Below, piece after piece: positions 1-64,000 of a DNA stretch of 64,000 nucleotides. The stretch is taken from NCBI RefSeq assembly GCF_014876185.1, contig NZ_JADALJ010000001.1, positions 2,833,501-2,897,500 on the forward strand. Direction: 5' to 3'. The stretch is from Rufibacter sp. LB8. GTDB lineage: Bacteria; Bacteroidota; Bacteroidia; Cytophagales; Hymenobacteraceae. Numbering within the stretch: position 1 is the first letter of the stretch; every line of letters starts with the position of its first letter. The notes under the pieces were generated by a model. That model ran no database searches, had not been told where the DNA came from, and saw only the letters and a program-made list of their open reading frames with translations. The position numbers were made by a program, and so were the translations under genes.

Positions 1-640
1 CACAGTACAGTTTCTCAATGTGCTGCACGCCCAAGGCCTCTAACAACATAGGCACGGCAAAACCACCTGAGGAATTCACGGCGTCTACCACCACTTTAAA
101 GTTGGCGGCTTTCACGGCGGCCACGTCTACCAGCGGCAGGTCCAGAATGGCTTTTATGTGTTTCTTGAGGTATTTGTCACTTTGGGTGTACTTGCCCAGT
201 TTGGTCACCTCGGCAAAAGCAAAGGCTTCCTGCTCGGCAATGTCCAGCACTAGCTTTCCTTCTTCGTCATTGATGAATTCGCCGTGCTGGTTTAACAATT
301 TCAGCGCGTTCCATTGCTTGGGGTTGTGGCTGGCGGTGAGAATAATGCCGCCGCCGGCTTTTTTGTCGGGCACGGCCATCTCTACGGTGGGCGTGGTAGA
401 AAGGCCCAGGTCAATCACGTTGATGCCCAGCCCCTGCAAGGTAGCCACCACCAAACGGTTCACCATTTCGCCGGAAAGGCGGGCGTCGCGGCCAATGACA
501 ATGGTGTTGTTATTTGTTTTCTGAAGAACCCAGGTCCCGAAGGCGGCGGAGAATTTAACCACGTCTAAAGGTGTAAGTCCCTCTCCTACTTTGCCCCCAA
601 TGGTTCCCCTTATTCCTGAAATTGACTTTATAAGTGCCAC
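1..640 (-). CDS. glmM: Phosphoglucosamine mutase, 5' part (runs off the window)
   Basis: Reverse-strand reading from a GTG at 640 gives a protein starting VALIKSISGIRGTIGGKVG, the usual N-terminus of Bacteroidetes phosphoglucosamine/phosphomannomutases. About 213 codons are present and the C-terminal half lies outside the window. The active-site serine motif TASHNP is encoded near residue 100, preceded by GGGIIL. The enzyme interconverts glucosamine-6-phosphate and glucosamine-1-phosphate for peptidoglycan and LPS precursors, with the serine carrying the phosphate. GTG was chosen because it begins the conserved block and no in-frame ATG lies just upstream. A phosphomannomutase or phosphoglucomutase role cannot be excluded without the C-terminus. 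Confidence 0.88.
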   Translation of the reverse strand, partial: MALIKSISGIRGTIGGKVGEGLTPLDVVKFSAAFGTWVLQKTNNNTIVIGRDARLSGEMVNRLVVATLQGLGINVIDLGLSTTPTVEMAVPDKKAGGGIILTASHNPKQWNALKLLNQHGEFINDEEGKLVLDIAEQEAFAFAEVTKLGKYTQSDKYLKKHIKAILDLPLVDVAAVKAANFKVVVDAVNSSGGFAVPMLLEALGVQHIEKLYC

Positions 641-921
641 GTATTGCTATTTATTGAATGTGTAAAAGTAGTAAAACCTGGAGGATTAATTGCAACGCAC
701 GCGCCGACTGCCCGGCAACTGCTGTATACTAGTATTTAAATAAGCCATAGAAAGGTGTTGGTATCTCAAAGGAAACTACCCGCCTTCTGGTTCCTTCACT
801 CTGGAAATTTCTGATTTGTCTTCTGGCACGCTCACTTTATAGAACACAACCACGCATTGGTAAAATGCATACGCAACCGCCGGCCCAGGGTAAGGCCTTG
901 TCTGGAAAATATTTCTGCCTT

Positions 922-962
922 TTCCGTTTTCGGCTTCATTTCCAGAAACGAGGCCAAAAACG
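922..962. repeat. HP1 palindromic repeat
   Basis: Copy with left half TTCCGTTTTCGGCTTCATTT and right half AAACGAGGCCAAAAACG. The arms differ at a few positions, so the hairpin is imperfect. It lies free between glmM and mazG. Confidence 0.8.
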
Positions 963-1249
963 CCACCACAAACCCAGCAGTGCCTGTTTTGGCGCATCTG
1001 CGCTAAGCGTCTCAAAAATAATTTATTTTTTTTCTGCCCGGTTTATGGAATTGGGAGGCCCTGGGCATCTACTTCTAAAAGGCCCCACGGTGGGGCGGCA
1101 ACCGGGACGCTGTCTCTACCTGCGGTCATGAACGCAGCGGCGCAGCAAGGCTCCCAACGCAGGCCGCCCAGTAAGTTTAGGACAGTTTGTTTGTTGTTAC
1201 CAATTCATTAAGAAATGATGTTTTACTGATTAAATGCTAACATTCCGTT

Positions 1250-1257
1250 TATCTTTG
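1250..1257 (+). promoter_or_regulatory. Bacteroidetes -7 box (TATCTTTG) of mazG
   Basis: TATCTTTG matches the Bacteroidetes TAnnTTTG consensus and ends only 4 bases before the mazG ATG at 1262. If it is used, the transcript would start at or near the start codon and be essentially leaderless. No clear -33 TTG element was seen. Confidence 0.5.
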
Positions 1258-1261
1258 CCAT

Positions 1262-2086
1262 ATGGACAATCCTGTAGCGTTAGCATCTTCTGGCCGTGCG
1301 GCCCAACTGGAAGCCTTCAGCCGTTTGCTGGACATTCTGGATGAACTGCGCGAGAAGTGCCCCTGGGACCGGAAGCAGACCATGGAAAGCCTGCGCCACC
1401 TGACCATAGAGGAAACCTACGAACTCTCAGACGCCATCTTAAAAAATGACATGCCTGAGGTGAAGAAGGAGCTGGGCGACGTGATGCTGCATTTGGTCTT
1501 TTACGCCAAGATTGCTTCTGAGCAAGGTCATTTTGATCTGGCCCAGGTGCTGCAGGCCCAATGTGACAAGCTGGTGTTCCGGCACCCGCACATATACGGA
1601 GACGCCACCGCTGACACAGAGGAGCAGGTGAAGAAAAACTGGGAGACGCTCAAACTCAGAGAAGGCAATAAATCTGTGCTGGGCGGCGTTCCAGGGTCAC
1701 TCCCTAGTATGGTGAAAGCCATGCGTATACAGGAAAAGGCCCGCGGCGTTGGATTTGACTGGGAGAATGCAGACCAAGTCTGGGAAAAAGTAGAAGAAGA
1801 ACTGGCAGAGTTCAAGGCGGAGTTCAACAAACCCACCTTAACAGAAGAAGAGAAGAAACGCGCCACCGCAGAACTGGGTGACGTCTTTTTCTCCCTCATC
1901 AACTTCGCCCGCTTCTTAGACCTCAACCCAGAGGAGGCCCTGGAAAGAACCAACCTCAAATTCATTCAGCGTTTTCAGTACCTAGAGCGGGCAGCGGCCC
2001 AGCAAGGTCTGGCCTTGAATGAGATGACCCTGGCGCAGATGGACGTGTATTGGAACGAGGCCAAAAAGGAGGATAACCAAAACTGA
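1262..2086 (+). CDS. mazG: Nucleoside triphosphate pyrophosphohydrolase MazG
   Basis: This 274-residue protein has the tandem MazG layout. The first all-alpha domain carries CPWDRKQT near residue 34, the metal-binding EETYEL near residue 50 and ELGDVMLHL near residue 69. A second copy in the C-terminal half has EEELAEF near 178 and ELGDVFFSL near 202. MazG hydrolyses (d)NTPs to NMPs plus pyrophosphate and acts as a cytoplasmic house-cleaning enzyme. Length and motif order match the full-length bacterial form. It stands alone between two intergenic gaps, with a promoter box directly upstream. The function is secure from motifs; its preferred substrate is unknown. Confidence 0.95.
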   Translation: MDNPVALASSGRAAQLEAFSRLLDILDELREKCPWDRKQTMESLRHLTIEETYELSDAILKNDMPEVKKELGDVMLHLVFYAKIASEQGHFDLAQVLQAQCDKLVFRHPHIYGDATADTEEQVKKNWETLKLREGNKSVLGGVPGSLPSMVKAMRIQEKARGVGFDWENADQVWEKVEEELAEFKAEFNKPTLTEEEKKRATAELGDVFFSLINFARFLDLNPEEALERTNLKFIQRFQYLERAAAQQGLALNEMTLAQMDVYWNEAKKEDNQN

Positions 2087-2332
2087 TTATTAGCAGTACA
2101 ATAGGAGCCTTCAAAGAATAGGTAGGAGACTTTTAATGAAATATTGCTTTAGATTTGATATTTTGCGTTTAAATCCCTAGGCTTGTATTTATGTTGCCTC
2201 CCAAGTGAGAATAAAAACAGTGCTGGTGTATCCCCGGCTGGCATTATTCTCCCAGACAGAGTTAAGTATTTTCTAACCCAATTATTCACAACAAACAGTA
2301 ACACAAACAACTAAACCTAAATTTTTAGAAAG

Positions 2333-3190
2333 ATGGAAAAAAAGAGTGCACCTGCAGTTGCAAAACCGGTACAAAAGAGTGAAGGCAAGGCAGGCTCAAT
2401 GTTTGCAAGCATCGTGATTCCGTTGGCTTTGATAGCCGCTGTTTTAATTTACATGTTCATCCTTGGTAACCCCGCCAACTTTGAAGGCGGCGACAACGCC
2501 AACCACCCGCTTCCAGGTAATTATCTGGGTCAGGTTTACAAAGGTGGTTTTATTGTACCTATCCTAATCTCAATCAACATTCTGGTGGTAGCGTTCTCTA
2601 TTGAGCGTTTCTTGACTATCAGCAAAGCCAAAGGCGGTAAAGGCCTGGAGTCTTTTGTGAGAAGCGTACGCCAGAAAATGAATGTGAACGACATCAACGG
2701 CGCTATTGCCATCTGTGACCAACAAAAAGGATCTGTTGGCAATGTGGTGAAAGCCGGTTTGTTGAAGTACCAAGAGATGCACAATGAGACGGGCATGACC
2801 AAGGATCAGCGTATTCTGGCTATCCAGAAAGAAATTGAAGAGGCTACTGCCCTTGAGCTGCCAATCTTAGAGAAAAACCTGGTAATTATTTCTACCATTG
2901 CCTCTATCTCTACCTTGGTTGGTCTTATTGGAACAGTATTAGGTATGATCAAAGCGTTCGCGGCTTTGGCAACAGCCTCTGGTGCGCCAGATGCTACCCA
3001 GCTGGCAAACGGTATCTCTGAGGCTTTGATCAACACGGCTCTTGGTATTACTGGTTCGGCCATCGCTATCATTGCGTACAACTACTTCACCAGCAAGATT
3101 GATGAATTGACGTACAGCATTGATGAAGCTTCTTACAGCATTATCCAGACGTACGCCGCTCAGCATACAGAGAGCAACAGAGCACTTTAA
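2333..3190 (+). CDS. exbB: ExbB/TolQ/MotA-family proton channel
   Basis: A 285-residue inner-membrane protein with hydrophobic segments near residues 24-45, 72-92, 183-205 and 230-255. The last two are the conserved ExbB/TolQ channel core, including the glycine-rich TLVGLIGTVLGMIKAF. A basic lysine-rich N-terminus precedes the first segment, as is common in Bacteroidetes. With ExbD it forms the proton-driven motor that energises TonB. It is the first gene of an operon with two exbD genes 26 and 15 bases apart and tonB overlapping the last. The extra N-terminal membrane segment makes it longer than E. coli ExbB. Confidence 0.93.
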   Translation: MEKKSAPAVAKPVQKSEGKAGSMFASIVIPLALIAAVLIYMFILGNPANFEGGDNANHPLPGNYLGQVYKGGFIVPILISINILVVAFSIERFLTISKAKGGKGLESFVRSVRQKMNVNDINGAIAICDQQKGSVGNVVKAGLLKYQEMHNETGMTKDQRILAIQKEIEEATALELPILEKNLVIISTIASISTLVGLIGTVLGMIKAFAALATASGAPDATQLANGISEALINTALGITGSAIAIIAYNYFTSKIDELTYSIDEASYSIIQTYAAQHTESNRAL

Positions 3191-3216
3191 TCTGAACTTC
3201 TAGTAGAAGGAAAAAA

Positions 3217-3822
3217 ATGCCTAAAGTAAAAGTACATAGAACATCGCCCTCCCTGGACATGACGCCCATGGTGGACCTGGCATTCCTTCTGGTAACGTTC
3301 TTCATGCTTATTTCGAAGTTCGCGCCAGAGGAAGTGCTGGTAGTGGATACGCCTTCTGCCACCTCAGAGATTAAACAACCTGACTCAAACATCATCACTA
3401 TTAGTATTGGTAATGATGAGCGGGTATTCTTTGGTGTAGATGACAAAAACACTAAATTAAGATTGATAGACAAAATAAGTGAGAAATACGGCGTAGCCTT
3501 CACTGACGCTGAGAAGCAGACATTTGCTAGCTTGGCCTCTTTTGGAGTTCCTATTCCGCAGCTCAAGTCTTATTTGTCTCTAGCCCCAGACCAAATGAAA
3601 AAGGTAAACCAGACGGGCATTCCTATTGATTCTGCAAGAAACGAGCTAGGAGATTGGGTACAGTTAGCCCGTTACTCCAACCCTCAGTCTATTGTAGCCA
3701 TCAAAGGAGACGGTACAGCTGGTTACCCGGTAGCAGGTCGTGTGATAGAGATCTTGCAGGAGAAAAACGTGAACCGTTTCAATCTTGTGACAGATATGGA
3801 AGTCAAACCTCGTAACCTATAA
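3217..3822 (+). CDS. exbD: ExbD/TolR biopolymer transporter, first copy (long form)
   Basis: 201 residues with one N-terminal membrane helix containing the proton-path aspartate in MTPMVDLAFLLVTFFML. A periplasmic domain follows. Compared with classical ExbD (about 140 residues) it has an insertion of about 70 residues near positions 75-145, a form typical of Bacteroidetes. The protein is inferred to be anchored in the inner membrane and to work with ExbB and TonB. It differs from the next gene in length and in the periplasmic part, so the two copies are probably not redundant. It could assemble as a heteromer with the second ExbD. Confidence 0.9.
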   Translation: MPKVKVHRTSPSLDMTPMVDLAFLLVTFFMLISKFAPEEVLVVDTPSATSEIKQPDSNIITISIGNDERVFFGVDDKNTKLRLIDKISEKYGVAFTDAEKQTFASLASFGVPIPQLKSYLSLAPDQMKKVNQTGIPIDSARNELGDWVQLARYSNPQSIVAIKGDGTAGYPVAGRVIEILQEKNVNRFNLVTDMEVKPRNL

Positions 3823-3837
3823 TTAAAGGGAAAAGAC

Positions 3838-4371
3838 ATGGCAGAAATACAACAGCAGGGCGGCGACGACGGCGGTAAGAAACGGGCTAAGAAAGGCTCT
3901 ACCAAAGTGGACATGACTCCATTGGTAGACTTAGGCTTCCTGTTACTTACGTTCTTCGTAATGACCACAACCCTGGCCAAGCCGCAGATCATGGAGATCA
4001 ACATGCCGGTGAAGCCCAAGAACATTGAAGAGCAAAGTGAACTGAAGGCGTCAAACGCGTTTACGGTTCTCTTGGGGTCTGACAACAGAATTTTCTATTA
4101 CCGGGGTTTGCACCAGCCTAACGTTGGCGCTATACCAACGGTAGAAGAGACAGACTGGTCAGCCAAAGGGCTTAGAAAAGTAGTAATGGAGTCTACCCGC
4201 GCCAACCCAAATTTGGTAGTGTTGATTAAAGCAGATGAAACGTCTAACTACAAGAACTTGGTAGACGTTTTGGATGAAATGAGTATTACTGCCACGCAGA
4301 AATACGCCATTGTTCCGCTAGACAACGCTGATGCCACACTACTTAGAAAAACAGAGAAAGGAGGCCAATGA
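3838..4371 (+). CDS. exbD: ExbD/TolR biopolymer transporter, second copy
   Basis: 177 residues. A glycine/lysine-rich cytoplasmic leader precedes a single membrane helix with the conserved aspartate in MTPLVDLGFLLLTFFVM (near residue 31). The periplasmic domain ends in the usual ExbD pattern of charged residues and VVLIKADE. It starts 15 bases after the first exbD, and its last codons overlap the tonB start by 4 bases, so translation is probably coupled. It should act with ExbB and TonB to use the proton motive force for outer-membrane transport. Confidence 0.9.
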   Translation: MAEIQQQGGDDGGKKRAKKGSTKVDMTPLVDLGFLLLTFFVMTTTLAKPQIMEINMPVKPKNIEEQSELKASNAFTVLLGSDNRIFYYRGLHQPNVGAIPTVEETDWSAKGLRKVVMESTRANPNLVVLIKADETSNYKNLVDVLDEMSITATQKYAIVPLDNADATLLRKTEKGGQ

Positions 4372-5192
4372 TGGATGACCAAAGATTAGCAACCGCCTCT
4401 CTTGATGATATGGTTTTTGAAAACCGTAACAAAGAGTATGGCGCTTACATGTTGCGTAAGATTTACAATAAGCATGTTAATCGGGCTATTATTATTTCCA
4501 TTGCCCTTTTCATACTTTTCCTTAGCATTCCCTTGATTCAGTCATTGTTCAAAGGCGAGGAAGAAGTAGTGAAAGCGCCAGTGGTAAAGGTAGTAGACTT
4601 AGCGGCACCGCCTTCTGTAGAGAAGATTGTACCACCGCCACCGCCACCGCCAGACGCGCCACCACCGCCACCGCCCATCAGGTCTACCGTTAAATTCACG
4701 CCTCCGGTAGTGAAGAAAGACGAAGAAGTACAGAAGGAAGAGATTCCAGACGTAAAAGAACTGACCAAGGTTGACGCAGGTACCGCCACGGTGAAAGGTG
4801 ACCCTAATGCGCCGCCAAGCCTTGAAGGTATTGAAGACGGCAAAGGCGCTGCCCCGGTACAAGAGGTGTTTGAAGACAAAGTTTACATTGCGGTAGAGAA
4901 AATGCCTGAGTTCCCTGGTGGACAAGCGGCCATGTTCAAATACCTCAGTGATAAATTCAGAATTCCATCGGCGGCCCAGCGCGCCGGAGCAGAAGGTACC
5001 GTGGTACTGAGCTTTGTGGTGGGCCCAACCGGAGAAATCTCTAACATTGAGGTACTGAAGAAACTTGGTTTCGGGCTAGACGAAGAAGCCGTACGGGTAA
5101 TTCAGAGCATGCCAAAATGGAACCCAGGTGAGCAGAACGGCCGTAAAGTATCTGTGAAATACACAGTGCCTTACCGAATTGTGATCAAGTAA
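4368..5192 (+). CDS. tonB: TonB energy transducer
   Basis: 274 residues with a short cytoplasmic N-terminus and one membrane helix near residues 40-60. A proline-rich periplasmic spacer near 90-105 contains runs of PPPPPPP and is followed by an acidic stretch. The C-terminal TonB domain begins around residue 180 (PEFPGGQAAM) and ends with YTVPYRIVIK. FPGG-type C-terminal domains are the usual Bacteroidetes TonB. It spans the periplasm and passes energy from ExbBD to TonB-dependent receptors. The start ATG overlaps the exbD stop, and a strong terminator follows at 5221, closing the operon. Confidence 0.93.
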   Translation: MMDDQRLATASLDDMVFENRNKEYGAYMLRKIYNKHVNRAIIISIALFILFLSIPLIQSLFKGEEEVVKAPVVKVVDLAAPPSVEKIVPPPPPPPDAPPPPPPIRSTVKFTPPVVKKDEEVQKEEIPDVKELTKVDAGTATVKGDPNAPPSLEGIEDGKGAAPVQEVFEDKVYIAVEKMPEFPGGQAAMFKYLSDKFRIPSAAQRAGAEGTVVLSFVVGPTGEISNIEVLKKLGFGLDEEAVRVIQSMPKWNPGEQNGRKVSVKYTVPYRIVIK

Positions 5193-5220
5193 GCTCCTCA
5201 TTGGGTTTACGCCCTTTAAG

Positions 5221-5266
5221 CTCCGGAGATAGACCTTGTGAAAACGGTCTGTTTCCGGAGTTTTTT
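5221..5266 (+). terminator. Intrinsic terminator after tonB
   Basis: CTCCGGAGATAGACC pairs with GGTCTGTTTCCGGAG around a short loop and is followed by six T residues. It lies 28 bases after the tonB stop. The stem is long with a small internal mismatch. Confidence 0.85.
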
Positions 5267-5323
5267 CTTGCCAATCTTGGCTTTGGTTTTTACGTATACA
5301 GACGCTTGCCACCCCGCACTTTT

Positions 5324-5575
5324 ATGGATTTCCAAAGAAAACCACCCCACCGAAACACTGAGAGCCCCTACCAACGCGTTATGAAATATACGTCACTGTT
5401 GATGGTGGCGCTGTACTTAGGGTTTGGGATTTACATTCTGCAGTCTTCTCAAGAGCAAATGGCTTTCCCGCAGCAGTATAAATATATTCTGGGGGGCATG
5501 CTCGTTTTTTACGGTTTGCTTAGATTTGTGCGTGCGTACCAACAGTATTTTAAAAAAAACAGGCGAAATGACTAA
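5324..5575 (+). CDS. Small two-helix membrane protein, unknown function
   Basis: An 83-residue protein starting MDFQRKPPHRNTESPYQRVM. Two hydrophobic helices follow, near residues 21-40 and 50-70, joined by a short loop, and the tail is very basic (KKNRRND). I do not recognise a named family. The ATG at 5324 was chosen because the upstream TTG in the same frame lies in the terminator of the preceding operon. Its stop overlaps the next gene's start by 8 bases, so it is probably co-translated with the phosphate-binding-like lipoprotein. Confidence 0.65.
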   Translation: MDFQRKPPHRNTESPYQRVMKYTSLLMVALYLGFGIYILQSSQEQMAFPQQYKYILGGMLVFYGLLRFVRAYQQYFKKNRRND

Positions 5576-6512
5576 AGCATCTTTCTTTACCCCGCTTCTT
5601 GTTGCCGGTCTGGCAATCATGGGCACCGCCTGTAACCAATCTGGCAAAGTCTTAGACACACCTACTTCCGGGCACATCAAAATTAGTGTAGATGAAACCT
5701 TTGCCCCAATTATGGAAGCCGAGGCAAACGCTTTTCAAGGCCTCTACAAATACGCCAAGATACAAGCTGAGTATAAACCAGAGACGGAAGTTATACGTGC
5801 CCTTCTTGAAGATACGGTTAGATTAGTGATTAGCACTCGGCACCTTACAGACAAAGAAGTAGCAGAACTAGATAAGCAGAAGTTGGTACCCAGAACTACC
5901 AAAATTGCGGTAGACGGCATTGCGCTCATCCTGAACAATGAGAACACAGACTCTACCCTAACCCTGCAGCAGGTACGCGATATCTTCACTGGCAAAACCA
6001 CCACCTGGAAACAATTGGACCCCACCAATAAAGGTGGCGAGATTACCATAGTGTTTGACAGCGGCAACTCCAGCACCGCGCGTTACATTTTAGACAGCAT
6101 CAACCAGAAACAACCGCTGCCCGCCAACACCTTCTCCGCCAACTCCAACAGCAAAGTGCTGGATTATGTGGCCCAGAACCGGAACGCGATAGGCATTATA
6201 GGTGTTAACTGGATCAGTGACCGTGATGACAGCACCGCCACCTCGTTCTTGAAGAATGTAAAAGTGGCGGGCATTAGCCGTAACCCCAACCCTACCTCAG
6301 AAGAGGAGTATGTGCAACCGTACCAGGCGTTTCTGGCCCAGGGCACGTACCCGCTCCGCAGAGAAGTTTATATGATTAGCAAAGAAGCGCGTGCAGGACT
6401 TGGCACAGGTTTTGCATCCTTCCTGGTAGGAGATAAAGGGCAGCGTATCATCTTAAAGTCTGGCTTGGTTCCAGCCTCCATGCCGGTACGCATTGTCAGC
6501 ATCACTGAATAA
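5568..6512 (+). CDS. PstS-like substrate-binding lipoprotein
   Basis: 314 residues. The signal peptide ends in a lipobox-like GTAC near residue 19, so the product is probably a lipoprotein. The rest resembles the PstS/PBP-like fold: an early ISVDETFAPIMEAE strand-helix, IALILNNEN in the middle, then a serine-rich ligand loop (VFDSGNSSTAR). PstS proteins bind phosphate for ABC uptake, but no pst permease or ATPase genes are nearby. In Cytophagales such genes often follow the exb-tonB cluster, so a role tied to envelope transport rather than classical phosphate import is possible. The ATG at 5568 overlaps the previous stop and starts the signal peptide. Confidence 0.8.
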   Translation: MTKASFFTPLLVAGLAIMGTACNQSGKVLDTPTSGHIKISVDETFAPIMEAEANAFQGLYKYAKIQAEYKPETEVIRALLEDTVRLVISTRHLTDKEVAELDKQKLVPRTTKIAVDGIALILNNENTDSTLTLQQVRDIFTGKTTTWKQLDPTNKGGEITIVFDSGNSSTARYILDSINQKQPLPANTFSANSNSKVLDYVAQNRNAIGIIGVNWISDRDDSTATSFLKNVKVAGISRNPNPTSEEEYVQPYQAFLAQGTYPLRREVYMISKEARAGLGTGFASFLVGDKGQRIILKSGLVPASMPVRIVSITE

Positions 6513-6552
6513 TTTTTACAAGTAGTTTACTCACTCTAACAAACAAAAACTG

Positions 6553-8016
6553 ATGATTAAGAACTGGAAGACCTTTGGAATTTTGGCGGCTGCTTTTTCA
6601 CTGGCTGCTGGAACCACAGCGCAAGCAGCGGGGCTTAATTCTGGCACGCTTGAGCACTCCAACCTGGCATCATATTCTTCTTACGCATACCAAGACAATG
6701 CCGGTACCCCCTTCATTGCCCAAGGAAAAGCCGCCTTGCAACAGAATAAACTAGCCGAGGCCCAGCAGCACTTTGACAAAGCCATTTCGGTTACCAAAGG
6801 CAAAAACCCGCAGGTAATGGTGCAGATTGGCCAAGCCTATATAGATGCCGGTGTGAAAGACCTGTCTTATGCTATCAAGGTTCTGGAAGATGCCGTAAGC
6901 AAAGACGCTAAAAATGCAGACGCATTTCTTCTGTTAGGCGATGCTTACCTTAACCACAAAACCATTGACGGTGGTAAAGCTATGTCTAACTATGACAAAG
7001 CCATCAACCTGAACCCTAAGTCAGCCAAGGCGTACCACCGCAAAGGCAAGTTGTACGTGCAGTCCAGAAACCTGAAAGAGGCCAAAGAAGCCCTGGACCT
7101 TGCCGCCGCCGCAGATCCTAACTACGCCCCTACCTATCTGGAGCTGGCCGAGATGTATTACAACGCCAACCAATTACCCAAAAGCTCTGAGAACATCAAA
7201 AAATACGTGACGCTGGCAGAGAACACCACAGAGACCCGCGCCAAGTATGCGTCTATCTTGTACCTGACCAAAGACCCGAACGCGTTGACAGAGATTCAGG
7301 CGGTGTTGCAGGCAGATCCTAACAACATTGCCATGCAGCGTATTCTTGCTTACTACTTGTTTGACAACAAGCAGAATGAGAAAGCACTGGAGGCCATGAC
7401 CATGTACTTCAGCAAATTTGACGAAGGCAAGCGTATTCCTTCTGACTATGAATACTACGCCAACATTCTGTCAGCGAACAAAAAAGCCCAGGAAGCTATT
7501 GACCTGATCACCAAAGCCAAGCAGCTGGACCCTAAGAATGCGTTGTATGATGACCTTCTGGCCAAACAATATTTAGCCCTGAAGAACTATCCGAAAGCCA
7601 TTGAAGCCTATAAAGCGAAATTCAGTGTAACGCCGCCTACCAACACAGACTTGTTCTACTATGGGCAGACGCATGAACTGAACAATGACTACAAAACCGC
7701 AGACAGCATTTACGCCATCATCACCACCAATAACCCTACCTACGCGTACGGTCATTACTGGAGAGCCCGCGTGAATGCCAACTTAGATCCTGAAACAGAA
7801 ACTGGTTTAGCCAAACCGCACTATGAGGAGTTCATCAAACTCACCTCAGGCGATAAAGAGAAATACAAGAAAGACCTGGTGGTGGCCAACAACTACCTTG
7901 GGTATTACCACTACAAGAAAAAAGACAAGGCGAATGCCACTAAATTCTGGTCTGAGGTAAAAGCGCTGGACCCTACCAACGTACAAGCCACAGACGGACT
8001 AAAAGCCTTGAAATAA
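6553..8016 (+). CDS. Secreted TPR-repeat protein
   Basis: 487 residues with a signal peptide (cleavage probably after TAQA near residue 25). An array of tetratricopeptide helices runs through most of the protein, for example AEAQQHFDKAI, AMSNYDKAINLNPKSAKAY and AIDLITKAKQLDPKNALY. TPR proteins are scaffolds for protein binding and no enzyme motif is visible. It lies 40 bases after the PstS-like gene on the same strand and is closed by a strong terminator at 8042. It is probably periplasmic; its partner is unknown but may be part of the TonB/Exb-linked group. Confidence 0.85.
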   Translation: MIKNWKTFGILAAAFSLAAGTTAQAAGLNSGTLEHSNLASYSSYAYQDNAGTPFIAQGKAALQQNKLAEAQQHFDKAISVTKGKNPQVMVQIGQAYIDAGVKDLSYAIKVLEDAVSKDAKNADAFLLLGDAYLNHKTIDGGKAMSNYDKAINLNPKSAKAYHRKGKLYVQSRNLKEAKEALDLAAAADPNYAPTYLELAEMYYNANQLPKSSENIKKYVTLAENTTETRAKYASILYLTKDPNALTEIQAVLQADPNNIAMQRILAYYLFDNKQNEKALEAMTMYFSKFDEGKRIPSDYEYYANILSANKKAQEAIDLITKAKQLDPKNALYDDLLAKQYLALKNYPKAIEAYKAKFSVTPPTNTDLFYYGQTHELNNDYKTADSIYAIITTNNPTYAYGHYWRARVNANLDPETETGLAKPHYEEFIKLTSGDKEKYKKDLVVANNYLGYYHYKKKDKANATKFWSEVKALDPTNVQATDGLKALK

Positions 8017-8041
8017 CCTTCAGCCTACTAACACAAAAAAG

Positions 8042-8069
8042 CCCTTTCCTGCAGGAAAGGGTTTTTTTT
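8042..8069 (+). terminator. Intrinsic terminator after the TPR gene
   Basis: CCCTTTCCTG and CAGGAAAGGG form a perfect stem followed by eight T residues. A run of A residues on the other side could make it work in both directions. Confidence 0.88.
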
Positions 8070-8100
8070 GTGCTTATCTAGTTAATGGAGAAATGCGGTT

Positions 8101-8142
8101 TCCGTTTTCGGGCTCATTTCCAGGAATGAGCCCGAAAACGGA
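8101..8142. repeat. HP1 palindromic repeat
   Basis: Nearly perfect copy with halves TCCGTTTTCGGGCTCATTT and AATGAGCCCGAAAACGGA. Lies just after the terminator of the TPR gene. Confidence 0.88.
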
Positions 8143-8165
8143 ATGCCAATAGGCAAATTCCTAAT

Positions 8166-8193
8166 GTAGAGACGCAACACCTTGCGTCTTTAC
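8166..8193. repeat. HP2-type GTAG palindrome (variant)
   Basis: Arms GTAGAGACGCAA and TTGCGTCTTTAC around a four-base centre. It begins with the GTAG tetranucleotide known from REP elements. With 8267-8294 it forms an inverted pair. Confidence 0.7.
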
Positions 8194-8266
8194 ACTTCTG
8201 CTTTCTCAGCTTGAAATTAAACAGGTTCAGGATTATAACAGACGTTTATAGCAGAAGAGGGAATGC

Positions 8267-8294
8267 GTGGAGACGCAAGGTATTGCGTCTCTAC
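8267..8294. repeat. HP2-type palindrome (variant, inverted relative to 8166)
   Basis: Arms GTGGAGACGCAA and TTGCGTCTCTAC. Read on the reverse strand it matches the 8166 copy, including the asymmetric centre. The pair is separated by 73 bases. Confidence 0.7.
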
Positions 8295-8445
8295 AAAAAA
8301 CAGCACCACAATCTTCAAATGCAGTGTTAGCGCTTTCATCAACTTAACCCTATTGGTCGCCTGCAGATTCTTTTGATCAAGCCTTGCTCAGTGCAAAATA
8401 ATATTTTCTTCCTAGAGCGCCTGGTAATTTATCAGCGCAGGAATT

Positions 8446-8487
8446 CCTGTTTTCGGGCTCATTTCTGGAATTGAGCCCGAAAACAGG
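8446..8487. repeat. HP1 palindromic repeat
   Basis: Halves CCTGTTTTCGGGCTCATTT and AATTGAGCCCGAAAACAGG. It ends 4 bases beyond the rluD stop codon. The outer CCTG/CAGG change is matched in both arms, so pairing is kept. Confidence 0.87.
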
Positions 8488-8491
8488 ATGG

Positions 8492-9559
8492 TTATGATCT
8501 ATTCTGGAGCACTTGTCCGTATTGGCGCCAGCGGGTGAGGCCTGCCAGGAAATCTGCTGGTAACTCAGATTCAAAGAAAAGGGTTTCCTTGGTTCTGGGG
8601 TGAAGAAAGCCCAGTGACTTGGCGTGCAAAGCCTGGCGCGGTAACGCATCAAAGGTATTCTGCACGAAGGCTTTGTAAGAACCGGTCTGTTGCCCCTTCA
8701 AGATTCGGTCACCGCCGTAGGTAGCGTCATTGAACAACGGGTGCCCCAGGTATTTCATGTGCGCCCGTATTTGGTGGGTTCGGCCGGTCTCCAGGTTACA
8801 TTTGATCAGGCTACAATAAGAAAAATTCTCCAGCACTTCATAATGCGTGATCGCGGGTTTCCCAAAATCTCCTTCCGGATATACTGCCATTACTTTGCGG
8901 TCTTTCAGGCTTCGGCCTATGTGGCCTTCAATGGTGCCTTTGGCTTGGGCAGGCACTCCCCAGACCAAGGCATAATACGTTCGCTCAATGGTATGGTCAA
9001 AGAACTGCCGGGCCAGATGCGCCATGGCCAATTCAGATTTGGCAATCACCAACAGCCCCGAGGTGTCTTTGTCAATGCGGTGGACCAAACCAGGCCTTAT
9101 TTCTCCGTTGCGGGAGGTTGGCAGATTCTGCAGGTAATACACCAAACCGTTGACCAGTGTGCCAGACCAATTGTTGTAGGCTGGGTGCACCACCATGCCC
9201 GCCGGTTTGTTCACCAGCATTAAGTCTTCGTCTTCAAATACAATGTTTAACGGAATGTTCTCCGGCACTACATCGGTTTCGCGGGGCGGTTCTGCCAGGG
9301 TCACCGTGATCACGTCAAAAGGCTTCACGCGGTAACTAGACTTAATGCCCAGGTTATTCACGCGCACAGATTCTGCCTTTATGGCTTCCTGCAGTTTGTT
9401 GCGCGTAACGTTGGGCAAGCGATCCATCAGGAACTTGTCAAGGCGCAGCAGGGCTTGCCCTTTGTCTACCACTATGCGGTGGTGTTCATAGAGTTCGTCT
9501 GAGTCTATGGCAGCGTCAAGATCATCAAATCCGTCTTCAGAGAGTGCGGGCGTAGTCAT
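8492..9559 (-). CDS. rluD: RluA/RluD-family pseudouridine synthase
   Basis: 355 residues from the ATG at 9559. An N-terminal S4-like RNA-binding region near residues 38-90 (RLDKFLMDRLPN) is followed by the catalytic pseudouridine synthase domain. The motif HRIDKDTSG is at about 160-168 and contains the catalytic aspartate D163. The family isomerises uridine in 23S rRNA; RluD itself modifies helix 69. The longer TTG-started frame would begin inside the terminator at 9598, so the ATG is preferred. A degenerate HP1 copy abuts the start codon. Which rRNA position is modified cannot be told from sequence alone. Confidence 0.92.
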   Translation of the reverse strand: MTTPALSEDGFDDLDAAIDSDELYEHHRIVVDKGQALLRLDKFLMDRLPNVTRNKLQEAIKAESVRVNNLGIKSSYRVKPFDVITVTLAEPPRETDVVPENIPLNIVFEDEDLMLVNKPAGMVVHPAYNNWSGTLVNGLVYYLQNLPTSRNGEIRPGLVHRIDKDTSGLLVIAKSELAMAHLARQFFDHTIERTYYALVWGVPAQAKGTIEGHIGRSLKDRKVMAVYPEGDFGKPAITHYEVLENFSYCSLIKCNLETGRTHQIRAHMKYLGHPLFNDATYGGDRILKGQQTGSYKAFVQNTFDALPRQALHAKSLGFLHPRTKETLFFESELPADFLAGLTRWRQYGQVLQNRS

Positions 9560-9596
9560 GCGTTTTTGGCTTCTATTCCTGAAATGAGCACAAAAG
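9560..9596. repeat. Degenerate HP1 copy abutting the rluD start
   Basis: Contains GTTTTTGGCTTC, then ATTCCTGAAATGAGC and ACAAAAG. It keeps the order of an HP1 palindrome but with several losses. It occupies the entire short leader of rluD. Confidence 0.5.
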
Positions 9597-9597
9597 T

Positions 9598-9633
9598 AAA
9601 GAGCCAATGACGGAATCCGTCATCGGCTCTTTG
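9598..9633 (-). terminator. Intrinsic terminator of the bamA-ompH operon
   Basis: AAAGAGCC plus ATGACGG pairs with CCGTCAT plus GGCTCTTT around AAT. It lies about 20 bases downstream of the second ompH stop on the reverse strand and is followed there by TTTACTTTTG. Confidence 0.75.
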
Positions 9634-9652
9634 AATTATAAAGAAAGTATCC

Positions 9653-10258
9653 TTATTTCTTTTTTACCGGGGTAGCACCTGGCTTAGGCGCCGAGGTAGC
9701 TGGAGCAGCAGAGGCAGCCGGCGAGGTAGCCGCACCTTTAGGAGCTGGCGTCACACCAAGGTCTTTCAACACTAAGTCAGTGAAGTTGTTGCCATCTTCA
9801 GGTCCAAACAACAGCGCCTCAGCCGTGAAGATGTGCGTGAAGCCGTTCTCTTTGGCCACTTTGTCAATAGACTTCTGAATTTTACCCATTACCGGCTCAA
9901 GGGCAGTCTGCTCTTTCTTCTGCAAAGAAGCATCAGCGTTGCGCTGGAACTCCTCAATAGAAGCCTGTAAGGTGGTCAATTCTTTCTCTCTATCAGCACG
10001 AACCACATCTGTCATTCCAGTAGCTCCTTTTTTATAGGCTTCTACTTTCTCCTGGTAGGTTTTGTACTTGTTCTGAAGCTCTTTCTCTAACTGGCTGCTA
10101 TGGGCTTTCAGGTCAGACTCAATCTGGCGGCTTTCTGGCAGTTGGCTAATGATGTAGTTTGCGTTGGTGTACCCAATCTTCACCGTTCCTGTTTGGGCAA
10201 AAGAAGCCACGCTTACTAATAAGAAGGCGGCTACCAACAGAGATTTCAATTTGTTCAT
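9653..10258 (-). CDS. OmpH/Skp-family periplasmic chaperone (second copy)
   Basis: 201 residues. The signal peptide ends at SVASFA near residue 21. An OmpH/Skp body follows: VKIGYTNANYIISQLPE at the start, then a long charged coiled coil (near 45-135) rich in K, E and Q. The C-terminus is low complexity, rich in A, P, S and K. Skp proteins hold unfolded outer-membrane proteins in the periplasm on the way to BamA. It sits 19 bases after another ompH gene and behind bamA, as is usual in Bacteroidetes. It is the last gene before the terminator at 9598. Confidence 0.9.
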   Translation of the reverse strand: MNKLKSLLVAAFLLVSVASFAQTGTVKIGYTNANYIISQLPESRQIESDLKAHSSQLEKELQNKYKTYQEKVEAYKKGATGMTDVVRADREKELTTLQASIEEFQRNADASLQKKEQTALEPVMGKIQKSIDKVAKENGFTHIFTAEALLFGPEDGNNFTDLVLKDLGVTPAPKGAATSPAASAAPATSAPKPGATPVKKK

Positions 10259-10277
10259 TTGTTTGTACTTAATTGTT

Positions 10278-10952
10278 TTAGTTGTTTTTCTTTTTTACTG
10301 GCACCGCTGGGCGGCTTGGTTCTTTCTTTTGGGTTGGGGCTGGGTCAGCGGTTCCGGCCGGTAAAGGCGGAATGTCAGCGGGGTTGTCTTTCAACGCGCC
10401 TGCAGGTCTGGCACCGGCCGTGTTAGATTCTTTAGACGCCAGGCCTAGTTCCTCCAACACCATTTCTGTATAGTCATGGCGCGGGTCTGTGTACAACATC
10501 ACCACATCACCAGATTTGTCAAACATGAAGTTCAACCCACGTTGGCGCACTACTTTCTCAACGGCCTCAAACAGCTGGTCTTGCACTGGCCTTACCATTT
10601 CCTGCCTTCTTTTGAAGAGCGCTCCCTCAAACCCGAACATCTTGCGCTGGAATTCCCTTAACTCAGCGTCTTTGCGCGCAATCTCTTCCTGGCGCTTGGT
10701 TTTCATGTCTGGCGTGAGCAGAATCTCCTCTGCCTGATAACTCTTCTGGAGCTTGTCCAGTTCCGCCCGCATGTTCTCTATCTCCTGTTGCCAGGCCTTT
10801 GAGAGCTTTTCCACGTCTGCCTGGGCAGTGGCGTAGGCCGGCATTTTCTGCAAGATAAACTCAGAATCAATGTACCCAAAACGCTGCGCGAAGGTATTCT
10901 GGCCCACAAGCAAGAAGAAGCTTACCAATACAAGATACCCCAGCTTTTTCAT
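10278..10952 (-). CDS. OmpH/Skp-family periplasmic chaperone (first copy)
   Basis: 224 residues with a signal peptide (cleavage near NTFAQ, residue 22). It then has RFGYIDSEFILQKMPAYATA, the OmpH N-terminal strand region, followed by a long coiled coil near 45-150 and a proline/lysine-rich tail. The role is inferred as for the neighbouring copy: binding unfolded beta-barrel proteins. The two copies share layout but differ clearly in sequence, so the duplication is old. It lies 20 bases behind bamA and 19 before the second copy. Confidence 0.9.
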   Translation of the reverse strand: MKKLGYLVLVSFFLLVGQNTFAQRFGYIDSEFILQKMPAYATAQADVEKLSKAWQQEIENMRAELDKLQKSYQAEEILLTPDMKTKRQEEIARKDAELREFQRKMFGFEGALFKRRQEMVRPVQDQLFEAVEKVVRQRGLNFMFDKSGDVVMLYTDPRHDYTEMVLEELGLASKESNTAGARPAGALKDNPADIPPLPAGTADPAPTQKKEPSRPAVPVKKKNN

Positions 10953-10972
10953 TATTCAAATTTTGTTGCCGA

Positions 10973-13480
10973 TTACCTAATCTGCTGGCCTATGATAAAG
11001 TGGAACTGACCACCGCTGGCGCCTGGTATGCCCGGCACCGTATCTAAGCCCCAACCATAGTCAAAGCCCAGCAACCCGAAGGCCGCCATGAACACCCTTG
11101 CGCCTACCCCTACAGAACGATACAGTTTGAAAGGATCGTATGTACGGTACGTTCCAAAGTTGTTACCTGCCTCTGCAAACCCTAGAACAAACACAGTTGC
11201 CGCAGGGTTCAATGATATAGGGTACCTGAGTTCTGCCACGTATTTGTTGAAGGCCACGCCGCCCGGTGAATTGATAGGCGTAATGCTTTCATCTTGGTAC
11301 CCTCGCAAGCCCACGTAATCTGTGGCCACAATAAAGCCGCCACCGCCCAGACCAGAACCACCCAACTTGAAGCGCTCAAACGGCCCTATATTTCCTTTTG
11401 AAGTATAAGAACCAATGAACCCGAAGTGCGCTCTGGTATTCAATATCAAATCTCCTGCCAAACTATGAAACCAAGAGGCATCAAACATCCATTTGTGAAA
11501 TTCTATCCACTGGAACGAGTTAGTGGAGCCTTTGAAAAGGGAATAAGGCGGCGTAAAAGTGACATTCAAGCCAATAGAAGACCCTGAACGCGTGTAGGTA
11601 GGGTTGTCAATACTATTTCTGGCAAATGATGTGATAAACGAAATATTATTGGCGTCTTTGATATTGTCTGCCTCGGCGTAGCCTCTAAAGATGGTAGAAC
11701 CGTTGCTCATGTTGTATCTGTAGTAAGACAACGAGTTGCTCAACGTGAAATAATCATCTGGCCATCTTAACCTACGGCCTAAGTTCACCGCGGCACCATT
11801 AATGTCAATGTAGGCTTCTTTGAGTTGGCCCAGCTCACCTTGCTCATTGAAACGCTGCACAGATTTGCTCAAGCTTACCGTCAATGAATTTGGTCTTCGG
11901 CCCCCTAGCCATGGTTCTGTGAAAGAAAGCGAATACGATTGGTATCTTCTGCCGTTGGCCTGAATGTTCAGAGCCAACCGCTGACCGTCGCCAGACGGAA
12001 CCGGGCGCCAGTTTTTAAAGCTGCCTGCCTTGCGCAATGAAAAGTTATTCAACACCAAGCCAACAGTACCCACGGCACCTAAGCCACCGCCCCAGCCACC
12101 GGAAAGGGTGATTTGGTCATTCGGGCGTTCTTCTACGGTATATTGAATGTCTACGGTTCCGTCTACGGGGTTAGGCACAGGGTTCATGCCAATTTTCTCT
12201 GGGTCAAAATAGCCCAAGCTGGCCAATTCGCGCTGAGACCTGATCAAGGCTGCCCGGCTGAAGTTCTGCCCAGGCAAAGTACGCAACTCACGCAGTACCA
12301 CGTGGTCACTGGTTTTGGTGTTCCCTTGTACAGTAATGGAGTTGATTTTGGCCTGAGACCCTTCACTAATGCGTAGCTCAATGTCAATGGAATCGCCTTC
12401 CACGGCCACTTCTACCGGCTCTATCTGGAAGAATAGGTAACCATCATCCATGTACAAAGACGTGATGTCTGTCCCGCGGGTGGGGTCATAGTTCAGGCGT
12501 TTGTCCAGCTCTTCCTTGTTGTACACATCGCCTTTGTCCAAGCCTAAGACTCTGGCCAGAAAGGCGTCATCATACAGGTAGTTACCTCTCCAGCTGATGG
12601 TGCGGTAGAAGTATTTGCTCCCTTCCTCTACCACCAATTTAATACCGATGCGGTCATCACTGATGGTGTAGATAGAATCAGTAACCACGGCGGCGTCTCT
12701 GTAGCCTTCTTTGTTATAGAAATCTACCAATAGCTTTTTGTCTTCCTCAAAAGCGGCCCGCTGAAATTTAGAACTGGTAAAGATTTTATAGAAATCCTTT
12801 TCTTTGGTCTTTTTAAGTTGGCGTTTGAGTTTCCGGTCACTGAAGGCTTCATTTCCTTCAATCACCAATTCCCCAATACGTACTTTCTCTCCTTTGTCTA
12901 CGCGTATGTCCAGAATCACGCTGTTCCCAATAATGGAGTCAGGCGTCTGCTTTATGACCACCTGGGTATTCAAATAACCTTTCTCCTGAAAGAATTTTTG
13001 CACAATGGTGCGGGTGGAGCTGAGCACGTCATCTGTCACTACGCGCCCTTTGTTCAAGGTGATTTGTTTGCGTAAGTCTTCGGCCTGTGATTTGGAGGCA
13101 CCCGTGAAATCAAACCGTGACAAGCGTGGGCGCTCTGTCAAGAAGAAATCAAGGAAGATTTTATCGCCTTCAATCTTGGTAGCCCGCACGTCTACGCCAC
13201 CAAGAATGCCTTGGTCCCACAGTTTCTGGATGGCACGGCCAATGGCGTCACCGGGCACTTCAATATTGTCTCCAATACGTAGGCCGGTCAATGAAATCAA
13301 GGCATTGGGGTCTAAGAACTTAGCCCCGCTTACCGTAATTCCACCAATTTCATATTTCTTAGGATTTGCGTAATCTATAGAACTTGCCGCGCTGCTGTTA
13401 CCAAGACCTAATCTGATCTGAGCCGTGGCCGTGGCACCAGACATTGCTAAAAGGCATAACAGCCAAAAATACTTACTCAT
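10973..13480 (-). CDS. bamA: Outer-membrane protein assembly factor BamA
   Basis: 835 residues with a signal peptide (ends ATATAQ near residue 21). Repeated POTRA domains fill the first half or so; an example is IGELVIEGNEAFSDRKLKRQLKKT. The C-terminal half is an Omp85 beta-barrel with repeated GSSIGLNVTFTPPY-like strands, a glycine-rich GGSGLGGGGFIV segment and the conserved VGLRGYQDE motif. BamA inserts beta-barrel proteins into the outer membrane. Its ATG overlaps the uppS stop by one base (TAATG). The two ompH chaperone genes follow directly, giving one functional outer-membrane biogenesis operon. Confidence 0.95.
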   Translation of the reverse strand: MSKYFWLLCLLAMSGATATAQIRLGLGNSSAASSIDYANPKKYEIGGITVSGAKFLDPNALISLTGLRIGDNIEVPGDAIGRAIQKLWDQGILGGVDVRATKIEGDKIFLDFFLTERPRLSRFDFTGASKSQAEDLRKQITLNKGRVVTDDVLSSTRTIVQKFFQEKGYLNTQVVIKQTPDSIIGNSVILDIRVDKGEKVRIGELVIEGNEAFSDRKLKRQLKKTKEKDFYKIFTSSKFQRAAFEEDKKLLVDFYNKEGYRDAAVVTDSIYTISDDRIGIKLVVEEGSKYFYRTISWRGNYLYDDAFLARVLGLDKGDVYNKEELDKRLNYDPTRGTDITSLYMDDGYLFFQIEPVEVAVEGDSIDIELRISEGSQAKINSITVQGNTKTSDHVVLRELRTLPGQNFSRAALIRSQRELASLGYFDPEKIGMNPVPNPVDGTVDIQYTVEERPNDQITLSGGWGGGLGAVGTVGLVLNNFSLRKAGSFKNWRPVPSGDGQRLALNIQANGRRYQSYSLSFTEPWLGGRRPNSLTVSLSKSVQRFNEQGELGQLKEAYIDINGAAVNLGRRLRWPDDYFTLSNSLSYYRYNMSNGSTIFRGYAEADNIKDANNISFITSFARNSIDNPTYTRSGSSIGLNVTFTPPYSLFKGSTNSFQWIEFHKWMFDASWFHSLAGDLILNTRAHFGFIGSYTSKGNIGPFERFKLGGSGLGGGGFIVATDYVGLRGYQDESITPINSPGGVAFNKYVAELRYPISLNPAATVFVLGFAEAGNNFGTYRTYDPFKLYRSVGVGARVFMAAFGLLGFDYGWGLDTVPGIPGASGGQFHFIIGQQIR

Positions 13481-14232
13481 TAAGAATGTGTGTTTTGTAA
13501 TTGTTCGCTTGTCTTCCCAAAACGGCGTTCCCGTTGCTGAAAAGAAAGTATTGCTTCATAAAGATGCTCTTTCCTGAAATCTGGCCAGAGTAATTCTGTG
13601 ATATATAATTCTGTGTAAGCCAGTTGCCACAATAAAAAATTACTGATTCGCTGCTCGCCGCTGGTTCTGATCAACAATTCTGGATCAGGAATTCCGGTGG
13701 TGTTGAGGCAACTTGCAATAGTGGCTTCAGTGATGTCTTCCGGCAACAAGTCCCCGTTTTTCACCAAAGAGGCTATTTTCTGGGCAGCTTGTACCAATTC
13801 CCACCGCCCACTGTAACTCAGTGCCAGTACCAGGGTCATTCTACTATTCTGGCTGGTCATCTCCATGGCTTCCTGCAATTCCTTCCTGCAAGCCTGGGGC
13901 AGAGACTCCAGGTCACCAATGGCCTGTAACCTGATGTTGTTCTTGTTCAAGGTGGCCGTCTCCTTCCGGATGGTACTTACCAACAATTGCATGAGGGCTT
14001 CTACCTCATACTTAGGCCGGGACCAATTCTCTGTGGAAAAGGCATAGAGCGTTAAGAATTTGACTCCCAGTTCTGCCGCCGCCTCTACCGTTTCCCGCAC
14101 CGCCGTAATGGCGTTCTGGTGACCGAAGATTCGGAGATTCCCTTTTTTCTTTGCCCAACGCCCGTTTCCGTCCATGATAACGGCAATGTGTTGCGGCAAA
14201 TTGCCTGTGTCTATCTTTTCCTTGGGACTCAT
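13480..14232 (-). CDS. uppS: Isoprenyl transferase (undecaprenyl diphosphate synthase)
   Basis: 250 residues. The signature HIAVIMDGNGRWAKKKG sits near residues 15-31, with the catalytic aspartate at D21. Near the C-terminus are RTSGEQRISNFLLWQ and ELYITELLWPDF, the substrate-binding region of cis-prenyltransferases. It makes undecaprenyl diphosphate, the lipid carrier for peptidoglycan and polysaccharides. The stop overlaps bamA by one base, so the two are probably translationally coupled. The uppS-bamA-ompH order is common in Bacteroidetes. Confidence 0.95.
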   Translation of the reverse strand: MSPKEKIDTGNLPQHIAVIMDGNGRWAKKKGNLRIFGHQNAITAVRETVEAAAELGVKFLTLYAFSTENWSRPKYEVEALMQLLVSTIRKETATLNKNNIRLQAIGDLESLPQACRKELQEAMEMTSQNSRMTLVLALSYSGRWELVQAAQKIASLVKNGDLLPEDITEATIASCLNTTGIPDPELLIRTSGEQRISNFLLWQLAYTELYITELLWPDFRKEHLYEAILSFQQRERRFGKTSEQLQNTHS

Positions 14233-14322
14233 TAAAAATGAAATTTCAATGCAATTTAGGAAAAGCTTGGTATATTCTAGGTATTTGGTGCAGTCTTGCT
14301 GAAGGAAAGCGGAGGATACTGC

Positions 14323-15063
14323 CTATTGAGGGCAGTTAAGCCGATAGAAAGTGTAGGAGATACTGATACCGTTGTAAAAATACCAGTCATTGTCATGGCG
14401 GTTCATGACCTGCTCATTCTTGGTGGAGAGGTTGTCAAAGTCATCCGTGAACATGGCGCGCGCGCCAAACTCAAACCCCAGGTTTAAATGATGAGATAAC
14501 GCATATTTAACACCTGCCCCTACCGGTACAGCAAAGGCGAAACCTGTTTTATAGGGCTCGTTGTCTGGTTGTCCATAAATGAGGTTAGGATCTTCTGCCG
14601 TAGTCTTGTTGTTGTATACTACTGCCGCCGCACCAACCGTGAAATAAGGGGTCCATCTGGTGCGGCGTCTGAAGTCATAGTAATCCAGGAAATTATAGTC
14701 AATGCCACCGCTTAACTCCAACACGCTAGTGTTTACCGTTGCTTTTCTATATTCTGCCAAGGGCACTTTTTTCTGGTACTGCTCATCCTGGGCATTGATA
14801 CGGCCCAAAAGCAAACTGCCACGCCAAGACAAGGCCCTGGAGAAATCTCTTTTATAGAAAACCATTAAGGCTGGGCGGTTGCTTAAAAACCTGTAACGCG
14901 GCGCTACCTCTCCCTTATAGGTAATACCGCCCACACTGATACCCAACTCACTTGTGCTGCGTTCCGGCATGCGTTGCTGGGCAAAGGAATTACCCGCAAA
15001 AAAAACACTCCCCATTTGCACCATGGTGCAAATAAGGAGTGTGCGTAATGGTTGTAACATCAT
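14323..15063 (-). CDS. DUF6089-type outer-membrane beta-barrel protein
   Basis: 246 residues with a signal peptide (ends GNSFAQ near residue 29). The body has alternating strand patterns: ELGISVGGITYKGEVAPRY, GIDYNFLDYYDFRRR, TPYFTVGAAAVVYNN, and a C-terminal ISYTFYRL ending. This matches small Bacteroidetes outer-membrane barrels of the DUF6089 type, whose function is unknown. It is a paralogue of the gene 28 bases upstream. Position ahead of uppS-bamA suggests a role in, or co-regulation with, outer-membrane assembly. The family name is from memory. Confidence 0.75.
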   Translation of the reverse strand: MMLQPLRTLLICTMVQMGSVFFAGNSFAQQRMPERSTSELGISVGGITYKGEVAPRYRFLSNRPALMVFYKRDFSRALSWRGSLLLGRINAQDEQYQKKVPLAEYRKATVNTSVLELSGGIDYNFLDYYDFRRRTRWTPYFTVGAAAVVYNNKTTAEDPNLIYGQPDNEPYKTGFAFAVPVGAGVKYALSHHLNLGFEFGARAMFTDDFDNLSTKNEQVMNRHDNDWYFYNGISISYTFYRLNCPQ

Positions 15064-15090
15064 GTACTAACTACGGTGGTCTTCTCCCGG

Positions 15091-16047
15091 TTAACGGAAC
15101 TTAGGTCCTCTGGCGTTTGGCCGAAGAATATAGGTAAGCGTAATGCCTGTTGTGATAAACCAATCATCATCTGTAATGTCTCCTCTTTGGTCACCTTTTG
15201 AACCATATCCTCTCAAATGTGGGAAACCACCATCTGTCACAATGGGGTATTGTCCTGCTTTTGCTCTCGCGCTTTCAGCGCTTCTGTCTGACAAGGCAAT
15301 GGCAACCGGATTTTTAAGGTCGTTTTTATCAGCGTAAGAACCACTCACATCATCCAAGTAGTCAGTGAATGTTTTCCGCCAGGTTACTTCCAGGCCAACG
15401 TCCCAACGCTTGTCAATTCTGTAACGCACGCCCAAGCCGAATGGTATAGCGAATTGAATTTTCTTATAAGGGTCTGGGTAACCTTCACCCTCAGCATACT
15501 GACCCTCAGTGCCTAAAGGCTGTAAATCATACCAACCGGTAGCAACACCATTACCGCCATCATAATAGGCCATAGGGTTGTGATGGAACACGGCTACACC
15601 AGCAAACGCATACGGGGTAAAGTCCGGACGGCGCAGATAGGTTCTTCTGTTCTCAAACAGGTCAACAATACCTATCAAACTCAATTCTTTGATGTCGTTC
15701 CGGAAACTCAGGTTCCGCTTGTAGCGCGGCACGTTTTCTGCCTCGTCTGGGCTGGCGCTCTTGCTGTCATCACCGGTGATACGGCCCCATGACAAGGTTG
15801 CCCGGCCAGAAATACGTGGCGTGAATTTTCTAGTGACAAACACAGAAACGCTTGGGCGCGTGGAGTTTAGGCGCAAGCTAGTGAAATCTGCCTCTGGCGT
15901 TACATCACCAAAGTAGTTCATAGCATTTAAGCTTACTCCCACACTATTGTAAAGATTTCTTCTATTGAAACGCTGCGCGTCAGCATCAGGTGCGACCGCC
16001 AATAATAGGAAGAGGATAAGAGAAGAAAGAGAGAATATGTTTTTCAT
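15091..16047 (-). CDS. DUF6089-type outer-membrane beta-barrel protein (paralogue)
   Basis: 318 residues with a signal peptide ending near ADAQ (residue 24). Barrel-like strands include SVGVSLNAMNYFGDVTPEA, RISGRATLSWGRITGDD, TPYAFAGVAVFHHNP and GVRYRIDKRWDVGLEV. It shares the order of motifs with the next gene (Y/FGDV or YKGEV block, L.LGRI/SWGRI block, TPY block) and so is a diverged tandem copy, longer by insertions. Function is unknown. It is the first gene of the six-gene outer-membrane operon, with a TAnnTTTG box upstream. Confidence 0.75.
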   Translation of the reverse strand: MKNIFSLSSLILFLLLAVAPDADAQRFNRRNLYNSVGVSLNAMNYFGDVTPEADFTSLRLNSTRPSVSVFVTRKFTPRISGRATLSWGRITGDDSKSASPDEAENVPRYKRNLSFRNDIKELSLIGIVDLFENRRTYLRRPDFTPYAFAGVAVFHHNPMAYYDGGNGVATGWYDLQPLGTEGQYAEGEGYPDPYKKIQFAIPFGLGVRYRIDKRWDVGLEVTWRKTFTDYLDDVSGSYADKNDLKNPVAIALSDRSAESARAKAGQYPIVTDGGFPHLRGYGSKGDQRGDITDDDWFITTGITLTYILRPNARGPKFR

Positions 16048-16106
16048 GCCATCAACGGTTACTAAAATATACTATACCATACAAGTCACACTTGTACAGC
16101 CACGGG

Positions 16107-16114
16107 CAAAACTA
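16107..16114 (-). promoter_or_regulatory. Putative -7 box upstream of the DUF6089-uppS-bamA operon
   Basis: Reverse-strand TAGTTTTG fits TAnnTTTG and lies 60 bases before the ATG at 16047. A -33 element is not clear. Confidence 0.4.
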
Positions 16115-16173
16115 TAACTTTTTTCTGAATATAAGAAGCAGATATATAGGCATTTCACATATAATATCTCTTC

Positions 16174-17052
16174 TTAAGCATTCCTCTGGTCCAGGCCCCA
16201 ATGCATTTTGGTTCTAAGGGTGGTCAGGAAGTTCACCTGATTGAGCTTTACCAGCCGTGCATTAAAATCTTCCCGCCTCACAGCCAGTTGAATAGAGGCA
16301 TCAACAGGCTTGGAGCGGGAATCTAAGGACACTAAATACCTGGTGCTTCTGCCTTCAATTTCAAAAGAGATCACGCTCTTGTCAGAAACTACCAGCGGAC
16401 GCACGTTCAAGTTATGTGGGCATACGGGTGAGATGACAAAATTGTTTGTCTGCGGCATCATGACCGGGCCTCCGCAGGAGAGCGAATACCCCGTTGACCC
16501 CGTAGGCGTTGCCACAATTAAGCCATCTGCCCAATAGGAATTCAAATACTCACCGTCTATGTACGTATGAACCGCAATCATAGATGACGTATCGCGCTTT
16601 AAAATTGTAAATTCATTCAACCCGAAGTTCTTGCCGTCAAAAACCTCTTGGTCACTGTCTAGGTGAATAAGGGATCGCTCTTCTATGGTGTAGTGTCCGC
16701 GCAAAAGAGAATCTATGGCTAACTCCAATTGCGCATAAGGTACAGAGGCGAGAAAACCCAGCCTGCCCATGTTAATGCCTAGAATGGGAATCTGTAGCGG
16801 CCCCACGTAGGTTACGGCGTCTAGCAAGGTACCATCGCCCCCAAGGCTGAGCAGGTAGGTTACATCTAAGAGGCTGTCTTCGCGGGTGAATACGTCAATG
16901 TGGGGTGGTAACGGAAAAAACGGAGCCAAGGACGCTGCGAATTCATCGGCCACGGTCACTTGTACGCCCTGGCTCAGCAGCAGGTCCAGCAGGCGCCGCA
17001 CAAACGGCACTACCTCCTCTTTAACTGGCTTCCCGACGATGGCTATTTTCAT
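16174..17052 (-). CDS. nadK: NAD kinase
   Basis: 292 residues. The signature GGDGT is at residues 71-75, followed by GINMGRLGFLA and the conserved ATPTGSTGYSLSCGGP block in the C-terminal domain. NAD kinase phosphorylates NAD to NADP in the cytoplasm, using ATP or polyphosphate. It lies between a CBS-domain gene and the DUF6089 operon, a neighbourhood common in Bacteroidetes. Length agrees with the family. Confidence 0.96.
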   Translation of the reverse strand: MKIAIVGKPVKEEVVPFVRRLLDLLLSQGVQVTVADEFAASLAPFFPLPPHIDVFTREDSLLDVTYLLSLGGDGTLLDAVTYVGPLQIPILGINMGRLGFLASVPYAQLELAIDSLLRGHYTIEERSLIHLDSDQEVFDGKNFGLNEFTILKRDTSSMIAVHTYIDGEYLNSYWADGLIVATPTGSTGYSLSCGGPVMMPQTNNFVISPVCPHNLNVRPLVVSDKSVISFEIEGRSTRYLVSLDSRSKPVDASIQLAVRREDFNARLVKLNQVNFLTTLRTKMHWGLDQRNA

Positions 17053-17167
17053 GGCTTGTGTTGGCGCTGGGGGAATTAAGGAATTTGAAATGACGCGTGG
17101 GTGCGTTTTCTGAGTTGTAAGATAAGACCGCCTGCTATTTCTGGTATTCTTTGACGTAAAATTTTTC

Positions 17168-17211
17168 TTCCGTTTTCGGGCTCGTTTCTGGAAATGAGCC
17201 CGAAAACGGAA
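17168..17211. repeat. HP1 palindromic repeat
   Basis: Almost perfect copy, halves TTCCGTTTTCGGGCTCGTTT and AAATGAGCCCGAAAACGGAA. It lies 11 bases downstream of the CBS gene stop on the reverse strand. Confidence 0.88.
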
Positions 17212-17222
17212 ATTAAAGACAT

Positions 17223-17888
17223 TTAAACGTTCAAATACCGCATCAACATATCCAAACGGTCTTGGTCATCTTGGGGCTCTGTGCCGTCTTGGTACTGCGC
17301 GGTAACTTTGTAACCGAACCTTTCTAAAGTGGCCACTACACGCGTTAAATCCAGGGTGTTCATCTTGAGGGTGAGCTTGATCCTGAAGATATCAAGTTCG
17401 TCTGGGCTTACATAGGCGCTCAGGATTTTGACGTTGTTAGACTCCACCAAGCGGCTGATCTCACTCAGGGAATAGTCCCGCTCGGCCATGCACAGCACCA
17501 GAATACCGCCCTGGCCCTGCATGGCGGTCATCTGCCCGAAGGCTGCTATGGTATCATTTACGGTAATCACGCCCAAATATTCTTGTAGTTCATCCAGAAC
17601 CGGCACTACCTGCACTTTGTTTTTGATAGCCAGTTCCATCACGTTATAGAAATGCTGGTTCTGCTGTACGTGCACGTGCTCAAAGTCAAAGGTAATTTTC
17701 TCCAGGCTCAACTCCGGGTTTTTGGCTTCCAGCACGTTCTCCTCGGTGACCAGCCCCAGGTATTTGCGGTTTTTCACCACGGGGAGCTGGTTCAACCGAA
17801 ACTCTTCCATCCACCGCACGGCTTTTTCGCCGGTGTCAGAGAGTTTGAGCGGGGGCACCATCTGGTTTATCAGTTCTTCAGCAATCAT
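17223..17888 (-). CDS. CBS-domain pair protein with ACT-like tail
   Basis: 221 residues. Two CBS motifs fill about residues 1-130: ELINQMVPPLKLSDTGEKAV with LPVVKNRKYLGLVTEEN, then VMELAIKNKVQVVPVLD with YLGVITVNDTI. The last 80 residues look like an ACT-type regulatory fold (LVESNNVKILSAYVSPDE). Such proteins bind adenosyl ligands or amino acids and act as sensors; no catalytic domain is attached. The ATG overlaps the hydrolase stop (ATGA), so the genes are coupled. The partner enzyme is unknown. nadK follows after an HP1 repeat. Confidence 0.82.
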   Translation of the reverse strand: MIAEELINQMVPPLKLSDTGEKAVRWMEEFRLNQLPVVKNRKYLGLVTEENVLEAKNPELSLEKITFDFEHVHVQQNQHFYNVMELAIKNKVQVVPVLDELQEYLGVITVNDTIAAFGQMTAMQGQGGILVLCMAERDYSLSEISRLVESNNVKILSAYVSPDELDIFRIKLTLKMNTLDLTRVVATLERFGYKVTAQYQDGTEPQDDQDRLDMLMRYLNV

Positions 17889-18646
17889 ACAGCGGTCTTG
17901 AGTAGGAATCTCTCTAAGATACTGTTAAACGCCTTGGGATGTTCCATCATGGGCGCGTGGCAGCAGTGGTCAATGAAGTGCAGTTCTGAGTTTTGAATCA
18001 ATCTGTTGAACTCGTGGGCCACCACAGGCGGTGTAATGGTATCATTCAGGCCCCAGATCAGGCAGGTGGGCGCTTTTATTTTATCTAATTCCTTGCCCAG
18101 ATTATTTCGCTGCGCCGATTTAGCAATGGAGATAATACGAAGCACTTTGGGATTGCTGTTGGTGATTTCGAAGACCTCGTCTACCAATTCTTTGGTAGCC
18201 ACCTCTGGGTAATAGAACGTGTATTCAATGCGCTCTTTCACAAATTCATAGTTGCCGCGCTTAGGGAAAGAACCGCCCATGGAATCTTCAAACAAGCCCG
18301 AAGAACCTGTCAAGACCAACCGACTTACGTGCGAAGGGTTTTTCAAGGCATATTCCAGCGCCACGTGTCCGCCCAGGGAATTGCCCAGCAAACTCAGGTT
18401 GTTCAGTTGTTTGTGCGCCACAAATTCCTCCACAAACTCCACCAGGCCCGGCACGCTGGCATTGGGCAAAGGCATCTCGTACAGAGGCATTAAGGGAATG
18501 ACCACGCGGTAGTTTTTCTGGAAATAAGAGACCACACCCTGCCAGTTACTGAGCGCCCCGAAGAGGCCGTGCAAAAGCAACAGCACGTCGCCCTGGCCTT
18601 CGTCAATGTACTCAAACCCGCCTTCCTTCTTGATTTCCAAGTCCAT
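17885..18646 (-). CDS. Alpha/beta hydrolase
   Basis: 253 residues from the ATG at 18646. Features are the oxyanion region LLLLHGLFGALSNW near residue 20, the nucleophile elbow LLGNSLGGH with Ser in the middle third, the acid in WGLNDTITPP, and the histidine in DHCCHAPMMEHP near the C-terminus. This is a complete Ser-Asp-His triad. The substrate is not predictable. The longer frame would run into the upstream amidotransferase gene, so the internal ATG is used. The stop overlaps the CBS gene by 4 bases. Confidence 0.85.
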   Translation of the reverse strand: MDLEIKKEGGFEYIDEGQGDVLLLLHGLFGALSNWQGVVSYFQKNYRVVIPLMPLYEMPLPNASVPGLVEFVEEFVAHKQLNNLSLLGNSLGGHVALEYALKNPSHVSRLVLTGSSGLFEDSMGGSFPKRGNYEFVKERIEYTFYYPEVATKELVDEVFEITNSNPKVLRIISIAKSAQRNNLGKELDKIKAPTCLIWGLNDTITPPVVAHEFNRLIQNSELHFIDHCCHAPMMEHPKAFNSILERFLLKTAV

Positions 18647-18683
18647 GTGAGAAATTCGCTTGTGATTCTGGTGGTAAAAACAA

Positions 18684-19307
18684 CTATACGAGTGTAATAT
18701 TAGCAATTTCCACCCAATTTCTGAGCATTGCCAGCCCATGTTGGGTAAGCGCGGCCTCGGGGTGGAACTGCAGGGCGTACAGCGGAAGTTCGCAATGCTT
18801 GAACGCCATCAACTCGCCCTCCTCCGTCTGGGCCAGCGGCACCAGACACGCCGGCGACTCCTGCACCACCAAAGAATGGTACCGCACCACCGGCATGACG
18901 GTGGGCAAGCCTTCAAAAATAGGGTCGGGTGCGCAGTGAATCTCAGAAATCTTGCCGTGCATGGGTCTCAGGCCTTTCACCACAATCGCGCCGAAGAACT
19001 GCCCCAGCGCCTGATGCCCTAGACAAATGCCCAAAATGGGAAGCTTGTCATGGTAATAGTCAATCACTTGCGGCATCACCCCCGCCTTCTCCGGCGTGCC
19101 CGGCCCGGGTGAGAGCACAATCCCCTCCAGCGGCAACTGTTGCAACTCCGCCAACGGCACATCATTGCGTCGCACCTCCACCGCCACGCCCAACTGCCGG
19201 AAGTAGTCATACAGGTTGTAAGTAAAGGAATCAAAGTTGTCTAGAAGCAGCAGCACAGGAGAGAAACGCGGGGAAGAAGAAAAAGATATGGCCGTTTTCG
19301 GGCTCAT
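18684..19307 (-). CDS. Glutamine amidotransferase, PabA/TrpG family
   Basis: 207 residues at most. A class I glutamine amidotransferase: LLLDNFDSFTYNLYDYF near the start, VLSPGPGTPEKAG, the nucleophile cysteine in GICLGHQALGQFFGA, and the His-Glu pair in LQFHPEA. It supplies ammonia to anthranilate or aminodeoxychorismate synthase; without TrpE or PabB nearby the choice is open. The annotated ATG lies inside an HP1 palindrome. A GTG at 19256 would start just before the conserved block and may be the true start, so the first 17 residues are doubtful. Confidence 0.88.
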   Translation of the reverse strand: MSPKTAISFSSSPRFSPVLLLLDNFDSFTYNLYDYFRQLGVAVEVRRNDVPLAELQQLPLEGIVLSPGPGTPEKAGVMPQVIDYYHDKLPILGICLGHQALGQFFGAIVVKGLRPMHGKISEIHCAPDPIFEGLPTVMPVVRYHSLVVQESPACLVPLAQTEEGELMAFKHCELPLYALQFHPEAALTQHGLAMLRNWVEIANITLV

Positions 19308-19332
19308 TTTGGGAAACGGAGTCGAAAACGGG
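19292..19332. repeat. HP1 palindromic repeat overlapping a start codon
   Basis: Left half CCGTTTTCGGGCTCATTTT and right half with AAACGGAGTCGAAAACGG. The reverse complement of its left half carries the ATG annotated for the PabA/TrpG gene. It ends 17 bases from the toxin gene stop. Confidence 0.8.
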
Positions 19333-19349
19333 AAGTGAATTTATAGATG

Positions 19350-19691
19350 CTATAAATCGAACAAGACTTTCAAGTGCTTGTTGACTTCGGTTTGTTGATT
19401 TGCAGAAAGCACGCCCAATTGCCTTTTTATCAGGTTCTTGGGAATGGTCACTATTTTATGAAGCTTGATGACTGAATCTACAGATAGCCCAGTGGCTTTA
19501 AAGTCTCTATCGCTTTTGGTTATAATCAAATCTGTAGTTTCTGGCGAAGCAGGAATTTGACTACTTATGAAAGCAATAACCACATGATCATAAAAACCGA
19601 TTTCATTGGTCAGGCAAACGGCTGGCCTTACCTTGGTTCCGCTGAAATCATCAAACGGGAAAGGCACCAACACAATTTTTCCTTTAGTCAT
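19350..19691 (-). CDS. PemK/MazF-type toxin
   Basis: 113 residues from the ATG at 19691, starting MTKGKIVLVPFPFDDFSG, then TKVRPAVCL and VIAFISSQIP. This is the PemK/MazF endoribonuclease fold, which cleaves mRNA. The ATG overlaps the antitoxin stop (ATGACTAA), which decides this start over a longer in-frame version. The pair forms a type II toxin-antitoxin module. Cleavage specificity is not predictable. Confidence 0.85.
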   Translation of the reverse strand: MTKGKIVLVPFPFDDFSGTKVRPAVCLTNEIGFYDHVVIAFISSQIPASPETTDLIITKSDRDFKATGLSVDSVIKLHKIVTIPKNLIKRQLGVLSANQQTEVNKHLKVLFDL

Positions 19692-19917
19692 GGAATGGCT
19701 TTCCGTCGGTGAGCTTATAAATATCCTCCTCAGCTTCGTGCAGAAAATCAAACGCTGGATTGGTGGCCATGGCTTTCATCCAAAGTTTTTCTTCTTGTTC
19801 TTCCTCGTCAGACAGCAAAATAATCACCTTCACGTTCTTTTCCCGCATCAGCAAAGGATTGTCTAAGCGCAGATTTCCTTGCTTGTCTATCTTACCGGTG
19901 GCTTCAATGGCTCTCAT
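19684..19917 (-). CDS. Antitoxin of the PemK-type pair
   Basis: 77 residues. The N-terminus MRAIEATGKIDKQGNLRLDN suggests a short beta-rich DNA-binding region. An acidic middle (SDEEEQEEK) and an alpha-helical tail rich in D and E would wrap the toxin. I do not assign a named antitoxin family. The gene overlaps the toxin by 8 bases and comes first, the usual order. A clear AAGGAG Shine-Dalgarno sequence precedes the ATG, which is unusual in Bacteroidetes. Confidence 0.75.
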   Translation of the reverse strand: MRAIEATGKIDKQGNLRLDNPLLMREKNVKVIILLSDEEEQEEKLWMKAMATNPAFDFLHEAEEDIYKLTDGKPFHD

Positions 19918-19956
19918 AAAATCTCCTTTTTAGTAAGATACGTAATTACCGTTAAA

Positions 19957-20280
19957 TCATAAACTAAATACGTAGTAGTGGGCCTTGGTTCCTAAATACA
20001 GAGATACATATTTGTCTGTGAGTTGATTACTGTTTTCATCTGAAAAAGCGTCTAATCTGTACCAACCAAAGGCAAAATCTTTTATGTAAACGTCTCCCTT
20101 AATTCTATAAATACCTTCTGTTAAAGATTTTCCTAACTGCCCAATCATTTCTGAACGTGGCCTGCCAACTTTGACAGAATCCCATTCTGCCGGATAGTTC
20201 AAGATGATATTTCCTGTAAAAAAGATTAAGCTTATGGCGAATAGAGACCCGATAAATATTAGCTTAAATCTGCGTTTCAT
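19957..20280 (-). CDS. Hypothetical membrane-anchored protein
   Basis: 107 residues. The basic start MKRRFKLIFIGSLFAISLIFF is a signal or anchor helix. A small extracytoplasmic domain follows (DSVKVGRPRSEMIGQLGKS and GDVYIKDFAFGWYRL). I do not recognise the family. Base composition is more AT-rich than its neighbours. It lies 39 bases upstream of the antitoxin on the same strand, so it may be cargo of the same acquired block. Confidence 0.6.
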   Translation of the reverse strand: MKRRFKLIFIGSLFAISLIFFTGNIILNYPAEWDSVKVGRPRSEMIGQLGKSLTEGIYRIKGDVYIKDFAFGWYRLDAFSDENSNQLTDKYVSLYLGTKAHYYVFSL

Positions 20281-20344
20281 CTTTTTCTGAAAATTAGGAA
20301 ACTGAGTTAATATACAAAGGAGTTTGCAGTGTTGTCAACTACCA

Positions 20345-20392
20345 ATTCCCGTTTTCAGCCTCATTTCCCAAAACGAAGCCAAAAACGGGAAT
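20345..20392. repeat. HP1 palindromic repeat
   Basis: Copy extended to ATTCCCG and CGGGAAT ends. Middle halves are GTTTTCAGCCTCATTTCC and AACGAAGCCAAAAAC. It lies 9 bases downstream of the cvpA stop. Confidence 0.82.
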
Positions 20393-20401
20393 CGAAAAAT
20401 C

Positions 20402-20902
20402 TCAAGTAAACGCTCCCAGCGCCTCACGGCCCACGGGAATCACCCATTGCACAAACGCCCAGGCACTTGGCGCCACCTCTACAAAATAAGGATACACGGT
20501 GGAGGTAGCCGTGGCGTCCACATACTTATCTACGCCGGTAGCATTCGCGAAATACACCAGCAGACAAATCACGAAGCCCCACTTGGCGCCGCCAATACCA
20601 GCACCCAGCAGATTGTCCAGCAAGCCGAAGGGCGTGAGGTGCACGGCTTTCTTCACCACCACGCCCATGGCGCGCACCGCAAAGCCCACGCCCACAAACA
20701 CCAGCAGATAGGCCACAAAGCCCCCGCCCATGCCCAGAAATTCCTGAATGAACGGCGTGACCAGACTCACCAACTTCACCCCGAAGACTGTGACCACCAC
20801 CAACGTAGCCATAGACGCAACCTCCAGTACCAAACCCCTGAAAAATCCTCTGAACGCCCCGTACATCACGGGCAAAAGCAGGAAGAAATCAAATGTACTC
20901 AA
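20402..20902 (-). CDS. cvpA: CvpA-family membrane protein
   Basis: 166 residues from a TTG start. Four hydrophobic segments are seen near residues 5-22, 26-48, 62-82 and 103-120. The characteristic start STFDFFLLLPVMYGAFRGFF fits CvpA, a family tied to colicin V production, envelope homeostasis and biofilm. The TTG is used because the conserved N-terminus begins there and the gene lies 12 bases after yqeY. Function in this organism is inferred only at family level. Confidence 0.8.
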   Translation of the reverse strand: MSTFDFFLLLPVMYGAFRGFFRGLVLEVASMATLVVVTVFGVKLVSLVTPFIQEFLGMGGGFVAYLLVFVGVGFAVRAMGVVVKKAVHLTPFGLLDNLLGAGIGGAKWGFVICLLVYFANATGVDKYVDATATSTVYPYFVEVAPSAWAFVQWVIPVGREALGAFT

Positions 20903-20913
20903 CCAGTGAAAGC

Positions 20914-21375
20914 TTAGGCGTTGGGGTTGTTCAAGAGCGCGCTCACGGCGTTGGAGATAGCACGACCATCGGCTTGACCCGACAGTTCACGTGAGGCCAC
21001 GCCCATCACTTTGCCCATGTCAGACGGCCCCAGGGCACCAACGCGCTGAATAATTTCGTGGAGGCGCTCACGCAGCGTTCCCTCGTCTAGTTGCTGCGGC
21101 AGGTATTCCTCAATAATGGCCAGCTCTGCCAGCTCAATCTCCTCCAAATCGGTGCGGGACTGAGTGCGGTACACTTCGGCCGACTCGCGGCGCTGCTTGG
21201 CGGCTTTGGTCAGGAGTTTCAGTTCTGCGTCTGGGGTCAGGGCTTCGGCGGCGCCTTTCTCGGTTTCGGCCAACAGAATCTGAGATTTGATGGCGCGTAG
21301 GGCCTGCAGGCGGGTTTTATCTTTGGCCAGCATGGCTTGTTTGATACCGGCTTCAATGTTTTCTTTCAGTGACAT
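20914..21375 (-). CDS. GatB/YqeY-domain protein
   Basis: 153 residues from the ATG at 21375 (MSLKENIEAGIKQAMLAKDK). This fits YqeY-like proteins: an all-alpha domain related to the tail domain of the GatB amidotransferase subunit. Features include LRAIKSQILLAETEKG near residue 25, REIEE-type acidic helices and a C-terminal SDMGKVMGVASREL block. The biochemical role is unclear; some YqeY proteins are proposed to affect tRNA. It is the first gene before cvpA, and a TAnnTTTG box lies upstream. Confidence 0.9.
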   Translation of the reverse strand: MSLKENIEAGIKQAMLAKDKTRLQALRAIKSQILLAETEKGAAEALTPDAELKLLTKAAKQRRESAEVYRTQSRTDLEEIELAELAIIEEYLPQQLDEGTLRERLHEIIQRVGALGPSDMGKVMGVASRELSGQADGRAISNAVSALLNNPNA

Positions 21376-21426
21376 AGTTTTACAGGTTAGAAGACATTTC
21401 TCAGTTGAAAAATATCCGTGGAAAAT

Positions 21427-21434
21427 CAAATGTA
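21427..21434 (-). promoter_or_regulatory. -7 box of yqeY (divergent)
   Basis: Reverse-strand TACATTTG matches TAnnTTTG and lies about 52 bases before the yqeY ATG. It is only 23 bases from the forward box for pdxJ. Confidence 0.5.
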
Positions 21435-21457
21435 GGCAAGTCCCGCGCAGTTTGTTT

Positions 21458-21465
21458 TATATTTG
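21458..21465 (+). promoter_or_regulatory. -7 box of pdxJ (divergent)
   Basis: TATATTTG on the + strand, 58 bases before the pdxJ ATG. The divergent yqeY and pdxJ promoters therefore overlap. Confidence 0.5.
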
Positions 21466-21523
21466 CCGCAAGAGCATGTTAGTAGTTCTAACATCCGTAG
21501 AAGGAACGTAAATCTTTTACACC

Positions 21524-22240
21524 ATGGCGAAACTCAGCGTAAATATAAATAAAATAGCCACGTTGCGGAATGCGCGCGGCGGCAACCGGCCCAATGTGGT
21601 GCAGACCGCACTGGATTGCGAGCGCTTCGGGGCGCAGGGCATCACCGTGCACCCCCGCCCCGACGAGCGGCACATCCGGTTCCAGGACGTGTACGACTTA
21701 AAAGCAGTGGTGACCACCGAGTTCAACATTGAAGGCAACCCCACACCAGATTTCATCAAACTGGTGACCGCCGTGAAGCCCGAGCAAGTAACCCTGGTGC
21801 CCGACGCGCCCGACGCCATTACCTCCAACGCCGGTTGGGACACCCTCAAGCACAAAGATTTTTTAGTCGATGTCATTGCGGAGTTCAAAGCCTTGGGCAT
21901 TAGAACGTCCATCTTCGTGGACCCCATCAACGCGCAGGTAGAAGGCGCCGCCCTCACCGGCACCGACCGCATAGAACTTTACACTGAGGCCTACGCCCAC
22001 CATTATCTAACTGACCGCGAAACCGCTGTAAAACCGTACGCTGAAGCTGCCCGTGTAGCGCAGCAGTGCGGTTTGGGCTTGAACGCCGGCCATGATTTAG
22101 ACTTAGACAACCTACGTTACCTTAAACAACAACTTCCCAATTTAGCCGAAGTGTCCATTGGCCACGCATTGGTCTGTGACGCTATTTATCTGGGGCTGGA
22201 GAACACCATTCAGTTGTACCTGCGCCAACTCAAAGGCTGA
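21524..22240 (+). CDS. pdxJ: Pyridoxine 5'-phosphate synthase PdxJ
   Basis: 238 residues. The N-terminal [18 protein letters not shown] and [16 protein letters not shown] are PdxJ hallmarks, as is [13 protein letters not shown] near the C-terminus. PdxJ condenses 1-deoxy-D-xylulose 5-phosphate with 3-amino-1-hydroxyacetone 1-phosphate to form pyridoxine 5'-phosphate, the last ring-closing step of vitamin B6 synthesis. It is a TIM barrel and length agrees with the family. No other B6 gene is in the window. Confidence 0.96.
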
Positions 22241-22250
22241 TGCGGGGTTT

Positions 22251-22292
22251 TCTGTTTTCCGCTTCATTTCCAGAAACGAGCCCAAAAACGGA
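22251..22292. repeat. HP1 palindromic repeat
   Basis: Halves TCTGTTTTCCGCTTCATTT and AAACGAGCCCAAAAACGGA. It fills the gap between pdxJ (10 bases before) and the next gene (9 bases after). Confidence 0.8.
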
Positions 22293-22301
22293 GGCGCGCC
22301 C

Positions 22302-22880
22302 ATGTTAGGCATGCTCTTCAAGATTGCCGCCTTTGTGGTGCTGGCGCATTTTCTGGTGCGGTTCCTGATGAAGGTGTTCAAAAAACGCGGCAACCTGTAT
22401 TACCTCACGCCGCAGCGGCAGTTCGGGCTGGTGTTCTGGTCGTTGATTAGTTTCTGGATGGCCTTGTCTATGTTCGGGATGTTGCTGCGCGAAGGCAATG
22501 ACACTCCGCTGGAGCGCGGCATCGCCATCGGCTTGGGCAGTATTTTGTTCTTGTTCGCGGTGCCCACTTTGCTGGTGCATTGGCAATACTACCGCCATGA
22601 ACGCGAAAGCGCCCTAGAGTTGGAACCGAAGAACAATACGGCACTTTTGCTTCGGCCCAACCAAAAATACTACCTGCATCCTTCGCACATCACCAACATT
22701 CTGGAGACACGCAGCACTTCTACCAGCGGCTTCTGGAAAGACTACCGCTACCTCACGCTTTCCCTGACAGATGGCCGCACGGTGACCATTACTTCCCTCC
22801 TGCTAGACTTGGACCAACTCACCGCGCTTTGGCCGCAGGTGCCGCGCCAAGTGAAAACGAAATGGGTGTGTTTTCTGTAA
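22302..22880 (+). CDS. Membrane protein, unknown function
   Basis: 192 residues from the ATG at 22302. Three hydrophobic helices lie near residues 1-22, 39-60 and 74-95. A cytoplasmic or periplasmic domain of about 100 residues follows, rich in beta-type sequence (LRPNQKYYLHPSHITNI, YLTLSLTDGRTVTITSLLL). It resembles small PH-like domains of bacterial membrane proteins but I cannot name a family. The longer frame starts inside pdxJ and runs through an HP1 repeat, so the internal ATG is preferred. It lies between pdxJ and an esterase. Confidence 0.7.
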   Translation: MLGMLFKIAAFVVLAHFLVRFLMKVFKKRGNLYYLTPQRQFGLVFWSLISFWMALSMFGMLLREGNDTPLERGIAIGLGSILFLFAVPTLLVHWQYYRHERESALELEPKNNTALLLRPNQKYYLHPSHITNILETRSTSTSGFWKDYRYLTLSLTDGRTVTITSLLLDLDQLTALWPQVPRQVKTKWVCFL

Positions 22881-22895
22881 AACAGGCAAACAACT

Positions 22896-22903
22896 TACCT
22901 TTG
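22896..22903 (+). promoter_or_regulatory. Putative -7 box of the esterase gene
   Basis: TACCTTTG matches TAnnTTTG, 19 bases before the ATG at 22923. A TTTTCTG block about 20 bases upstream could be a weak -33 element. Confidence 0.45.
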
Positions 22904-22922
22904 CCCTTTAACCTCTTAACCA

Positions 22923-23690
22923 ATGGAACTCAACTTCAAAGTCATAGGCCAAGGCCAACCGCTTATCATTCTTCACGGGCTCTTCGGGACGCTGGACAAC
23001 TGGCAGACGCTGGGCAAACAGTTCTCAGAGACGTTTCAAGTGTATCTGGTGGATTTACGCAACCACGGCCGTTCTCCGCATTCAGATGATTTCAGTTATC
23101 AGTTAATGTCTGATGACCTGCTGGAATTCATTGACACCCATAACCTCCAGAACCCTTACATTCTGGGGCATTCCATGGGCGGAAAGGTGGCGATGAACTT
23201 CGCGCTGCAGCACCCAGAAAAACTGGGCAAATTGCTGGTAGCAGATATTGCGCCCAAGGCTTATCCGCCGCACCATGATGATATTCTGGCCGGTTTTCAC
23301 TCCATTGATTTGGCAGCTATTGAAAGTCGGCAAGACGCAGATGAAAAACTAGCCGAACTGGTCCCAGATTTCGGGACGAGGCAATTTTTGCTGAAGAACC
23401 TGTACCGTCAAGAGGACAACAGTTTTGCGTGGCGTTTGAATCTGGCGGGAATCGAAAAGAATCTAGACCACATTTTGGGCAACATTGAATCACAAACGCC
23501 TTTTGACAAACCCACGCTATTCATCAGGGGCGGCACGTCGCGGTACATCAAACCCGAGCAGGATTTAGCCCAGATTCAGACTTTGTTCCCGCAGGCCGAA
23601 ATCAAGACGATTGAAGGTGCCGGCCACTGGCTGCACGCCGAAAAACCCGCTGATTTCTACCAACTTACCATGGCCTTTTTGCAGGCGTAA
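22923..23690 (+). CDS. Alpha/beta hydrolase (YbfF-like esterase)
   Basis: 255 residues. The start is compact: FKVIGQGQPLIILHGLFGTLDNW. The nucleophile elbow is LGHSMGGKVAMNFA, with the serine near residue 87. The acid is in a PTLFIRGGTSRYI-type strand and the histidine in GAGHWLHAEKP near the C-terminus. This layout is that of YbfF-type esterases. The start has no signal peptide, so it is cytoplasmic. The natural substrate is unknown. The methyltransferase gene follows 10 bases later, so they are probably one operon. Confidence 0.9.
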   Translation: MELNFKVIGQGQPLIILHGLFGTLDNWQTLGKQFSETFQVYLVDLRNHGRSPHSDDFSYQLMSDDLLEFIDTHNLQNPYILGHSMGGKVAMNFALQHPEKLGKLLVADIAPKAYPPHHDDILAGFHSIDLAAIESRQDADEKLAELVPDFGTRQFLLKNLYRQEDNSFAWRLNLAGIEKNLDHILGNIESQTPFDKPTLFIRGGTSRYIKPEQDLAQIQTLFPQAEIKTIEGAGHWLHAEKPADFYQLTMAFLQA

Positions 23691-23700
23691 ACTTTAACCC

Positions 23701-24420
23701 ATGGCGACACCCGCAAAAGGCACGCTCTTCCTGATTCCCACGGTGCTGGCTGAAGACACGGCTTCGGCGGTTATTTGTCAGCAAGTGGCCGAAGTCACCG
23801 CAAAGTTGAATTACTTTCTGGTGGAAAATGCGCGCACGGCCCGGCGCTACATCAAGTCCATTGCGCCCAGCCAAACCATAGAAAACCTACAAATAACCGT
23901 CATCGACAAAAATTCTACGGATGCGGAGCTGACGGCAGCTTTAAAACCATTATTGGCGGGGCAAGATGCAGGCGTGATTTCAGAAGCAGGCTGTCCCGGT
24001 GTGGCCGACCCCGGTGCGGAACTGGCGCGGCTGGCGCACCAACACGGCGTGAAAGTAGTGCCCTTGGTGGGGCCTTCGGCGATTTTGATGGGCTTGATGG
24101 CTTCAGGGTTTAACGGGCAGAGCTTTGCGTTCCATGGTTATTTGCCTATTGAGAAACGGGAGCGCGTGCTGGCGTTGAAGAATCTGGAAAAGGAAATGGC
24201 GGTGAAAGACCAGACGCAGATTTTCATGGAAACGCCGTACCGCAACCGCCAGATGGTAGAAGACCTGTTGCAAAACCTGAACAAAGACACCAAGCTCTGC
24301 ATTGCGGCCAACATCACAGGTTCAGATGAATTCATCAAAACCCTGCGCGTAGTCGACTGGAAAGGCAAAGTACCGGACCTGCACAAACAACCGGCGGTGT
24401 TCTTGATTTATAAGCGGTAG
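23701..24420 (+). CDS. SAM-dependent methyltransferase, tetrapyrrole-methylase (RsmI-like) family
   Basis: 239 residues. The early block TLFLIPTVLAEDTASAV is followed by VISEAGCPGVADPGAELA and VVPLVGPSAILMGLMASGF. These are the SAM-binding motifs of the RsmI/tetrapyrrole-methylase superfamily. RsmI methylates the ribose of C1402 in 16S rRNA, but the Bacteroidetes branch seen here is shorter and its target is not certain. It follows the esterase by 10 bases, and an HP1 repeat starts 7 bases after its stop. Confidence 0.88.
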   Translation: MATPAKGTLFLIPTVLAEDTASAVICQQVAEVTAKLNYFLVENARTARRYIKSIAPSQTIENLQITVIDKNSTDAELTAALKPLLAGQDAGVISEAGCPGVADPGAELARLAHQHGVKVVPLVGPSAILMGLMASGFNGQSFAFHGYLPIEKRERVLALKNLEKEMAVKDQTQIFMETPYRNRQMVEDLLQNLNKDTKLCIAANITGSDEFIKTLRVVDWKGKVPDLHKQPAVFLIYKR

Positions 24421-24427
24421 CTGCATT

Positions 24428-24472
24428 TTCCGTTTTCGGCTTCATTTCCAGAAACGAGCCAGAAAACAGGAA
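24428..24472. repeat. HP1 palindromic repeat
   Basis: Halves TTCCGTTTTCGGCTTCATTT and AAACGAGCCAGAAAACAGGAA. It lies 7 bases after the methyltransferase stop and between convergent genes. Confidence 0.82.
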
Positions 24473-24494
24473 TTATAGGTTTTTGAGTACTGTT

Positions 24495-25592
24495 TTAGTC
24501 TACCTCCCAATCAGCATAGTCAAACCATCTCTCTTGGCCAGTTCTCATATATAGAATTTTCCGTTTCTTAGGTTTTTCCAACTTCCCTGTCTTCTTGTTG
24601 TAAACCCTTGAATCCTCATTGTCATAATAGACAATGCCTTTTTTGTCACAGCTTTGCAAAAGCTTAATATGCACAAAGAAATCTTTAGTATTCAGCCCAA
24701 TTATTCTTCCGGTTGCAATACAAGAATCATCGTCATATTTGTCTTCTTGCCCCTTTGAAGAATATCCTTGCCTGTAAAGAAATGCAACAGTATCTCCAAT
24801 AACATATTCAGCAAAATCAACCCTTTTGCTTTCTAGCTCTTCTTTCTTAGCTTTTTCCCAATAATTGATATAATAAACAATTTGTTCATCAAGTTTCAGA
24901 GGTTTATTATTTAGGGTGCGATGATAACTATCTAATATAATCCCAGACATATCATCTGGATGCTGAATACCTTTCTCGTTAAAATATTTTGAAAGCCGGG
25001 AACCAGCCCATAACTGCCAGTTATTCCTCATCCAAGTGCCAAATCCATGGTGTACTCTTCCAGTAAATTCTTCTTCAGTCAATTGCTTAACTTTTAATTT
25101 TATGCTGTCAGACCAGAACGAATTTATTTGATTAAAGCAATCTTCTAAATCTTTGGGAATATAAACTCCCCTTAAGCTATCTGTGACAAACCTCACCTTA
25201 TCTTCTTTTGCCCATTGCTGTTCAATCTTTTGGTAAGGTTTGAGAAGGGCGGCTTCATTTAATTTTTCTCCCAGTAGAAAATGCTTAAATGCAGCTAAGA
25301 TGACAGTCTCTTGATGGGCCAAAACTCCTTTCTTGCCCAAGTATTTAGTAACTCCCTTATATGGCTGATTTGTCCAGTTATAAACAGTTTTATAATCACC
25401 ACCCCAAGGGTAGCTCAACTTTTTTAGCTCGCTCTCAGGAATCTTCTTTATAACTGATTTCAGACTATCTGAGGCATCATTATTTAAGAATAGAACAGCC
25501 TGAGATAGATTTTTAGGAAGTTCACTCGTTTGCCCAAGGCAGAGGGTTGAGGTTAGAAAAACAAGGGCTGATATGATTCTAAGAAGCCTCAT
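24495..25592 (-). CDS. Secreted protein, unknown function (DUF6794-like)
   Basis: 365 residues with a signal peptide (ends near TLCLGQ, residue 21). The middle holds a block (IPKDLEDCFNQINSFWSD, then HHGFGTWMRNNWQLW and GSRLSKYFNEKGIQHPDDM) that resembles a DUF6794-type domain. The identification is from memory and weak. The C-terminal third is rich in lysine and beta-type sequence. The gene is clearly more AT-rich than its neighbours, with A/T-ending codons such as AAA and TTT, which points to recent acquisition. HP1 repeats flank it on both sides. Confidence 0.65.
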   Translation of the reverse strand: MRLLRIISALVFLTSTLCLGQTSELPKNLSQAVLFLNNDASDSLKSVIKKIPESELKKLSYPWGGDYKTVYNWTNQPYKGVTKYLGKKGVLAHQETVILAAFKHFLLGEKLNEAALLKPYQKIEQQWAKEDKVRFVTDSLRGVYIPKDLEDCFNQINSFWSDSIKLKVKQLTEEEFTGRVHHGFGTWMRNNWQLWAGSRLSKYFNEKGIQHPDDMSGIILDSYHRTLNNKPLKLDEQIVYYINYWEKAKKEELESKRVDFAEYVIGDTVAFLYRQGYSSKGQEDKYDDDSCIATGRIIGLNTKDFFVHIKLLQSCDKKGIVYYDNEDSRVYNKKTGKLEKPKKRKILYMRTGQERWFDYADWEVD

Positions 25593-25632
25593 TATAGTTT
25601 CATAAGTTGATTCTTAAAAAAGACACATACAC

Positions 25633-25680
25633 TTTCCCGTTTTCGGCTTCATTTCTGGAAATGAAGCCGAAAACGGGAAA
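25633..25680. repeat. HP1 palindromic repeat (perfect copy)
   Basis: A 23-base arm pairs perfectly with its partner around a TG centre. Outer ends are TTTCCCG and CGGGAAA; the middle is GGCTTCATTTC and GAAATGAAGCC. It ends 2 bases from the EnvC-like gene stop. This is the best preserved copy in the window. Confidence 0.93.
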
Positions 25681-25682
25681 TT

Positions 25683-27023
25683 TTATTTGCGCAGGAGCCA
25701 GCCCTCGGGGTTAAGGTTGGATTGGTTTTTCCAGATTTGGAACTGGAGTTCTGAGGTGCCGTCGGCGTCTGTGGAGACCGTGCCGATGGTGTCTTTGATG
25801 TTGATTTCCTGGCCTTCAGTCACGTTCACGGTGCGTAGTTTGGCATAAACGGTAAAATACTCACCGTGCTGCACCATCACAATGTTGCCCATGCCCGGTA
25901 TGGTCTGCACCGCCCGCACAATACCGCTGAAGATTGCCCGCACCCGTTCATTGGAGCCTGTCTGAATGTCTATTCCGCGGTTTTCTACTACCACGTTTTT
26001 AAGCACAGGGTGCGCCTGTCGCCCGAAGCGCTGCGAGATAAAACCCCGTTCCACAGGCCAGGCAAACCGCCCTTTGTTCCCGGCGAAATTAGACGAAATT
26101 ACTTCGCCCTCAGGGGTCAAAGTCACACGGTTGCTGCTGGTGGCGGTTTTTTTAGCCACAGGCGCGGGCGCCGATTTTCCTTCACGCGCGGCAGCGGCGG
26201 CCTCACGGGCAGCTTTGGCGGCGGCAGCTCTCTCGGCAGCGCGGGCAGCCCGAGCAATTTCTTCGCGCACCAGATTGGCAATTAAGTTGTCTAACTGGCG
26301 CACGGCCTGCTGGCGCTGCTCCAGTTCCTGCTTTAAAGACTGCTCTTGCAAACTCAATTGTTGAATTACCTGGTCCTGCTGGTCATGCATGCCCAACAGG
26401 TTTTTGTTCTCGCTCAACTGTACGTTTAAAAGGCTCTTTTTCTGCTGCTTTTGGGTAGTGAGCGTGGTGAGTTGTTGATTTAGGTTCTGCTGGGTCTGTT
26501 CAATGGCAGCGGCCTGTTTCTTGCGGGCCTCAGTGTATTGCCTGAGGTAGCGCATGCGCCGCATCATCTGGTTAAAAGACTCAGACGCGAACAGAAACAT
26601 CAGTTTATTGTAGCTGTTGGCCGTTTTGGAAGCCGCGTAAATCATGCGGCTGTACTCCCGCTTCAGGCGCTCCAAGTCCGTCTGCGTCTCCATCACTTTT
26701 TCCTCGGTGGTCTGCAGGTCTTTGTCCAGGAAAGTGATTTCGGTGGAAATGTTGTTGATGACACCTTTCTGGACCGTGATTTTCTCTTTGATGACATTTA
26801 ACTGCCCCAAAGAAGCTTGTTTCTTTTGGGCGGTCTGTTGCAGAATGCGGTTGGCTTCTTTGATGCGGCGTAAGTTGGCGGCTTTCTCGCGCTCCAACTG
26901 GGCCTTGCTCTTTACCGGCTGCTTTGTGGTGCGCGCGGTCTTCTTCTGCGCCTGCGCATGAAAAGGAACCTGCAGCAAAAAGGAAAAGAAAAGGAAAAGA
27001 AGGCCGAGCCTATTTGCGTTCAT
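25683..27023 (-). CDS. EnvC-like murein hydrolase activator (degenerate M23/LytM)
   Basis: 446 residues with a signal peptide, long coiled coils near residues 40-115 and 150-255, an alanine-rich linker, then a LytM/M23 domain from about 320. The zinc and catalytic residues are altered: the HxGxD motif reads NRGID, and the HxH region reads YAKL followed later by ELQFQIW. This is the pattern of EnvC and NlpD, which activate amidases rather than cut peptidoglycan. It overlaps the DUF4292 gene by 14 bases and ends an envelope operon. A role in septal peptidoglycan splitting is inferred. Confidence 0.88.
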   Translation of the reverse strand: MNANRLGLLFLFFSFLLQVPFHAQAQKKTARTTKQPVKSKAQLEREKAANLRRIKEANRILQQTAQKKQASLGQLNVIKEKITVQKGVINNISTEITFLDKDLQTTEEKVMETQTDLERLKREYSRMIYAASKTANSYNKLMFLFASESFNQMMRRMRYLRQYTEARKKQAAAIEQTQQNLNQQLTTLTTQKQQKKSLLNVQLSENKNLLGMHDQQDQVIQQLSLQEQSLKQELEQRQQAVRQLDNLIANLVREEIARAARAAERAAAAKAAREAAAAAREGKSAPAPVAKKTATSSNRVTLTPEGEVISSNFAGNKGRFAWPVERGFISQRFGRQAHPVLKNVVVENRGIDIQTGSNERVRAIFSGIVRAVQTIPGMGNIVMVQHGEYFTVYAKLRTVNVTEGQEINIKDTIGTVSTDADGTSELQFQIWKNQSNLNPEGWLLRK

Positions 27024-27768
27024 ACCCCGAAGGTACAGAAAAAGGAAAGTCCAGGGAAGTTTCTGACGTGGAAACCTGGCTGTGCTTCACTACCACTATG
27101 TTATTTTTGGCCGTGTTGCCCTCTGGCTGCTGAATGGTGAGCAGCAATGAATGCGCGAAAGAACGGCCGTTCAGGTCAGAGAAATCTTGGTAATCCACCG
27201 TCATCAAGTCTTTGTTGCCTAGGTTCCGGACTTCGGTGCGCTTGAGTTTGTAGCGGGTGGTGTCAATGAACTGGTCAATCTGCAGATTGCTGCGCAGTTG
27301 GCGCACGTGTTGTACGGGTCCGTCTAGGTTCACTTTCTCTTTGCTAGGGTCGCCGGGCACGTAATTCCCCAAGATAACCTCTTGCAGCGTTTTGAAATCC
27401 ACGTCAATCTTGTACTGCTGGGCCAGCTTGGCGTAAGAGCCAATCACGTATTCGTCTTTGAGCTTGTTCACAATGTATACTGAGTCTGGCGTGATTTTCA
27501 GGCGCGCCACCTCAAAGCCAATCTTCTGCACTGAGGCCCAGATGACCTCGTTCTTCTTCATTCTAATGGTGATGTTGGCGCTCAGGCCGCTGTTCTCGCT
27601 CTGTACTTTGCCTTTGGCCGTGAAAAACTGGAAGTCTGTGTTGACTACGCTGATTTTGTTGATTTTCTCAGGGCCTGCGCCTACAGAAGTGCCAGGGGTG
27701 ACTTTCTTCTGACAGCCCGCCAACACCAGTAGCCCAAGAGCCAGGGAGAAAAATAGATGCTTATTCAT
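27010..27768 (-). CDS. DUF4292 outer-membrane-type lipoprotein
   Basis: 252 residues from the ATG at 27768. The signal peptide ends in a lipobox LVLAGC near residue 18. The rest is beta-rich: FQFFTAKGKVQSENSG, ITIRMKKNEVIWASVQKIG and VARLKITPDSVYIVNKL. This matches DUF4292, a LolB-like fold seen in Bacteroidetes. The ATG overlaps the TPR stop by 8 bases, so the ATG is well supported. A role in lipoprotein or envelope trafficking is inferred from fold and neighbours only. Confidence 0.85.
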   Translation of the reverse strand: MNKHLFFSLALGLLVLAGCQKKVTPGTSVGAGPEKINKISVVNTDFQFFTAKGKVQSENSGLSANITIRMKKNEVIWASVQKIGFEVARLKITPDSVYIVNKLKDEYVIGSYAKLAQQYKIDVDFKTLQEVILGNYVPGDPSKEKVNLDGPVQHVRQLRSNLQIDQFIDTTRYKLKRTEVRNLGNKDLMTVDYQDFSDLNGRSFAHSLLLTIQQPEGNTAKNNIVVVKHSQVSTSETSLDFPFSVPSGYERK

Positions 27769-29512
27769 ACAGTCGCTTGTCTTTAATTTTCTTGCTGATG
27801 GCATCTGACGCGCCACCCACCTGGCTGGCGCGAACCCACTGCTTGAGCGCCAGGTCTTTCTGACCCAGTTGGTACAGCACATCGCCGTAATGCTCAATAA
27901 TGGTAGCATCTGAAGACACCGCCACCGCTTTCTCTAATACGCGTTTGGCCTCTGCGTAGTCTTTCATTTTATACAAAACCCACGCATAGGTGTCTAAATA
28001 CGTGGCGTTTTCTGGAAACTGCGCCACCAGCACCCCCGCCATAGCCTTGGCTTTGGGCAAGTTCTGACTTCTCAGCGACAAGAAATAACTGTAGTTGTTC
28101 AGCGCATGCGGGTTGGCCGGGTCTAGTTGCAGTACCGCTTCATAGGCTTGGTCAGACTGGTCAAACTGCTCCAGGGAATTGTAGGCATCGCCTAGCTGCA
28201 GGTTGAACTGCAGGAAAAGCTCGCGGTTGTTGGCAGAAAGCCGGCGGCCGTACTCCAGAGATTTGGCAGCTTTGCTGTAGTTTTTGTTGATTAAGTGCCC
28301 CGTGCCGTTGTAGAACCAGAACATGGCTTGGTTGGGGAAGAACTCCAGCGCCCGCTCAGAATGCAGAATCAAAGAATCAGTCTGGTTCATCTCGCCGTCC
28401 AGCAAGACAATCTGCTGCCAGATTTTGAAATGCCCGGGGTCCAGCTTCACGGCTTTGAGGTAATTGTCACGCGCGGCCAATTTCTTGTCTGAGTTCACGT
28501 AAATGTCACCGGCTACGGCAAAAGCTTTGGCTTCTGTTGGATGCGTTTTGGTGGTCAGTTCGGCTAGTTTAATGGCTTGTACCGCTACTTTCTCGTTGGG
28601 CAATCTTCTGATGTAATCTACCAGAATTTTGACCTTGGAGTCAATGTCCAGCGTAGGGCTGCTGAACGCTTGTTCCAGTTGCACATCGGCTTCGGCGGTT
28701 TTGCCTTGCTGTTGCAGCAAATCTGCCAGCATCAAGCGGCCGTAGGCATTTTCTGGGGCTACGCGTATGGCGCGTTCGGCCATTTTGATGGCATCTGGCA
28801 CGCGTTTGTTCACGGCCAGAATTTCGGCCTGGGCCAATAAGTATTTTACTTCCTCTGGGTTGGCGGCAATCAGGTTTTCGCCTTCCAGCAAAGCTTTGGC
28901 CAGATTGTTCTGCTTGAGGTAAATCTGCTGTTTCTTAAAAGAAATCTCTTCCTGAAGCCCGTACTTCTGCTCAATCTGCCCCAGCGTCTGCAATGCTTCG
29001 TCTAAGCGGTTCTTGGCGAGATAAAGGTCGGTGAGGTTGAACAGGTACTGCTCTGTGTTGGGAATTTCCTGCGTGAGGCGCGCGTACACCTTTATGGCGT
29101 CATCATACTGCTGCTGGTTGGTGTAGAGTTGGGCCAGCAAAAGATGGTAATAGGTGTTGTTGGGCTCCAGGTCAACCGCTGCTTTGGCAAACGGCATTGC
29201 TCCCCGCACGCTGCCCATCAGCAGGCTGGTTTCGGCTACTTTGTAGTTGATGGCTGCGTTGTTCGGGCTGATGGCGTAGGCGCGCTGAAACCGGTCCAGG
29301 GCCTTGGTGTATTCCTCCAGCATGAAGAATTTCATGCCTTCCAGAAAATAGGACTCACTTAGTTGCTGCTCCTGTTGGCTGAGATTCAGGGGCTGGGCAG
29401 CTTCAGCGGGAGCGCTTCGCTCCTTCTTCCGCTCAGATTGGGCATACCCGTTCTCGCCTGCCACCAAAACCCCGCAAAGGGCCGCTACTACCGTGAGTCC
29501 TCTCTTCCACAT
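27761..29512 (-). CDS. Secreted TPR-repeat protein of an envelope operon
   Basis: 583 residues with a signal peptide (ends near NGYAQ, residue 24). At least ten tetratricopeptide repeats follow, such as YTKALDRFQRAYAISPNNAA, AVDLEPNNTYYHLLLAQLY and AYEAVLQLDPANPHALNNY. It has no catalytic motif. It precedes the DUF4292 lipoprotein (8-base overlap) and follows the nucleotidyltransferase by 16 bases. The set flippase, dUTPase, nucleotidyltransferase, TPR, DUF4292, M23-like is a recurring Bacteroidetes neighbourhood; a periplasmic scaffold role is inferred. Confidence 0.88.
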   Translation of the reverse strand: MWKRGLTVVAALCGVLVAGENGYAQSERKKERSAPAEAAQPLNLSQQEQQLSESYFLEGMKFFMLEEYTKALDRFQRAYAISPNNAAINYKVAETSLLMGSVRGAMPFAKAAVDLEPNNTYYHLLLAQLYTNQQQYDDAIKVYARLTQEIPNTEQYLFNLTDLYLAKNRLDEALQTLGQIEQKYGLQEEISFKKQQIYLKQNNLAKALLEGENLIAANPEEVKYLLAQAEILAVNKRVPDAIKMAERAIRVAPENAYGRLMLADLLQQQGKTAEADVQLEQAFSSPTLDIDSKVKILVDYIRRLPNEKVAVQAIKLAELTTKTHPTEAKAFAVAGDIYVNSDKKLAARDNYLKAVKLDPGHFKIWQQIVLLDGEMNQTDSLILHSERALEFFPNQAMFWFYNGTGHLINKNYSKAAKSLEYGRRLSANNRELFLQFNLQLGDAYNSLEQFDQSDQAYEAVLQLDPANPHALNNYSYFLSLRSQNLPKAKAMAGVLVAQFPENATYLDTYAWVLYKMKDYAEAKRVLEKAVAVSSDATIIEHYGDVLYQLGQKDLALKQWVRASQVGGASDAISKKIKDKRLYE

Positions 29513-29528
29513 ATCTTTTAGTCCATTT

Positions 29529-30536
29529 CTAGCCGCGCAGCACGTTGTAATCGCCTAGGCTCAGGTCAGACGGCGTGCCTTCAAAGACTGCCGAATTGCC
29601 TACCATGGAATTACTGATCAGCGCGTTTTTAATAGTACTGCTCTCCTGCACAATGCTGTTGCTCAGCACAGAACCGCTCACCTGCGTGTTGTTCCCAATA
29701 GAAACGTGCGGACCTACCACTGAATTGTTCAACACCACGTTTTCACCCAAATACACCGGCGGAATAATCACTGAATTGGTCACCGTGGCCGAAGAAGAAA
29801 CCAAGCCTTCTTCGTCTTTGATGTACTCCAGATAGCGTTGGTTGGTATACACGGTAGCGTCTTTGTTGCCGCAGTCCAGCCACTCAGAAATTGGGCCCGG
29901 TATGAACACAGAGCCTTTGTTCTTCATGTTCTCCAGCGCGTTGGTCAACTGGAACTCGCCTTTGTCTTTAATGTCATTGTCCAGCAAATACTGCAACTCA
30001 CTGCGCAGGTACTCGCCGTCTTTGAAGTAGTAGATACCTATGATGGCCATGTCAGATACAAACTCCTGCGGCTTCTCCACAAAATCAGTAATCTGGCCTT
30101 TCTCGTTCAGTTTCACCACGCCAAACGGACGCGGGTCTTCTACGCGCTGCACCCAAATAGTGCCTTCGGCGGACGTATCTAATTTAAAATCGGCTTTGAA
30201 CAAGGTATCAGCAAACGCCACCACCACGTTGCCTTTCAAAGCGCTCTGGGCGCACAGGATGGCGTGGGCCGTGCCCAGGGGCTCGTCTTGGTAATGGATA
30301 GAACCAACGGCACCAACAGACTCAGCAATCTTCATCAGCTTGGCCTCTACCTCTTTCCCGAAACGCCCGATGATAAAGGCTACTTCCTCAATGGGCTCGT
30401 TGCACACTTTAGCAATATCTTCTACCAGACGCTGCACAATGGGCTTGCCGGCAATAGGAATAAGGGGTTTAGGAACCGTGAGGGTGTGGGGACGCATGCG
30501 CTTTCCCATGCCGGCCATTGGTACAATAATTCTCAT
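29529..30536 (-). CDS. Sugar-phosphate nucleotidyltransferase
   Basis: 335 residues. The N-terminus IIVPMAGMGKRMRPHTLTVP carries the nucleotide-binding GxGxRxxP-type loop, and PKPLIPIAGKP is the sugar-phosphate site. The last 70 residues form a left-handed beta-helix of hexapeptide repeats (VVLNNSVVGPHVSIGNNTQV). Members activate sugar-1-phosphates with NTP for cell-surface glycans. Glucose-1-phosphate or GlcNAc-1-phosphate are likely substrates; no acetyltransferase activity can be claimed. It lies 16 bases before the TPR gene and just after dut. Confidence 0.9.
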   Translation of the reverse strand: MRIIVPMAGMGKRMRPHTLTVPKPLIPIAGKPIVQRLVEDIAKVCNEPIEEVAFIIGRFGKEVEAKLMKIAESVGAVGSIHYQDEPLGTAHAILCAQSALKGNVVVAFADTLFKADFKLDTSAEGTIWVQRVEDPRPFGVVKLNEKGQITDFVEKPQEFVSDMAIIGIYYFKDGEYLRSELQYLLDNDIKDKGEFQLTNALENMKNKGSVFIPGPISEWLDCGNKDATVYTNQRYLEYIKDEEGLVSSSATVTNSVIIPPVYLGENVVLNNSVVGPHVSIGNNTQVSGSVLSNSIVQESSTIKNALISNSMVGNSAVFEGTPSDLSLGDYNVLRG

Positions 30537-30610
30537 AGTAAATCTTAGGTATAAGTGATAATACGTACCGCCTACCTACGGACAGACGGGAATTTAGATA
30601 TAGTTCAAAC

Positions 30611-30655
30611 GCTATTTTTGGGCTCATTTCTGAAAACGAAGCCAAAAACGGAAAT
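30611..30655. repeat. HP1 palindromic repeat
   Basis: Halves CTATTTTTGGGCTCATTT and AACGAAGCCAAAAACGGAAAT. It ends 1 base before the dut stop codon on the reverse strand. Confidence 0.78.
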
Positions 30656-30656
30656 C

Positions 30657-31103
30657 TTATTTTTTGCCAGTGCTGCCGTAGCCACCAAAACCGCGCTCTG
30701 TCTCAGAGAGTTCCGCGGCTTCTTGCCAGGCTACCCGTTCATATTTGGCCACCACCATCTGGGCAATGCGTTCCCCGTCTTCTACAACGAAGTCTGTGTC
30801 TGAGAGGTTGACCAACAATACCTTGATTTCACCTCTATAATCGGCGTCAATGGTGCCGGGGCTATTCACAATAGAGATGCCGTGCTTGTAGGCAAGGCCG
30901 CTGCGGGGCCTGATCTGGGCTTCGTGGCCTTCGGGCAGCTCAATGCTGAGGCCGGTGGGCACCAACGCGCGTTGCAATGGTTTCAAGGTCAAGGCTCCTT
31001 CTAAATTGGCACGCAAGTCCAACCCGGCCGAATGCTCGGTGGCATATTCTGGCAAGGCGTGCCTGCCACTGTTGATTACTTTAATGTTCACTCTTGAGGT
31101 CAT
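30657..31103 (-). CDS. dut: dUTP diphosphatase
   Basis: 148 residues with all five dUTPase motifs: SAGLDLRA (near 25), RPRSGLA (65-71), [10 protein letters not shown] (83-92), a QMVV block near 120 and the C-terminal [10 protein letters not shown]. It hydrolyses dUTP to dUMP and pyrophosphate as a trimer. It lies 18 bases behind the flippase and is part of the envelope operon by position, though its role is nucleotide metabolism. An HP1 repeat sits at its 3' end. Confidence 0.97.
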
Positions 31104-31121
31104 AGACAGCTAAGATAACAA

Positions 31122-32621
31122 TTATCTGTTGAACAGCAGCTTCCTGGGCTTTTCTACCACCCAAACCACCGCTAAAAACACGCCGCAAAGTGCGAAGTGG
31201 TACACCTGCCGAAGCCAGAAATTCTCCAAATCCCAGGTATAACCCACCCAAATCAGCGCCGAAGCCAGCAGCAAATACCCAAAAATAGCTTTCAACGGAT
31301 ACGGCACCGGGAAATACTTCTGACCCAGCGCATAACACACCGCCGCCATGGCCACATAACAGAGCAAGGCCGCAATCGCGCTGCCCATGTAGCCCAGCAC
31401 TGGAATCAGCAGGTAATTAGCGGCCACCGTAACAATCGCGCCAAAAATGGTGATGTACGTGCCGTAAAAAGTTTTATCGGTGAGCTTGAACCAGACGGTG
31501 AGGTTGTAATAGACGCCGTTGAACAAATAGGCCAGCAGCAGCACCGGCACTACTTCCATGCCCGTACGGTAGCTTTCACGGCCCAGGAAATACTGGAAAA
31601 TGTCTAGGTTCACACTGATGCCCAGATACACCAAGGCGCAGAAAATCACGAACCAGCGCATGACCACCGCAAACGTGTTGGGCGAGTTCTTGTCCTGCGC
31701 CTGCGAGAAGAAAAACGGCTCAGCCGCATACCGGAAGGCCTGAATAATCAGACTCATCATAATCGCTAGCTTGTAGTTCGCGCCAAAGATTCCCAACGCT
31801 GCTTCATTGCTGGTGCCGGGATAGAAATTCTCTGGGAGCCAATCTTCCAGCATTAACCTAGACAACATTTCGTTGGTGGCACCGGCCAAGCCCATAAATA
31901 AGATGGGAAAGGCGTACACGAGCATTGGCCACAGGAAACCAAAATCAAGCTTGAACCTGAAATCAGCGAGCTGTCGCCAGAGCAAGGGAATAAACAGCAG
32001 GTTGGCCACCATGTTCACCGCAAAAATATAACCCACGCCCAGCTCAGGATTATAAATAGTTCTGACGAACGGCTGCAGAAGCGTAAAATAATCGCCTTGG
32101 TAGACGTGCCGGCAGAACACCAAAAAGAACAGGTTACCACCAATAACCAACAGAATATTGGTGAGCCTGATGGTGGCAAATTGAATGGCCTTGTTCTGCA
32201 AGCGCAGCCGCGCAAACGGAATGGCTACCAACGCATCTACGCCCATGGTGATGGCCAGCCAGATAATGTATTTCTCCTGCCCCGGATAACCAAGACTTTC
32301 GGCGATGGGTTGTGCGCCAATGATAAACGCCGCCGTAAGTAACAGACTGGAGGTCAAAACCATGCTCTGCACTTTGTGGTACAAATCCAGCTGGTCAGCG
32401 CCCTCTTTGTTGGCGAAGCGGAAAAATGCCGTTTCCATGCCGTAGGTGTACACAATGTTCAGGAAGGCGACAAAGGCGTAGAGTTTGGTCACCACCGCGT
32501 ATTCCTCGGGCGCGAACACGCTGGTATAGACCGGCACCAGCAGGTAATTGAGCGCCCGGCCCACAATGCTGCTCAGCCCGTAGGCCGCCGTCTGGCCCAT
32601 CAGTTTCTTGGCGAGGCTCAT
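31122..32621 (-). CDS. Polysaccharide flippase (Wzx/MATE-like)
   Basis: 499 residues with about 12-14 hydrophobic segments across the whole length. The N-terminus AKKLMGQTAAYGLSSIVGRALNYLLVPVYTSVF is typical of Wzx/MOP flippases. Mid-chain segments such as PFFFSQAQDKNS and the long final hydrophobic block agree. It would move lipid-linked oligosaccharides across the inner membrane. It heads the operon with dut, a nucleotidyltransferase and envelope proteins. The exact glycan is unknown. Confidence 0.88.
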   Translation of the reverse strand: MSLAKKLMGQTAAYGLSSIVGRALNYLLVPVYTSVFAPEEYAVVTKLYAFVAFLNIVYTYGMETAFFRFANKEGADQLDLYHKVQSMVLTSSLLLTAAFIIGAQPIAESLGYPGQEKYIIWLAITMGVDALVAIPFARLRLQNKAIQFATIRLTNILLVIGGNLFFLVFCRHVYQGDYFTLLQPFVRTIYNPELGVGYIFAVNMVANLLFIPLLWRQLADFRFKLDFGFLWPMLVYAFPILFMGLAGATNEMLSRLMLEDWLPENFYPGTSNEAALGIFGANYKLAIMMSLIIQAFRYAAEPFFFSQAQDKNSPNTFAVVMRWFVIFCALVYLGISVNLDIFQYFLGRESYRTGMEVVPVLLLAYLFNGVYYNLTVWFKLTDKTFYGTYITIFGAIVTVAANYLLIPVLGYMGSAIAALLCYVAMAAVCYALGQKYFPVPYPLKAIFGYLLLASALIWVGYTWDLENFWLRQVYHFALCGVFLAVVWVVEKPRKLLFNR

Positions 32622-32672
32622 AGCAGGGAATTCTTAAAAGGAATATGCACGTGATAAAGGGCTTGTAACGAT

Positions 32673-32720
32673 AATCCCGTTTTCAGGCTCATTTCTGAAA
32701 ATGAAGCCGAAAACGGGATT
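32673..32720. repeat. HP1 palindromic repeat
   Basis: Ends AATCCCG and CGGGATT. Halves GTTTTCAGGCTCATTTC and GAAAATGAAGCCGAAAAC. It lies between the flippase start (51 bases upstream of it) and the enoyl-CoA hydratase stop (31 bases). Confidence 0.83.
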
Positions 32721-32751
32721 TAGTATTCTTGTAAACGACGTAATGCTGGCT

Positions 32752-33534
32752 TTATTCTCCTTTGAATTCGGGTTTGCGTTTCTCTAAAAAGGCGCTGGTG
32801 CCTTCTTTGAAGTCCTCAGACCCGCAGCAGCGGCTAAACGAGTTGGCCTCGGTCTGGTAGCCGTGCTCCTCTTTGTCATACCAAGCGTTCACGCAGTCCA
32901 CAATCATGCCCACGGCAATGGGCGCCTTGGCGACAATCTTGCGCATGATTTCCAGACACTTCGGCATCAGGTCCTCTGCAGAGGTAACGTGGTTCACCAA
33001 GCCGATCTCCTTGGCCTCAGCCGCCGAAATCAGGTCACCGGTCATCATTAGTTCCATGGCTTTGCCTTTGCCCACCAACTGCGTAAGGCGCTGCGTGCCG
33101 CCGTAGCCGGGAACCAAGCCTAAGTTTACTTCGGGCTGCCCGAAGCGGGCATTCTCAGAGGCCACGCGTATGTGGCAGGCCATAGACAATTCACAACCGC
33201 CGCCCAGCGCAAAACCGTTCACGGCGGCAATCACCGGCTTGGGGCACTCTTCAATCATGGCGAAAACCTCTTGGCCACGTTCAGAAAACCTGCGCCCGTT
33301 CACTTCATTCAGTTCGGCTATCTCCGCTATGTCTGCGCCGGCCACAAAGGCTTTCTCACCAGAGCCCGTCAAGATAATGCCGCGCACGTCTGTGTCATCA
33401 TACACGTCTTGCATGGCGGCATTGATCTCCTTCACAGTCTCAATGTTGAGCGCGTTCATCTTGCTAGGCCGGTTGATGGTGATAAACAAAATCCCTTCTT
33501 TGTTCTCCAGCAACAGGTTGTTGTATTGGGCCAT
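32752..33534 (-). CDS. Enoyl-CoA hydratase/isomerase
   Basis: 260 residues of the crotonase fold. Motifs are INRPSKMNALN near the start, AFVAGADIAEIAEL, and FALGGGCELSMACHIRVAS followed by FGQPEVNLGLVPGYGGTQRL, which carry the oxyanion hole and the paired glutamates. It hydrates trans-2-enoyl-CoA in fatty-acid or amino-acid breakdown. No other beta-oxidation gene is adjacent. A TATATTTG box precedes it. Confidence 0.94.
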   Translation of the reverse strand: MAQYNNLLLENKEGILFITINRPSKMNALNIETVKEINAAMQDVYDDTDVRGIILTGSGEKAFVAGADIAEIAELNEVNGRRFSERGQEVFAMIEECPKPVIAAVNGFALGGGCELSMACHIRVASENARFGQPEVNLGLVPGYGGTQRLTQLVGKGKAMELMMTGDLISAAEAKEIGLVNHVTSAEDLMPKCLEIMRKIVAKAPIAVGMIVDCVNAWYDKEEHGYQTEANSFSRCCGSEDFKEGTSAFLEKRKPEFKGE

Positions 33535-33575
33535 GGGTATTTTCTAAGGGTAAGGAAAATCTAAACAGAAAGGCG

Positions 33576-33583
33576 CAAATATA
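33576..33583 (-). promoter_or_regulatory. Putative -7 box of the enoyl-CoA hydratase gene
   Basis: Reverse-strand TATATTTG matches TAnnTTTG, 42 bases before the ATG. TTTTG repeats upstream could be the -33 element, but the spacing is short. Confidence 0.45.
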
Positions 33584-33767
33584 AAGAAAACAAAACAAAA
33601 TATTCCCTTTCCAACAACTTGCAAAATATTGCCGAAATCTGCTCATTTTTCTCTGAAACCGACATCTAACCTGGCTAAAAATTACGTTACTTCACAGAAA
33701 TCAGGAACTGCCGCGCGCTATTTAAAGTTAAGAGGCATACCGCTAACCCTTTGTGGTCTATTCATTT

Positions 33768-34202
33768 ATGACACATTTTTTCAGAACTTTAGTAGCAGCC
33801 TTGACGGTTCTGCTTTTCTTTGCCGGCACCGCGCCCGTGGCCGCGCAATTCTCCAACCCCAAGAAGTCTAAAAAGGAAGTCAAGCGAAAAGGCCCCGATG
33901 GCGTTGCCCGCGGCCGCGCCTCTGCGGGTAACGCAGACCGCAAGCTTTTGCTGGACCGCCAGTCGGCCATTGCTAAGGCGCAGGCCAACGGCGGCGGATA
34001 CACCGGCCCCAAATATTCTTTGCCTAAAAACCAGTATGAAACCGGCAAAGGCGGTTTTGCCGCCGGCACGTACCAAAACAAGGTAAAGGCCAAAAAGACC
34101 AAGCAGAAGAAGTCTAAGAAAGTAATTGACCAGGAAAACCCCAACGGCAGGCTCTACCAAGCGGGCCTCAAGAAACGAAACCGTAAGTTCCTGTTCTTTT
34201 AA
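33768..34202 (+). CDS. Small secreted basic protein, unknown function
   Basis: 144 residues. The signal peptide ends VAAQF near residue 25. The rest is strongly basic, with repeated K, R and G (SKKEVKRKGPDGVARGR, KKTKQKKSKK) and a C-terminal NGRLYQAGLKKRNRKFLFF. I do not recognise a family. Lysine-rich short exported proteins are seen in Cytophagales, but no role is claimed. The ATG at 33768 is preferred to the upstream GTG because it starts the signal peptide. A terminator follows. Confidence 0.65.
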   Translation: MTHFFRTLVAALTVLLFFAGTAPVAAQFSNPKKSKKEVKRKGPDGVARGRASAGNADRKLLLDRQSAIAKAQANGGGYTGPKYSLPKNQYETGKGGFAAGTYQNKVKAKKTKQKKSKKVIDQENPNGRLYQAGLKKRNRKFLFF

Positions 34203-34221
34203 CGAGTTATAGTTTTTCTTG

Positions 34222-34261
34222 AAAAAGCCTTTCCTGTATGAATGCGGGAAAGGCTTTTTTA
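34222..34261 (+). terminator. Intrinsic terminator after the small basic protein
   Basis: AAAGCCTTTCC and GGAAAGGCTTT pair around a 12-base loop and the right arm runs into six T residues. It begins 20 bases after the stop. Confidence 0.82.
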
Positions 34262-34271
34262 TGGGCTCAGG

Positions 34272-34317
34272 TTTCTATTTTTGGGCTCATTTCTGGAAAT
34301 GCGCCCAAAAATAGAAA
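34272..34317. repeat. HP1 palindromic repeat
   Basis: Halves TTTCTATTTTTGGGCTCATT and AATGCGCCCAAAAATAGAAA. Both arms carry matching changes (CTATTTTT/AAAAATAG), which argues for selection or conversion to keep the pairing. Confidence 0.85.
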
Positions 34318-34360
34318 TTGTCTGGCCCTGGGTTTTCCTCCTTTTTAGGAGGAAGCAATT

Positions 34361-34628
34361 GGCACAGACGCTCGCAGGTCTTGCAGACGCTACGAGGTCT
34401 TTTGAGCCAAGGCTTTTCGCCACTTCAACCGCTAAAAACAAGTCATTGTCTCTACAATCACAGAGAACGAAAAACTGCACTGATGCTTTTTTATTTCCTA
34501 TAGAGACAACGGCACCGCCTTATCTCCCATGCGTTGCTTTCTTCTTCTGAATACCTTTACGCGTGCATACCAATATCACTAACTCAAAAGACCTCGTAGC
34601 GTCTGCAAGACCTGCGAGCGTCTGTGCC
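34361..34628. mobile_element. 268 bp element with perfect 46 bp terminal inverted repeats
   Basis: Left arm 34361-34406 and right arm 34583-34628 are exact reverse complements over 46 bases. Each arm contains two related 14-base units, GACCTCGTAGCGTC and GACCTGCGAGCGTC. The 176-base interior has no gene and includes TTGTCTCTAC and TAGAGACAAC, half-sites of the HP2 type. This looks like a non-autonomous MITE-like element; a source transposase was not seen. Confidence 0.6.
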
Positions 34629-34669
34629 AGTAGTCGTAGTCAATAAAAAGACCTATTAAGTCTGCTAAT

Positions 34670-34714
34670 AATCCGTTTTCGACCTCATCCCTAAAAACGA
34701 GCTCAAAAACAGAA
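34670..34714. repeat. Degenerate HP1 copy
   Basis: ATCCGTTTTCGACCTCATCC and AAAAACGAGCTCAAAAACAG keep the order but with several mismatches. Confidence 0.6.
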
Positions 34715-34776
34715 CTTGTGCTTTTGCTAAACACTAGAAGCCAAACCTTTCTCTTGCTAAACCCAAATAACCAGCA

Positions 34777-34810
34777 AAACAAAAAGCCCCGCTCTTTGCA
34801 GGCGGGGCTT
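34777..34810 (-). terminator. Intrinsic terminator of the rimP-nusA-infB operon
   Basis: AAGCCCCGC and GCGGGGCTT form a 9 bp stem, followed on the reverse strand by TTTTTGTTTTG. It lies about 30 bases after the infB stop. Confidence 0.88.
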
Positions 34811-34839
34811 CTCTTTCACTAGAATTCTAGATCAGCTGA

Positions 34840-37800
34840 TTACAGCGTACGCTTGATTTCTTTCTCTTCGTAGGCTTCAATCACGTCACCTTGCACCAGA
34901 TCATTGAAGTTCTTGATGCTGATACCGCACTCGTAGCCGGTCCGTACCTCAGACGCATCGTCTTTGAAACGCTTGAGGGCCAGGATCTCACCGGAGTGCA
35001 CCACAATACCATCACGTACAATTCTGATCTTAGAGTTACGGGTGATGACCCCATCTGTGACCATACAGCCGGCAATGGTACCCACCTTGGTGATTTTGAA
35101 CACCTCACGAACTTCTACGTTGGCGGTTACTTCCTCTTTCACCGTTGGTGCCAACATACCTTCCATGGCGTCTTTCAACTCATTGATGGCGTTGTAGATG
35201 ATAGAGTACAACCTGATGTCAATCTCTTCCTGCTCGGCCAGTTTACGGGCATTCACAGACGGTCTCACCTGGAAACCAATGATGATCGCATCAGAGGCCG
35301 AAGCCAGCAATACATCTGATTCTGAAATCTGACCCACGCCTTTGCTCAGGATGTTCACCTGCACCTCTTCGGTAGAAAGCTTCAGTAATGAGTCAGAAAG
35401 TGCCTCCACAGAACCATCCACGTCACCGCGTACAATCACGTTCAACTCCTTAAATGTACCGATGGCCAAACGACGACCGATTTCATCAAGGGTGATGTGT
35501 TTCTTGGTACGCATGCTCTGCTCACGCTGCAACTGCTGGCGGTTTACGGCAATGTCACGGGCTTCACGCTCGGTTTCCATGACCACAAACTTGTCACCGG
35601 CCTGCGGCGCGCCGTCAATACCCAACACCTGAATTGGCATAGATGGTCCGGCGTTTTTATGGCGCTTGCCCAGTTCATCGGTCATGGCTTTCACTCTACC
35701 GTAGTGGGATCCCGCTACCAGAATGTCACCAATTTTCAATGTACCAGTTTGAACAAGAACGGTGGCTACGTAACCTCTACCTTTATCTAAGGCAGCTTCA
35801 ATCACAGTACCCACGGCACGGCGGTCTGGGTTGGCTTTCAGTTCAAGGAGTTCGGCCTCCAGCAATACTTTGTCAAGGAGTTCATCAATGCCTTGTCCGG
35901 TCTTAGCGGATATTTCCTGGCTTTGATATTTACCTCCCCATTCTTCCACCAAAACGTTCAACTGGGCAAGTTCCTCACGAATCTTGTCTGGGTTGGCGGT
36001 TGGCTTGTCAATCTTGTTAATGGCAATCACAATAGGAGACCCGGCCGCTTGCGCGTGGTTGATGGCTTCCTTGGTTTGTGGCATCACGTTATCATCAGCT
36101 GCTACTACAATAATAACAACGTCTGTTACTTTGGCACCACGGGCACGCATGGCGGTAAAGGCCTCGTGACCCGGTGTATCCAGGAACGTGATTTCTTTGC
36201 CCGCTTCAGTAGTTACCTGGTAGGCGCCAATGTGCTGGGTGATACCACCCGCCTCACCGGCCGTTACCTTGGTTCTTCTGATATAATCCAGCAAAGAGGT
36301 TTTACCATGATCCACGTGACCCATGATGGTCACAATTGGAGCGCGTGGCAATAGATCCTCTTCAGCATCTACTTCCTCAATGCCTGTATTTTCTTCTTCC
36401 TCGGCAGAGGCGAATTGAATGTCATAGCCAAATTCATCTGCAATGATGGTAATGGCCTCGGCATCTAGACGCTGGTTGATGGATACGAACATACCCAAGT
36501 TCATACAGGTCTTGATCACTTCGTTCACGCTCACATCCATGAGCGCCGCCAAGTCATTGGCAGACACGAACTCGGTTACTTTCAGCGTTTTAGACTCTGC
36601 TTGCTCCTGCATTCTGCGCTCATCAGCAGCATCTGCCACAGCCGAACGTTTCTCTCTTCTATATTTGGAACGGTTTCCTTGGTTTCCGCCTTTGCCACCG
36701 CTCAAACGGGCCAACGTGGCCTTGATCTGATCCTGAATTTCCTTGTCGGTTAATTCAGCGCGTGGGGCTCCCGGAGCGCCAGGGCGTTGGCCCGGTCCAC
36801 CCGGACGAGCACCTGGGCCACCCGGACGGTTGCCTTGGTAGCCGCCGCCTGGTCTGCCTGGTCCGCCCACACCGCCTTGGCGGTTGGCCGCCTGACCTGT
36901 TCCTAACGGACGGGTGCTGGTAGCTCTGTCACCGGCGCGGTGGCCTTGTGGGGCTGGTGTTCCGCCTGGTCCGGTTTTAGGAACTTCAATGCGCTTGCGT
37001 TTCTTTTTGTCGCCGCCCTGGCCTGGTTGCCCAGGTTGTCCCGGGGTGCCGGGTTGGTTGCCTCTGCGGCGCTCGTCAGAAGAAGCCACGGGCTTACCGC
37101 CTTTGCCTCTACCACCGCTCACCGGCAATTCAATCTTACCCAACACGGTCAAGCCTTTCAGCTGGTCTGCCTGAGCTTTAATGGTTTCCTGGGGTTCTTC
37201 TGGCGCCGAAGGCGTTTCTGTCACCGGGGCAGCCGGCGCGGCTGGTGCTACAGGAGCCGCAGGCGCTTTAGGGGCTTCTACCGGTGCTGCTGGAGCAGCA
37301 GCTTTAGGAGCCTCCGGGGCTGGGGCCGGGGCCGCAGCTTTTGGTGCCTCAGCCACCGGAGCGGGTGCCTTTGGAGCTTCAGGCGCAACGGGTGCTTCTG
37401 GGGCTTTTGGGGCAGGTGTTGCTGGCGCGGCAGCTGGCTTTTCTGCCACCGGGGCTGCCGGTGGTGTGGGAACTGCCTCTGGAGCAGGTTTTTCTGCGGC
37501 CGGCGCTTCTGCTGGTTTGGCAGGCGCCGCTGGGGCAGGTGTAGCTGGTTTTTCTGCCGCAGGTGCTGGAGCCGGGGCCGGTTTAGCCGGAACGGGTCTG
37601 CCTTTGGCATCTAACTCTATCTTGCCTAACACCTTAATACCTGGCAATGATGCGCCAGACACTGGGGCGGCTGCAGGGGCTGGTGCCGAAGGTGCCGGAG
37701 CCGCTGGTTTGGGCGCTTCGGGCTGCTGGGTTCTCACCTGGTTAGACTTGATGAGCATCTCGGGCTCTGGGTCCTGGGCCTTTTTAGGCTCTGGGCGCTC

Positions 37801-38031
37801 GGCCTCGGCTGGTTTCTTACCGGGGAGATTCAAATCTGCCGCCTCGGCCTTGGCCTGCATAGAGGAAGCAAATTCTTTCGACAGCATATTGAACTGCTCC
37901 GGGGTAATTTTTGAAGTAGGTTTATTCTCGACATCCACTCCCTTTTTCTCCAGGAACTCCACCACGGTGGAAGTACTGATGTTCAAGGTGGTGGCTACCT
38001 GTTTAAGCCTCATCGATCTTTCTTCTGACAT
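34840..38031 (-). CDS. infB: Translation initiation factor IF-2
   Basis: 1063 residues from the ATG at 38031 ([11 protein letters not shown]). The N-terminal IF2N helix ([16 protein letters not shown]) is followed by a long Ala/Pro/Glu-rich stretch near residues 100-300 and a Gly/Arg/Pro-rich stretch. The GTPase domain starts near 567 with GHVDHGKT, then DTPGHEAF and NKID. Domains II to IV follow, ending [21 protein letters not shown]-2 places initiator tRNA on the ribosome. The TTG two codons upstream is less likely as start. It follows nusA by 165 bases, and the terminator at 34777 closes the operon. Confidence 0.97.
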
Positions 38032-38196
38032 GTTCAAATATGCTGTTATAATACTATTGTGTTAGATACTCTACTCATTAAAAAAGGATGGGTTGGCCTT
38101 GACGACGACGCGTTTTTAACCTGTTCCCCGAAAAATAGGCCGTAACGGCGCCCATCCTTCTGGCAGATTAAATAACCCGGTAGCTGAAGCGTACCA

Positions 38197-39483
38197 CTAG
38201 TTGTTGTTCTCTTCTGGCTCAGACTCAGATTCTGTTTCTGCCTCTGATTCAAATTCAGAACGAATGATTTTGAGCAGGTCTTCTACCGTCTCTTCCTCTA
38301 GTTCTGTTCTGCGCACTAAATCTTCTTTGGTCACGGCCAGCACGCTGCGTCCGGTGTCCAGGCCAATGCGCTTGAGCTCGTCAATCACCCAGGCCTCAAT
38401 CTCATCTGAGAATTCTTCCAGGTCAATGTCCTCCTCAAACCCTTCGGTTTCTCTGAATACGTCTATTTCCAAACCAACCAGTTTACTGGCGAGTTTGATG
38501 TTCTGACCGCCTTTTCCAATGGCCAATGACACTTGGTCTGGCTTCAGGAATACAGACACGCGACCGGTTTCTTCGTTGATCTTGATGCTGCCAATCTTAG
38601 CTGGGCTCAAGGCCCGCTGAATGTACAGCTCCATGTTGTCTGTGTAGTTGATCACGTCAATGTTCTCGTTCTCCAACTCCCTAACAATGGTATGGATACG
38701 CGAACCTTTCATGCCCACACAGGCACCCACCGGGTCAATACGGTCATCATACGATTCTACGGCCACTTTGGCGCGCTCGCCGGGCTCCCGCACAATCTTT
38801 TTGATAGTGATTAAGCCGTCAAAGATCTCAGGCACCTCATTTTCAAACAGACGCTCCAGGAACTGTGGAGAAGTACGGGAAAGAATAATCTTTGGCGTAC
38901 CGTTGATGATTTCCACGCGCTGCACCACCGCCCGCACCACGTCACCTTTGCGGTAACGGTCTTTGGGGATCTGCTCGCCTTTAGGGATTAACAGCTCGTT
39001 GTCCTCAGAATCCAGAATCAGCACCTCGCGGTTCCACACCTGGTACACTTCACCGGAAATGATTTCGCCTACCTGGTCTTTGTATTTCTGGTACAGCAAG
39101 TCTTTCTCCAGATCTTTCACGCGCTGGATTAAGGTCTGGCGCGCGGTCAACACGGCTCTACGGCCGAAGTCTTCCAGCTTAATCAGCTCAGACACTTCCT
39201 CGCCAACTTCAAAGTCAGGCTCAATCTTGATGGCCTCTGAGAATGGAATCTTATCAGTGTCCCAGATATCTTCTGAGTTATCGTCTACAATTTCGCGGTT
39301 ACGCCAAATCTCCAAATCGCCTTTCTCCACGTTCAGGATGATGTCGAAATTCTCGTCTGTGCCCCACTTCTTCCGGATCATGGTACGGAACACGTCCTCC
39401 AAGATCCGCATCATGGTAGGGCGGTCAATGTTCTTGAACTTCGCGAACTCCGCAAACGATTCGATCAATATTGAGCTATCCAT
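38197..39483 (-). CDS. nusA: Transcription termination/antitermination factor NusA
   Basis: 428 residues. The N-terminal RNA-polymerase-binding domain (SILIESFAEFAKFKN) is followed by an S1 domain near 130-200 (IISGEVYQVWNREVLILD), two KH domains near 220-340 (VGACVGMKGSRIHTIVREL and LAIGKGGQNIKLASKLVG) and an acidic tail. It lacks the long C-terminal repeats of E. coli NusA, as is usual outside Proteobacteria. It modulates pausing and termination. It lies 8 bases downstream of rimP. Confidence 0.96.
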   Translation of the reverse strand: MDSSILIESFAEFAKFKNIDRPTMMRILEDVFRTMIRKKWGTDENFDIILNVEKGDLEIWRNREIVDDNSEDIWDTDKIPFSEAIKIEPDFEVGEEVSELIKLEDFGRRAVLTARQTLIQRVKDLEKDLLYQKYKDQVGEIISGEVYQVWNREVLILDSEDNELLIPKGEQIPKDRYRKGDVVRAVVQRVEIINGTPKIILSRTSPQFLERLFENEVPEIFDGLITIKKIVREPGERAKVAVESYDDRIDPVGACVGMKGSRIHTIVRELENENIDVINYTDNMELYIQRALSPAKIGSIKINEETGRVSVFLKPDQVSLAIGKGGQNIKLASKLVGLEIDVFRETEGFEEDIDLEEFSDEIEAWVIDELKRIGLDTGRSVLAVTKEDLVRRTELEEETVEDLLKIIRSEFESEAETESESEPEENNN

Positions 39484-39491
39484 GTCTTGTC

Positions 39492-39965
39492 TTATTTAAA
39501 AGAGATTACAATCTGCGCTTTCACAATGTCTAGGTACGGCACCTTTACGGGCTCCTGCAAAGACACTTTGTGTTTCACTTTTACTTCTTCGGCAAATAAA
39601 ATTCCGTCTATTTCTACTTCCTGCAGCACGCCTACTTTTTCTACGCCGCCGGCCAAGGTTATTTTGATGTTGCGGCCCACGTTTTTAGCGAACTGCCGGG
39701 CTTCTGTCAAAGGATAATCCACGCCCGGCGATGACACTTCAATGGAATACTCCAGTTCCTCGCCGTACGTTTCCTCAATCTGCTTAGAGACCCGGCGGCT
39801 GATCTTGGCGCACTGCTGAATGGTGATGCCCTGGTCGCCGTCGGCTAAGATGGTCACTTTGGGCCTAACCGGCGTGTCAGACACATGCACGCTCACAATG
39901 AACAAGTCTGGCTCGGGCAGTGCTTCTTGGGCAAAGTCTTCTATTTTTCTCTGGTCTAAGGCCAT
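39492..39965 (-). CDS. rimP: Ribosome maturation factor RimP
   Basis: 157 residues from the ATG at 39965 (MALDQRKIEDFAQEAL). RimP motifs are IQQCAKISRRVSKQIEE near residue 50 and the YSIEVSSPGVDYPLTEARQF block near 80-100. It binds 30S subunits and is needed for their maturation. A longer in-frame version starts inside a repeat and a terminator-like hairpin, so the internal ATG is chosen. It heads rimP-nusA-infB. A terminator-like hairpin lies in its leader. Confidence 0.93.
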   Translation of the reverse strand: MALDQRKIEDFAQEALPEPDLFIVSVHVSDTPVRPKVTILADGDQGITIQQCAKISRRVSKQIEETYGEELEYSIEVSSPGVDYPLTEARQFAKNVGRNIKITLAGGVEKVGVLQEVEIDGILFAEEVKVKHKVSLQEPVKVPYLDIVKAQIVISFK

Positions 39966-39982
39966 TCGTGCGCTTGCTAACA

Positions 39983-40010
39983 AATAAAAAGGGGGACTCT
40001 CTCGTCCCCT
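39983..40010 (-). terminator. Terminator-like hairpin in the rimP leader (possible attenuator)
   Basis: On the reverse strand AGGGGAC, loop GAGAGA and GTCCCC form a stem, followed by CTTTTTATTTG. It lies 18-45 bases upstream of the rimP ATG, downstream of the predicted promoter, so it could stop transcription before the operon. Confidence 0.6.
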
Positions 40011-40029
40011 CTCCTTCCATTTAATCGCA

Positions 40030-40037
40030 CAAATGTA
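40030..40037 (-). promoter_or_regulatory. Putative -7 box of the rimP-nusA-infB operon
   Basis: Reverse-strand TACATTTG, 65 bases before the rimP ATG and preceded by TTTG. It lies upstream of the terminator-like hairpin. Confidence 0.5.
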
Positions 40038-40133
40038 CAAATAAATCAACTGAAACACAAGCAACCGCCTATTAAGTACGTTACGTGTTCTTTTTACAGA
40101 AAAATTTTTGGAGGATTTTTTTGGAGGGCGGTG

Positions 40134-40174
40134 TGTTTTTGGCTTCGTTTTGGGAAATGAGCCCAAAAACGAAA
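40134..40174. repeat. HP1 palindromic repeat
   Basis: Left half GTTTTTGGCTTCGTTTTGG and right half GAAATGAGCCCAAAAACGAA, an imperfect copy upstream of rimP. Confidence 0.7.
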
Positions 40175-40238
40175 AAATTGATAATTGTTGGTTGCTGCTT
40201 GTTTATAAGTGGTGAAACTGAAAGAATACTTATCAACT

Positions 40239-40277
40239 GCAGATTCCCCCTTTGAAAGGAACGAAGGGAGATGTTTA
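40239..40277. repeat. Dispersed repeat, copy 1 of 2
   Basis: GCAGATTCCCCCTTTGAAAG followed by GAACGAAGGGAGATGTTTA. A matching copy lies at 58282-58320. Confidence 0.6.
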
Positions 40278-40653
40278 TATTTCAAGGTCATCCTGGGCCT
40301 GTCGAAGGATCTAACGAAGATTATTGCTTTCCTTTTCTTGACTTTCAGAGGTGTACAAGCAGTTTCCTTCGCCGTTTTTGGTGTTATCACCAACAACGGC
40401 GAACTGCGTTTCAACCAGCCATTGTGCACGCAGTTTGCCTCCCTTCCAAACCGCCGTTTCATCCTGAGTTTCACAAGACGGCTCTTTCCATAGTCGGGCT
40501 CCGAGCGCTCACGGCCGCGAGGCCCAGCCTTCCCCTCTCGCGCTGTACCAGCTTCCTGGCGCCTTCGCCACCCGCCTGCCGGTGACGGAACCTGCTTAGG
40601 CGCTCGATGGAAAGCCTGGAAAAGGTGCTAGTTGGTAGGCAGTCTATCATGAA

Positions 40654-40685
40654 AGACCTCACAGGTTTTGGAAACCTGTGAGGTC
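40654..40685. repeat. Perfect palindrome with AGACCTCACAGG ends
   Basis: AGACCTCACAGGTTT pairs perfectly with AAACCTGTGAGGTCT around TG. I believe similar palindromes are frequent in Bacteroidetes genomes. Confidence 0.7.
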
Positions 40686-40693
40686 TGCGCCAA

Positions 40694-40737
40694 TTGCGTT
40701 TTCGGGCTCCGGATTTGAAATGGAGGTGAAACTGGAA
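40694..40737. repeat. Degenerate HP1 copy
   Basis: TTGCGTTTTCGGGCTC is intact while the right half, GAAATGGAGGTGAAACTGG, is diverged. Confidence 0.5.
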
Positions 40738-40753
40738 AATCTGCGTGCCGGGT

Positions 40754-40782
40754 GTAGAGACCAGGCACTGCTTTGTCTCTAC
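40754..40782. repeat. HP2 GTAG palindrome
   Basis: Arms GTAGAGACCAGGCA and TGCTTTGTCTCTAC around one base, with one or two mismatches. It begins with GTAG and ends with CTAC. Confidence 0.75.
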
Positions 40783-40805
40783 GGTTGAGGAACCGACTGC
40801 TGTTG

Positions 40806-40851
40806 CTCAAAAGACCTCGTAGCGTGCGCAGCTACTACGAGCGTCTATGCC
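40806..40851. repeat. Solo copy of the 46-base inverted-repeat arm
   Basis: CTCAAAAGACCTCGTAGCG matches the arm of the element at 34361-34628 and the rest is diverged but ends ACGAGCGTCTATGCC. The length, 46 bases, is the same. It stands alone. Confidence 0.6.
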
Positions 40852-40901
40852 AATTTCCGTTTTTGCCCCTATTTCCAGAAACGAGCCCGAAAACGGAAAT
40901 T
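40852..40901. repeat. HP1 palindromic repeat
   Basis: Outer ends AATTTCCG and CGGAAATT; halves GTTTTTGCCCCTATTTCC and GAAACGAGCCCGAAAAC. It ends 2 bases from the feoB stop. Confidence 0.82.
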
Positions 40902-40903
40902 GG

Positions 40904-43057
40904 TTAAGAGAACAACCTGAATACCACAAACGCTGACACATACGCCAGACCAGTCATGTAAATCAACTGCAGGATGGGCCATTTCCAGCCTTTGGTTTCG
41001 CGGTAGACCACGGCAATGGTGCTCATGCATTGCATGGCGAAGACGTAGAAAATCAATAATGAATAGGCGCGGGCGGGCGTGAAGAAGGGCTGACCGAATT
41101 CGTCTTTCTCAGCCAGGAGTTTTTCTTTTACGGTGGAGATATTCTCTGAGTCGCCTACGCTGTAGATGGTGGAGATGGTGCCGACAAAGACTTCGCGGGC
41201 CGCGAAAGAGGTCAACAACGCGATGCCGATTTTCCAGTCATAGCCCAAGGGCCGGATGGCAGGCTCAATGAATTTCCCGAAACGCCCGGCGTAGGACGCC
41301 TCCAGTTTCTGACCGGCCACGTGCGCTTCGGCATCCTCTTCCGCTAAGTTGAGAGTGGTCAATTCCTGCGTGGCACGCTGCTCGGCTAGTTCCAGAGAAT
41401 TGCCCGGGCCGTAGGAAGAAAGCACCCACAGAATCACCGAAATAGCCAGAATCACTTTACCGGCCTGGAACACAAAGGCCTTCACTTTCTCTACAATGGT
41501 AAGCCCCACGTTTTTCCAGCGCGGCATTTTGTAGGTAGGGAACTCCATGATGAAGTAGCTGCGCTCTTTGGTTTTGAGCACTAGTTTGAGCAAGGCCGCC
41601 GAGAAAATAGCCGCCAGAAACCCAATCAAATACAGGCCCATCAACACCAAGCCCTGCAGACTCAGAAAGCCCAGGAAATATTGCTCCGGCACCACCAGCG
41701 CAATCATGACCGTGTAAATGGGCAGACGCGCCGAACAACTCATCAGCGGGGTCACGAAGATGGTGATCATGCGGTCTTTCCAGTTGTCAATGGTGCGGGT
41801 GGCCATAATAGCCGGTACCGCACAGGCCACGCCCGAAATCAAGGGCACCACGCTTTTGCCGTTCAGCCCGAACTTGCGCATGATTTTGTCCATCAAAAAC
41901 GTGACGCGGGCCATGTAACCGGTTTCTTCCAGCACGGCGATGAAGGCAAACAAAATGGCAATCTGCGGAATGAAGATCAGCACGCCGCCCAAACCGGCGA
42001 GCACGCCTTCGGTGAGCAAGTCTATTAAAGGGCCGTCAGCCAGCGTATGAATGTAGGCGTTGAGCGTGGCCACACCGGTGTCAATCAAGTCCATGGGGTA
42101 ACTGGCCCAGGCAAAAATGGCCTGAAACATCAAAAACAGCACGGCAAAGAAAATCAGGTACCCGAAGACTTTGTGCGTGAGCACCTGGTCTAGTTTGTTG
42201 CTGAACTGCTCGTTGTTTTCGGCCTTGGTCACGCGCATGGAGTCCAGGAGCACTTCATTGATGCTGTTGTAGCGTTCAATGGTCTCGGCGGCCTGCAGGG
42301 CATTTGACTGGAAGTTGTATTTCTTGACCAGGTCAGCTATGTATTCTTTGTCATCGTCTGACAAAAAAGAAAGTTTGTGGTATTGGTGGGCGTAGTGCCA
42401 GGCCAGGTAATCGTTGCTCAGCTCAAAGTAGTAGCGTATCTGGCGCACCATCACAAACAGTTCGTCCGGAATCTGGAAAAACTCAGGAGTGGTGGTCTCC
42501 AGCGGCTGCGACAATAAAATTTTGAGCGCCGCCAGGCCGCTGCCCGTGCGGGCGTTCACCGGCACAATAGGAATGCCCAGGTCTTGCTGCAACTGCTGAA
42601 TGTCAATCTTCACGCCGTGCTTTTCGGCTACATCCAGCATGTTCAGGGCCAAAACCGCCGGAATCTTGAGGTCTACCAACTGGGTAAATAGCAGCAGGTT
42701 GCGCTTGAGATTAGAGGCATCGGCGGTAATGACCAATACATCTGGGTAAGACGAAGATTTTTTATCGTGGAGCAGGTCAATGATAACCTTTTCGTCCAGG
42801 GATTTAGGGTAGAGGCTGTAGGTGCCGGGCAAGTCAATCACCTGCGCTTTCAGGCCCGAGGTCAGCTGCGTGATGCCGGTTTTCTTGTCTACCGTCACGC
42901 CCGGGAAGTTGCCCACCTTCTGATTCAAACCCGTAAGATGATTGAAGAGCGAGGATTTACCAGAGTTAGGGTTCCCGATTAGGGCAATCTTAGACACTTT
43001 ATTGGCTGCCGCGGTATGCGAGGCAGAAACGGGCGCGGGCGAAAGAACTTCAGACAT
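40904..43057 (-). CDS. feoB: Ferrous iron transporter FeoB
   Basis: 717 residues. The N-terminal GTPase has G1 GNPNSGKS at 28-35, G3 DLPGTYSL and the NMLD G4 motif near 140. An unstructured stretch follows, then the membrane domain with Gate segments and about eight to ten helices. It imports Fe2+ across the inner membrane. No C-terminal FeoC is fused. FeoA lies 3 bases upstream, so the two genes form a feoAB operon. Confidence 0.97.
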   Translation of the reverse strand: MSEVLSPAPVSASHTAAANKVSKIALIGNPNSGKSSLFNHLTGLNQKVGNFPGVTVDKKTGITQLTSGLKAQVIDLPGTYSLYPKSLDEKVIIDLLHDKKSSSYPDVLVITADASNLKRNLLLFTQLVDLKIPAVLALNMLDVAEKHGVKIDIQQLQQDLGIPIVPVNARTGSGLAALKILLSQPLETTTPEFFQIPDELFVMVRQIRYYFELSNDYLAWHYAHQYHKLSFLSDDDKEYIADLVKKYNFQSNALQAAETIERYNSINEVLLDSMRVTKAENNEQFSNKLDQVLTHKVFGYLIFFAVLFLMFQAIFAWASYPMDLIDTGVATLNAYIHTLADGPLIDLLTEGVLAGLGGVLIFIPQIAILFAFIAVLEETGYMARVTFLMDKIMRKFGLNGKSVVPLISGVACAVPAIMATRTIDNWKDRMITIFVTPLMSCSARLPIYTVMIALVVPEQYFLGFLSLQGLVLMGLYLIGFLAAIFSAALLKLVLKTKERSYFIMEFPTYKMPRWKNVGLTIVEKVKAFVFQAGKVILAISVILWVLSSYGPGNSLELAEQRATQELTTLNLAEEDAEAHVAGQKLEASYAGRFGKFIEPAIRPLGYDWKIGIALLTSFAAREVFVGTISTIYSVGDSENISTVKEKLLAEKDEFGQPFFTPARAYSLLIFYVFAMQCMSTIAVVYRETKGWKWPILQLIYMTGLAYVSAFVVFRLFS

Positions 43058-43060
43058 AGA

Positions 43061-43294
43061 TTACCCCTTTAACAGAATAGTGGCAGCTTCGTCTAAACGC
43101 AGGGAAAGGGTGTAATCGTTCACAATGATGGTGATGGGGTCCCCCAAGGGGGCGCGGCTGTTGAGTTTGACCTTCTCGCCGGGTATGCAGCCCATTTCCA
43201 GGAGTTTCAGAGACATTTCAGGGTCCAGCAGAGACGCAATGATGCCGCTCTCGCCAATTTTCAAGTCCCGCACACTCCTCAGCTTTTTCTGCAC
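43061..43294 (-). CDS. feoA: FeoA iron-transport accessory protein
   Basis: 77 residues from the GTG at 43294, which has an AGGGAG ribosome-binding site close upstream. The SH3-like domain has VRDLKIGESGIIASLLD near the start and KLLEMGCIPGEKVKLNSRAP in the middle. It supports FeoB by binding its GTPase region. The longer TTG start at 43390 would add 32 residues with no family resemblance, so GTG is preferred, giving the usual FeoA length of about 75-80. Confidence 0.85.
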   Translation of the reverse strand: MQKKLRSVRDLKIGESGIIASLLDPEMSLKLLEMGCIPGEKVKLNSRAPLGDPITIIVNDYTLSLRLDEAATILLKG

Positions 43295-43465
43295 TTGCTC
43301 CCTGTTTTTATTTAGACTCTTTATAAACAGTTGCAAGGTACAAGGTGTTCCGTTTGAATCCAAAAAGATATGCGCCTTTGCCAGCGCCAAGGCTGTTTAG
43401 TGGCTAGATTCTTGCAGAAGCCGTATTAGTTCTTTAAATTTCGAATAAAACCACCTTAATAGACC

Positions 43466-44218
43466 ATGTCTTTCTTTAGTTCCAACAACCCCGCCCTGAA
43501 AGAGGAAGTGTTCACCCAGACGGCCGCCGAGCGTGAAGTATCTGGCGGAAGCGTGATGACCCTGAACGGCACCATGGCCAAAGCGGCCTTGATGCTGGGC
43601 ATTGTTTTCACGTTCGCGCTTTTCGCCTGGGATTTGTTTGCCTACATGGGGGTGCCGGTGCCATACTTGATTTCTATCCCATTGATTGGCGTTGGGCTGG
43701 CCTTCCTGATTACTTATAAAAAACACCTGGCCGCGTACATTGCGCCTATCTATTGCGCGCTCCAAGGCTTGTTCCTGGGCGGCGTGTCTGGTTTGCTGGA
43801 GTTGAAATTCCCGGGCATCGCCACGCAGGCCATGCTGCTGACCTTCACCATTTTTGGAAGCATGTTGCTTTTGTACAGCACACGGTTGATTAGGGTGACC
43901 GAGCGCTTCAAGTCTATCATCATCACCGCCACCTTCGGGATTTTTGTGTTTTACATGGCCTCGTTCGCGCTTTCTTTCTTTGGCGTGGACATGCCGTTGT
44001 TGCACAGCAGCGGTATGGCGGGTATCATCTTCAGCGTTTTTGTGGTGATTCTGGCGGCCATGAACCTGCTACTGGACTTTGACACCATTGAAACCGGCAT
44101 GCAGTACGGCGCGCCTAAGTATATGGAATGGTATGCCGCCTTCGGGTTGACCGTGACTTTGATTTGGCTGTACGTTGAGATTCTGCGCCTGCTGTCTAAG
44201 CTGAATAGCCGAAACTAA
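43466..44218 (+). CDS. Bax inhibitor-1/YccA-family membrane protein
   Basis: 250 residues with about seven hydrophobic helices beginning near residue 35 (AALMLGIVFTFALFAWDLFAY). The later FDTIETGMQYGAPKYMEWYAAFGLTV, split here for length, carries the acidic pair typical of the family (DFDTIE and ETG). YccA proteins bind or inhibit FtsH in E. coli; others leak Ca2+. The exact role here is unknown. The gene runs divergently from feoA. Confidence 0.92.
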   Translation: MSFFSSNNPALKEEVFTQTAAEREVSGGSVMTLNGTMAKAALMLGIVFTFALFAWDLFAYMGVPVPYLISIPLIGVGLAFLITYKKHLAAYIAPIYCALQGLFLGGVSGLLELKFPGIATQAMLLTFTIFGSMLLLYSTRLIRVTERFKSIIITATFGIFVFYMASFALSFFGVDMPLLHSSGMAGIIFSVFVVILAAMNLLLDFDTIETGMQYGAPKYMEWYAAFGLTVTLIWLYVEILRLLSKLNSRN

Positions 44219-44275
44219 CCAAGCCGTTTTCTATTTTAAGTAAAAGCGGAAGCTGTCTCAGGATGGATTCCGCTT

Positions 44276-44319
44276 TTGCGTTTTCGGGCTCTGTTTTGGA
44301 AATGGAGCCGAAAACAAGG
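44276..44319. repeat. HP1 palindromic repeat
   Basis: Left half TTGCGTTTTCGGGCTCTGTT and right half AAATGGAGCCGAAAACAAGG. It lies downstream of the YccA gene. Confidence 0.78.
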
Positions 44320-44321
44320 GC

Positions 44322-44413
44322 CTCACCCCCGGCCCCTCTCCAACAGAGAGGGGAGTTTTTTGGAATGCGTGAGTTGACCACCCCCAACCCCTCCTAAAAC
44401 AGGAGGGGAGTTT
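44322..44413. repeat. Paired CCCCTCTCC-type repeats
   Basis: Two related units at 44322-44357 and 44380-44413: CCCCGGCCCCTCTCC with AGAGAGGGGAG, then CCCCAACCCCTCC with AGGAGGGGAG. Both are followed by TTTTTTGGAATGCG. This is a common low-complexity intergenic repeat type, here duplicated in tandem. Confidence 0.6.
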
Positions 44414-44425
44414 TTTGGAATGCGC

Positions 44426-44453
44426 GGGAGACAAGGCGGTGCCTGGTCTCTAC
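44426..44453. repeat. HP2 palindrome (GGAG variant)
   Basis: Arms GGGAGACAAGGC and GCCTGGTCTCTAC with one mismatch. The right end, CTAC, is GTAG on the other strand. GGAATGCGC lies just upstream, as at other copies. Confidence 0.68.
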
Positions 44454-44456
44454 AGG

Positions 44457-44498
44457 TTCTGTTTTCGGGCTCATTTCCAGAAATGAAGCCGAAAACGC
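44457..44498. repeat. HP1 palindromic repeat overlapping a stop codon
   Basis: Halves TTCTGTTTTCGGGCTCATTT and AAATGAAGCCGAAAACGC. Its end touches the first base of the murF-alr stop codon on the reverse strand. Confidence 0.82.
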
Positions 44499-46969
44499 TA
44501 TTCGTTGTAAAAGACCCGTTTCACGCGCGTACTCACGTTGGTTAATAGTTCATACGGAATAGTGCCGATGCGCTGGGCGAGTTCTGTTAACGGCAATCCT
44601 TCACCAAACACTACTACTTCATCACCGGCCCGCACGTCTAGATTAGTCACGTCAACCATACACATATCCATGCAGACGTTGCCGATGATGGGCGCGCGTT
44701 GGCCGTTAATCAACACTTCCCCCACACCGTTCCCGAATCTTCGGTCATAGCCGTCTGCGTAGCCAATGGCGATGGTGGCGGTCTGTTTGTCTTCAGTAGC
44801 CACCCCTTTACGACTGTAGCCCACGGTGTCGCCGGCTTTGATTTGCTTTACTTGCGAGACCGTGGTTTTTAATCTGCCCACGGTTTGCAGGCCGCTTTGG
44901 TCTAAGCCCGAGGATTCAATCCCATACAAGCCAATGCCCAAGCGCACCATGTCAAAGGCCGCTTCTTCGCCGAAGCGCACAATGCCCGCCGAGTTGAGAA
45001 TATGTTTGGTGACCGTGTAGCCCAGTTCTTTCTCTACCAACTTCGCCATTTCCTTGAACCTGGAAATCTGGAGTTGCGTGAAATCATTGTACAACGCTTC
45101 ATCGGCACCGGCCAAATGGCTGAACACGCTTTGCACGTGCACGTGCGGCATCTGGGCGATTACTTCAAGGGCTTCCTGTAATTCATCTGCGTCAAAGCCT
45201 AGACGGTGCATGCCGGTGTCTAGCTTGAGGTGGATGTGCGGTGTTTTGGAAGACTTCTCTGGGAAATAATCCAGGAACTGGTGCAGCAGGTCTGGGGAGT
45301 AAATCTCGGGCTCCAGGTGGTATTGCCGCATCTTCAGGAAGCTGTCTGGGCTGGGGTTCATGACCATGATGGGCAGCGTGATGCCGTGTTCGCGCAGTGC
45401 CACGCCTTCGTCTGTATAGGCCACGGCCAGGTAATCCACGCGGTGGAACTGCAGCAGGTTGGCAATCTCGTAGGAACCCGTGCCGTACGCGAAGGCCTTC
45501 ACCATGACCATAATCTTGGTTTGCGCGGGCACTTTGGCTCTATAGTAATGCAGGTTGTGCACCAGCGCGTCTAAGTTCACCTCCAGCACGGTGCCGTGCA
45601 CCTGCTGTTGCAACGCGGCCACAATCTTCTCGAACTGGAACACGCGTGCGCCTTTCACCAGAATTGTTTCCTGCCGGAATGTCTCGGGCCGGAGCTGCCC
45701 CAGAAAAGAATCTGTGCCGAGGTAAAATTCGCTGCCCGAAGGAAACAAATCCTGGTGCCGAGAAATGATGTCGCCGATGCCGATGACACGGTTCACGCCC
45801 CGCGTAGCTACCTCGCGCGCGACTTGCTGGTAGAGTTCCAGTTCCTCCATTCCCGCTTCCAGCAAATCTGAGAGAATTAAAGTCTTGCGCCCTTTTCTAG
45901 CTTGGTGCGAAAGTACGTCTAAGGCAATGCGCAGACCGGCCACGTCATTGTTGTAGGTGTCATCAATAATATAACAGCCGTTAATGGCCTCTTTGCGCTC
46001 CAGACGCATGGCCACGGGCGTGAGGCGGTCAAAGCGGCTGGCCAGTTGGTCGGGTTCTATTCCCAAATACAGCAAGGTAGCCAGGCAATGCAGCGCGTTT
46101 TCCAGCGAAGCTTCGTCTGAGAAAGGCAAGGTCAAATCCTGGCCGCGGCCCTGGTAGAAAAATCTGATTTTGGTCTTCTGCTGCCGCATTTCCAGCACCT
46201 GTATCTGCACTTGCGCGGGCGTGCCCGCTACCCTGCTCCAGGCAAAGGCCGGAAGTTTGGCTTTCTGCACGGCGTAGGTCACGGGCACCTGGTCGGCGCA
46301 ATAAATAAGCTGCTCCACATCCGCAAAGAGTTTCAGTTTCTCCTGCAGTTTCTTGTTTCTAGAGGTAAAGCCTTCATCATGCGCGGGGCCGAGATTGGTA
46401 AAAATACCGATGGTAGGTTGTAGCACTGAGGCCAGTTTCTCCATTTCATCTGGCTTGGAAAGGCCCGCTTCAAACACGCCCACCGTGTGGCTGTCATTTA
46501 ATTGCCATACTGAAAGCGGCACGCCAATCTGAGAATTGTAGCTCCTCGGGCTTTTCACCACGCGTTCAGAAACACTCAACAACTGCGCCAGCCATTCCTT
46601 GACAATGGTTTTGCCGTTGCTGCCCGTGATACCAATGACCGGAATGTTGAATTTGCGTCTATGGTAGGCCACCACTTGCTGCAGCGCTTCAATGCTGTGG
46701 CTGACCAGCAGGAAATTGGCATCGGGGAAGGCGGCGAGGTCCATGACCTGGTCAGCGTCCTCCACTACAAATTGCCGGATGCCGCTGGTGTATAGGTCTG
46801 GCAGGTACTGGTGCCCGTCATGGTACTCCCCTCTTATAGCGAAGAACACAGAACTACTGGCCTGAATGATTTTCCGGCTGTCGGCGACCAGGTGCTGCAC
46901 GGGGTATTGGCGTTTGTACTGCACCAGCATGCCGCCGGTCACCTGGGCTATTTCTTTGAACGTAAGCAT
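44498..46969 (-). CDS. Fused MurF ligase and alanine racemase
   Basis: 823 residues with two domains. Residues about 1-455 are MurF: P-loop GITGSNGKTIVKEW near 116, then the Mur ligase middle and C-terminal domains. From about 458 comes alanine racemase: VLEVNLDALVHNLHYYRAK, then IMVMVKAFAYGTG with the PLP lysine near 490, and GYSRKGVATED with GYADGYDRRFGNG near the catalytic tyrosine region. It both makes D-alanine and adds D-Ala-D-Ala to UDP-MurNAc-tripeptide. This fusion is typical of Bacteroidetes. No frameshift was seen at the join. Confidence 0.95.
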   Translation of the reverse strand: MLTFKEIAQVTGGMLVQYKRQYPVQHLVADSRKIIQASSSVFFAIRGEYHDGHQYLPDLYTSGIRQFVVEDADQVMDLAAFPDANFLLVSHSIEALQQVVAYHRRKFNIPVIGITGSNGKTIVKEWLAQLLSVSERVVKSPRSYNSQIGVPLSVWQLNDSHTVGVFEAGLSKPDEMEKLASVLQPTIGIFTNLGPAHDEGFTSRNKKLQEKLKLFADVEQLIYCADQVPVTYAVQKAKLPAFAWSRVAGTPAQVQIQVLEMRQQKTKIRFFYQGRGQDLTLPFSDEASLENALHCLATLLYLGIEPDQLASRFDRLTPVAMRLERKEAINGCYIIDDTYNNDVAGLRIALDVLSHQARKGRKTLILSDLLEAGMEELELYQQVAREVATRGVNRVIGIGDIISRHQDLFPSGSEFYLGTDSFLGQLRPETFRQETILVKGARVFQFEKIVAALQQQVHGTVLEVNLDALVHNLHYYRAKVPAQTKIMVMVKAFAYGTGSYEIANLLQFHRVDYLAVAYTDEGVALREHGITLPIMVMNPSPDSFLKMRQYHLEPEIYSPDLLHQFLDYFPEKSSKTPHIHLKLDTGMHRLGFDADELQEALEVIAQMPHVHVQSVFSHLAGADEALYNDFTQLQISRFKEMAKLVEKELGYTVTKHILNSAGIVRFGEEAAFDMVRLGIGLYGIESSGLDQSGLQTVGRLKTTVSQVKQIKAGDTVGYSRKGVATEDKQTATIAIGYADGYDRRFGNGVGEVLINGQRAPIIGNVCMDMCMVDVTNLDVRAGDEVVVFGEGLPLTELAQRIGTIPYELLTNVSTRVKRVFYNE

Positions 46970-46989
46970 GGTTCCTTTGTAGAGACAAC

Positions 46990-46997
46990 CAAAGATA
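46990..46997 (-). promoter_or_regulatory. Putative -7 box of murF-alr
   Basis: Reverse-strand TATCTTTG matches TAnnTTTG, 21 bases before the ATG, so the leader is short. Confidence 0.5.
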
Positions 46998-47048
46998 ACA
47001 ACTTTCTCAGGTTGCAGGCATGGGGTGGGTTAAAGGTTGTTTCGAAGA

Positions 47049-47092
47049 TTCCGTTTTCGGGCTCGTTTTGGGAAATGAAGCCGAAAACGGAA
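47049..47092. repeat. HP1 palindromic repeat
   Basis: TTCCGTTTTCGGGCTCGTTT and AAATGAAGCCGAAAACGGAA, with a small mismatch. It lies upstream of murF-alr. Confidence 0.82.
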
Positions 47093-47475
47093 ACCTCACC
47101 CCCGGCCCCTCCCCAATGGAGAGGGGAGCTATTATGGGTATTTCTGGCGCTAGTCTCTAAACTCGTACCGATGGATGGGCGGAGTCTCCGGGCCTCCTTG
47201 TTTCTTGGCTCTTCTGGAGTTCTACTCCGGAAGAATACGGTTGGGAAATGCTACTCTCCTTCCTCTGCAACACCTGCTCTCGGTTCACGGCGGAGTGGAA
47301 CTCCGCAGCAGCAAGGTTCGTGAGTAGAACTCCCGAACAGCGAAAGCGGAAGTTACTTAAGTCATTTACCTCCTCTTGGGTCTGTACCCTGACAGACCAA
47401 GGAAACAGAATTCTTGCAATTCTTTTGGCGGTTACCGGCGAGTCTGGACACCCGCGCAAGGGGAATTTCAAAGCT

Positions 47476-47517
47476 GCGTTTTGGGGCTCGTTTCTAGAAA
47501 TGAGCGCTAAAACAGAG
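47476..47517. repeat. HP1 palindromic repeat (diverged)
   Basis: GCGTTTTGGGGCTCGTTTC and GAAATGAGCGCTAAAACAG. Confidence 0.65.
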
Positions 47518-47558
47518 ATTCAACTCCAGCCACGCTACCTTTTTACAATTTAAAACCT

Positions 47559-47625
47559 CTATGGCGCGGAAGTTACTTCCGTGACTATTTAGCAGTAAGT
47601 CACGGAAGTAACTTCCGCGCCATAG
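47559..47625. repeat. Perfect 28-base inverted repeat
   Basis: Left arm 47559-47586 and right arm 47598-47625 are exact reverse complements with an 11-base loop. The arms begin CTATGGCGCGGAAG and include TTACTTCCGTGACT. It is unrelated to HP1 and may be a transposon or operator-like element. Confidence 0.75.
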
Positions 47626-47635
47626 AATCAATATT

Positions 47636-47677
47636 GCGTTTTTGGCTCCGTTTCCAGAAACAAGCCCGAAAACGGAA
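47636..47677. repeat. HP1 palindromic repeat
   Basis: GCGTTTTTGGCTCCGTTTC and GAAACAAGCCCGAAAACGGAA. Confidence 0.72.
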
Positions 47678-47747
47678 ATTCCAACCCAACAAACTCAACC
47701 AATAAACAGGCGCCAGCGCGGCATTAGGCAGACCCAAGAGCAAGGCG

Positions 47748-47755
47748 TACCTTTG
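47748..47755 (+). promoter_or_regulatory. Putative -7 box of the RarD-like gene
   Basis: TACCTTTG matches TAnnTTTG, 23 bases before the GTG start at 47779. Confidence 0.45.
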
Positions 47756-47778
47756 CGGGCTTGTAAATAGACATTCCG

Positions 47779-48687
47779 GTGAAATTCAACAAATACCACG
47801 GCGCGGCCATTTCGGCATTTATTATTTGGGGCTTCATTCCGTTTCCGCTCAAGGCCTTGGCGGGGTTTCCTAGCAGTCAGATTCTGTACTTCCGGATTCT
47901 GGTGGCTGTGCTTACGTTGCTGGCGGTTTCACTAACGGTGCGGCGACAGTACTGGCAAGAGACCTATGCGCTGGTGAAAAGTAAGAACGCGGTAGAGAAG
48001 CGTCGGTTTTTCCTGTTCACGTTCATGGGCGGCGGGCTGCTCACCATCAATTGGCTGGCGTTTATTTACGTGGTGAACCATGTAGACATTCAGACCGGAT
48101 CGTTTTCCTATTTGCTCTGTCCCATTCTCACGGCGGCGCTGGGCTTTGTGCTGCTCAAAGAACAGTTGCGGGTGGTGCAGTGGCTGTCGGTGGGGTTGAG
48201 TTTGATGAGTTGTCTGCTGGTGGGCACAGATTCTTTGTACAACCTGCTGTTCAGTCTGTTGATTGCCTCGTCTTACGCTTTTTACCTGATCACGCAGCGC
48301 CTGCTCAAGGAATATGACAAGATTGTACTGCTCACGCTGCAGTTGCTATTGGCGTTTCTGGTTATCGGGCCTAGTTACCCGTGGTTTGTGGGCGAGGAAG
48401 CGCAACCCGTCACCGGCTTTTTCCTGGGACAGATTGCGCTGCTGAGTTGGCTGTTCACGGTGATTCCGCTGTTTCTGAATTTGTACGCGTTAAAAGAACT
48501 GAAATCTGCCACGGTGGGTGTATTGATGTACTTGAACCCGATTATCAATTTCACCATGGCGTTTGTGTACTTTAATGAAGTAGCCAGCGAACGGAAGATT
48601 TGGGCCTACGTGGTCATTTTCCTGTCGGTGATGCTCTACAATCTGCCCATCGGCAAGAAGAAAAAGAAAGAAGCCGTTGTTCAGTGA
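47779..48687 (+). CDS. EamA-family transporter, RarD-like
   Basis: 302 residues from a GTG start. Ten hydrophobic helices form two EamA repeats. The opening HGAAISAFIIWGFIPFPLK resembles RarD. Other members are drug/metabolite exporters; the substrate here is unknown. GTG is used because the first helix begins at residue 8 and no ATG lies before it. It is followed on the same strand by a lipoprotein gene 95 bases on. Confidence 0.87.
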   Translation: MKFNKYHGAAISAFIIWGFIPFPLKALAGFPSSQILYFRILVAVLTLLAVSLTVRRQYWQETYALVKSKNAVEKRRFFLFTFMGGGLLTINWLAFIYVVNHVDIQTGSFSYLLCPILTAALGFVLLKEQLRVVQWLSVGLSLMSCLLVGTDSLYNLLFSLLIASSYAFYLITQRLLKEYDKIVLLTLQLLLAFLVIGPSYPWFVGEEAQPVTGFFLGQIALLSWLFTVIPLFLNLYALKELKSATVGVLMYLNPIINFTMAFVYFNEVASERKIWAYVVIFLSVMLYNLPIGKKKKKEAVVQ

Positions 48688-48782
48688 TTTTTTTCTGGGT
48701 GGTGCAACCATTGCCCGCGCAACGGGCTCTTGTAAAAGAAGGCCTTCGGAAATGAAGTTTCACCAGACCAGATTCCCTTACC

Positions 48783-49244
48783 ATGAAATATAGTTTCTCT
48801 CTTCTATTGTTAGCAGGTGCGCTGCTCAGCGGCTGCACCAGTTCAGAAATCTTTCCCGCTGAAGAACAGGCCAACGCCCGCGCCCAGGCCACGGCGGTGC
48901 TGACCACCCAGAAAAACCTGCAACTGGGCGGCGCCACCTTAAAACTGCTGCAGATAGAAGACAGCCGATGCCCCATGAACGCCAATTGCATACGCCAGGG
49001 CTCTGCCATTGCGCACGTGCAGCTGCTAGAAATCAACGGTTCGGCCTCGGTTACCAAACAACTTTATTTAGGCGATGCCCTGGAAGCCCCAGACAACCGC
49101 GGCCCTCGCGCTGCAGACACTGTGGAAGTAGGGCTCAGCGGCAAGAACTACCAGATTATTCTGAGCGAAGTTCAGCCGTACCCCAATACCTCTGACCCAA
49201 ACCCAGCTGAAAAAACGGCCAAACTGTCTCTGAGAACTCTGTAA
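48783..49244 (+). CDS. Lipoprotein, unknown function
   Basis: 153 residues. The signal peptide ends in lipobox LLSGC near residue 18. A beta-rich small domain follows (GATLKLLQIEDSRCPMNANC, then SVTKQLYLGDALEAPD), with two cysteines near residues 63 and 68 that could form a disulphide. I do not recognise a family. It is not linked to an obvious partner. Termination is not clear, though an HP1 repeat follows 75 bases on. Confidence 0.7.
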   Translation: MKYSFSLLLLAGALLSGCTSSEIFPAEEQANARAQATAVLTTQKNLQLGGATLKLLQIEDSRCPMNANCIRQGSAIAHVQLLEINGSASVTKQLYLGDALEAPDNRGPRAADTVEVGLSGKNYQIILSEVQPYPNTSDPNPAEKTAKLSLRTL

Positions 49245-49318
49245 GAGTGTTTTTATAGGGTTGTTTGAAGACGAGTGGACCCGTGGCCATTGGCTGCGGG
49301 TTTCACTTTTTCTGGCCC

Positions 49319-49362
49319 TTCCGTTTTTGGCTCCGTTTCTGGAATTGAGCCCGAAAACAGTC
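49319..49362. repeat. HP1 palindromic repeat
   Basis: TTCCGTTTTTGGCTCCGTTT and AATTGAGCCCGAAAACAG. It ends 8 bases before the esterase stop on the reverse strand. Confidence 0.75.
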
Positions 49363-49370
49363 CGCAGAAT

Positions 49371-50879
49371 TTATTCGTAGCCGTGTTTTTTGAGGAACTC
49401 GGTTCTGAGCGTGGCCACTTTCCCAGAAAACCTGCGGTCCCACCAAATGGCGTGCGGCGCGCCTTGCAGCGTATGGAACTCAACGTCATTGCCTAATTGC
49501 TGCATGGCCTGGGCAAACATTTTGGCCGTCTGGTACTCCACGCTCTGGTCATGGGTGCCGTGCAACAGCAACATGGGCGGAAGGCCTTTCTTCAAGAGAT
49601 GCTGCGGGGAGATTTTCTGGACGTCGTTTTTGTCTTTGAGGCCTTTGCTGATCCAGCTGGTGCTACCGTCTGCCTGCATATTATACACCCCGGCGTTTAC
49701 CAACAGCAGATTAGGCACAGAACTTATGCGCAGGTCGTCGGTGCGTTCATTGATGTTTTCTGCCAGAGCGGCCCCAAGCACCAAATGCCCACCCGCTGAA
49801 TTCCCCGAAGCTACTATACGGTTGGGGTCTAAGTTATAGGCAGCGGCGTGCATGCGTAACCACCTGATAGCGCTTTTGGCGTCTTTCACCGCCTCAAAGG
49901 GTGTGGTTTCATGGCGGTCGGCAATTCTGTATTCCACGGCCACAGCCACCCAGCCTTTCCTGGCATAGGCTGCCGCGTTATAGAAATTCCATTCGGGTGT
50001 GCCTTGGGTCCAACTTCCGCCGCTGAAGAACACCATTACCGGTCTTTTGGCGTTTTTATAGGTGCTATCCGGCAAAAAAAGGTGCAGGTCTAGCGCATGG
50101 CCATCTACCGTTTTGTAGGTTTTGATCACATGGCCTTGGTACGAGTTGGCGCTTTCTGTGTACAGGCTGTCAATGGTTCTGGTATGGGTGGCATTTTGAC
50201 TGGTGGCTACAAACGACTTAATGGCTGGGCCAATGTTTTTGCTTCCCCAATCTTCTAAATGCGCTCGCAGGTAATGGTACTGCCAATAGTCGCGGCACGC
50301 TTGGTTGGTGAAATACGTGGGCACCAGGGCCAGGTAAGCGTCTAGCCGTTTGTTGTCTGATTTTTTGTATATCGGCTTTTTCACCTCCTCTGAAGATTGG
50401 TGCCGAAGAAATGCCTGCACGTAGCCCCTGAAATCTTGGCTGGTCAGCAGCGCCGGGTTGTTAAACTCTTTTAAGTGCTGGTCTAACCTGGCCTGCGTAG
50501 CCGCTGAAAGCCGAACTTTTTTATGGGTGTGGTTTTCATGGAAATACGGGTAATTCAGGATAATGGCGTCAAAGAAATAACCAATATCACGCTGCTCGGT
50601 TGGGATAAAAGCAGCATTTAGCGCTTGAAAAGGCGAGGAATATTTCTGCAGGATAGATAGGAAAGGCTGTTTCAACGAATCAATCTTTGCCAGGAATGGG
50701 CCTTCGCTCAGGGCATAAATGGCCGGCCGGTTGGGGTAGAACTGTTGCTCAAACACCTGGCTCACGGCTTTCATGTCTTGGGTGTAGTGTCTGCGCAACG
50801 AGTCAGCGGCAGGAGTTGGTTGTTGGCCCAGGCAAGTGAGGGCAGAGAGAAAGCACAACAGCGCGAAAAGATAGTTCAT
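49371..50879 (-). CDS. Secreted alpha/beta hydrolase (carboxylesterase/BD-FAE type)
   Basis: 502 residues with a signal peptide (ends LTCLGQ near residue 19). An N-terminal region of about 220 residues, unlike any family I know, precedes the hydrolase domain. The hydrolase has PVMVFFSGGSW, the nucleophile in ASGNSAGGHLVLGAAL, and the acid and His in HDQSVEY and GAPHAIWW. The order matches secreted acetyl-xylan or feruloyl esterases of polysaccharide degraders. The N-terminal addition is unusual in length. It stands alone. Confidence 0.85.
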   Translation of the reverse strand: MNYLFALLCFLSALTCLGQQPTPAADSLRRHYTQDMKAVSQVFEQQFYPNRPAIYALSEGPFLAKIDSLKQPFLSILQKYSSPFQALNAAFIPTEQRDIGYFFDAIILNYPYFHENHTHKKVRLSAATQARLDQHLKEFNNPALLTSQDFRGYVQAFLRHQSSEEVKKPIYKKSDNKRLDAYLALVPTYFTNQACRDYWQYHYLRAHLEDWGSKNIGPAIKSFVATSQNATHTRTIDSLYTESANSYQGHVIKTYKTVDGHALDLHLFLPDSTYKNAKRPVMVFFSGGSWTQGTPEWNFYNAAAYARKGWVAVAVEYRIADRHETTPFEAVKDAKSAIRWLRMHAAAYNLDPNRIVASGNSAGGHLVLGAALAENINERTDDLRISSVPNLLLVNAGVYNMQADGSTSWISKGLKDKNDVQKISPQHLLKKGLPPMLLLHGTHDQSVEYQTAKMFAQAMQQLGNDVEFHTLQGAPHAIWWDRRFSGKVATLRTEFLKKHGYE

Positions 50880-50993
50880 AGGTGTTTTTTACGGACCCGC
50901 CGCACAGTATTCCCCTCTCCCCAGTATAACTGTGCCGCCGCGAATATATTAAATAAACCGAACAGCCAACCCAGGGCGCAGCCGGCGCCTGCT

Positions 50994-51485
50994 TTACGTT
51001 AGCTCGTCCAGCAAATCTTCCAAATCCAAGGCATGGGTGTACATTTCCAGCGAACCGTCTGGTTTGGAAGGCCATTGTTCTTTGGGCCGGTCCCAGTAGA
51101 GTTCCACGCCGTTGCCGTCTGGGTCATTGAGGTACAGCGCCTCAGAAACGCCATGGTCACTGGCCCCTGACAACGGATAGTTGGCGGCAAGAAGTCTGTT
51201 TAAAATGACTGCCAGGTCTTTTCTGGTGGGGTAAAGAATAGCAGTGTGGTACAGGCCCACGCCGTTTTGCGCGGCGGGCGCTGCGCCTTTGCTGTGCCAG
51301 GTGTTCAGGCCAATATGATGGTGGTAGCCACCCGCAGAGATAAACGCCGCTTGGCTGCCGTACAAAGTGGTGATCTCAAAGCCCAGTAAGTCACAGTAAA
51401 AGGCCAGTGCGCGGTCCAGGTCTGCTACTTTCAGGTGTACGTGACCAATGCGCGTCTGGGCCGGCACTACATATTTCTCGTCCAT
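50994..51485 (-). CDS. VOC/glyoxalase-superfamily protein
   Basis: 163 residues. The metal-binding pattern of the VOC fold is visible: IGHVHLKVADLDRALAFYCD at the start, HHIGLNTWHSK in the middle and DHGVSEALYLNDPDGNGVELYWD near 110-130. Such proteins include glyoxalase, extradiol dioxygenase and fosfomycin-resistance types. GGYHHHIGLNTW resembles catechol-dioxygenase-like members. The substrate is not predictable. It lies between two reverse-strand genes with its own gap. Confidence 0.88.
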   Translation of the reverse strand: MDEKYVVPAQTRIGHVHLKVADLDRALAFYCDLLGFEITTLYGSQAAFISAGGYHHHIGLNTWHSKGAAPAAQNGVGLYHTAILYPTRKDLAVILNRLLAANYPLSGASDHGVSEALYLNDPDGNGVELYWDRPKEQWPSKPDGSLEMYTHALDLEDLLDELT

Positions 51486-51560
51486 TTCTTCGGTCTTTAA
51501 AAGTTCCTGAGACAGGCGAACAATGGCTTCTGTTGAAGTCCCGGCTCGTCTAACCTATCT

Positions 51561-52652
51561 TTACGGATACACCATCAAGAAGATAAACGCGAACAGGTTC
51601 ACCAGCAGCACCACACCGTACACCGCATTGGTTCGGCCGCCGCTTAAAGACAGCATGACGGTAAACACAGACAAGCCCAGCAGAATGATAGATTTGATGT
51701 CGAGCCCCAAAATAAGCTTGAAGTCATAGATACTGCACACCACCGCTACGGCTGGAATAGTCAGGCCAATACTGGCCAGGGCTGACCCCAATGACAGGTT
51801 AATGCTGGTCTGCAGTTTGTTGTTGCTGGCGGCAATAATGGCGGCAATGCCTTCGGGCAGGAGAATAATGGCGGCAATGATTACCCCTACCAATGTCTTG
51901 GGCAAGTTATAGCCGGTGATAATGCTTTCTATGGTGGGCGATAGCGTTTTGGCCAAGAGCACTACAATTCCCAGACAGATGAGCAGAAACAGAAAACTGG
52001 TGTAAAACTGGCGGTTACTAATGACCAAAGGTTTGGTCTTTTCACCGTCCTGGTTGTCTTCGGCTAGAAAATACTGCCGGTAACCTTTGGTCTGGGCAAA
52101 GAGAAAACTGCCGTAAATCACCAGGCACGCAATAGACGCAAATACCAGCTGCGGCATGGAATAATAAGAACCCGCCACGCTGTTGGTAAACGTAGGAAAC
52201 ACCAACGTGAACACAATAATGGAGATCAATGACACCAAGGCAATAGTCACCGACGGCTTGGAGAAATCCTGTTCATAATGCTTTAAGGCACCAATCAAGA
52301 GACAAAGGCCCACAATACCGTTCAGAATAAGCATGGTAGCCGAATACACCGTGTCCCGGGCCAGCGAGGCAGCGGCTTCACCTTCGGTCATCATCAAAGA
52401 AATAATAATGGAGACCTCAATCACGGTGATGGACAGCGCCAGAATAATGGTTCCGTACGGTTCGCCCACCCTGCCCGCAATAATTTCAGAATGGTGCACC
52501 GCCGACATCACGCTGAAAATAAGCAACACGCTGGCCACTATCTGAACAATGGAACTGTCTTGAATCAGGCCCGAAAAATACAGACCCCACGCCAGCACCG
52601 GGATAATGATGGTCCACTGAAATAAAAGCTTTGCTACTCTATGAAATGCCAT
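51561..52652 (-). CDS. Calcium/proton (cation) antiporter, ChaA-like
   Basis: 363 residues with about 11 hydrophobic helices. The CaCA-family alpha repeats are visible: an AVHHSEIIAGRVGEPYGT block near residue 50-70 and a matching LPEGIAAIIAASNNKLQTS near 275-295, both with acidic residues in place for cation binding. It exchanges Ca2+ or Na+/K+ for protons at the inner membrane. Members are annotated ChaA or y4hA-like. It is monocistronic. Confidence 0.88.
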   Translation of the reverse strand: MAFHRVAKLLFQWTIIIPVLAWGLYFSGLIQDSSIVQIVASVLLIFSVMSAVHHSEIIAGRVGEPYGTIILALSITVIEVSIIISLMMTEGEAAASLARDTVYSATMLILNGIVGLCLLIGALKHYEQDFSKPSVTIALVSLISIIVFTLVFPTFTNSVAGSYYSMPQLVFASIACLVIYGSFLFAQTKGYRQYFLAEDNQDGEKTKPLVISNRQFYTSFLFLLICLGIVVLLAKTLSPTIESIITGYNLPKTLVGVIIAAIILLPEGIAAIIAASNNKLQTSINLSLGSALASIGLTIPAVAVVCSIYDFKLILGLDIKSIILLGLSVFTVMLSLSGGRTNAVYGVVLLVNLFAFIFLMVYP

Positions 52653-52909
52653 ACCTACCCAGTAAAAATGCCTCTATGGACTTAGGCTACCAGAAACCTA
52701 CCCCTAGAAACGTTGTTTTCACCTTTGCCGGCGCACAGAAGTACCAAAGTAGTTCGGGCGCAAACGTGCCTGAATGATTGGTCACCTATAGAAATTCAGA
52801 TCAGTCGGCACTCGGCAAAGTATCTAGTTCTAGCTATACTCTAAATCGGCCTTTACAGTTGGCTTAATGCATAAGTGGTAAACGGGCGTGGCCACAAAAC
52901 CGCTTTCCT

Positions 52910-55534
52910 TTAGAACCCATACCCAATCCTAATGCCGGAGCTTACTTTCTGGCGCTCCTGGAACCCGGTCAGGAAATCTACCCTGAAGATTTTGAACACG
53001 TGCTCAATGCCCACGCCCAGTTCCAGGTAATGGCCTGCGGCTTTGGTATGCAGGTAGTTCAAGCTGCCCACTTCCTGCCATTTGAGTTTGCGCAGCAGCG
53101 GAATTTTGTTGAGGATGAACCCATTGAAGAAATGGCTGTAATGCGCCTCTATGTAGCTTTGTTTGGTGCTGTAGCGGTAATAATCCAGCAACTGAAACCC
53201 GCTGAAATCCCCGGACAAAATGGTGCGGTTGCCCTCAAAATGCCGGAAATCCATAAAATATAGTTTGTTGTTGCGCAGAAACTTGCCCACGTTCACAGAA
53301 TAAGTACTGGTACCCAACAAGCCTAATTGCAGGTCATCGCGCATGCCCAAAGACAGGAAATCATAGTCGGTGTCACTGCCCAGCACGTTAGGAATGCCCT
53401 TCTGGTACAGTAAAGTAAAGGTAGGCCATTTAGAACCCAGGTTAATCTTGCGGTCTGGGTGCGAAATGTACTGTACCCCCGGCCTATAGGAGAAAGACAG
53501 GTACATGCCCAAGGTTTGGTTTCTGTCAAAGGCGGTGCTGGCGATTTCGGCGTTGACGGGTTCATTGGGGGTGAAAACCTTGTGATCGCGGTCACGCAGC
53601 GTGAAATTGGTATTGTTCTGCAACATGCTGCGTTGGGCGTACTCCAGCGTAATGGTGGCCGAAAGCCCGTTCAGCAGTTCCCGATTATGCCAGAGGCGCA
53701 GAAAGTCGCGTTGGTAGAGTTTCTGGTAATTTTCCTCCACCAGCAAAGTATACACCGAGTTGATGAACGGCGTAATGGGGTTGGCACCGTTGAACTGGCT
53801 CACGAAGTGGCCACCGTCAAAACCCACGCTTCGGCGGTTCACCAAATCATAGTTGTAAGAACCAGACAACTGGCCGTAGGCTTTTTTGCTTTTAAACCCG
53901 TACCGCAGCGTGGGCGAAAGCGTGTAGCTGCGGCGGTCTTCAAAGCGTTTGGTGTAGCCAATGCGCAGATTGGCCACCAGACCTTCCACGGTGTTGTACT
54001 GCCAGATTTGGGTAATAGGGTCAATGGTGAAGCTGGTGCGGGCAAACGAGTTCCGGTACGAGTACCCCGACAATAGCAAATCAGAGACGCCCAACTTGTT
54101 ATTCTCCTGGTCCAGTGAGTCTTTGTAAGGTTGTGATTCTTTGATGACCTGCAGGCTGTCTTTCACCTGGTAATCGGTTACTTCTTCCTCGGTGAGCGGT
54201 ACGGGCCTGACATCGTTCCAATACGAAGTGTCTTGGGTATTGGCTTCCTTCTCTATCACCAGCACTTCCTTTTTCTTGAAGAAATCAGCCGTGGGCACAC
54301 CGTCTGCTGCCACGGTTTTTTTCTGGGTTTTGAGTTCTTTTCTGGTGGGTTTTCTGGCAGAAGGAGCGGAAGCGGCAAGGGGCGGTTCTGGCGTGGCGGG
54401 TACAGTGGCGGGCGCAGGGGCGGCTTCTTTGGGCACAAACGCCGCCGGTCTTACTTTGTATTTGCTGTACACCGCCAGAAAATAGCCGTTGCCTTTAAAG
54501 CCGTAGCCCTCTAAGTCAAAAGTGAATTTCTGTGACTGCAACACCCACACATTGCCGGGCGCGGGCGTGAATTGCTGCGTCACGCGCAAGGTGTCTACAA
54601 ATTCCTGCTGGTTTTTGGTCAGAAAGAGATTTAAGCTGTGCAGCCGCCAGGAGCCTTCCACAATGTAGACGTAGCCCGTGAACACGGGATCATGTTTTCT
54701 GATGGGCGTGACTTTGATGCGATGCACCAGTTGGCCGTTGTTCTGGGTGCTGCCCATCAGTTCATAGCGGTAGAATAACATGGCATTTCCCGCCAGGGGT
54801 GATACAAACCCGCGTTCATTTATGCCCTGGGCCTTAATCAAACTCTGGTAGAAATTCAGGCTGAAATCTGAGGCTTTGTTGAAACTGAACGCCCGGCTGT
54901 TGCCGCTCACCTTAGACGAAATCATGCGCTCCCGGAACTTGTTGGGCTGCATGAAATTAAGCTCGGCCACCGACTCTGACAGATACAGAATACCCGGTTT
55001 GAGGCCCGCCGGCACTTTTATCACACCCAGCACACGCTTGGGCACGTTGAGCAAGCGCTGCAAGCCTTTAATGTACACCTGGGCGGTGTAAGCCTCCACT
55101 TCTTTGAGGTGGTAATTCCGTTTGGCGATGGCCTGCTGCATAATACCGTAAGCCGGGTCTTTGCCGCTCAAACTCACGCGCACCTCGTTTAAATTATAGA
55201 CGTCTGGCAAGAGTTGCATGTTGATGACCAGCGGCTCGGGGCTGTCAGTGATTTCAATTTCCTTGTTCTGGCTTTTGTAGCCCACAAACTGAAACACCAG
55301 TGTGTACTTGCCCGCGTCTAGATTCGAGATTTGATAATTGCCCTGCTCGTTGGTGGTGGAACCCAAGTTAGTGCCCTGCAAGTAGACCGTGGCAAAACCC
55401 AGGCCTTCGCCTTTTTCATCAATTACCTTGCCTTTAATGCTTCCGGCTTGCGCCGAAAAAACGGCCCCAACTACAAAAAACAAGAAGATGCTGAAACGAA
55501 GAAAGGCAAGGGAAGCAGGTACACGTGACAACAT
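52910..55534 (-). CDS. DUF5686 outer-membrane protein with carboxypeptidase-like N-terminal domain
   Basis: 874 residues from the ATG at 55534. The signal peptide ends FSAQAG near residue 31. A carboxypeptidase-D regulatory-like beta domain follows (KGKVIDEKGEGLGFATVYLQ). The large remainder is DUF5686, a Bacteroidetes outer-membrane family with many beta-strands, for example YSVNVGKFLRNNKLYFMDF. A linker rich in A and P lies near 385-420. Function is unknown, but the barrel-like ending suggests the outer membrane. It stands alone. Confidence 0.85.
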   Translation of the reverse strand: MLSRVPASLAFLRFSIFLFFVVGAVFSAQAGSIKGKVIDEKGEGLGFATVYLQGTNLGSTTNEQGNYQISNLDAGKYTLVFQFVGYKSQNKEIEITDSPEPLVINMQLLPDVYNLNEVRVSLSGKDPAYGIMQQAIAKRNYHLKEVEAYTAQVYIKGLQRLLNVPKRVLGVIKVPAGLKPGILYLSESVAELNFMQPNKFRERMISSKVSGNSRAFSFNKASDFSLNFYQSLIKAQGINERGFVSPLAGNAMLFYRYELMGSTQNNGQLVHRIKVTPIRKHDPVFTGYVYIVEGSWRLHSLNLFLTKNQQEFVDTLRVTQQFTPAPGNVWVLQSQKFTFDLEGYGFKGNGYFLAVYSKYKVRPAAFVPKEAAPAPATVPATPEPPLAASAPSARKPTRKELKTQKKTVAADGVPTADFFKKKEVLVIEKEANTQDTSYWNDVRPVPLTEEEVTDYQVKDSLQVIKESQPYKDSLDQENNKLGVSDLLLSGYSYRNSFARTSFTIDPITQIWQYNTVEGLVANLRIGYTKRFEDRRSYTLSPTLRYGFKSKKAYGQLSGSYNYDLVNRRSVGFDGGHFVSQFNGANPITPFINSVYTLLVEENYQKLYQRDFLRLWHNRELLNGLSATITLEYAQRSMLQNNTNFTLRDRDHKVFTPNEPVNAEIASTAFDRNQTLGMYLSFSYRPGVQYISHPDRKINLGSKWPTFTLLYQKGIPNVLGSDTDYDFLSLGMRDDLQLGLLGTSTYSVNVGKFLRNNKLYFMDFRHFEGNRTILSGDFSGFQLLDYYRYSTKQSYIEAHYSHFFNGFILNKIPLLRKLKWQEVGSLNYLHTKAAGHYLELGVGIEHVFKIFRVDFLTGFQERQKVSSGIRIGYGF

Positions 55535-55649
55535 AAAGGGCGCAAGTTTTACAGGTAACGCATTAGTAGCGAGGAACAACATATTCTTACGCCGGAAAAC
55601 AAATCAAAAAAGGCAGGTCGCGCTCTTTAGGAGAAGGCACCGGCAGGAA

Positions 55650-55693
55650 GTCCGTTTTCGGGCTCTGTTTTGTAAATGATGCCAAAACCAGCG
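55650..55693. repeat. HP1 palindromic repeat
   Basis: TCCGTTTTCGGGCTCTGTTT and AAATGATGCCAAAACCAG. It ends 1 base from the EamA gene stop. Confidence 0.72.
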
Positions 55694-55694
55694 T

Positions 55695-56555
55695 TCAGGT
55701 TGCCTGCGCGGCTTCTTTTAGTCTGAGTCTTTTGCTGTACCACATGTTCAACAGCACGCCCAACAGTACCAAGGCAATGCCTACATACGCGCCCACCGGA
55801 AACGTTTCCCCGAAGAACACAAACCCCAGCGCCAGCGCGTACAGAATACCGATGTAGTTGAGGTTGGCCACCCGCGCCAGTTTTTCTACCTGGTAACTCC
55901 TGGTCATGAAATACTGCCCCAACTGCGTAAGCAAACCAATCAGGACCAGCCAAAGCCAATCTTCCGCCCTTGGCGGTACCCAGTCAAACACGCAGAACAG
56001 CAAAGATAGCGGCAAAGACACCAACGGAAAGTAAAACACAATCACCAGCGGGTGCTCAGTCTCGCTTAACTTGCGCACCGAATTATACGCCAACCCCGAC
56101 AGCAGCGCACTGGCCACGCCAATCATCAGATAATAACTGGAAATGCGCGTATCTACGCCTTCAATCACCAACACGCCCGCAAACGACACCAGAAAAAACA
56201 CCCACTGCCACGGCGCCACTTTCTCCTTGGCAATGAACACGCCCAGCAAGGCCGTGAAAATGGGTGCCAAATACTGAATAGTCACGGCCCCGGCCAGCGG
56301 AATGTTCTGCAAGGTGGTATAGTAAAACAACAAGGAAAGCCCGCCCGCCAGCCCACGGCCCATCAAGATTAGTTTGCGGTTTCCCCACGGAATCACCTTG
56401 GCGCGGCGCAGCATGGCATAACTCAGCGTGAGCGAGATAATTGACCTAAACAGCACAATTTCCATGGGCGGCAGGTGCGTCAAAAATTTCACGCACACGT
56501 TCATCAACGCGAAAAAAAACGTAGACAGCAGCATGAACTGCACCCCTTTGGTCAT
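55695..56555 (-). CDS. EamA-family (DMT) transporter
   Basis: 286 residues from the ATG at 56555. Ten hydrophobic helices form two EamA repeats, with MNVCVKFLTHLPPMEIVLF near the start and IPLAGAVTIQYLAPIFTALL in the first repeat. Drug/metabolite exporters of this family move small metabolites; the substrate is unknown. The longer in-frame version begins 96 bases earlier and would add residues unlike the family. It lies divergent to recX. Confidence 0.88.
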   Translation of the reverse strand: MTKGVQFMLLSTFFFALMNVCVKFLTHLPPMEIVLFRSIISLTLSYAMLRRAKVIPWGNRKLILMGRGLAGGLSLLFYYTTLQNIPLAGAVTIQYLAPIFTALLGVFIAKEKVAPWQWVFFLVSFAGVLVIEGVDTRISSYYLMIGVASALLSGLAYNSVRKLSETEHPLVIVFYFPLVSLPLSLLFCVFDWVPPRAEDWLWLVLIGLLTQLGQYFMTRSYQVEKLARVANLNYIGILYALALGFVFFGETFPVGAYVGIALVLLGVLLNMWYSKRLRLKEAAQAT

Positions 56556-56741
56556 GGTACTAAGCGGTAAGAATTGAAGGCGCAAAGGTGCGGGGAATTC
56601 CGGCAGAAACCACCCAAAATCCGTTTTATTCCTATTGATAACTCGCGCCAAGGCAAACTGTTTTTGCGTAATTTTGGTTATTGAGTAGACAATAGATTCA
56701 AGACATAATACACAGGATATTTTGCATCGATTTTAAAAATC

Positions 56742-57266
56742 TTGCTTCTTACATTTTGTGTCTTGCCTTTAAAAAAACCACCTGTGTTCTCTCCCAAGAA
56801 AAAGAAAACCTACACGCCCAAAGAAGCGCTGCCCAAGATTGCGGCGTATTGCGCCTACCAGGAACGCACGCAGAACGAGGTGCGCGCCAAACTGCTGGAC
56901 TATGGGCTGGAGTTAGACGATGCCGAGGAAATCATCATCAGGCTCACGCAGGAGAAACTGCTGGACGAGGAACGCTACGCGCAGTCCTTCGTGCGCGGGA
57001 AATACGGTCTCAAACGCTGGGGAAGGCGCAAGATTCAGCAAGGCCTCAAAGCCAAAGGCATCTCAGACTTCTGCATCAGAAAAGGCCTGCAAGAAATTGA
57101 CCCCGACCAATACTATGAAAACCTGCTGCACCTCCTGGAAAAGAAAAACAAGACAGAAGGCGAACGCAACCCCATGGCCCGTCGCCAGAAAATCCAATAC
57201 TTTCTGCAAAGCAAAGGCTATGAACTAGACATCATCCAAGACGCCTGGAAGGAATTGGGGCTTTAA
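56742..57266 (+). CDS. recX: RecX-family regulator of RecA
   Basis: About 160-174 residues. Three helical RecX repeats are visible: ALPKIAAYCAYQERTQNEVR, then LLDEERYAQSFVRGKYGLKR near residue 76, then YFLQSKGYELDIIQDAW. RecX binds RecA filaments and inhibits them. RecA is not in the window. The start is uncertain: TTG at 56742 or 56763 or GTG at 56784 are all in frame; the conserved region begins after the last. Confidence in the family is high. Confidence 0.9.
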   Translation: MLLTFCVLPLKKPPVFSPKKKKTYTPKEALPKIAAYCAYQERTQNEVRAKLLDYGLELDDAEEIIIRLTQEKLLDEERYAQSFVRGKYGLKRWGRRKIQQGLKAKGISDFCIRKGLQEIDPDQYYENLLHLLEKKNKTEGERNPMARRQKIQYFLQSKGYELDIIQDAWKELGL

Positions 57267-57335
57267 TGTGCTAATTCTTTAAGGTGCTAATTCAATTTGA
57301 AAATTTGGAGATGTGTAGATTTGAAGATGTGGGAA

Positions 57336-57379
57336 CTCCGTTTTCGGCTTCATTTCCAGAATTGAGCCCGAAAACGGAA
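57336..57379. repeat. HP1 palindromic repeat
   Basis: CTCCGTTTTCGGCTTCATTT and AATTGAGCCCGAAAACGGAA. It lies between convergent recX and the DUF4230 gene. Confidence 0.8.
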
Positions 57380-57388
57380 TAGCGCAAT

Positions 57389-57421
57389 CCCCTCTCCCTC
57401 TGGGAGAGGGTTAGAGTGAGA
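57389..57421. repeat. CCCCTCTCC-type repeat
   Basis: CCCCTCTCCCTCTGGGAGAG followed by GGTTAGAGTGAG. A near-identical copy lies at 59425-59460. Confidence 0.6.
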
Positions 57422-57451
57422 GAGTAACTCCAAAATCAACCAACAATTAAC

Positions 57452-58090
57452 TTACCGTTTCTTAGGAACTGGCGGGGCAGCCATAATTTCCCTAGGCATC
57501 AGGTACACCTTCCGGCCGGTCATGTTCTCCAGCATGGGCTTCAGGATTTTCTCTGCGTTGATGGAGGTTTGCTTTAAAATACCGCTGTTCAGGGCCGCCT
57601 GTTTCACGTTGGCCTCGGCGTATTTGTAGCCTTCGTCTACCAACTCAGCATCTTTGAAATACGTGTTCTCCTTCCCGAACACTTTGGACTGCGTGTGGTC
57701 AATGCGGTAATAGCAAATCTCTGGTGCGGGTAAACTGATGTGCAGCACTGAATCGCCAATAAACTGCAGATCGCTGGCCTGTAATTTCTGGAGGTCAATG
57801 CAGCCCACCGCTTCGCCGCCCACAATCAACGCCACTTTAGAATCTGGCAGAAACCGTGAGACTTCTTTCTTGTATTCCACCACGTCTTTGAAGTTGAAGC
57901 GCACCAACTCCAACTTGCCCATCTCCTCAATCTTGGTGAGAATGGTGTTGTGCGTGACTTCCACGGTAGGCTCTTTTTTTGCGAAGAATAAATCGCCCAA
58001 CGGCCCCTGACAAGCGCGCCAGCCGAAGAACGCCACCAAAAAGATAAGTAACCACGGAATCAGTTTACGGAGGATATAGAGAAGTCGCAT
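57452..58090 (-). CDS. DUF4230 membrane-anchored protein
   Basis: 212 residues with an N-terminal hydrophobic anchor near residues 8-25 (LRKLIPWLLIFLVAFFGW). A DUF4230 domain follows, with THNTILTKIEEMGKLELVR, then VALIVGGEAVGCIDL, and KVFGKENTYFKDAELVDEGY. The domain occurs in many bacteria, its function is unknown and it probably faces the periplasm. The length is typical. It is monocistronic. Confidence 0.85.
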   Translation of the reverse strand: MRLLYILRKLIPWLLIFLVAFFGWRACQGPLGDLFFAKKEPTVEVTHNTILTKIEEMGKLELVRFNFKDVVEYKKEVSRFLPDSKVALIVGGEAVGCIDLQKLQASDLQFIGDSVLHISLPAPEICYYRIDHTQSKVFGKENTYFKDAELVDEGYKYAEANVKQAALNSGILKQTSINAEKILKPMLENMTGRKVYLMPREIMAAPPVPKKR

Positions 58091-58144
58091 GCGGCAAGAT
58101 AAGGTTTCCCCTATATAAGCGAAAACCGAGCCGAAGGTTGTCTC

Positions 58145-58190
58145 TTTCCGTTTTCGGGGTTAATTCTGGAAACGGAGCCAAAAACGGGGA
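58145..58190. repeat. HP1 palindromic repeat (diverged)
   Basis: TTTCCGTTTTCGGGGTTAATT and AAACGGAGCCAAAAACGGGG. Confidence 0.7.
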
Positions 58191-58281
58191 ATTGTTGATT
58201 GTTGATTGTTGACTAAGTGGATCTATAGTCTGTGCTAGTAACACTACAGATTTTTGGATTTAGTAAGAACCTATACCAAAC

Positions 58282-58320
58282 GCAGATTCCACCTTTGAAG
58301 GGGGCGAAGAGGGATGTTTA
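58282..58320. repeat. Dispersed repeat, copy 2 of 2
   Basis: GCAGATTCCACCTTTGAAG and GGGGCGAAGAGGGATGTTTA, matching 40239-40277 with a few changes. Confidence 0.6.
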
Positions 58321-58417
58321 CATCTGCTGATTTAAATAACCAAATAGCCACGGCCTTTCTAGTTTGCCCACAAGGTCCTTTCATGATGACATAAAAAGGA
58401 CTAGAAAACTGCGCTCC

Positions 58418-59338
58418 TTACGGCATCAAATCCTCTCCTGGCCAATCTAATCTATACCGCTGCTTGAACCCAGCCCAGCCTTGCAGCCCACCGGTATGCA
58501 CGGCAATAATCTTAGTTCCTTCCGAAAAGTAATCCTGCTGAATCAAGTCAAACACGCCAAACAGCACTTTTCCGGTGTACACCGGGTCAAGCAAAATGCC
58601 GTGCTTGTTATAGAAGTTTTGAATAAAGGCCAGCAATTCTGGGGTGTGTTTGGCGTAACCGCCGAAGTGGAAATCTGTCTGCAACTCCCAATTATCATAT
58701 GGCTGGACAGAGAATTCCTGCACTAACCCCGCCACTTCTGAACGTAGAAAATCGCCGCCTTTTAATGCGGGGAACCCGATGATTTGCCCTCGGCCCTCTG
58801 CACCTGCAATTAGGCCAGCCAAGGTTCCGCCGGTGCCCGCGGCCACGCAGAGCACGTCCCATGGCGCAGTGATTTCCGTGACAATCTCGGTGCAGCCCCG
58901 CACGGCTAATTGATTGGTGCCGCCTTCTGGTAACAAGAACTGGTTTGGGCTCGGTTTCAGGTTTTGAGCCCGAAAACGGGAATCATCTTTCAGTTGGTAT
59001 TCCTCGCGGGAAAGATAGCGCAGTTCCATGCCGCAGCTTTTGGCGAACTGCAAAGTAGGGTTGAGCGGCAGTGTTTCCTCGCCCCTGATATAGCCCACGG
59101 TGGCAAACCCAAACTCTTTTCCGGCAGCGGCTACGGCAGCAATATGGTTGGAGAACGCTCCGCCAAACGTCACCAGCGTGTTACAATGCTGTTCCCGCGC
59201 CGCCTGCAGGTTGTATTTCAGTTTACGCCATTTGTTCCCAGGAATGGTGGGATGCAGCAAATCTTCGCGCAGCACCGACAAGGTCACTTTCTTCTCAGAA
59301 AGCAACGAATCATGTAAGGTCTGGAGCGGCGTGGGCAT
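58418..59338 (-). CDS. ACC deaminase/D-cysteine desulfhydrase-family PLP enzyme
   Basis: 306 residues, a little short of the 330-340 of many relatives. The PLP-lysine region GNKWRKLKYNL is near residues 34-44 and GGAFSNHIAAVAAA near 59-72; AAGTGGTLAGLIAG in the C-terminal half binds phosphate. Members deaminate ACC or desulfhydrate D-cysteine; which applies is unknown. Residues 120-131 (SRFRAQNLKPSP) are encoded by an HP1-like palindrome at 58942-58983, so repeat sequence has been taken into the protein in frame. Confidence 0.88.
   Translation of the reverse strand: MPTPLQTLHDSLLSEKKVTLSVLREDLLHPTIPGNKWRKLKYNLQAAREQHCNTLVTFGGAFSNHIAAVAAAGKEFGFATVGYIRGEETLPLNPTLQFAKSCGMELRYLSREEYQLKDDSRFRAQNLKPSPNQFLLPEGGTNQLAVRGCTEIVTEITAPWDVLCVAAGTGGTLAGLIAGAEGRGQIIGFPALKGGDFLRSEVAGLVQEFSVQPYDNWELQTDFHFGGYAKHTPELLAFIQNFYNKHGILLDPVYTGKVLFGVFDLIQQDYFSEGTKIIAVHTGGLQGWAGFKQRYRLDWPGEDLMP
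58942..58983. repeat. HP1-like copy inside a coding sequence
   Basis: The right half TGAGCCCGAAAACGGGAAT is intact while the left half, GGTTTGGGCTCGGTTTCAGG, is diverged. The copy lies in frame within the ACC-deaminase-family gene and does not introduce a stop. Confidence 0.65.
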
Positions 59339-59370
59339 GGAAAATCACAAAAAAGACTAGGCACAAAAAC

Positions 59371-59413
59371 GCCCTGTTTTCGGCTTCAATTCTGGAAACG
59401 AGGCCAAAAACGG
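59371..59413. repeat. HP1 palindromic repeat
   Basis: GCCCTGTTTTCGGCTTCAAT and AAACGAGGCCAAAAACGGA. Confidence 0.75.
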
Positions 59414-59424
59414 AAAAACAAAAA

Positions 59425-59460
59425 TCCCCTCTCCCCCTGGGAGAGGGTTAGGGTGAGGGT
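59425..59460. repeat. CCCCTCTCC-type repeat
   Basis: CCCCTCTCCCCCTGGGAGAG then GGTTAGGGTGAGGG, close to the copy at 57389. Confidence 0.6.
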
Positions 59461-59473
59461 CTATCTAGAAGTG

Positions 59474-59617
59474 GCGCATTCCCTGTACGGACAGGGCTTG
59501 ACCTGTCCCAGGCGGTTACCGTAGCCTTTGGCAAACCAAGCCACAATCAGTGAACGTCTTCGGCAAGGCGTGGTGATCCGGAATGCGCAAGGACAGGTCA
59601 AGCCCTGTCCCTACGAA
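59474..59617. repeat. Pair of GGACAGGGC palindromes with GTAG-type ends
   Basis: At 59485 GTACGGACAGGGCTTGACC leads into TGTCCC; at about 59590 GGACAGGTCAAGCCCTGTCC is followed by CTAC, which is GTAG on the reverse strand. GCGCATTCC lies by the first and GGAATGCGC by the second. They are two inverted copies about 75 bases apart. Confidence 0.55.
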
Positions 59618-59653
59618 GCAATGCAGCTTAAAACTAGACCGATATAAGTCTAC

Positions 59654-62077
59654 TTAAACGGTTTCGCGTTTACGCTTGAACCCGTAGAACACCGCTCCGG
59701 CCAAACCAGCCAGCAACAGCACCGAGGAAATCATGGAAACGGTGTTGCCCAAGGTGTATTCCTCTGGCGTGAACCGAAACTCAATGGTATGCTGACCGGC
59801 GGGAACGTTCATGGCGCGCAGGATGTAGTTGGCTCGGAAGTGGTCGGCGGGTTGGCCGTCTATGAAAGCTTGCCAGCCGTCTTTGTAGTAAATCTCAGAG
59901 AAGACCACCAGACCAGCCTGCGCAGCGTTAGCAGTATATTTCAAGTAGTTGGGTTGATACTCTACCAGTTTGATGCTGGAACCTTCTGAAGGATAATTCT
60001 GAACCTTTACATTCGGGAATTTCGTGACATCCACAATGGCTTCGGCGGCGGGTTCAAAGCTTTTAAGGGCGGCCAGTTCCTCGTCGGGGGTTCTCACGGG
60101 CTGCACTTCGGTTACAAACCAAGCATTGCCCAGGTTGCCGGGGATCATCTGCACCGGCTGCTGCTCTTGGCCCGTGATGGCGTATTTGGCGTTGAGCATG
60201 TTGAGTACATTCATGTTGCCAGGCGCCAGGTGCTGCTCAATTACGTCTTGGTAGCGGCGCAGTTTGGCGCCATGGTACCCGCCAATAGACTTGTGGAAGT
60301 AAGACGTACGCGCATCATTAAACGGATTGGCCACGTTGTACACGCGGTAACTCAGGTCTTTGTCCTGCAGAATGGCTTGATCTGCAGGAGTAGGCTGGAA
60401 GTAGCTGCTGGTGTAGTCTTTCTGGAAATCACCGTTGTTGAGGTAGCGCTTGTTCACGGTCCAGAGGTCAATCAGAATCAACAGACCCACCGCAGCCGTG
60501 GCCATGAACGACGATAATTTCTGCTTGGAATACAGGTACAGCGCCACGGCAGCCAGTAAGATGAAGATTAACGAGCGGAAGGCATCGCCGCGCAACATGG
60601 CTTCTCTGTCTGCTCTAATCTCGTTGACGGGATACTGGTACTGAAGCAATTGTTCATCCACGGCGGCGGTGTAGTCAAACGTACCAGCCAACAAGACAAA
60701 CACCAGGCAGAGTCCGCCGGTCACGCCCAGGGCAATCAAGAGTTTCTTCTGAAGGTTGATGATAGGTTCGTTCTGCAGCACGCGGCACAAAGCCAGAATA
60801 GCCAGCAGCACCATAGACACCTGCGCAATCACCAGCGCCATGCTCACCGCCCTAAACTTGTTGTAGCCCGGGAACACGTCAAACATAAAGTAATTGAAGG
60901 CCTCAAAATTCTTACCCCAGCTCAACAGCAAAGACAAAACGGTGGCGCTCACTAGCCAAATCCAGGTGCGGCGGGGCATCACCATAATTCCCAGCACAAA
61001 CAGAAAACAAATGATAGCGCCCATGTACACGGGGCCGCTGGTACCGGGCTGGTCGCCCCAGTAATACGGCATGGTGGCCGTGTCTAACTGACCGGCCGGC
61101 ATACCAGCTTGTTGCAACGCTTTATAGGTTTCAGAGCCTTTTCCCAGCGGGCCCTGGCTGGCGCCGCCGTAGAAGTTGGGAATCAAGAGCGTCATGCTTT
61201 CGCCCACGCCGTAGCTCCACTGGAACGCATACTCGCGGTCAAGTCCGGTGCCTATTTTGGCTTGCGACTCAGCCGTTTGGGTTAGTTCAGAGGCTCCCCT
61301 AATGGAATAGTTACCGTACTCAGCTGTGGTATAGATTCGTCCAAAGCTTACGCCCGCGGCCAAAGCGGCACCAACGGCCAATAACACAGAACGCTTAAAG
61401 AATTCGGGCAGACGGCCTTCTTTGGACCAGGCCACCAATTCCACAATCCCGAAAATCAGCACCATCAACAGCAGGTAATACGTAATCTGCATGTGGTTGG
61501 TGCGCATGTGCATGGTGAGCCCAAACGCGAAAAGCGCCGCGCCCAGCCACATGTTTTTGCGGTAGGCGTACAACAAACCCGCTAGTACCAGCGGCAGATA
61601 GGCAATGGCCAAAGATTTGGTGTTGTGCCCCGCCTCTAGAATGATAAAGTTGTAGGAAACGAAGCTATAGGCCACCGCGCCCACTACCGCCAGCATCGGC
61701 CGCAGGCCTAACACTAAGAACAGCACATAGGCACAAACCAGCGTGATGAACACATTGGAGGCCACCAAGGGCAAACCGGCGGTAAATAAATCATGCACAA
61801 ACCGGAACAAGTCGCCGGAGAACTGCACGCTGATTAAGTAGGCGGGCATGCCACTGAACATAGAATTGGTCCAAAGGGCTTCTTCACCGGTGGCTTTGCG
61901 ATAATCGGCTATTTCTTTGGCGCCGCCCTGGAACTGCATCACATCGTTCTGCATCAGGGTTTTGCCGTCAAAGAATACCGGCGAGAAATACGCTACTACC
62001 AGCAGCACAAAAAAGAGGAGCACTAGCAGGTGCGGCAACACGTGGCGGTTGAAATCGAGTTTAGAAGAAGTGGCCAT
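59654..62077 (-). CDS. YfhO-family membrane protein
   Basis: 807 residues from the ATG at 62077. About 12 to 14 hydrophobic helices fill the chain, with large extracytoplasmic loops and a beta-rich C-terminal domain (NYLKYTANAAQAGLVVFSE, then FRFTPEEYTLGNTVSM). YfhO proteins are membrane glycosyltransferase-like (GT-C fold) proteins, linked to lipoteichoic acid glycosylation in Firmicutes; the role in Bacteroidetes is unknown. The ATG overlaps nothing upstream. A terminator for the DUF4834 gene lies just ahead. Confidence 0.88.
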   Translation of the reverse strand: MATSSKLDFNRHVLPHLLVLLFFVLLVVAYFSPVFFDGKTLMQNDVMQFQGGAKEIADYRKATGEEALWTNSMFSGMPAYLISVQFSGDLFRFVHDLFTAGLPLVASNVFITLVCAYVLFLVLGLRPMLAVVGAVAYSFVSYNFIILEAGHNTKSLAIAYLPLVLAGLLYAYRKNMWLGAALFAFGLTMHMRTNHMQITYYLLLMVLIFGIVELVAWSKEGRLPEFFKRSVLLAVGAALAAGVSFGRIYTTAEYGNYSIRGASELTQTAESQAKIGTGLDREYAFQWSYGVGESMTLLIPNFYGGASQGPLGKGSETYKALQQAGMPAGQLDTATMPYYWGDQPGTSGPVYMGAIICFLFVLGIMVMPRRTWIWLVSATVLSLLLSWGKNFEAFNYFMFDVFPGYNKFRAVSMALVIAQVSMVLLAILALCRVLQNEPIINLQKKLLIALGVTGGLCLVFVLLAGTFDYTAAVDEQLLQYQYPVNEIRADREAMLRGDAFRSLIFILLAAVALYLYSKQKLSSFMATAAVGLLILIDLWTVNKRYLNNGDFQKDYTSSYFQPTPADQAILQDKDLSYRVYNVANPFNDARTSYFHKSIGGYHGAKLRRYQDVIEQHLAPGNMNVLNMLNAKYAITGQEQQPVQMIPGNLGNAWFVTEVQPVRTPDEELAALKSFEPAAEAIVDVTKFPNVKVQNYPSEGSSIKLVEYQPNYLKYTANAAQAGLVVFSEIYYKDGWQAFIDGQPADHFRANYILRAMNVPAGQHTIEFRFTPEEYTLGNTVSMISSVLLLAGLAGAVFYGFKRKRETV

Positions 62078-62096
62078 GATGGGATTTGCTTGCAAT

Positions 62097-62126
62097 AAAA
62101 AGCCCGATGCTGCGGGCACCGGGCTT
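62097..62126 (-). terminator. Intrinsic terminator after DUF4834
   Basis: AAGCCCGGTGCC on the reverse strand pairs with GCATCGGGCTT, followed by TTTTATTG. It lies about 15 bases after the DUF4834 stop and before yfhO. Confidence 0.8.
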
Positions 62127-62140
62127 GAAAGATACTAGGT

Positions 62141-62434
62141 TTATTTCACTTCTTCATACTCCACATACTCGCCACCGGGGAAGTCCTTGCGCTGCCGCTG
62201 TTCCTCAGGCACGTAAGCCACCTTCACCTTGCCTTTGGGCGCTCTGTTTGCTTGGCTCTGAAACGGTGGGGCTTGCCGCCCGAACGGTGGTGCCTGGCCC
62301 CTGCCCTGCTGCGCGAACTGCTGCGCTTTGCGCATCTGTTTCTGTACAAACGTCTTGAGCAGGTATTTCATCACGTACGGCATGATGAACCGCAGCGCGA
62401 AGAGAATGGCTATGATTATAAAAAAGGTCTTCAA
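62141..62434 (-). CDS. DUF4834 small membrane protein
   Basis: 97 residues from a TTG start. One N-terminal hydrophobic helix (TFFIIIAILFALRFIMPYV) is followed by a basic, glutamine-rich tail, PPFGRQAPPF repeats and a C-terminal acidic end. DUF4834 is a small Bacteroidetes family of unknown function. The TTG overlaps the FkbM stop (TTGA), and the family starts MKTF or similar, which supports it. It is inferred to be anchored in the inner membrane. Confidence 0.75.
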   Translation of the reverse strand: MKTFFIIIAILFALRFIMPYVMKYLLKTFVQKQMRKAQQFAQQGRGQAPPFGRQAPPFQSQANRAPKGKVKVAYVPEEQRQRKDFPGGEYVEYEEVK

Positions 62435-63186
62435 GTCTGAGTTGGGTTTGGTTTAAAGTAAAAATCGCCGCCCTGGTACTGGTCAATTTCTGCGGGGGGG
62501 CAAGGAGATAACGTCTGGCCGCCCTGTAACTTGTACACGCCGTAGCCTAAATTGGTAAGAATAGCCACCACCTTCTGGCGGTTCTCCTGCCCGTTGAGCT
62601 CTGTCTGAATTAACGGTTTGTGGCGTTTTATAGTTTCCTGCAGGTGCGCAAAGACCTGGTGTTCATACCCTTCCACGTCACACTTTATGAAATCCAGCTG
62701 CTCCAGGTCCTGGAACAGTTCATCGGGAATTCGCATTTCTACCTGGTAGGTCTGGGCGTATTTTTCCTGCGCGCTGCTGGCAATTTTGGTCATGCCGTGG
62801 TGCACCAGCCCATCGCGCAGGGGCGTGCCCATCTCAATGGTGGTGTTCTCGCCGCCCAGCGCAAACGGTAGCAGGGTGAGGTTAGCCACGCCACTGGCCC
62901 GCACATTGTCGGTCCAAATCTTCCCGAACAACGGCACCGGCTCCACCGCCAGCACCTGTCCTGTTGGCCCGGCCAACCGAGACAAAAACGTGGAATAATA
63001 GCCCAAGTTCGCGCCAATGTCCAGGCACGTGGACCCCGGTTTAATGATTTTTCGCAAGAAAAACAGCTCTGGGTACTTCTCCCGCCCCCGGCCCGTGCCA
63101 ATCATGATGATGTACAGACGGCTCACCAGACGCAGATAGCTCTCAAACCCCAGCGCCTTGACCAATAATTTACGAAGTACTTTCAC
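62431..63186 (-). CDS. FkbM-family methyltransferase
   Basis: 251 residues. The SAM-binding motif is GSTCLDIGANLGYYSTFLSR near residue 52, followed by VLAVEPVP and the FIKCDVEGYEHQVF block near 160. FkbM methyltransferases O-methylate sugars or polyketides. The substrate is unknown. The short N-terminal region of about 45 residues is partly hydrophobic. It overlaps DUF4834 by 4 bases, so they are co-translated. A degenerate HP1 copy lies upstream. Confidence 0.9.
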   Translation of the reverse strand: MKVLRKLLVKALGFESYLRLVSRLYIIMIGTGRGREKYPELFFLRKIIKPGSTCLDIGANLGYYSTFLSRLAGPTGQVLAVEPVPLFGKIWTDNVRASGVANLTLLPFALGGENTTIEMGTPLRDGLVHHGMTKIASSAQEKYAQTYQVEMRIPDELFQDLEQLDFIKCDVEGYEHQVFAHLQETIKRHKPLIQTELNGQENRQKVVAILTNLGYGVYKLQGGQTLSPCPPAEIDQYQGGDFYFKPNPTQT

Positions 63187-63223
63187 GCGGCAAAGTTCAG
63201 GAATTAGGTGGGAGAAACCAAAA

Positions 63224-63270
63224 GCGGGTGTTTTTGGGTGGGTATGAAGAGTGGAGGCCGAAAACGGGAA
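63224..63270. repeat. Degenerate HP1 copy
   Basis: GGTGTTTTTGGGTG on the left and GAGGCCGAAAACGGGAAAT on the right; only the right half is well preserved. Confidence 0.5.
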
Positions 63271-63294
63271 ATTCTGATAAAGAAGGCAATGCGT

Positions 63295-63323
63295 GTAGAG
63301 ACAAGGCAGTGCCTTGTCTCTAC
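63295..63323. repeat. HP2 GTAG palindrome upstream of the RAYT gene
   Basis: Arms GTAGAGACAAGGCA and TGCCTTGTCTCTAC match perfectly around a single G. AATGCGT lies just upstream. It ends 55 bases before the RAYT start. Confidence 0.85.
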
Positions 63324-63378
63324 GTGTTCCAGATAATCATATCAGAACAAAAATTCTGGAGCTACTGTATCTCCAAAA

Positions 63379-63942
63379 ATGGAAGATGCAGAGAGATTCC
63401 TGAACAAATACCGTGTTCCTTCTGCCCGTTTGCAGGACTGGGACTATGGCTGGAATGCGGCCTATTTTGTCACGCTCTGTACCAAAAACCGGGAACATTT
63501 TTTTGGTGAAATTTCAGACAACCGAATGCACTTGTCAGAGATAGGAATTTTGGCAAAAAGCTTCTGGAATGAAATACCGGTTCATTTCCCTTTTGTTGAA
63601 GTAGACGCATTTGTGGTCATGCCCAACCATGTGCATGGCATTATAATCATAGACAAGAAGGAATCTGAAACACCTGTAGAGACAAGGCACTGCCTTGTCT
63701 CTACGCAGGCCAGGAACGCTATTGGCAAAAGTAGATTCCAGAACCAAGGCACCAACACGCTGTCTTCAATTATTGGGTCATACAAATCTGCGGTTACCAA
63801 ACAGGCCAGAAAGATTCATGCTGATTTTTCGTGGCAAGCCAGGTTTCATGACCATATCATCAGAGACAAGAATTCCTTCCAGCATATTTCAGAGTATATT
63901 CTCCACAACCCTGAGACTTGGGAGAAAGACCAGTTTTATTGA
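63379..63942 (+). CDS. REP-associated tyrosine transposase (RAYT), Y1 family
   Basis: 187 residues. The Y1 transposase motifs are the His-x-His pair in MPNHVHGIII (H84, H86) and the C-terminal ARFHDHIIRDKNSFQHISEY with the likely nucleophile Y173 in YILHNPETW. RAYT proteins cut and move short palindromic REP elements as single strands. The gene is flanked by HP2 palindromes at 63295 and 63982, and a third copy (63676-63704) lies inside the gene, coding VETRHCLVST in frame. It appears intact. It could be a chromosomally domesticated copy, since no paired subterminal ends were seen. Confidence 0.88.
   Translation: MEDAERFLNKYRVPSARLQDWDYGWNAAYFVTLCTKNREHFFGEISDNRMHLSEIGILAKSFWNEIPVHFPFVEVDAFVVMPNHVHGIIIIDKKESETPVETRHCLVSTQARNAIGKSRFQNQGTNTLSSIIGSYKSAVTKQARKIHADFSWQARFHDHIIRDKNSFQHISEYILHNPETWEKDQFY
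63676..63704. repeat. HP2 GTAG palindrome inside the RAYT gene
   Basis: Perfect palindrome with arms GTAGAGACAAGGCA and TGCCTTGTCTCTAC around C. It is the exact reverse complement of the copy at 63295 and encodes residues 100-109. Confidence 0.85.
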
Positions 63943-63981
63943 ATTCGGGTGCATTCGAGGAGAAATGAATCAATTTCTGTC

Positions 63982-64000
63982 GTAGAGACCAGGCAGTGCC
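63982..64000. repeat. HP2 palindrome, cut by the window end
   Basis: GTAGAGACCAGGCAGTGCC is visible; the rest lies outside the window. It follows the RAYT stop by 39 bases in the same orientation as the upstream copy. Confidence 0.7.

Follow-up and report, generated by a model that had tools for sequence, protein, structure and literature searches.

The window, a stretch of 64,000 nucleotides from Rufibacter sp. LB8, ends in a RAYT (TnpA-REP) gene that is flanked by HP2 palindromes and carries a further copy in its own reading frame. The features of this locus are the following.

63295..63323, no strand: upstream HP2 palindrome, a double-foot REP of the form GTAG...CTAC whose 14-bp arms enclose a single central base, G
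63379..63942, + strand: RAYT / TnpA-REP gene, an intact open reading frame of 187 aa (stop included)
63625..63636, + strand: HuH motif NHVH, residues 83-86, whose two histidines (H84, H86) are the same in all 29 proteins of the alignment
63676..63704, no strand: inner HP2 palindrome, GTAG...CTAC, in frame, with centre C, coding for VETRHCLVST (residues 100-109)
63676..63729, + strand: predicted disordered loop (residues 100-117, pLDDT <50 in the AlphaFold model) that contains the palindrome-coded peptide
63895..63897, + strand: candidate catalytic tyrosine Y173 (YILHNP), invariant in the 29 aligned proteins, its catalytic role assigned by homology
63982..64000, no strand: downstream HP2 palindrome, as far as the window reaches; the whole copy runs to 64010

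The 187-aa protein was matched by the profile NF047646 (REP_Tyr_transpos) at 62.4 bits (E 4e-17; curated cut-off 80) and by Pfam Y1_Tnp at 19.5 bits (curated cut-off 23), and no other profile matched it up to E 1. A sequence search of the PDB returned the REP-bound TnpA-REP structure 4er8 (E 0.005) and one unrelated-looking chain (E 0.012). When the AlphaFold model of the protein (mean pLDDT 81.0, alignment of 29 proteins) was used in a structure search, the top matches by E-value were IS200/IS605-type transposases, and 4er8 followed at rank 10 (TM-score 0.55/0.61, rmsd 3.2). Judged by its motifs and its predicted model, the gene product is an HuH protein with a single candidate catalytic tyrosine in a Y1 transposase fold. 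It shares this fold, and a REP-flanked gene, with E. coli TnpA-REP (RAYT group 2, the 4er8 protein), but identity in the structural alignment is 19%, and the 165-residue E. coli chain, to judge from this alignment, lacks the loop insert.

RAYTs of subclass 2.4 (RAYT group 4) have the consensus motifs NH[IFV]H, WQ and YIxNNP, double-foot REPs of the form GT[AG]G ... C[TC]AC and a median length of 194 aa (Quentin et al., 2018, Table 1; PMC6006769). The window gene is alike in its NHVH and WQ motifs, its inner REP, its flanking double-foot REPs (the GT[AG]G ... C[TC]AC form is present in the upstream, inner and downstream copies) and its length of 187 aa, but its Y motif reads YILHNP. By these sequence characters, the window RAYT probably belongs with the group 4 / subclass 2.4 TnpA-REPs, its Y motif departing from the consensus at one position.

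The upstream and inner palindromes are exact reverse complements of each other (29/29); as each has a single unpaired base at its centre, this amounts to no more than a difference in that base, G versus C. The downstream copy, which is whole in the genome (G000 C1:2897482-2897510), differs in one arm base. The peptide encoded by the inner copy lies between H86 and Y173. A preliminary description of this DNA had reported HP2 copies upstream and downstream of the gene and a perfect inner reverse-complement copy that encodes VETRHCLVST without breaking the frame; both statements are borne out by the 14-bp arms, the match at all 29 positions and the intact frame from 63379 to 63942. The span that it gave, 63295-64000, stops short within the third copy.

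Allowing up to 3 mismatches, the HP2 pattern gave 3 matches in the window (one more, away from the RAYT gene, at 40754-40782) and none in each of 100 shuffles of the window. The whole genome has 82 such places, and the reversed control gave 0; the copies flanking the RAYT gene are thus REPs repeated in the genome. A chance palindrome was ruled out by the window shuffles together with the synonymous-codon shuffles of homologues given below. The context of 63 of the 82 places was read, the remaining 19 being outside the count: 18 lie inside open reading frames of at least 100 aa, one of which is the RAYT gene, and a Pfam scan of the 17 distinct other reading frames gave 0 matches at E 0.01. Of the 63 places, the inner RAYT copy alone thus falls in a gene whose domain is recognised; on this count, the idea that HP2 is common inside genes of this genome was rejected. 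No Rfam element was found at gathering score in 62000-64000.

Of the 63 HP2 places read, 60 sit in a longer mosaic repeat, recognised by a 16-mer in the 200-nt flanks that recurs at another place, and exactly the three places at the RAYT gene (63295-64010) share no flank 16-mer with others. Within the mosaic, five HP2 pairs 149-159 nt apart form REPIN-like doublets (G000 C1:932083, 2333073, 2494757, 2701370 and 4361123). HP2 copy number across the genus does not cleanly track the presence of a close RAYT orthologue: the exact pattern was found 34, 9, 1 and 0 times in the four genomes that have such an orthologue, compared to 0-5 times in the other 12, and one genome without a close orthologue at E 1e-45 (G014) has 41 HP2 places at 3 mismatches.

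Homologues were searched with six peptide patterns, none drawn from the palindrome. Together with the window gene and its four orthologues in the genus and family, the 61 loci obtained make 66, of which 57 code for an intact protein; the other nine (L039, L044, L053, L055, L066, L067, L068, L072, L074) were dropped for lack of a stop before the end of the DNA, an early stop or lack of a recognised motif. A REP-like palindrome (arm of at least 11, or arm of at least 9 sharing 12 nt with the gene's own flank) was present in the linker loop of 38 of the 57. Palindromes with arms of at least 12 occurred there in 30 genes, whereas 20 synonymous-codon shuffles gave 1 on average and 3 at most; 3 such palindromes lay before the linker and 0 after it. 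Nine of ten further loci of the family also had an inner palindrome (L177 in a stop-containing gene), and the tenth, L171, has a decayed remnant in which the residues have changed too. In L167, one pair of the inner palindrome is broken.

Inner palindromes tend to match the REPs of their own locus. For this comparison we used the 39 genes with linker arms of at least 10 (relative to the 38 above, they include L027, L034, L057 and L073, and lack L023, L047 and L058) and flanks of up to about 1.5 kb a side. The longest linker palindrome shared at least 12 nt with its own flanks in 19 genes, compared to a mean of 2.0 and a maximum of 8 over 10000 permutations of the loci. The palindromes are read in the two stop-free frames (20 and 9 genes) and never in the frame with a TAG, with 10 left unassigned. 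At a single site, L037, L038 and L040 carry three distinct cores that differ in both arms; the inner copy of L038 is identical to its own upstream copy (28/28 nt), and one inner copy of L040 to a downstream copy (20/20 nt).

Presence of the palindrome varies. Among 34 homologues with flanking REPs, 12 have no inner copy, by which an obligatory role of the inner copy in a RAYT gene was rejected, and 16 homologues carry an inner copy and lack a REP within 300 nt. On a quick tree of the 57 proteins with open forks (loop left out), presence and absence require 10 changes (shuffled mean 16.1), and palindrome type, assigned by eye, requires 19 among 38 genes. The close relatives L047 and L071 differ by the gain or loss of a clean 60-nt in-frame block, present in L047 and absent in L071. 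An 18-nt palindrome (arms of 9) lies within this block, and both genes keep an open frame.

In-frame REP insertions are already known in subclass 2.4 and were considered to be probably of little impact (Quentin et al., 2018; PMC6006769). What is added here is their recurrence, the match to the gene's own REPs, the presence/absence pair and codon-level conservation, the last of which does not figure in the passages of that paper that describe the insertions. Palindromic repeats in frame in functional genes have also been described more widely, as GTAG/CGTC REPs inside many genes and, cited in the same article, as Rickettsia palindromic elements (Di Nocera et al., 2013; PMC3733652); the hosts named there are varied (DNA repair and others), whereas here the host is a transposase gene whose insert matches its own flanking REP. 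The suggestion of the preliminary description that the inner copy may be a past insertion retained as coding sequence gains support from the homologues with and without a copy, from the L047/L071 block and from the published insertions of the same kind (PMC6006769). We consider it almost certain that the inner palindrome arose as a tolerated insertion.

Some palindromes extend beyond the GTAG foot, with arms of up to 29 bp, either inside the gene (L015, L017, L024, L028, L051) or beside it (L091, L174), which makes the surrounding target symmetric too. REP-like palindromes were also seen elsewhere in the gene family, in an N-terminal loop (L019, L032), at the C-terminus (L052) and in a second loop before FAW/FDW (L163, L165 and probably L160), L163 having palindromes in both loops.

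Where the inner palindrome is kept, its DNA is more conserved than the encoded residues require. Between the window gene and the orthologue of G001, 22 of 38 fourfold sites differ, and the palindrome is the same at 29/29 positions as reverse complement. For the four orthologues in the genus, codons with a conserved residue were identical in 5 of 7 cases inside the palindrome and in 15 of 84 outside. The corresponding counts of same-residue codons were 10/10 versus 44/126 in five Runella orthologues (three from named species), a set chosen after three identical copies had been seen, and 8/8 versus 12/97 in a set of eight orthologues, seven of which share the 28 letters. The eight-way set omits L171 (decayed), L174, L175, L178 and L179 (other palindrome types) and L176 and L177 (same 28 letters, a conservative omission); Runella lineage B was left out for too little divergence. 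Among L153, L155, L167, L172 and L173, which were added later, four keep all 28 letters.

In a broader comparison, 43 usable genes gave 164 eligible pairs, from which 15 pairs that use each gene once were taken; L152, L154 and L156 (duplicates of L045, L042 and L050), L157, L158, L159, L177, L032 and L051 were omitted. Same-residue codons were identical in 108 of 116 cases inside the palindrome and in 1059 of 1865 outside, with the same direction in 15/15 pairs, codons being taken as independent. Some of the 164 pairs run the opposite way, for example L029/L153 (3/7 inside, 0.49 outside), where the palindrome types differ. By these codon comparisons, palindrome DNA in related genes is kept better than the peptide demands. 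The preliminary description had proposed an alignment of homologues and had named the same residues without palindromic DNA as evidence against its reading. The alignment shows a palindrome that is variably present and conserved as DNA where kept, and in the orthologues compared the same residues without the palindromic DNA were not encountered.

Conservation of this kind could come from copying or from selection. In the window's own genus there are possible donor copies, so the case for selection rests on the relatives and not on the window. The inner copy was perfect in all five Runella genomes tested. In Runella sp. CRIBMP (G201, L045) and Runella defluvii (G202, L050) it is the sole place within 3 mismatches in genome sequences that may be incomplete; G200 and G205 have one other copy each, at the 3' end of the gene, with 2 and 1 changes, and G206 has four places. 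As G201 and G202 yielded no donor, the perfect palindrome cannot be upheld there by conversion from other copies. Perfection of a sole copy favours selection on the DNA or RNA, whatever the reader of the hairpin may be.

The inner copy might nevertheless be without function, if REPs land near RAYT genes, only landings in a disordered loop and an open frame survive, and the likeness among copies comes from re-insertion or conversion from other REPs. Such passive tolerance is nearest to the reading of Quentin et al. (2018; PMC6006769). It would account for the near confinement of inserts to the linker (30 versus 3 and 0), the sole use of stop-free frames, the matches to own flanks in 19 of 39 genes, the identity of the L038 and L040 inner copies with a flanking copy of their own and the 12 of 34 REP-flanked genes that manage without one. 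The Runella genomes speak against it, with no other copy in G201 and G202, a differing one in G200 and G205 and yet a perfect inner palindrome in all five, and we regard it as possible but rather unlikely. Selection might instead act on the transcript alone, the hairpin being kept for an effect on stability, translation pausing or processing that needs no RAYT binding. The RNA of the inner copy (63665-63715) does fold at -24.9 kcal/mol, compared to a shuffled mean of -12.4 (z -5.0), but a generic hairpin would not require the match to the locus's own REP type. Unpaired positions are also not mainly G-U (8 G-T versus 23 others in 35 genes), no clear signal of an RNA-only constraint through G-U pairs, and this explanation appears improbable. 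Template switching within the hairpin at replication could keep the arms complementary with no need of selection, and the symmetric arms past the REP foot in the seven loci listed above do suggest hairpin-templated growth. It predicts joint drift of both arms, however, and seven of eight orthologues hold the same 28 letters; we consider it very improbable as the cause of conservation.

The explanation that we prefer, at slightly better than even chance, is a tolerated in-frame REP insertion that was later kept as a recognition or self-targeting site. According to the model, the loop that joins the HuH histidines to the following helix would admit an insert, as it is predicted to be disordered and away from the active site. 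A third double-foot REP copy would have entered this flexible loop in frame, and would then have been kept as the enzyme, or a hairpin-reading factor, came to use it in the gene's single-stranded DNA or mRNA. Its simplest role would be in self-targeting, by which the enzyme would dampen its own expression or activity. Evidence that weighs against this explanation comes from the 12 of 34 REP-flanked homologues without an inner copy, the 16 with an inner copy and no nearby REP, the decayed copy of L171 and the broken pair of L167.

The substrates of the published RAYTs are REP hairpins in single-stranded form (PMC8266576). Binding and cleavage of such REPs were demonstrated for the E. coli and S. 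maltophilia enzymes, and cleavage for the Marinomonas enzyme; the GTAG foot serves binding in the E. coli enzyme (group 2) and mainly cleavage in the S. maltophilia enzyme (group 3) (PMC8266576). The statement of the preliminary description that known RAYTs recognise GTAG fits these group 2 and 3 enzymes; "group 4" is not mentioned in the text of that article. The literature searched, which covered few subscription papers, contained neither binding, cleavage or expression data on RAYT group 4 / subclass 2.4 nor a published function for an inner REP copy. By analogy with the characterized enzymes, we infer that the RAYT may recognise its inner copy and thereby regulate itself. The constraint at the nucleotide level makes autoregulation plausible, and the REP-flanked homologues without an inner copy indicate that it is not obligatory. 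We tentatively propose, as somewhat less than an even chance, that selection keeps the inner REP as a cis-acting element through which the enzyme limits its own activity, via single-stranded DNA or hairpin-bearing mRNA.

If this is true, reading of the cis-acting element would explain why palindromes in the loop keep their DNA letters even without another genomic copy. This bears on the role of RAYTs in their hosts and on what restrains them. Conservation at the DNA level, including in genomes with a sole copy, makes a function of inner REPs testable, where the published view is that they may have little impact.

Two further observations may be noted. A single contig (JAFGJM-type record JAIFMG010000008.1) has two RAYT copies, L018 and L068, about 10 kb apart; the C-terminal part of one is broken, and a AGGGCATGCCCT palindrome is found in both. 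In the window, long hairpins of a second family (TTTTCGGGCTCATTTC..., with arms of 21-25 bp) lie at 8100-8143, 8445-8488, 17168-17211, 25631-25682 and 34272-34317, and two shorter hairpins with an HP2-like foot (GTAGAGACGCAA type) at 8165-8194 and 8267-8294.
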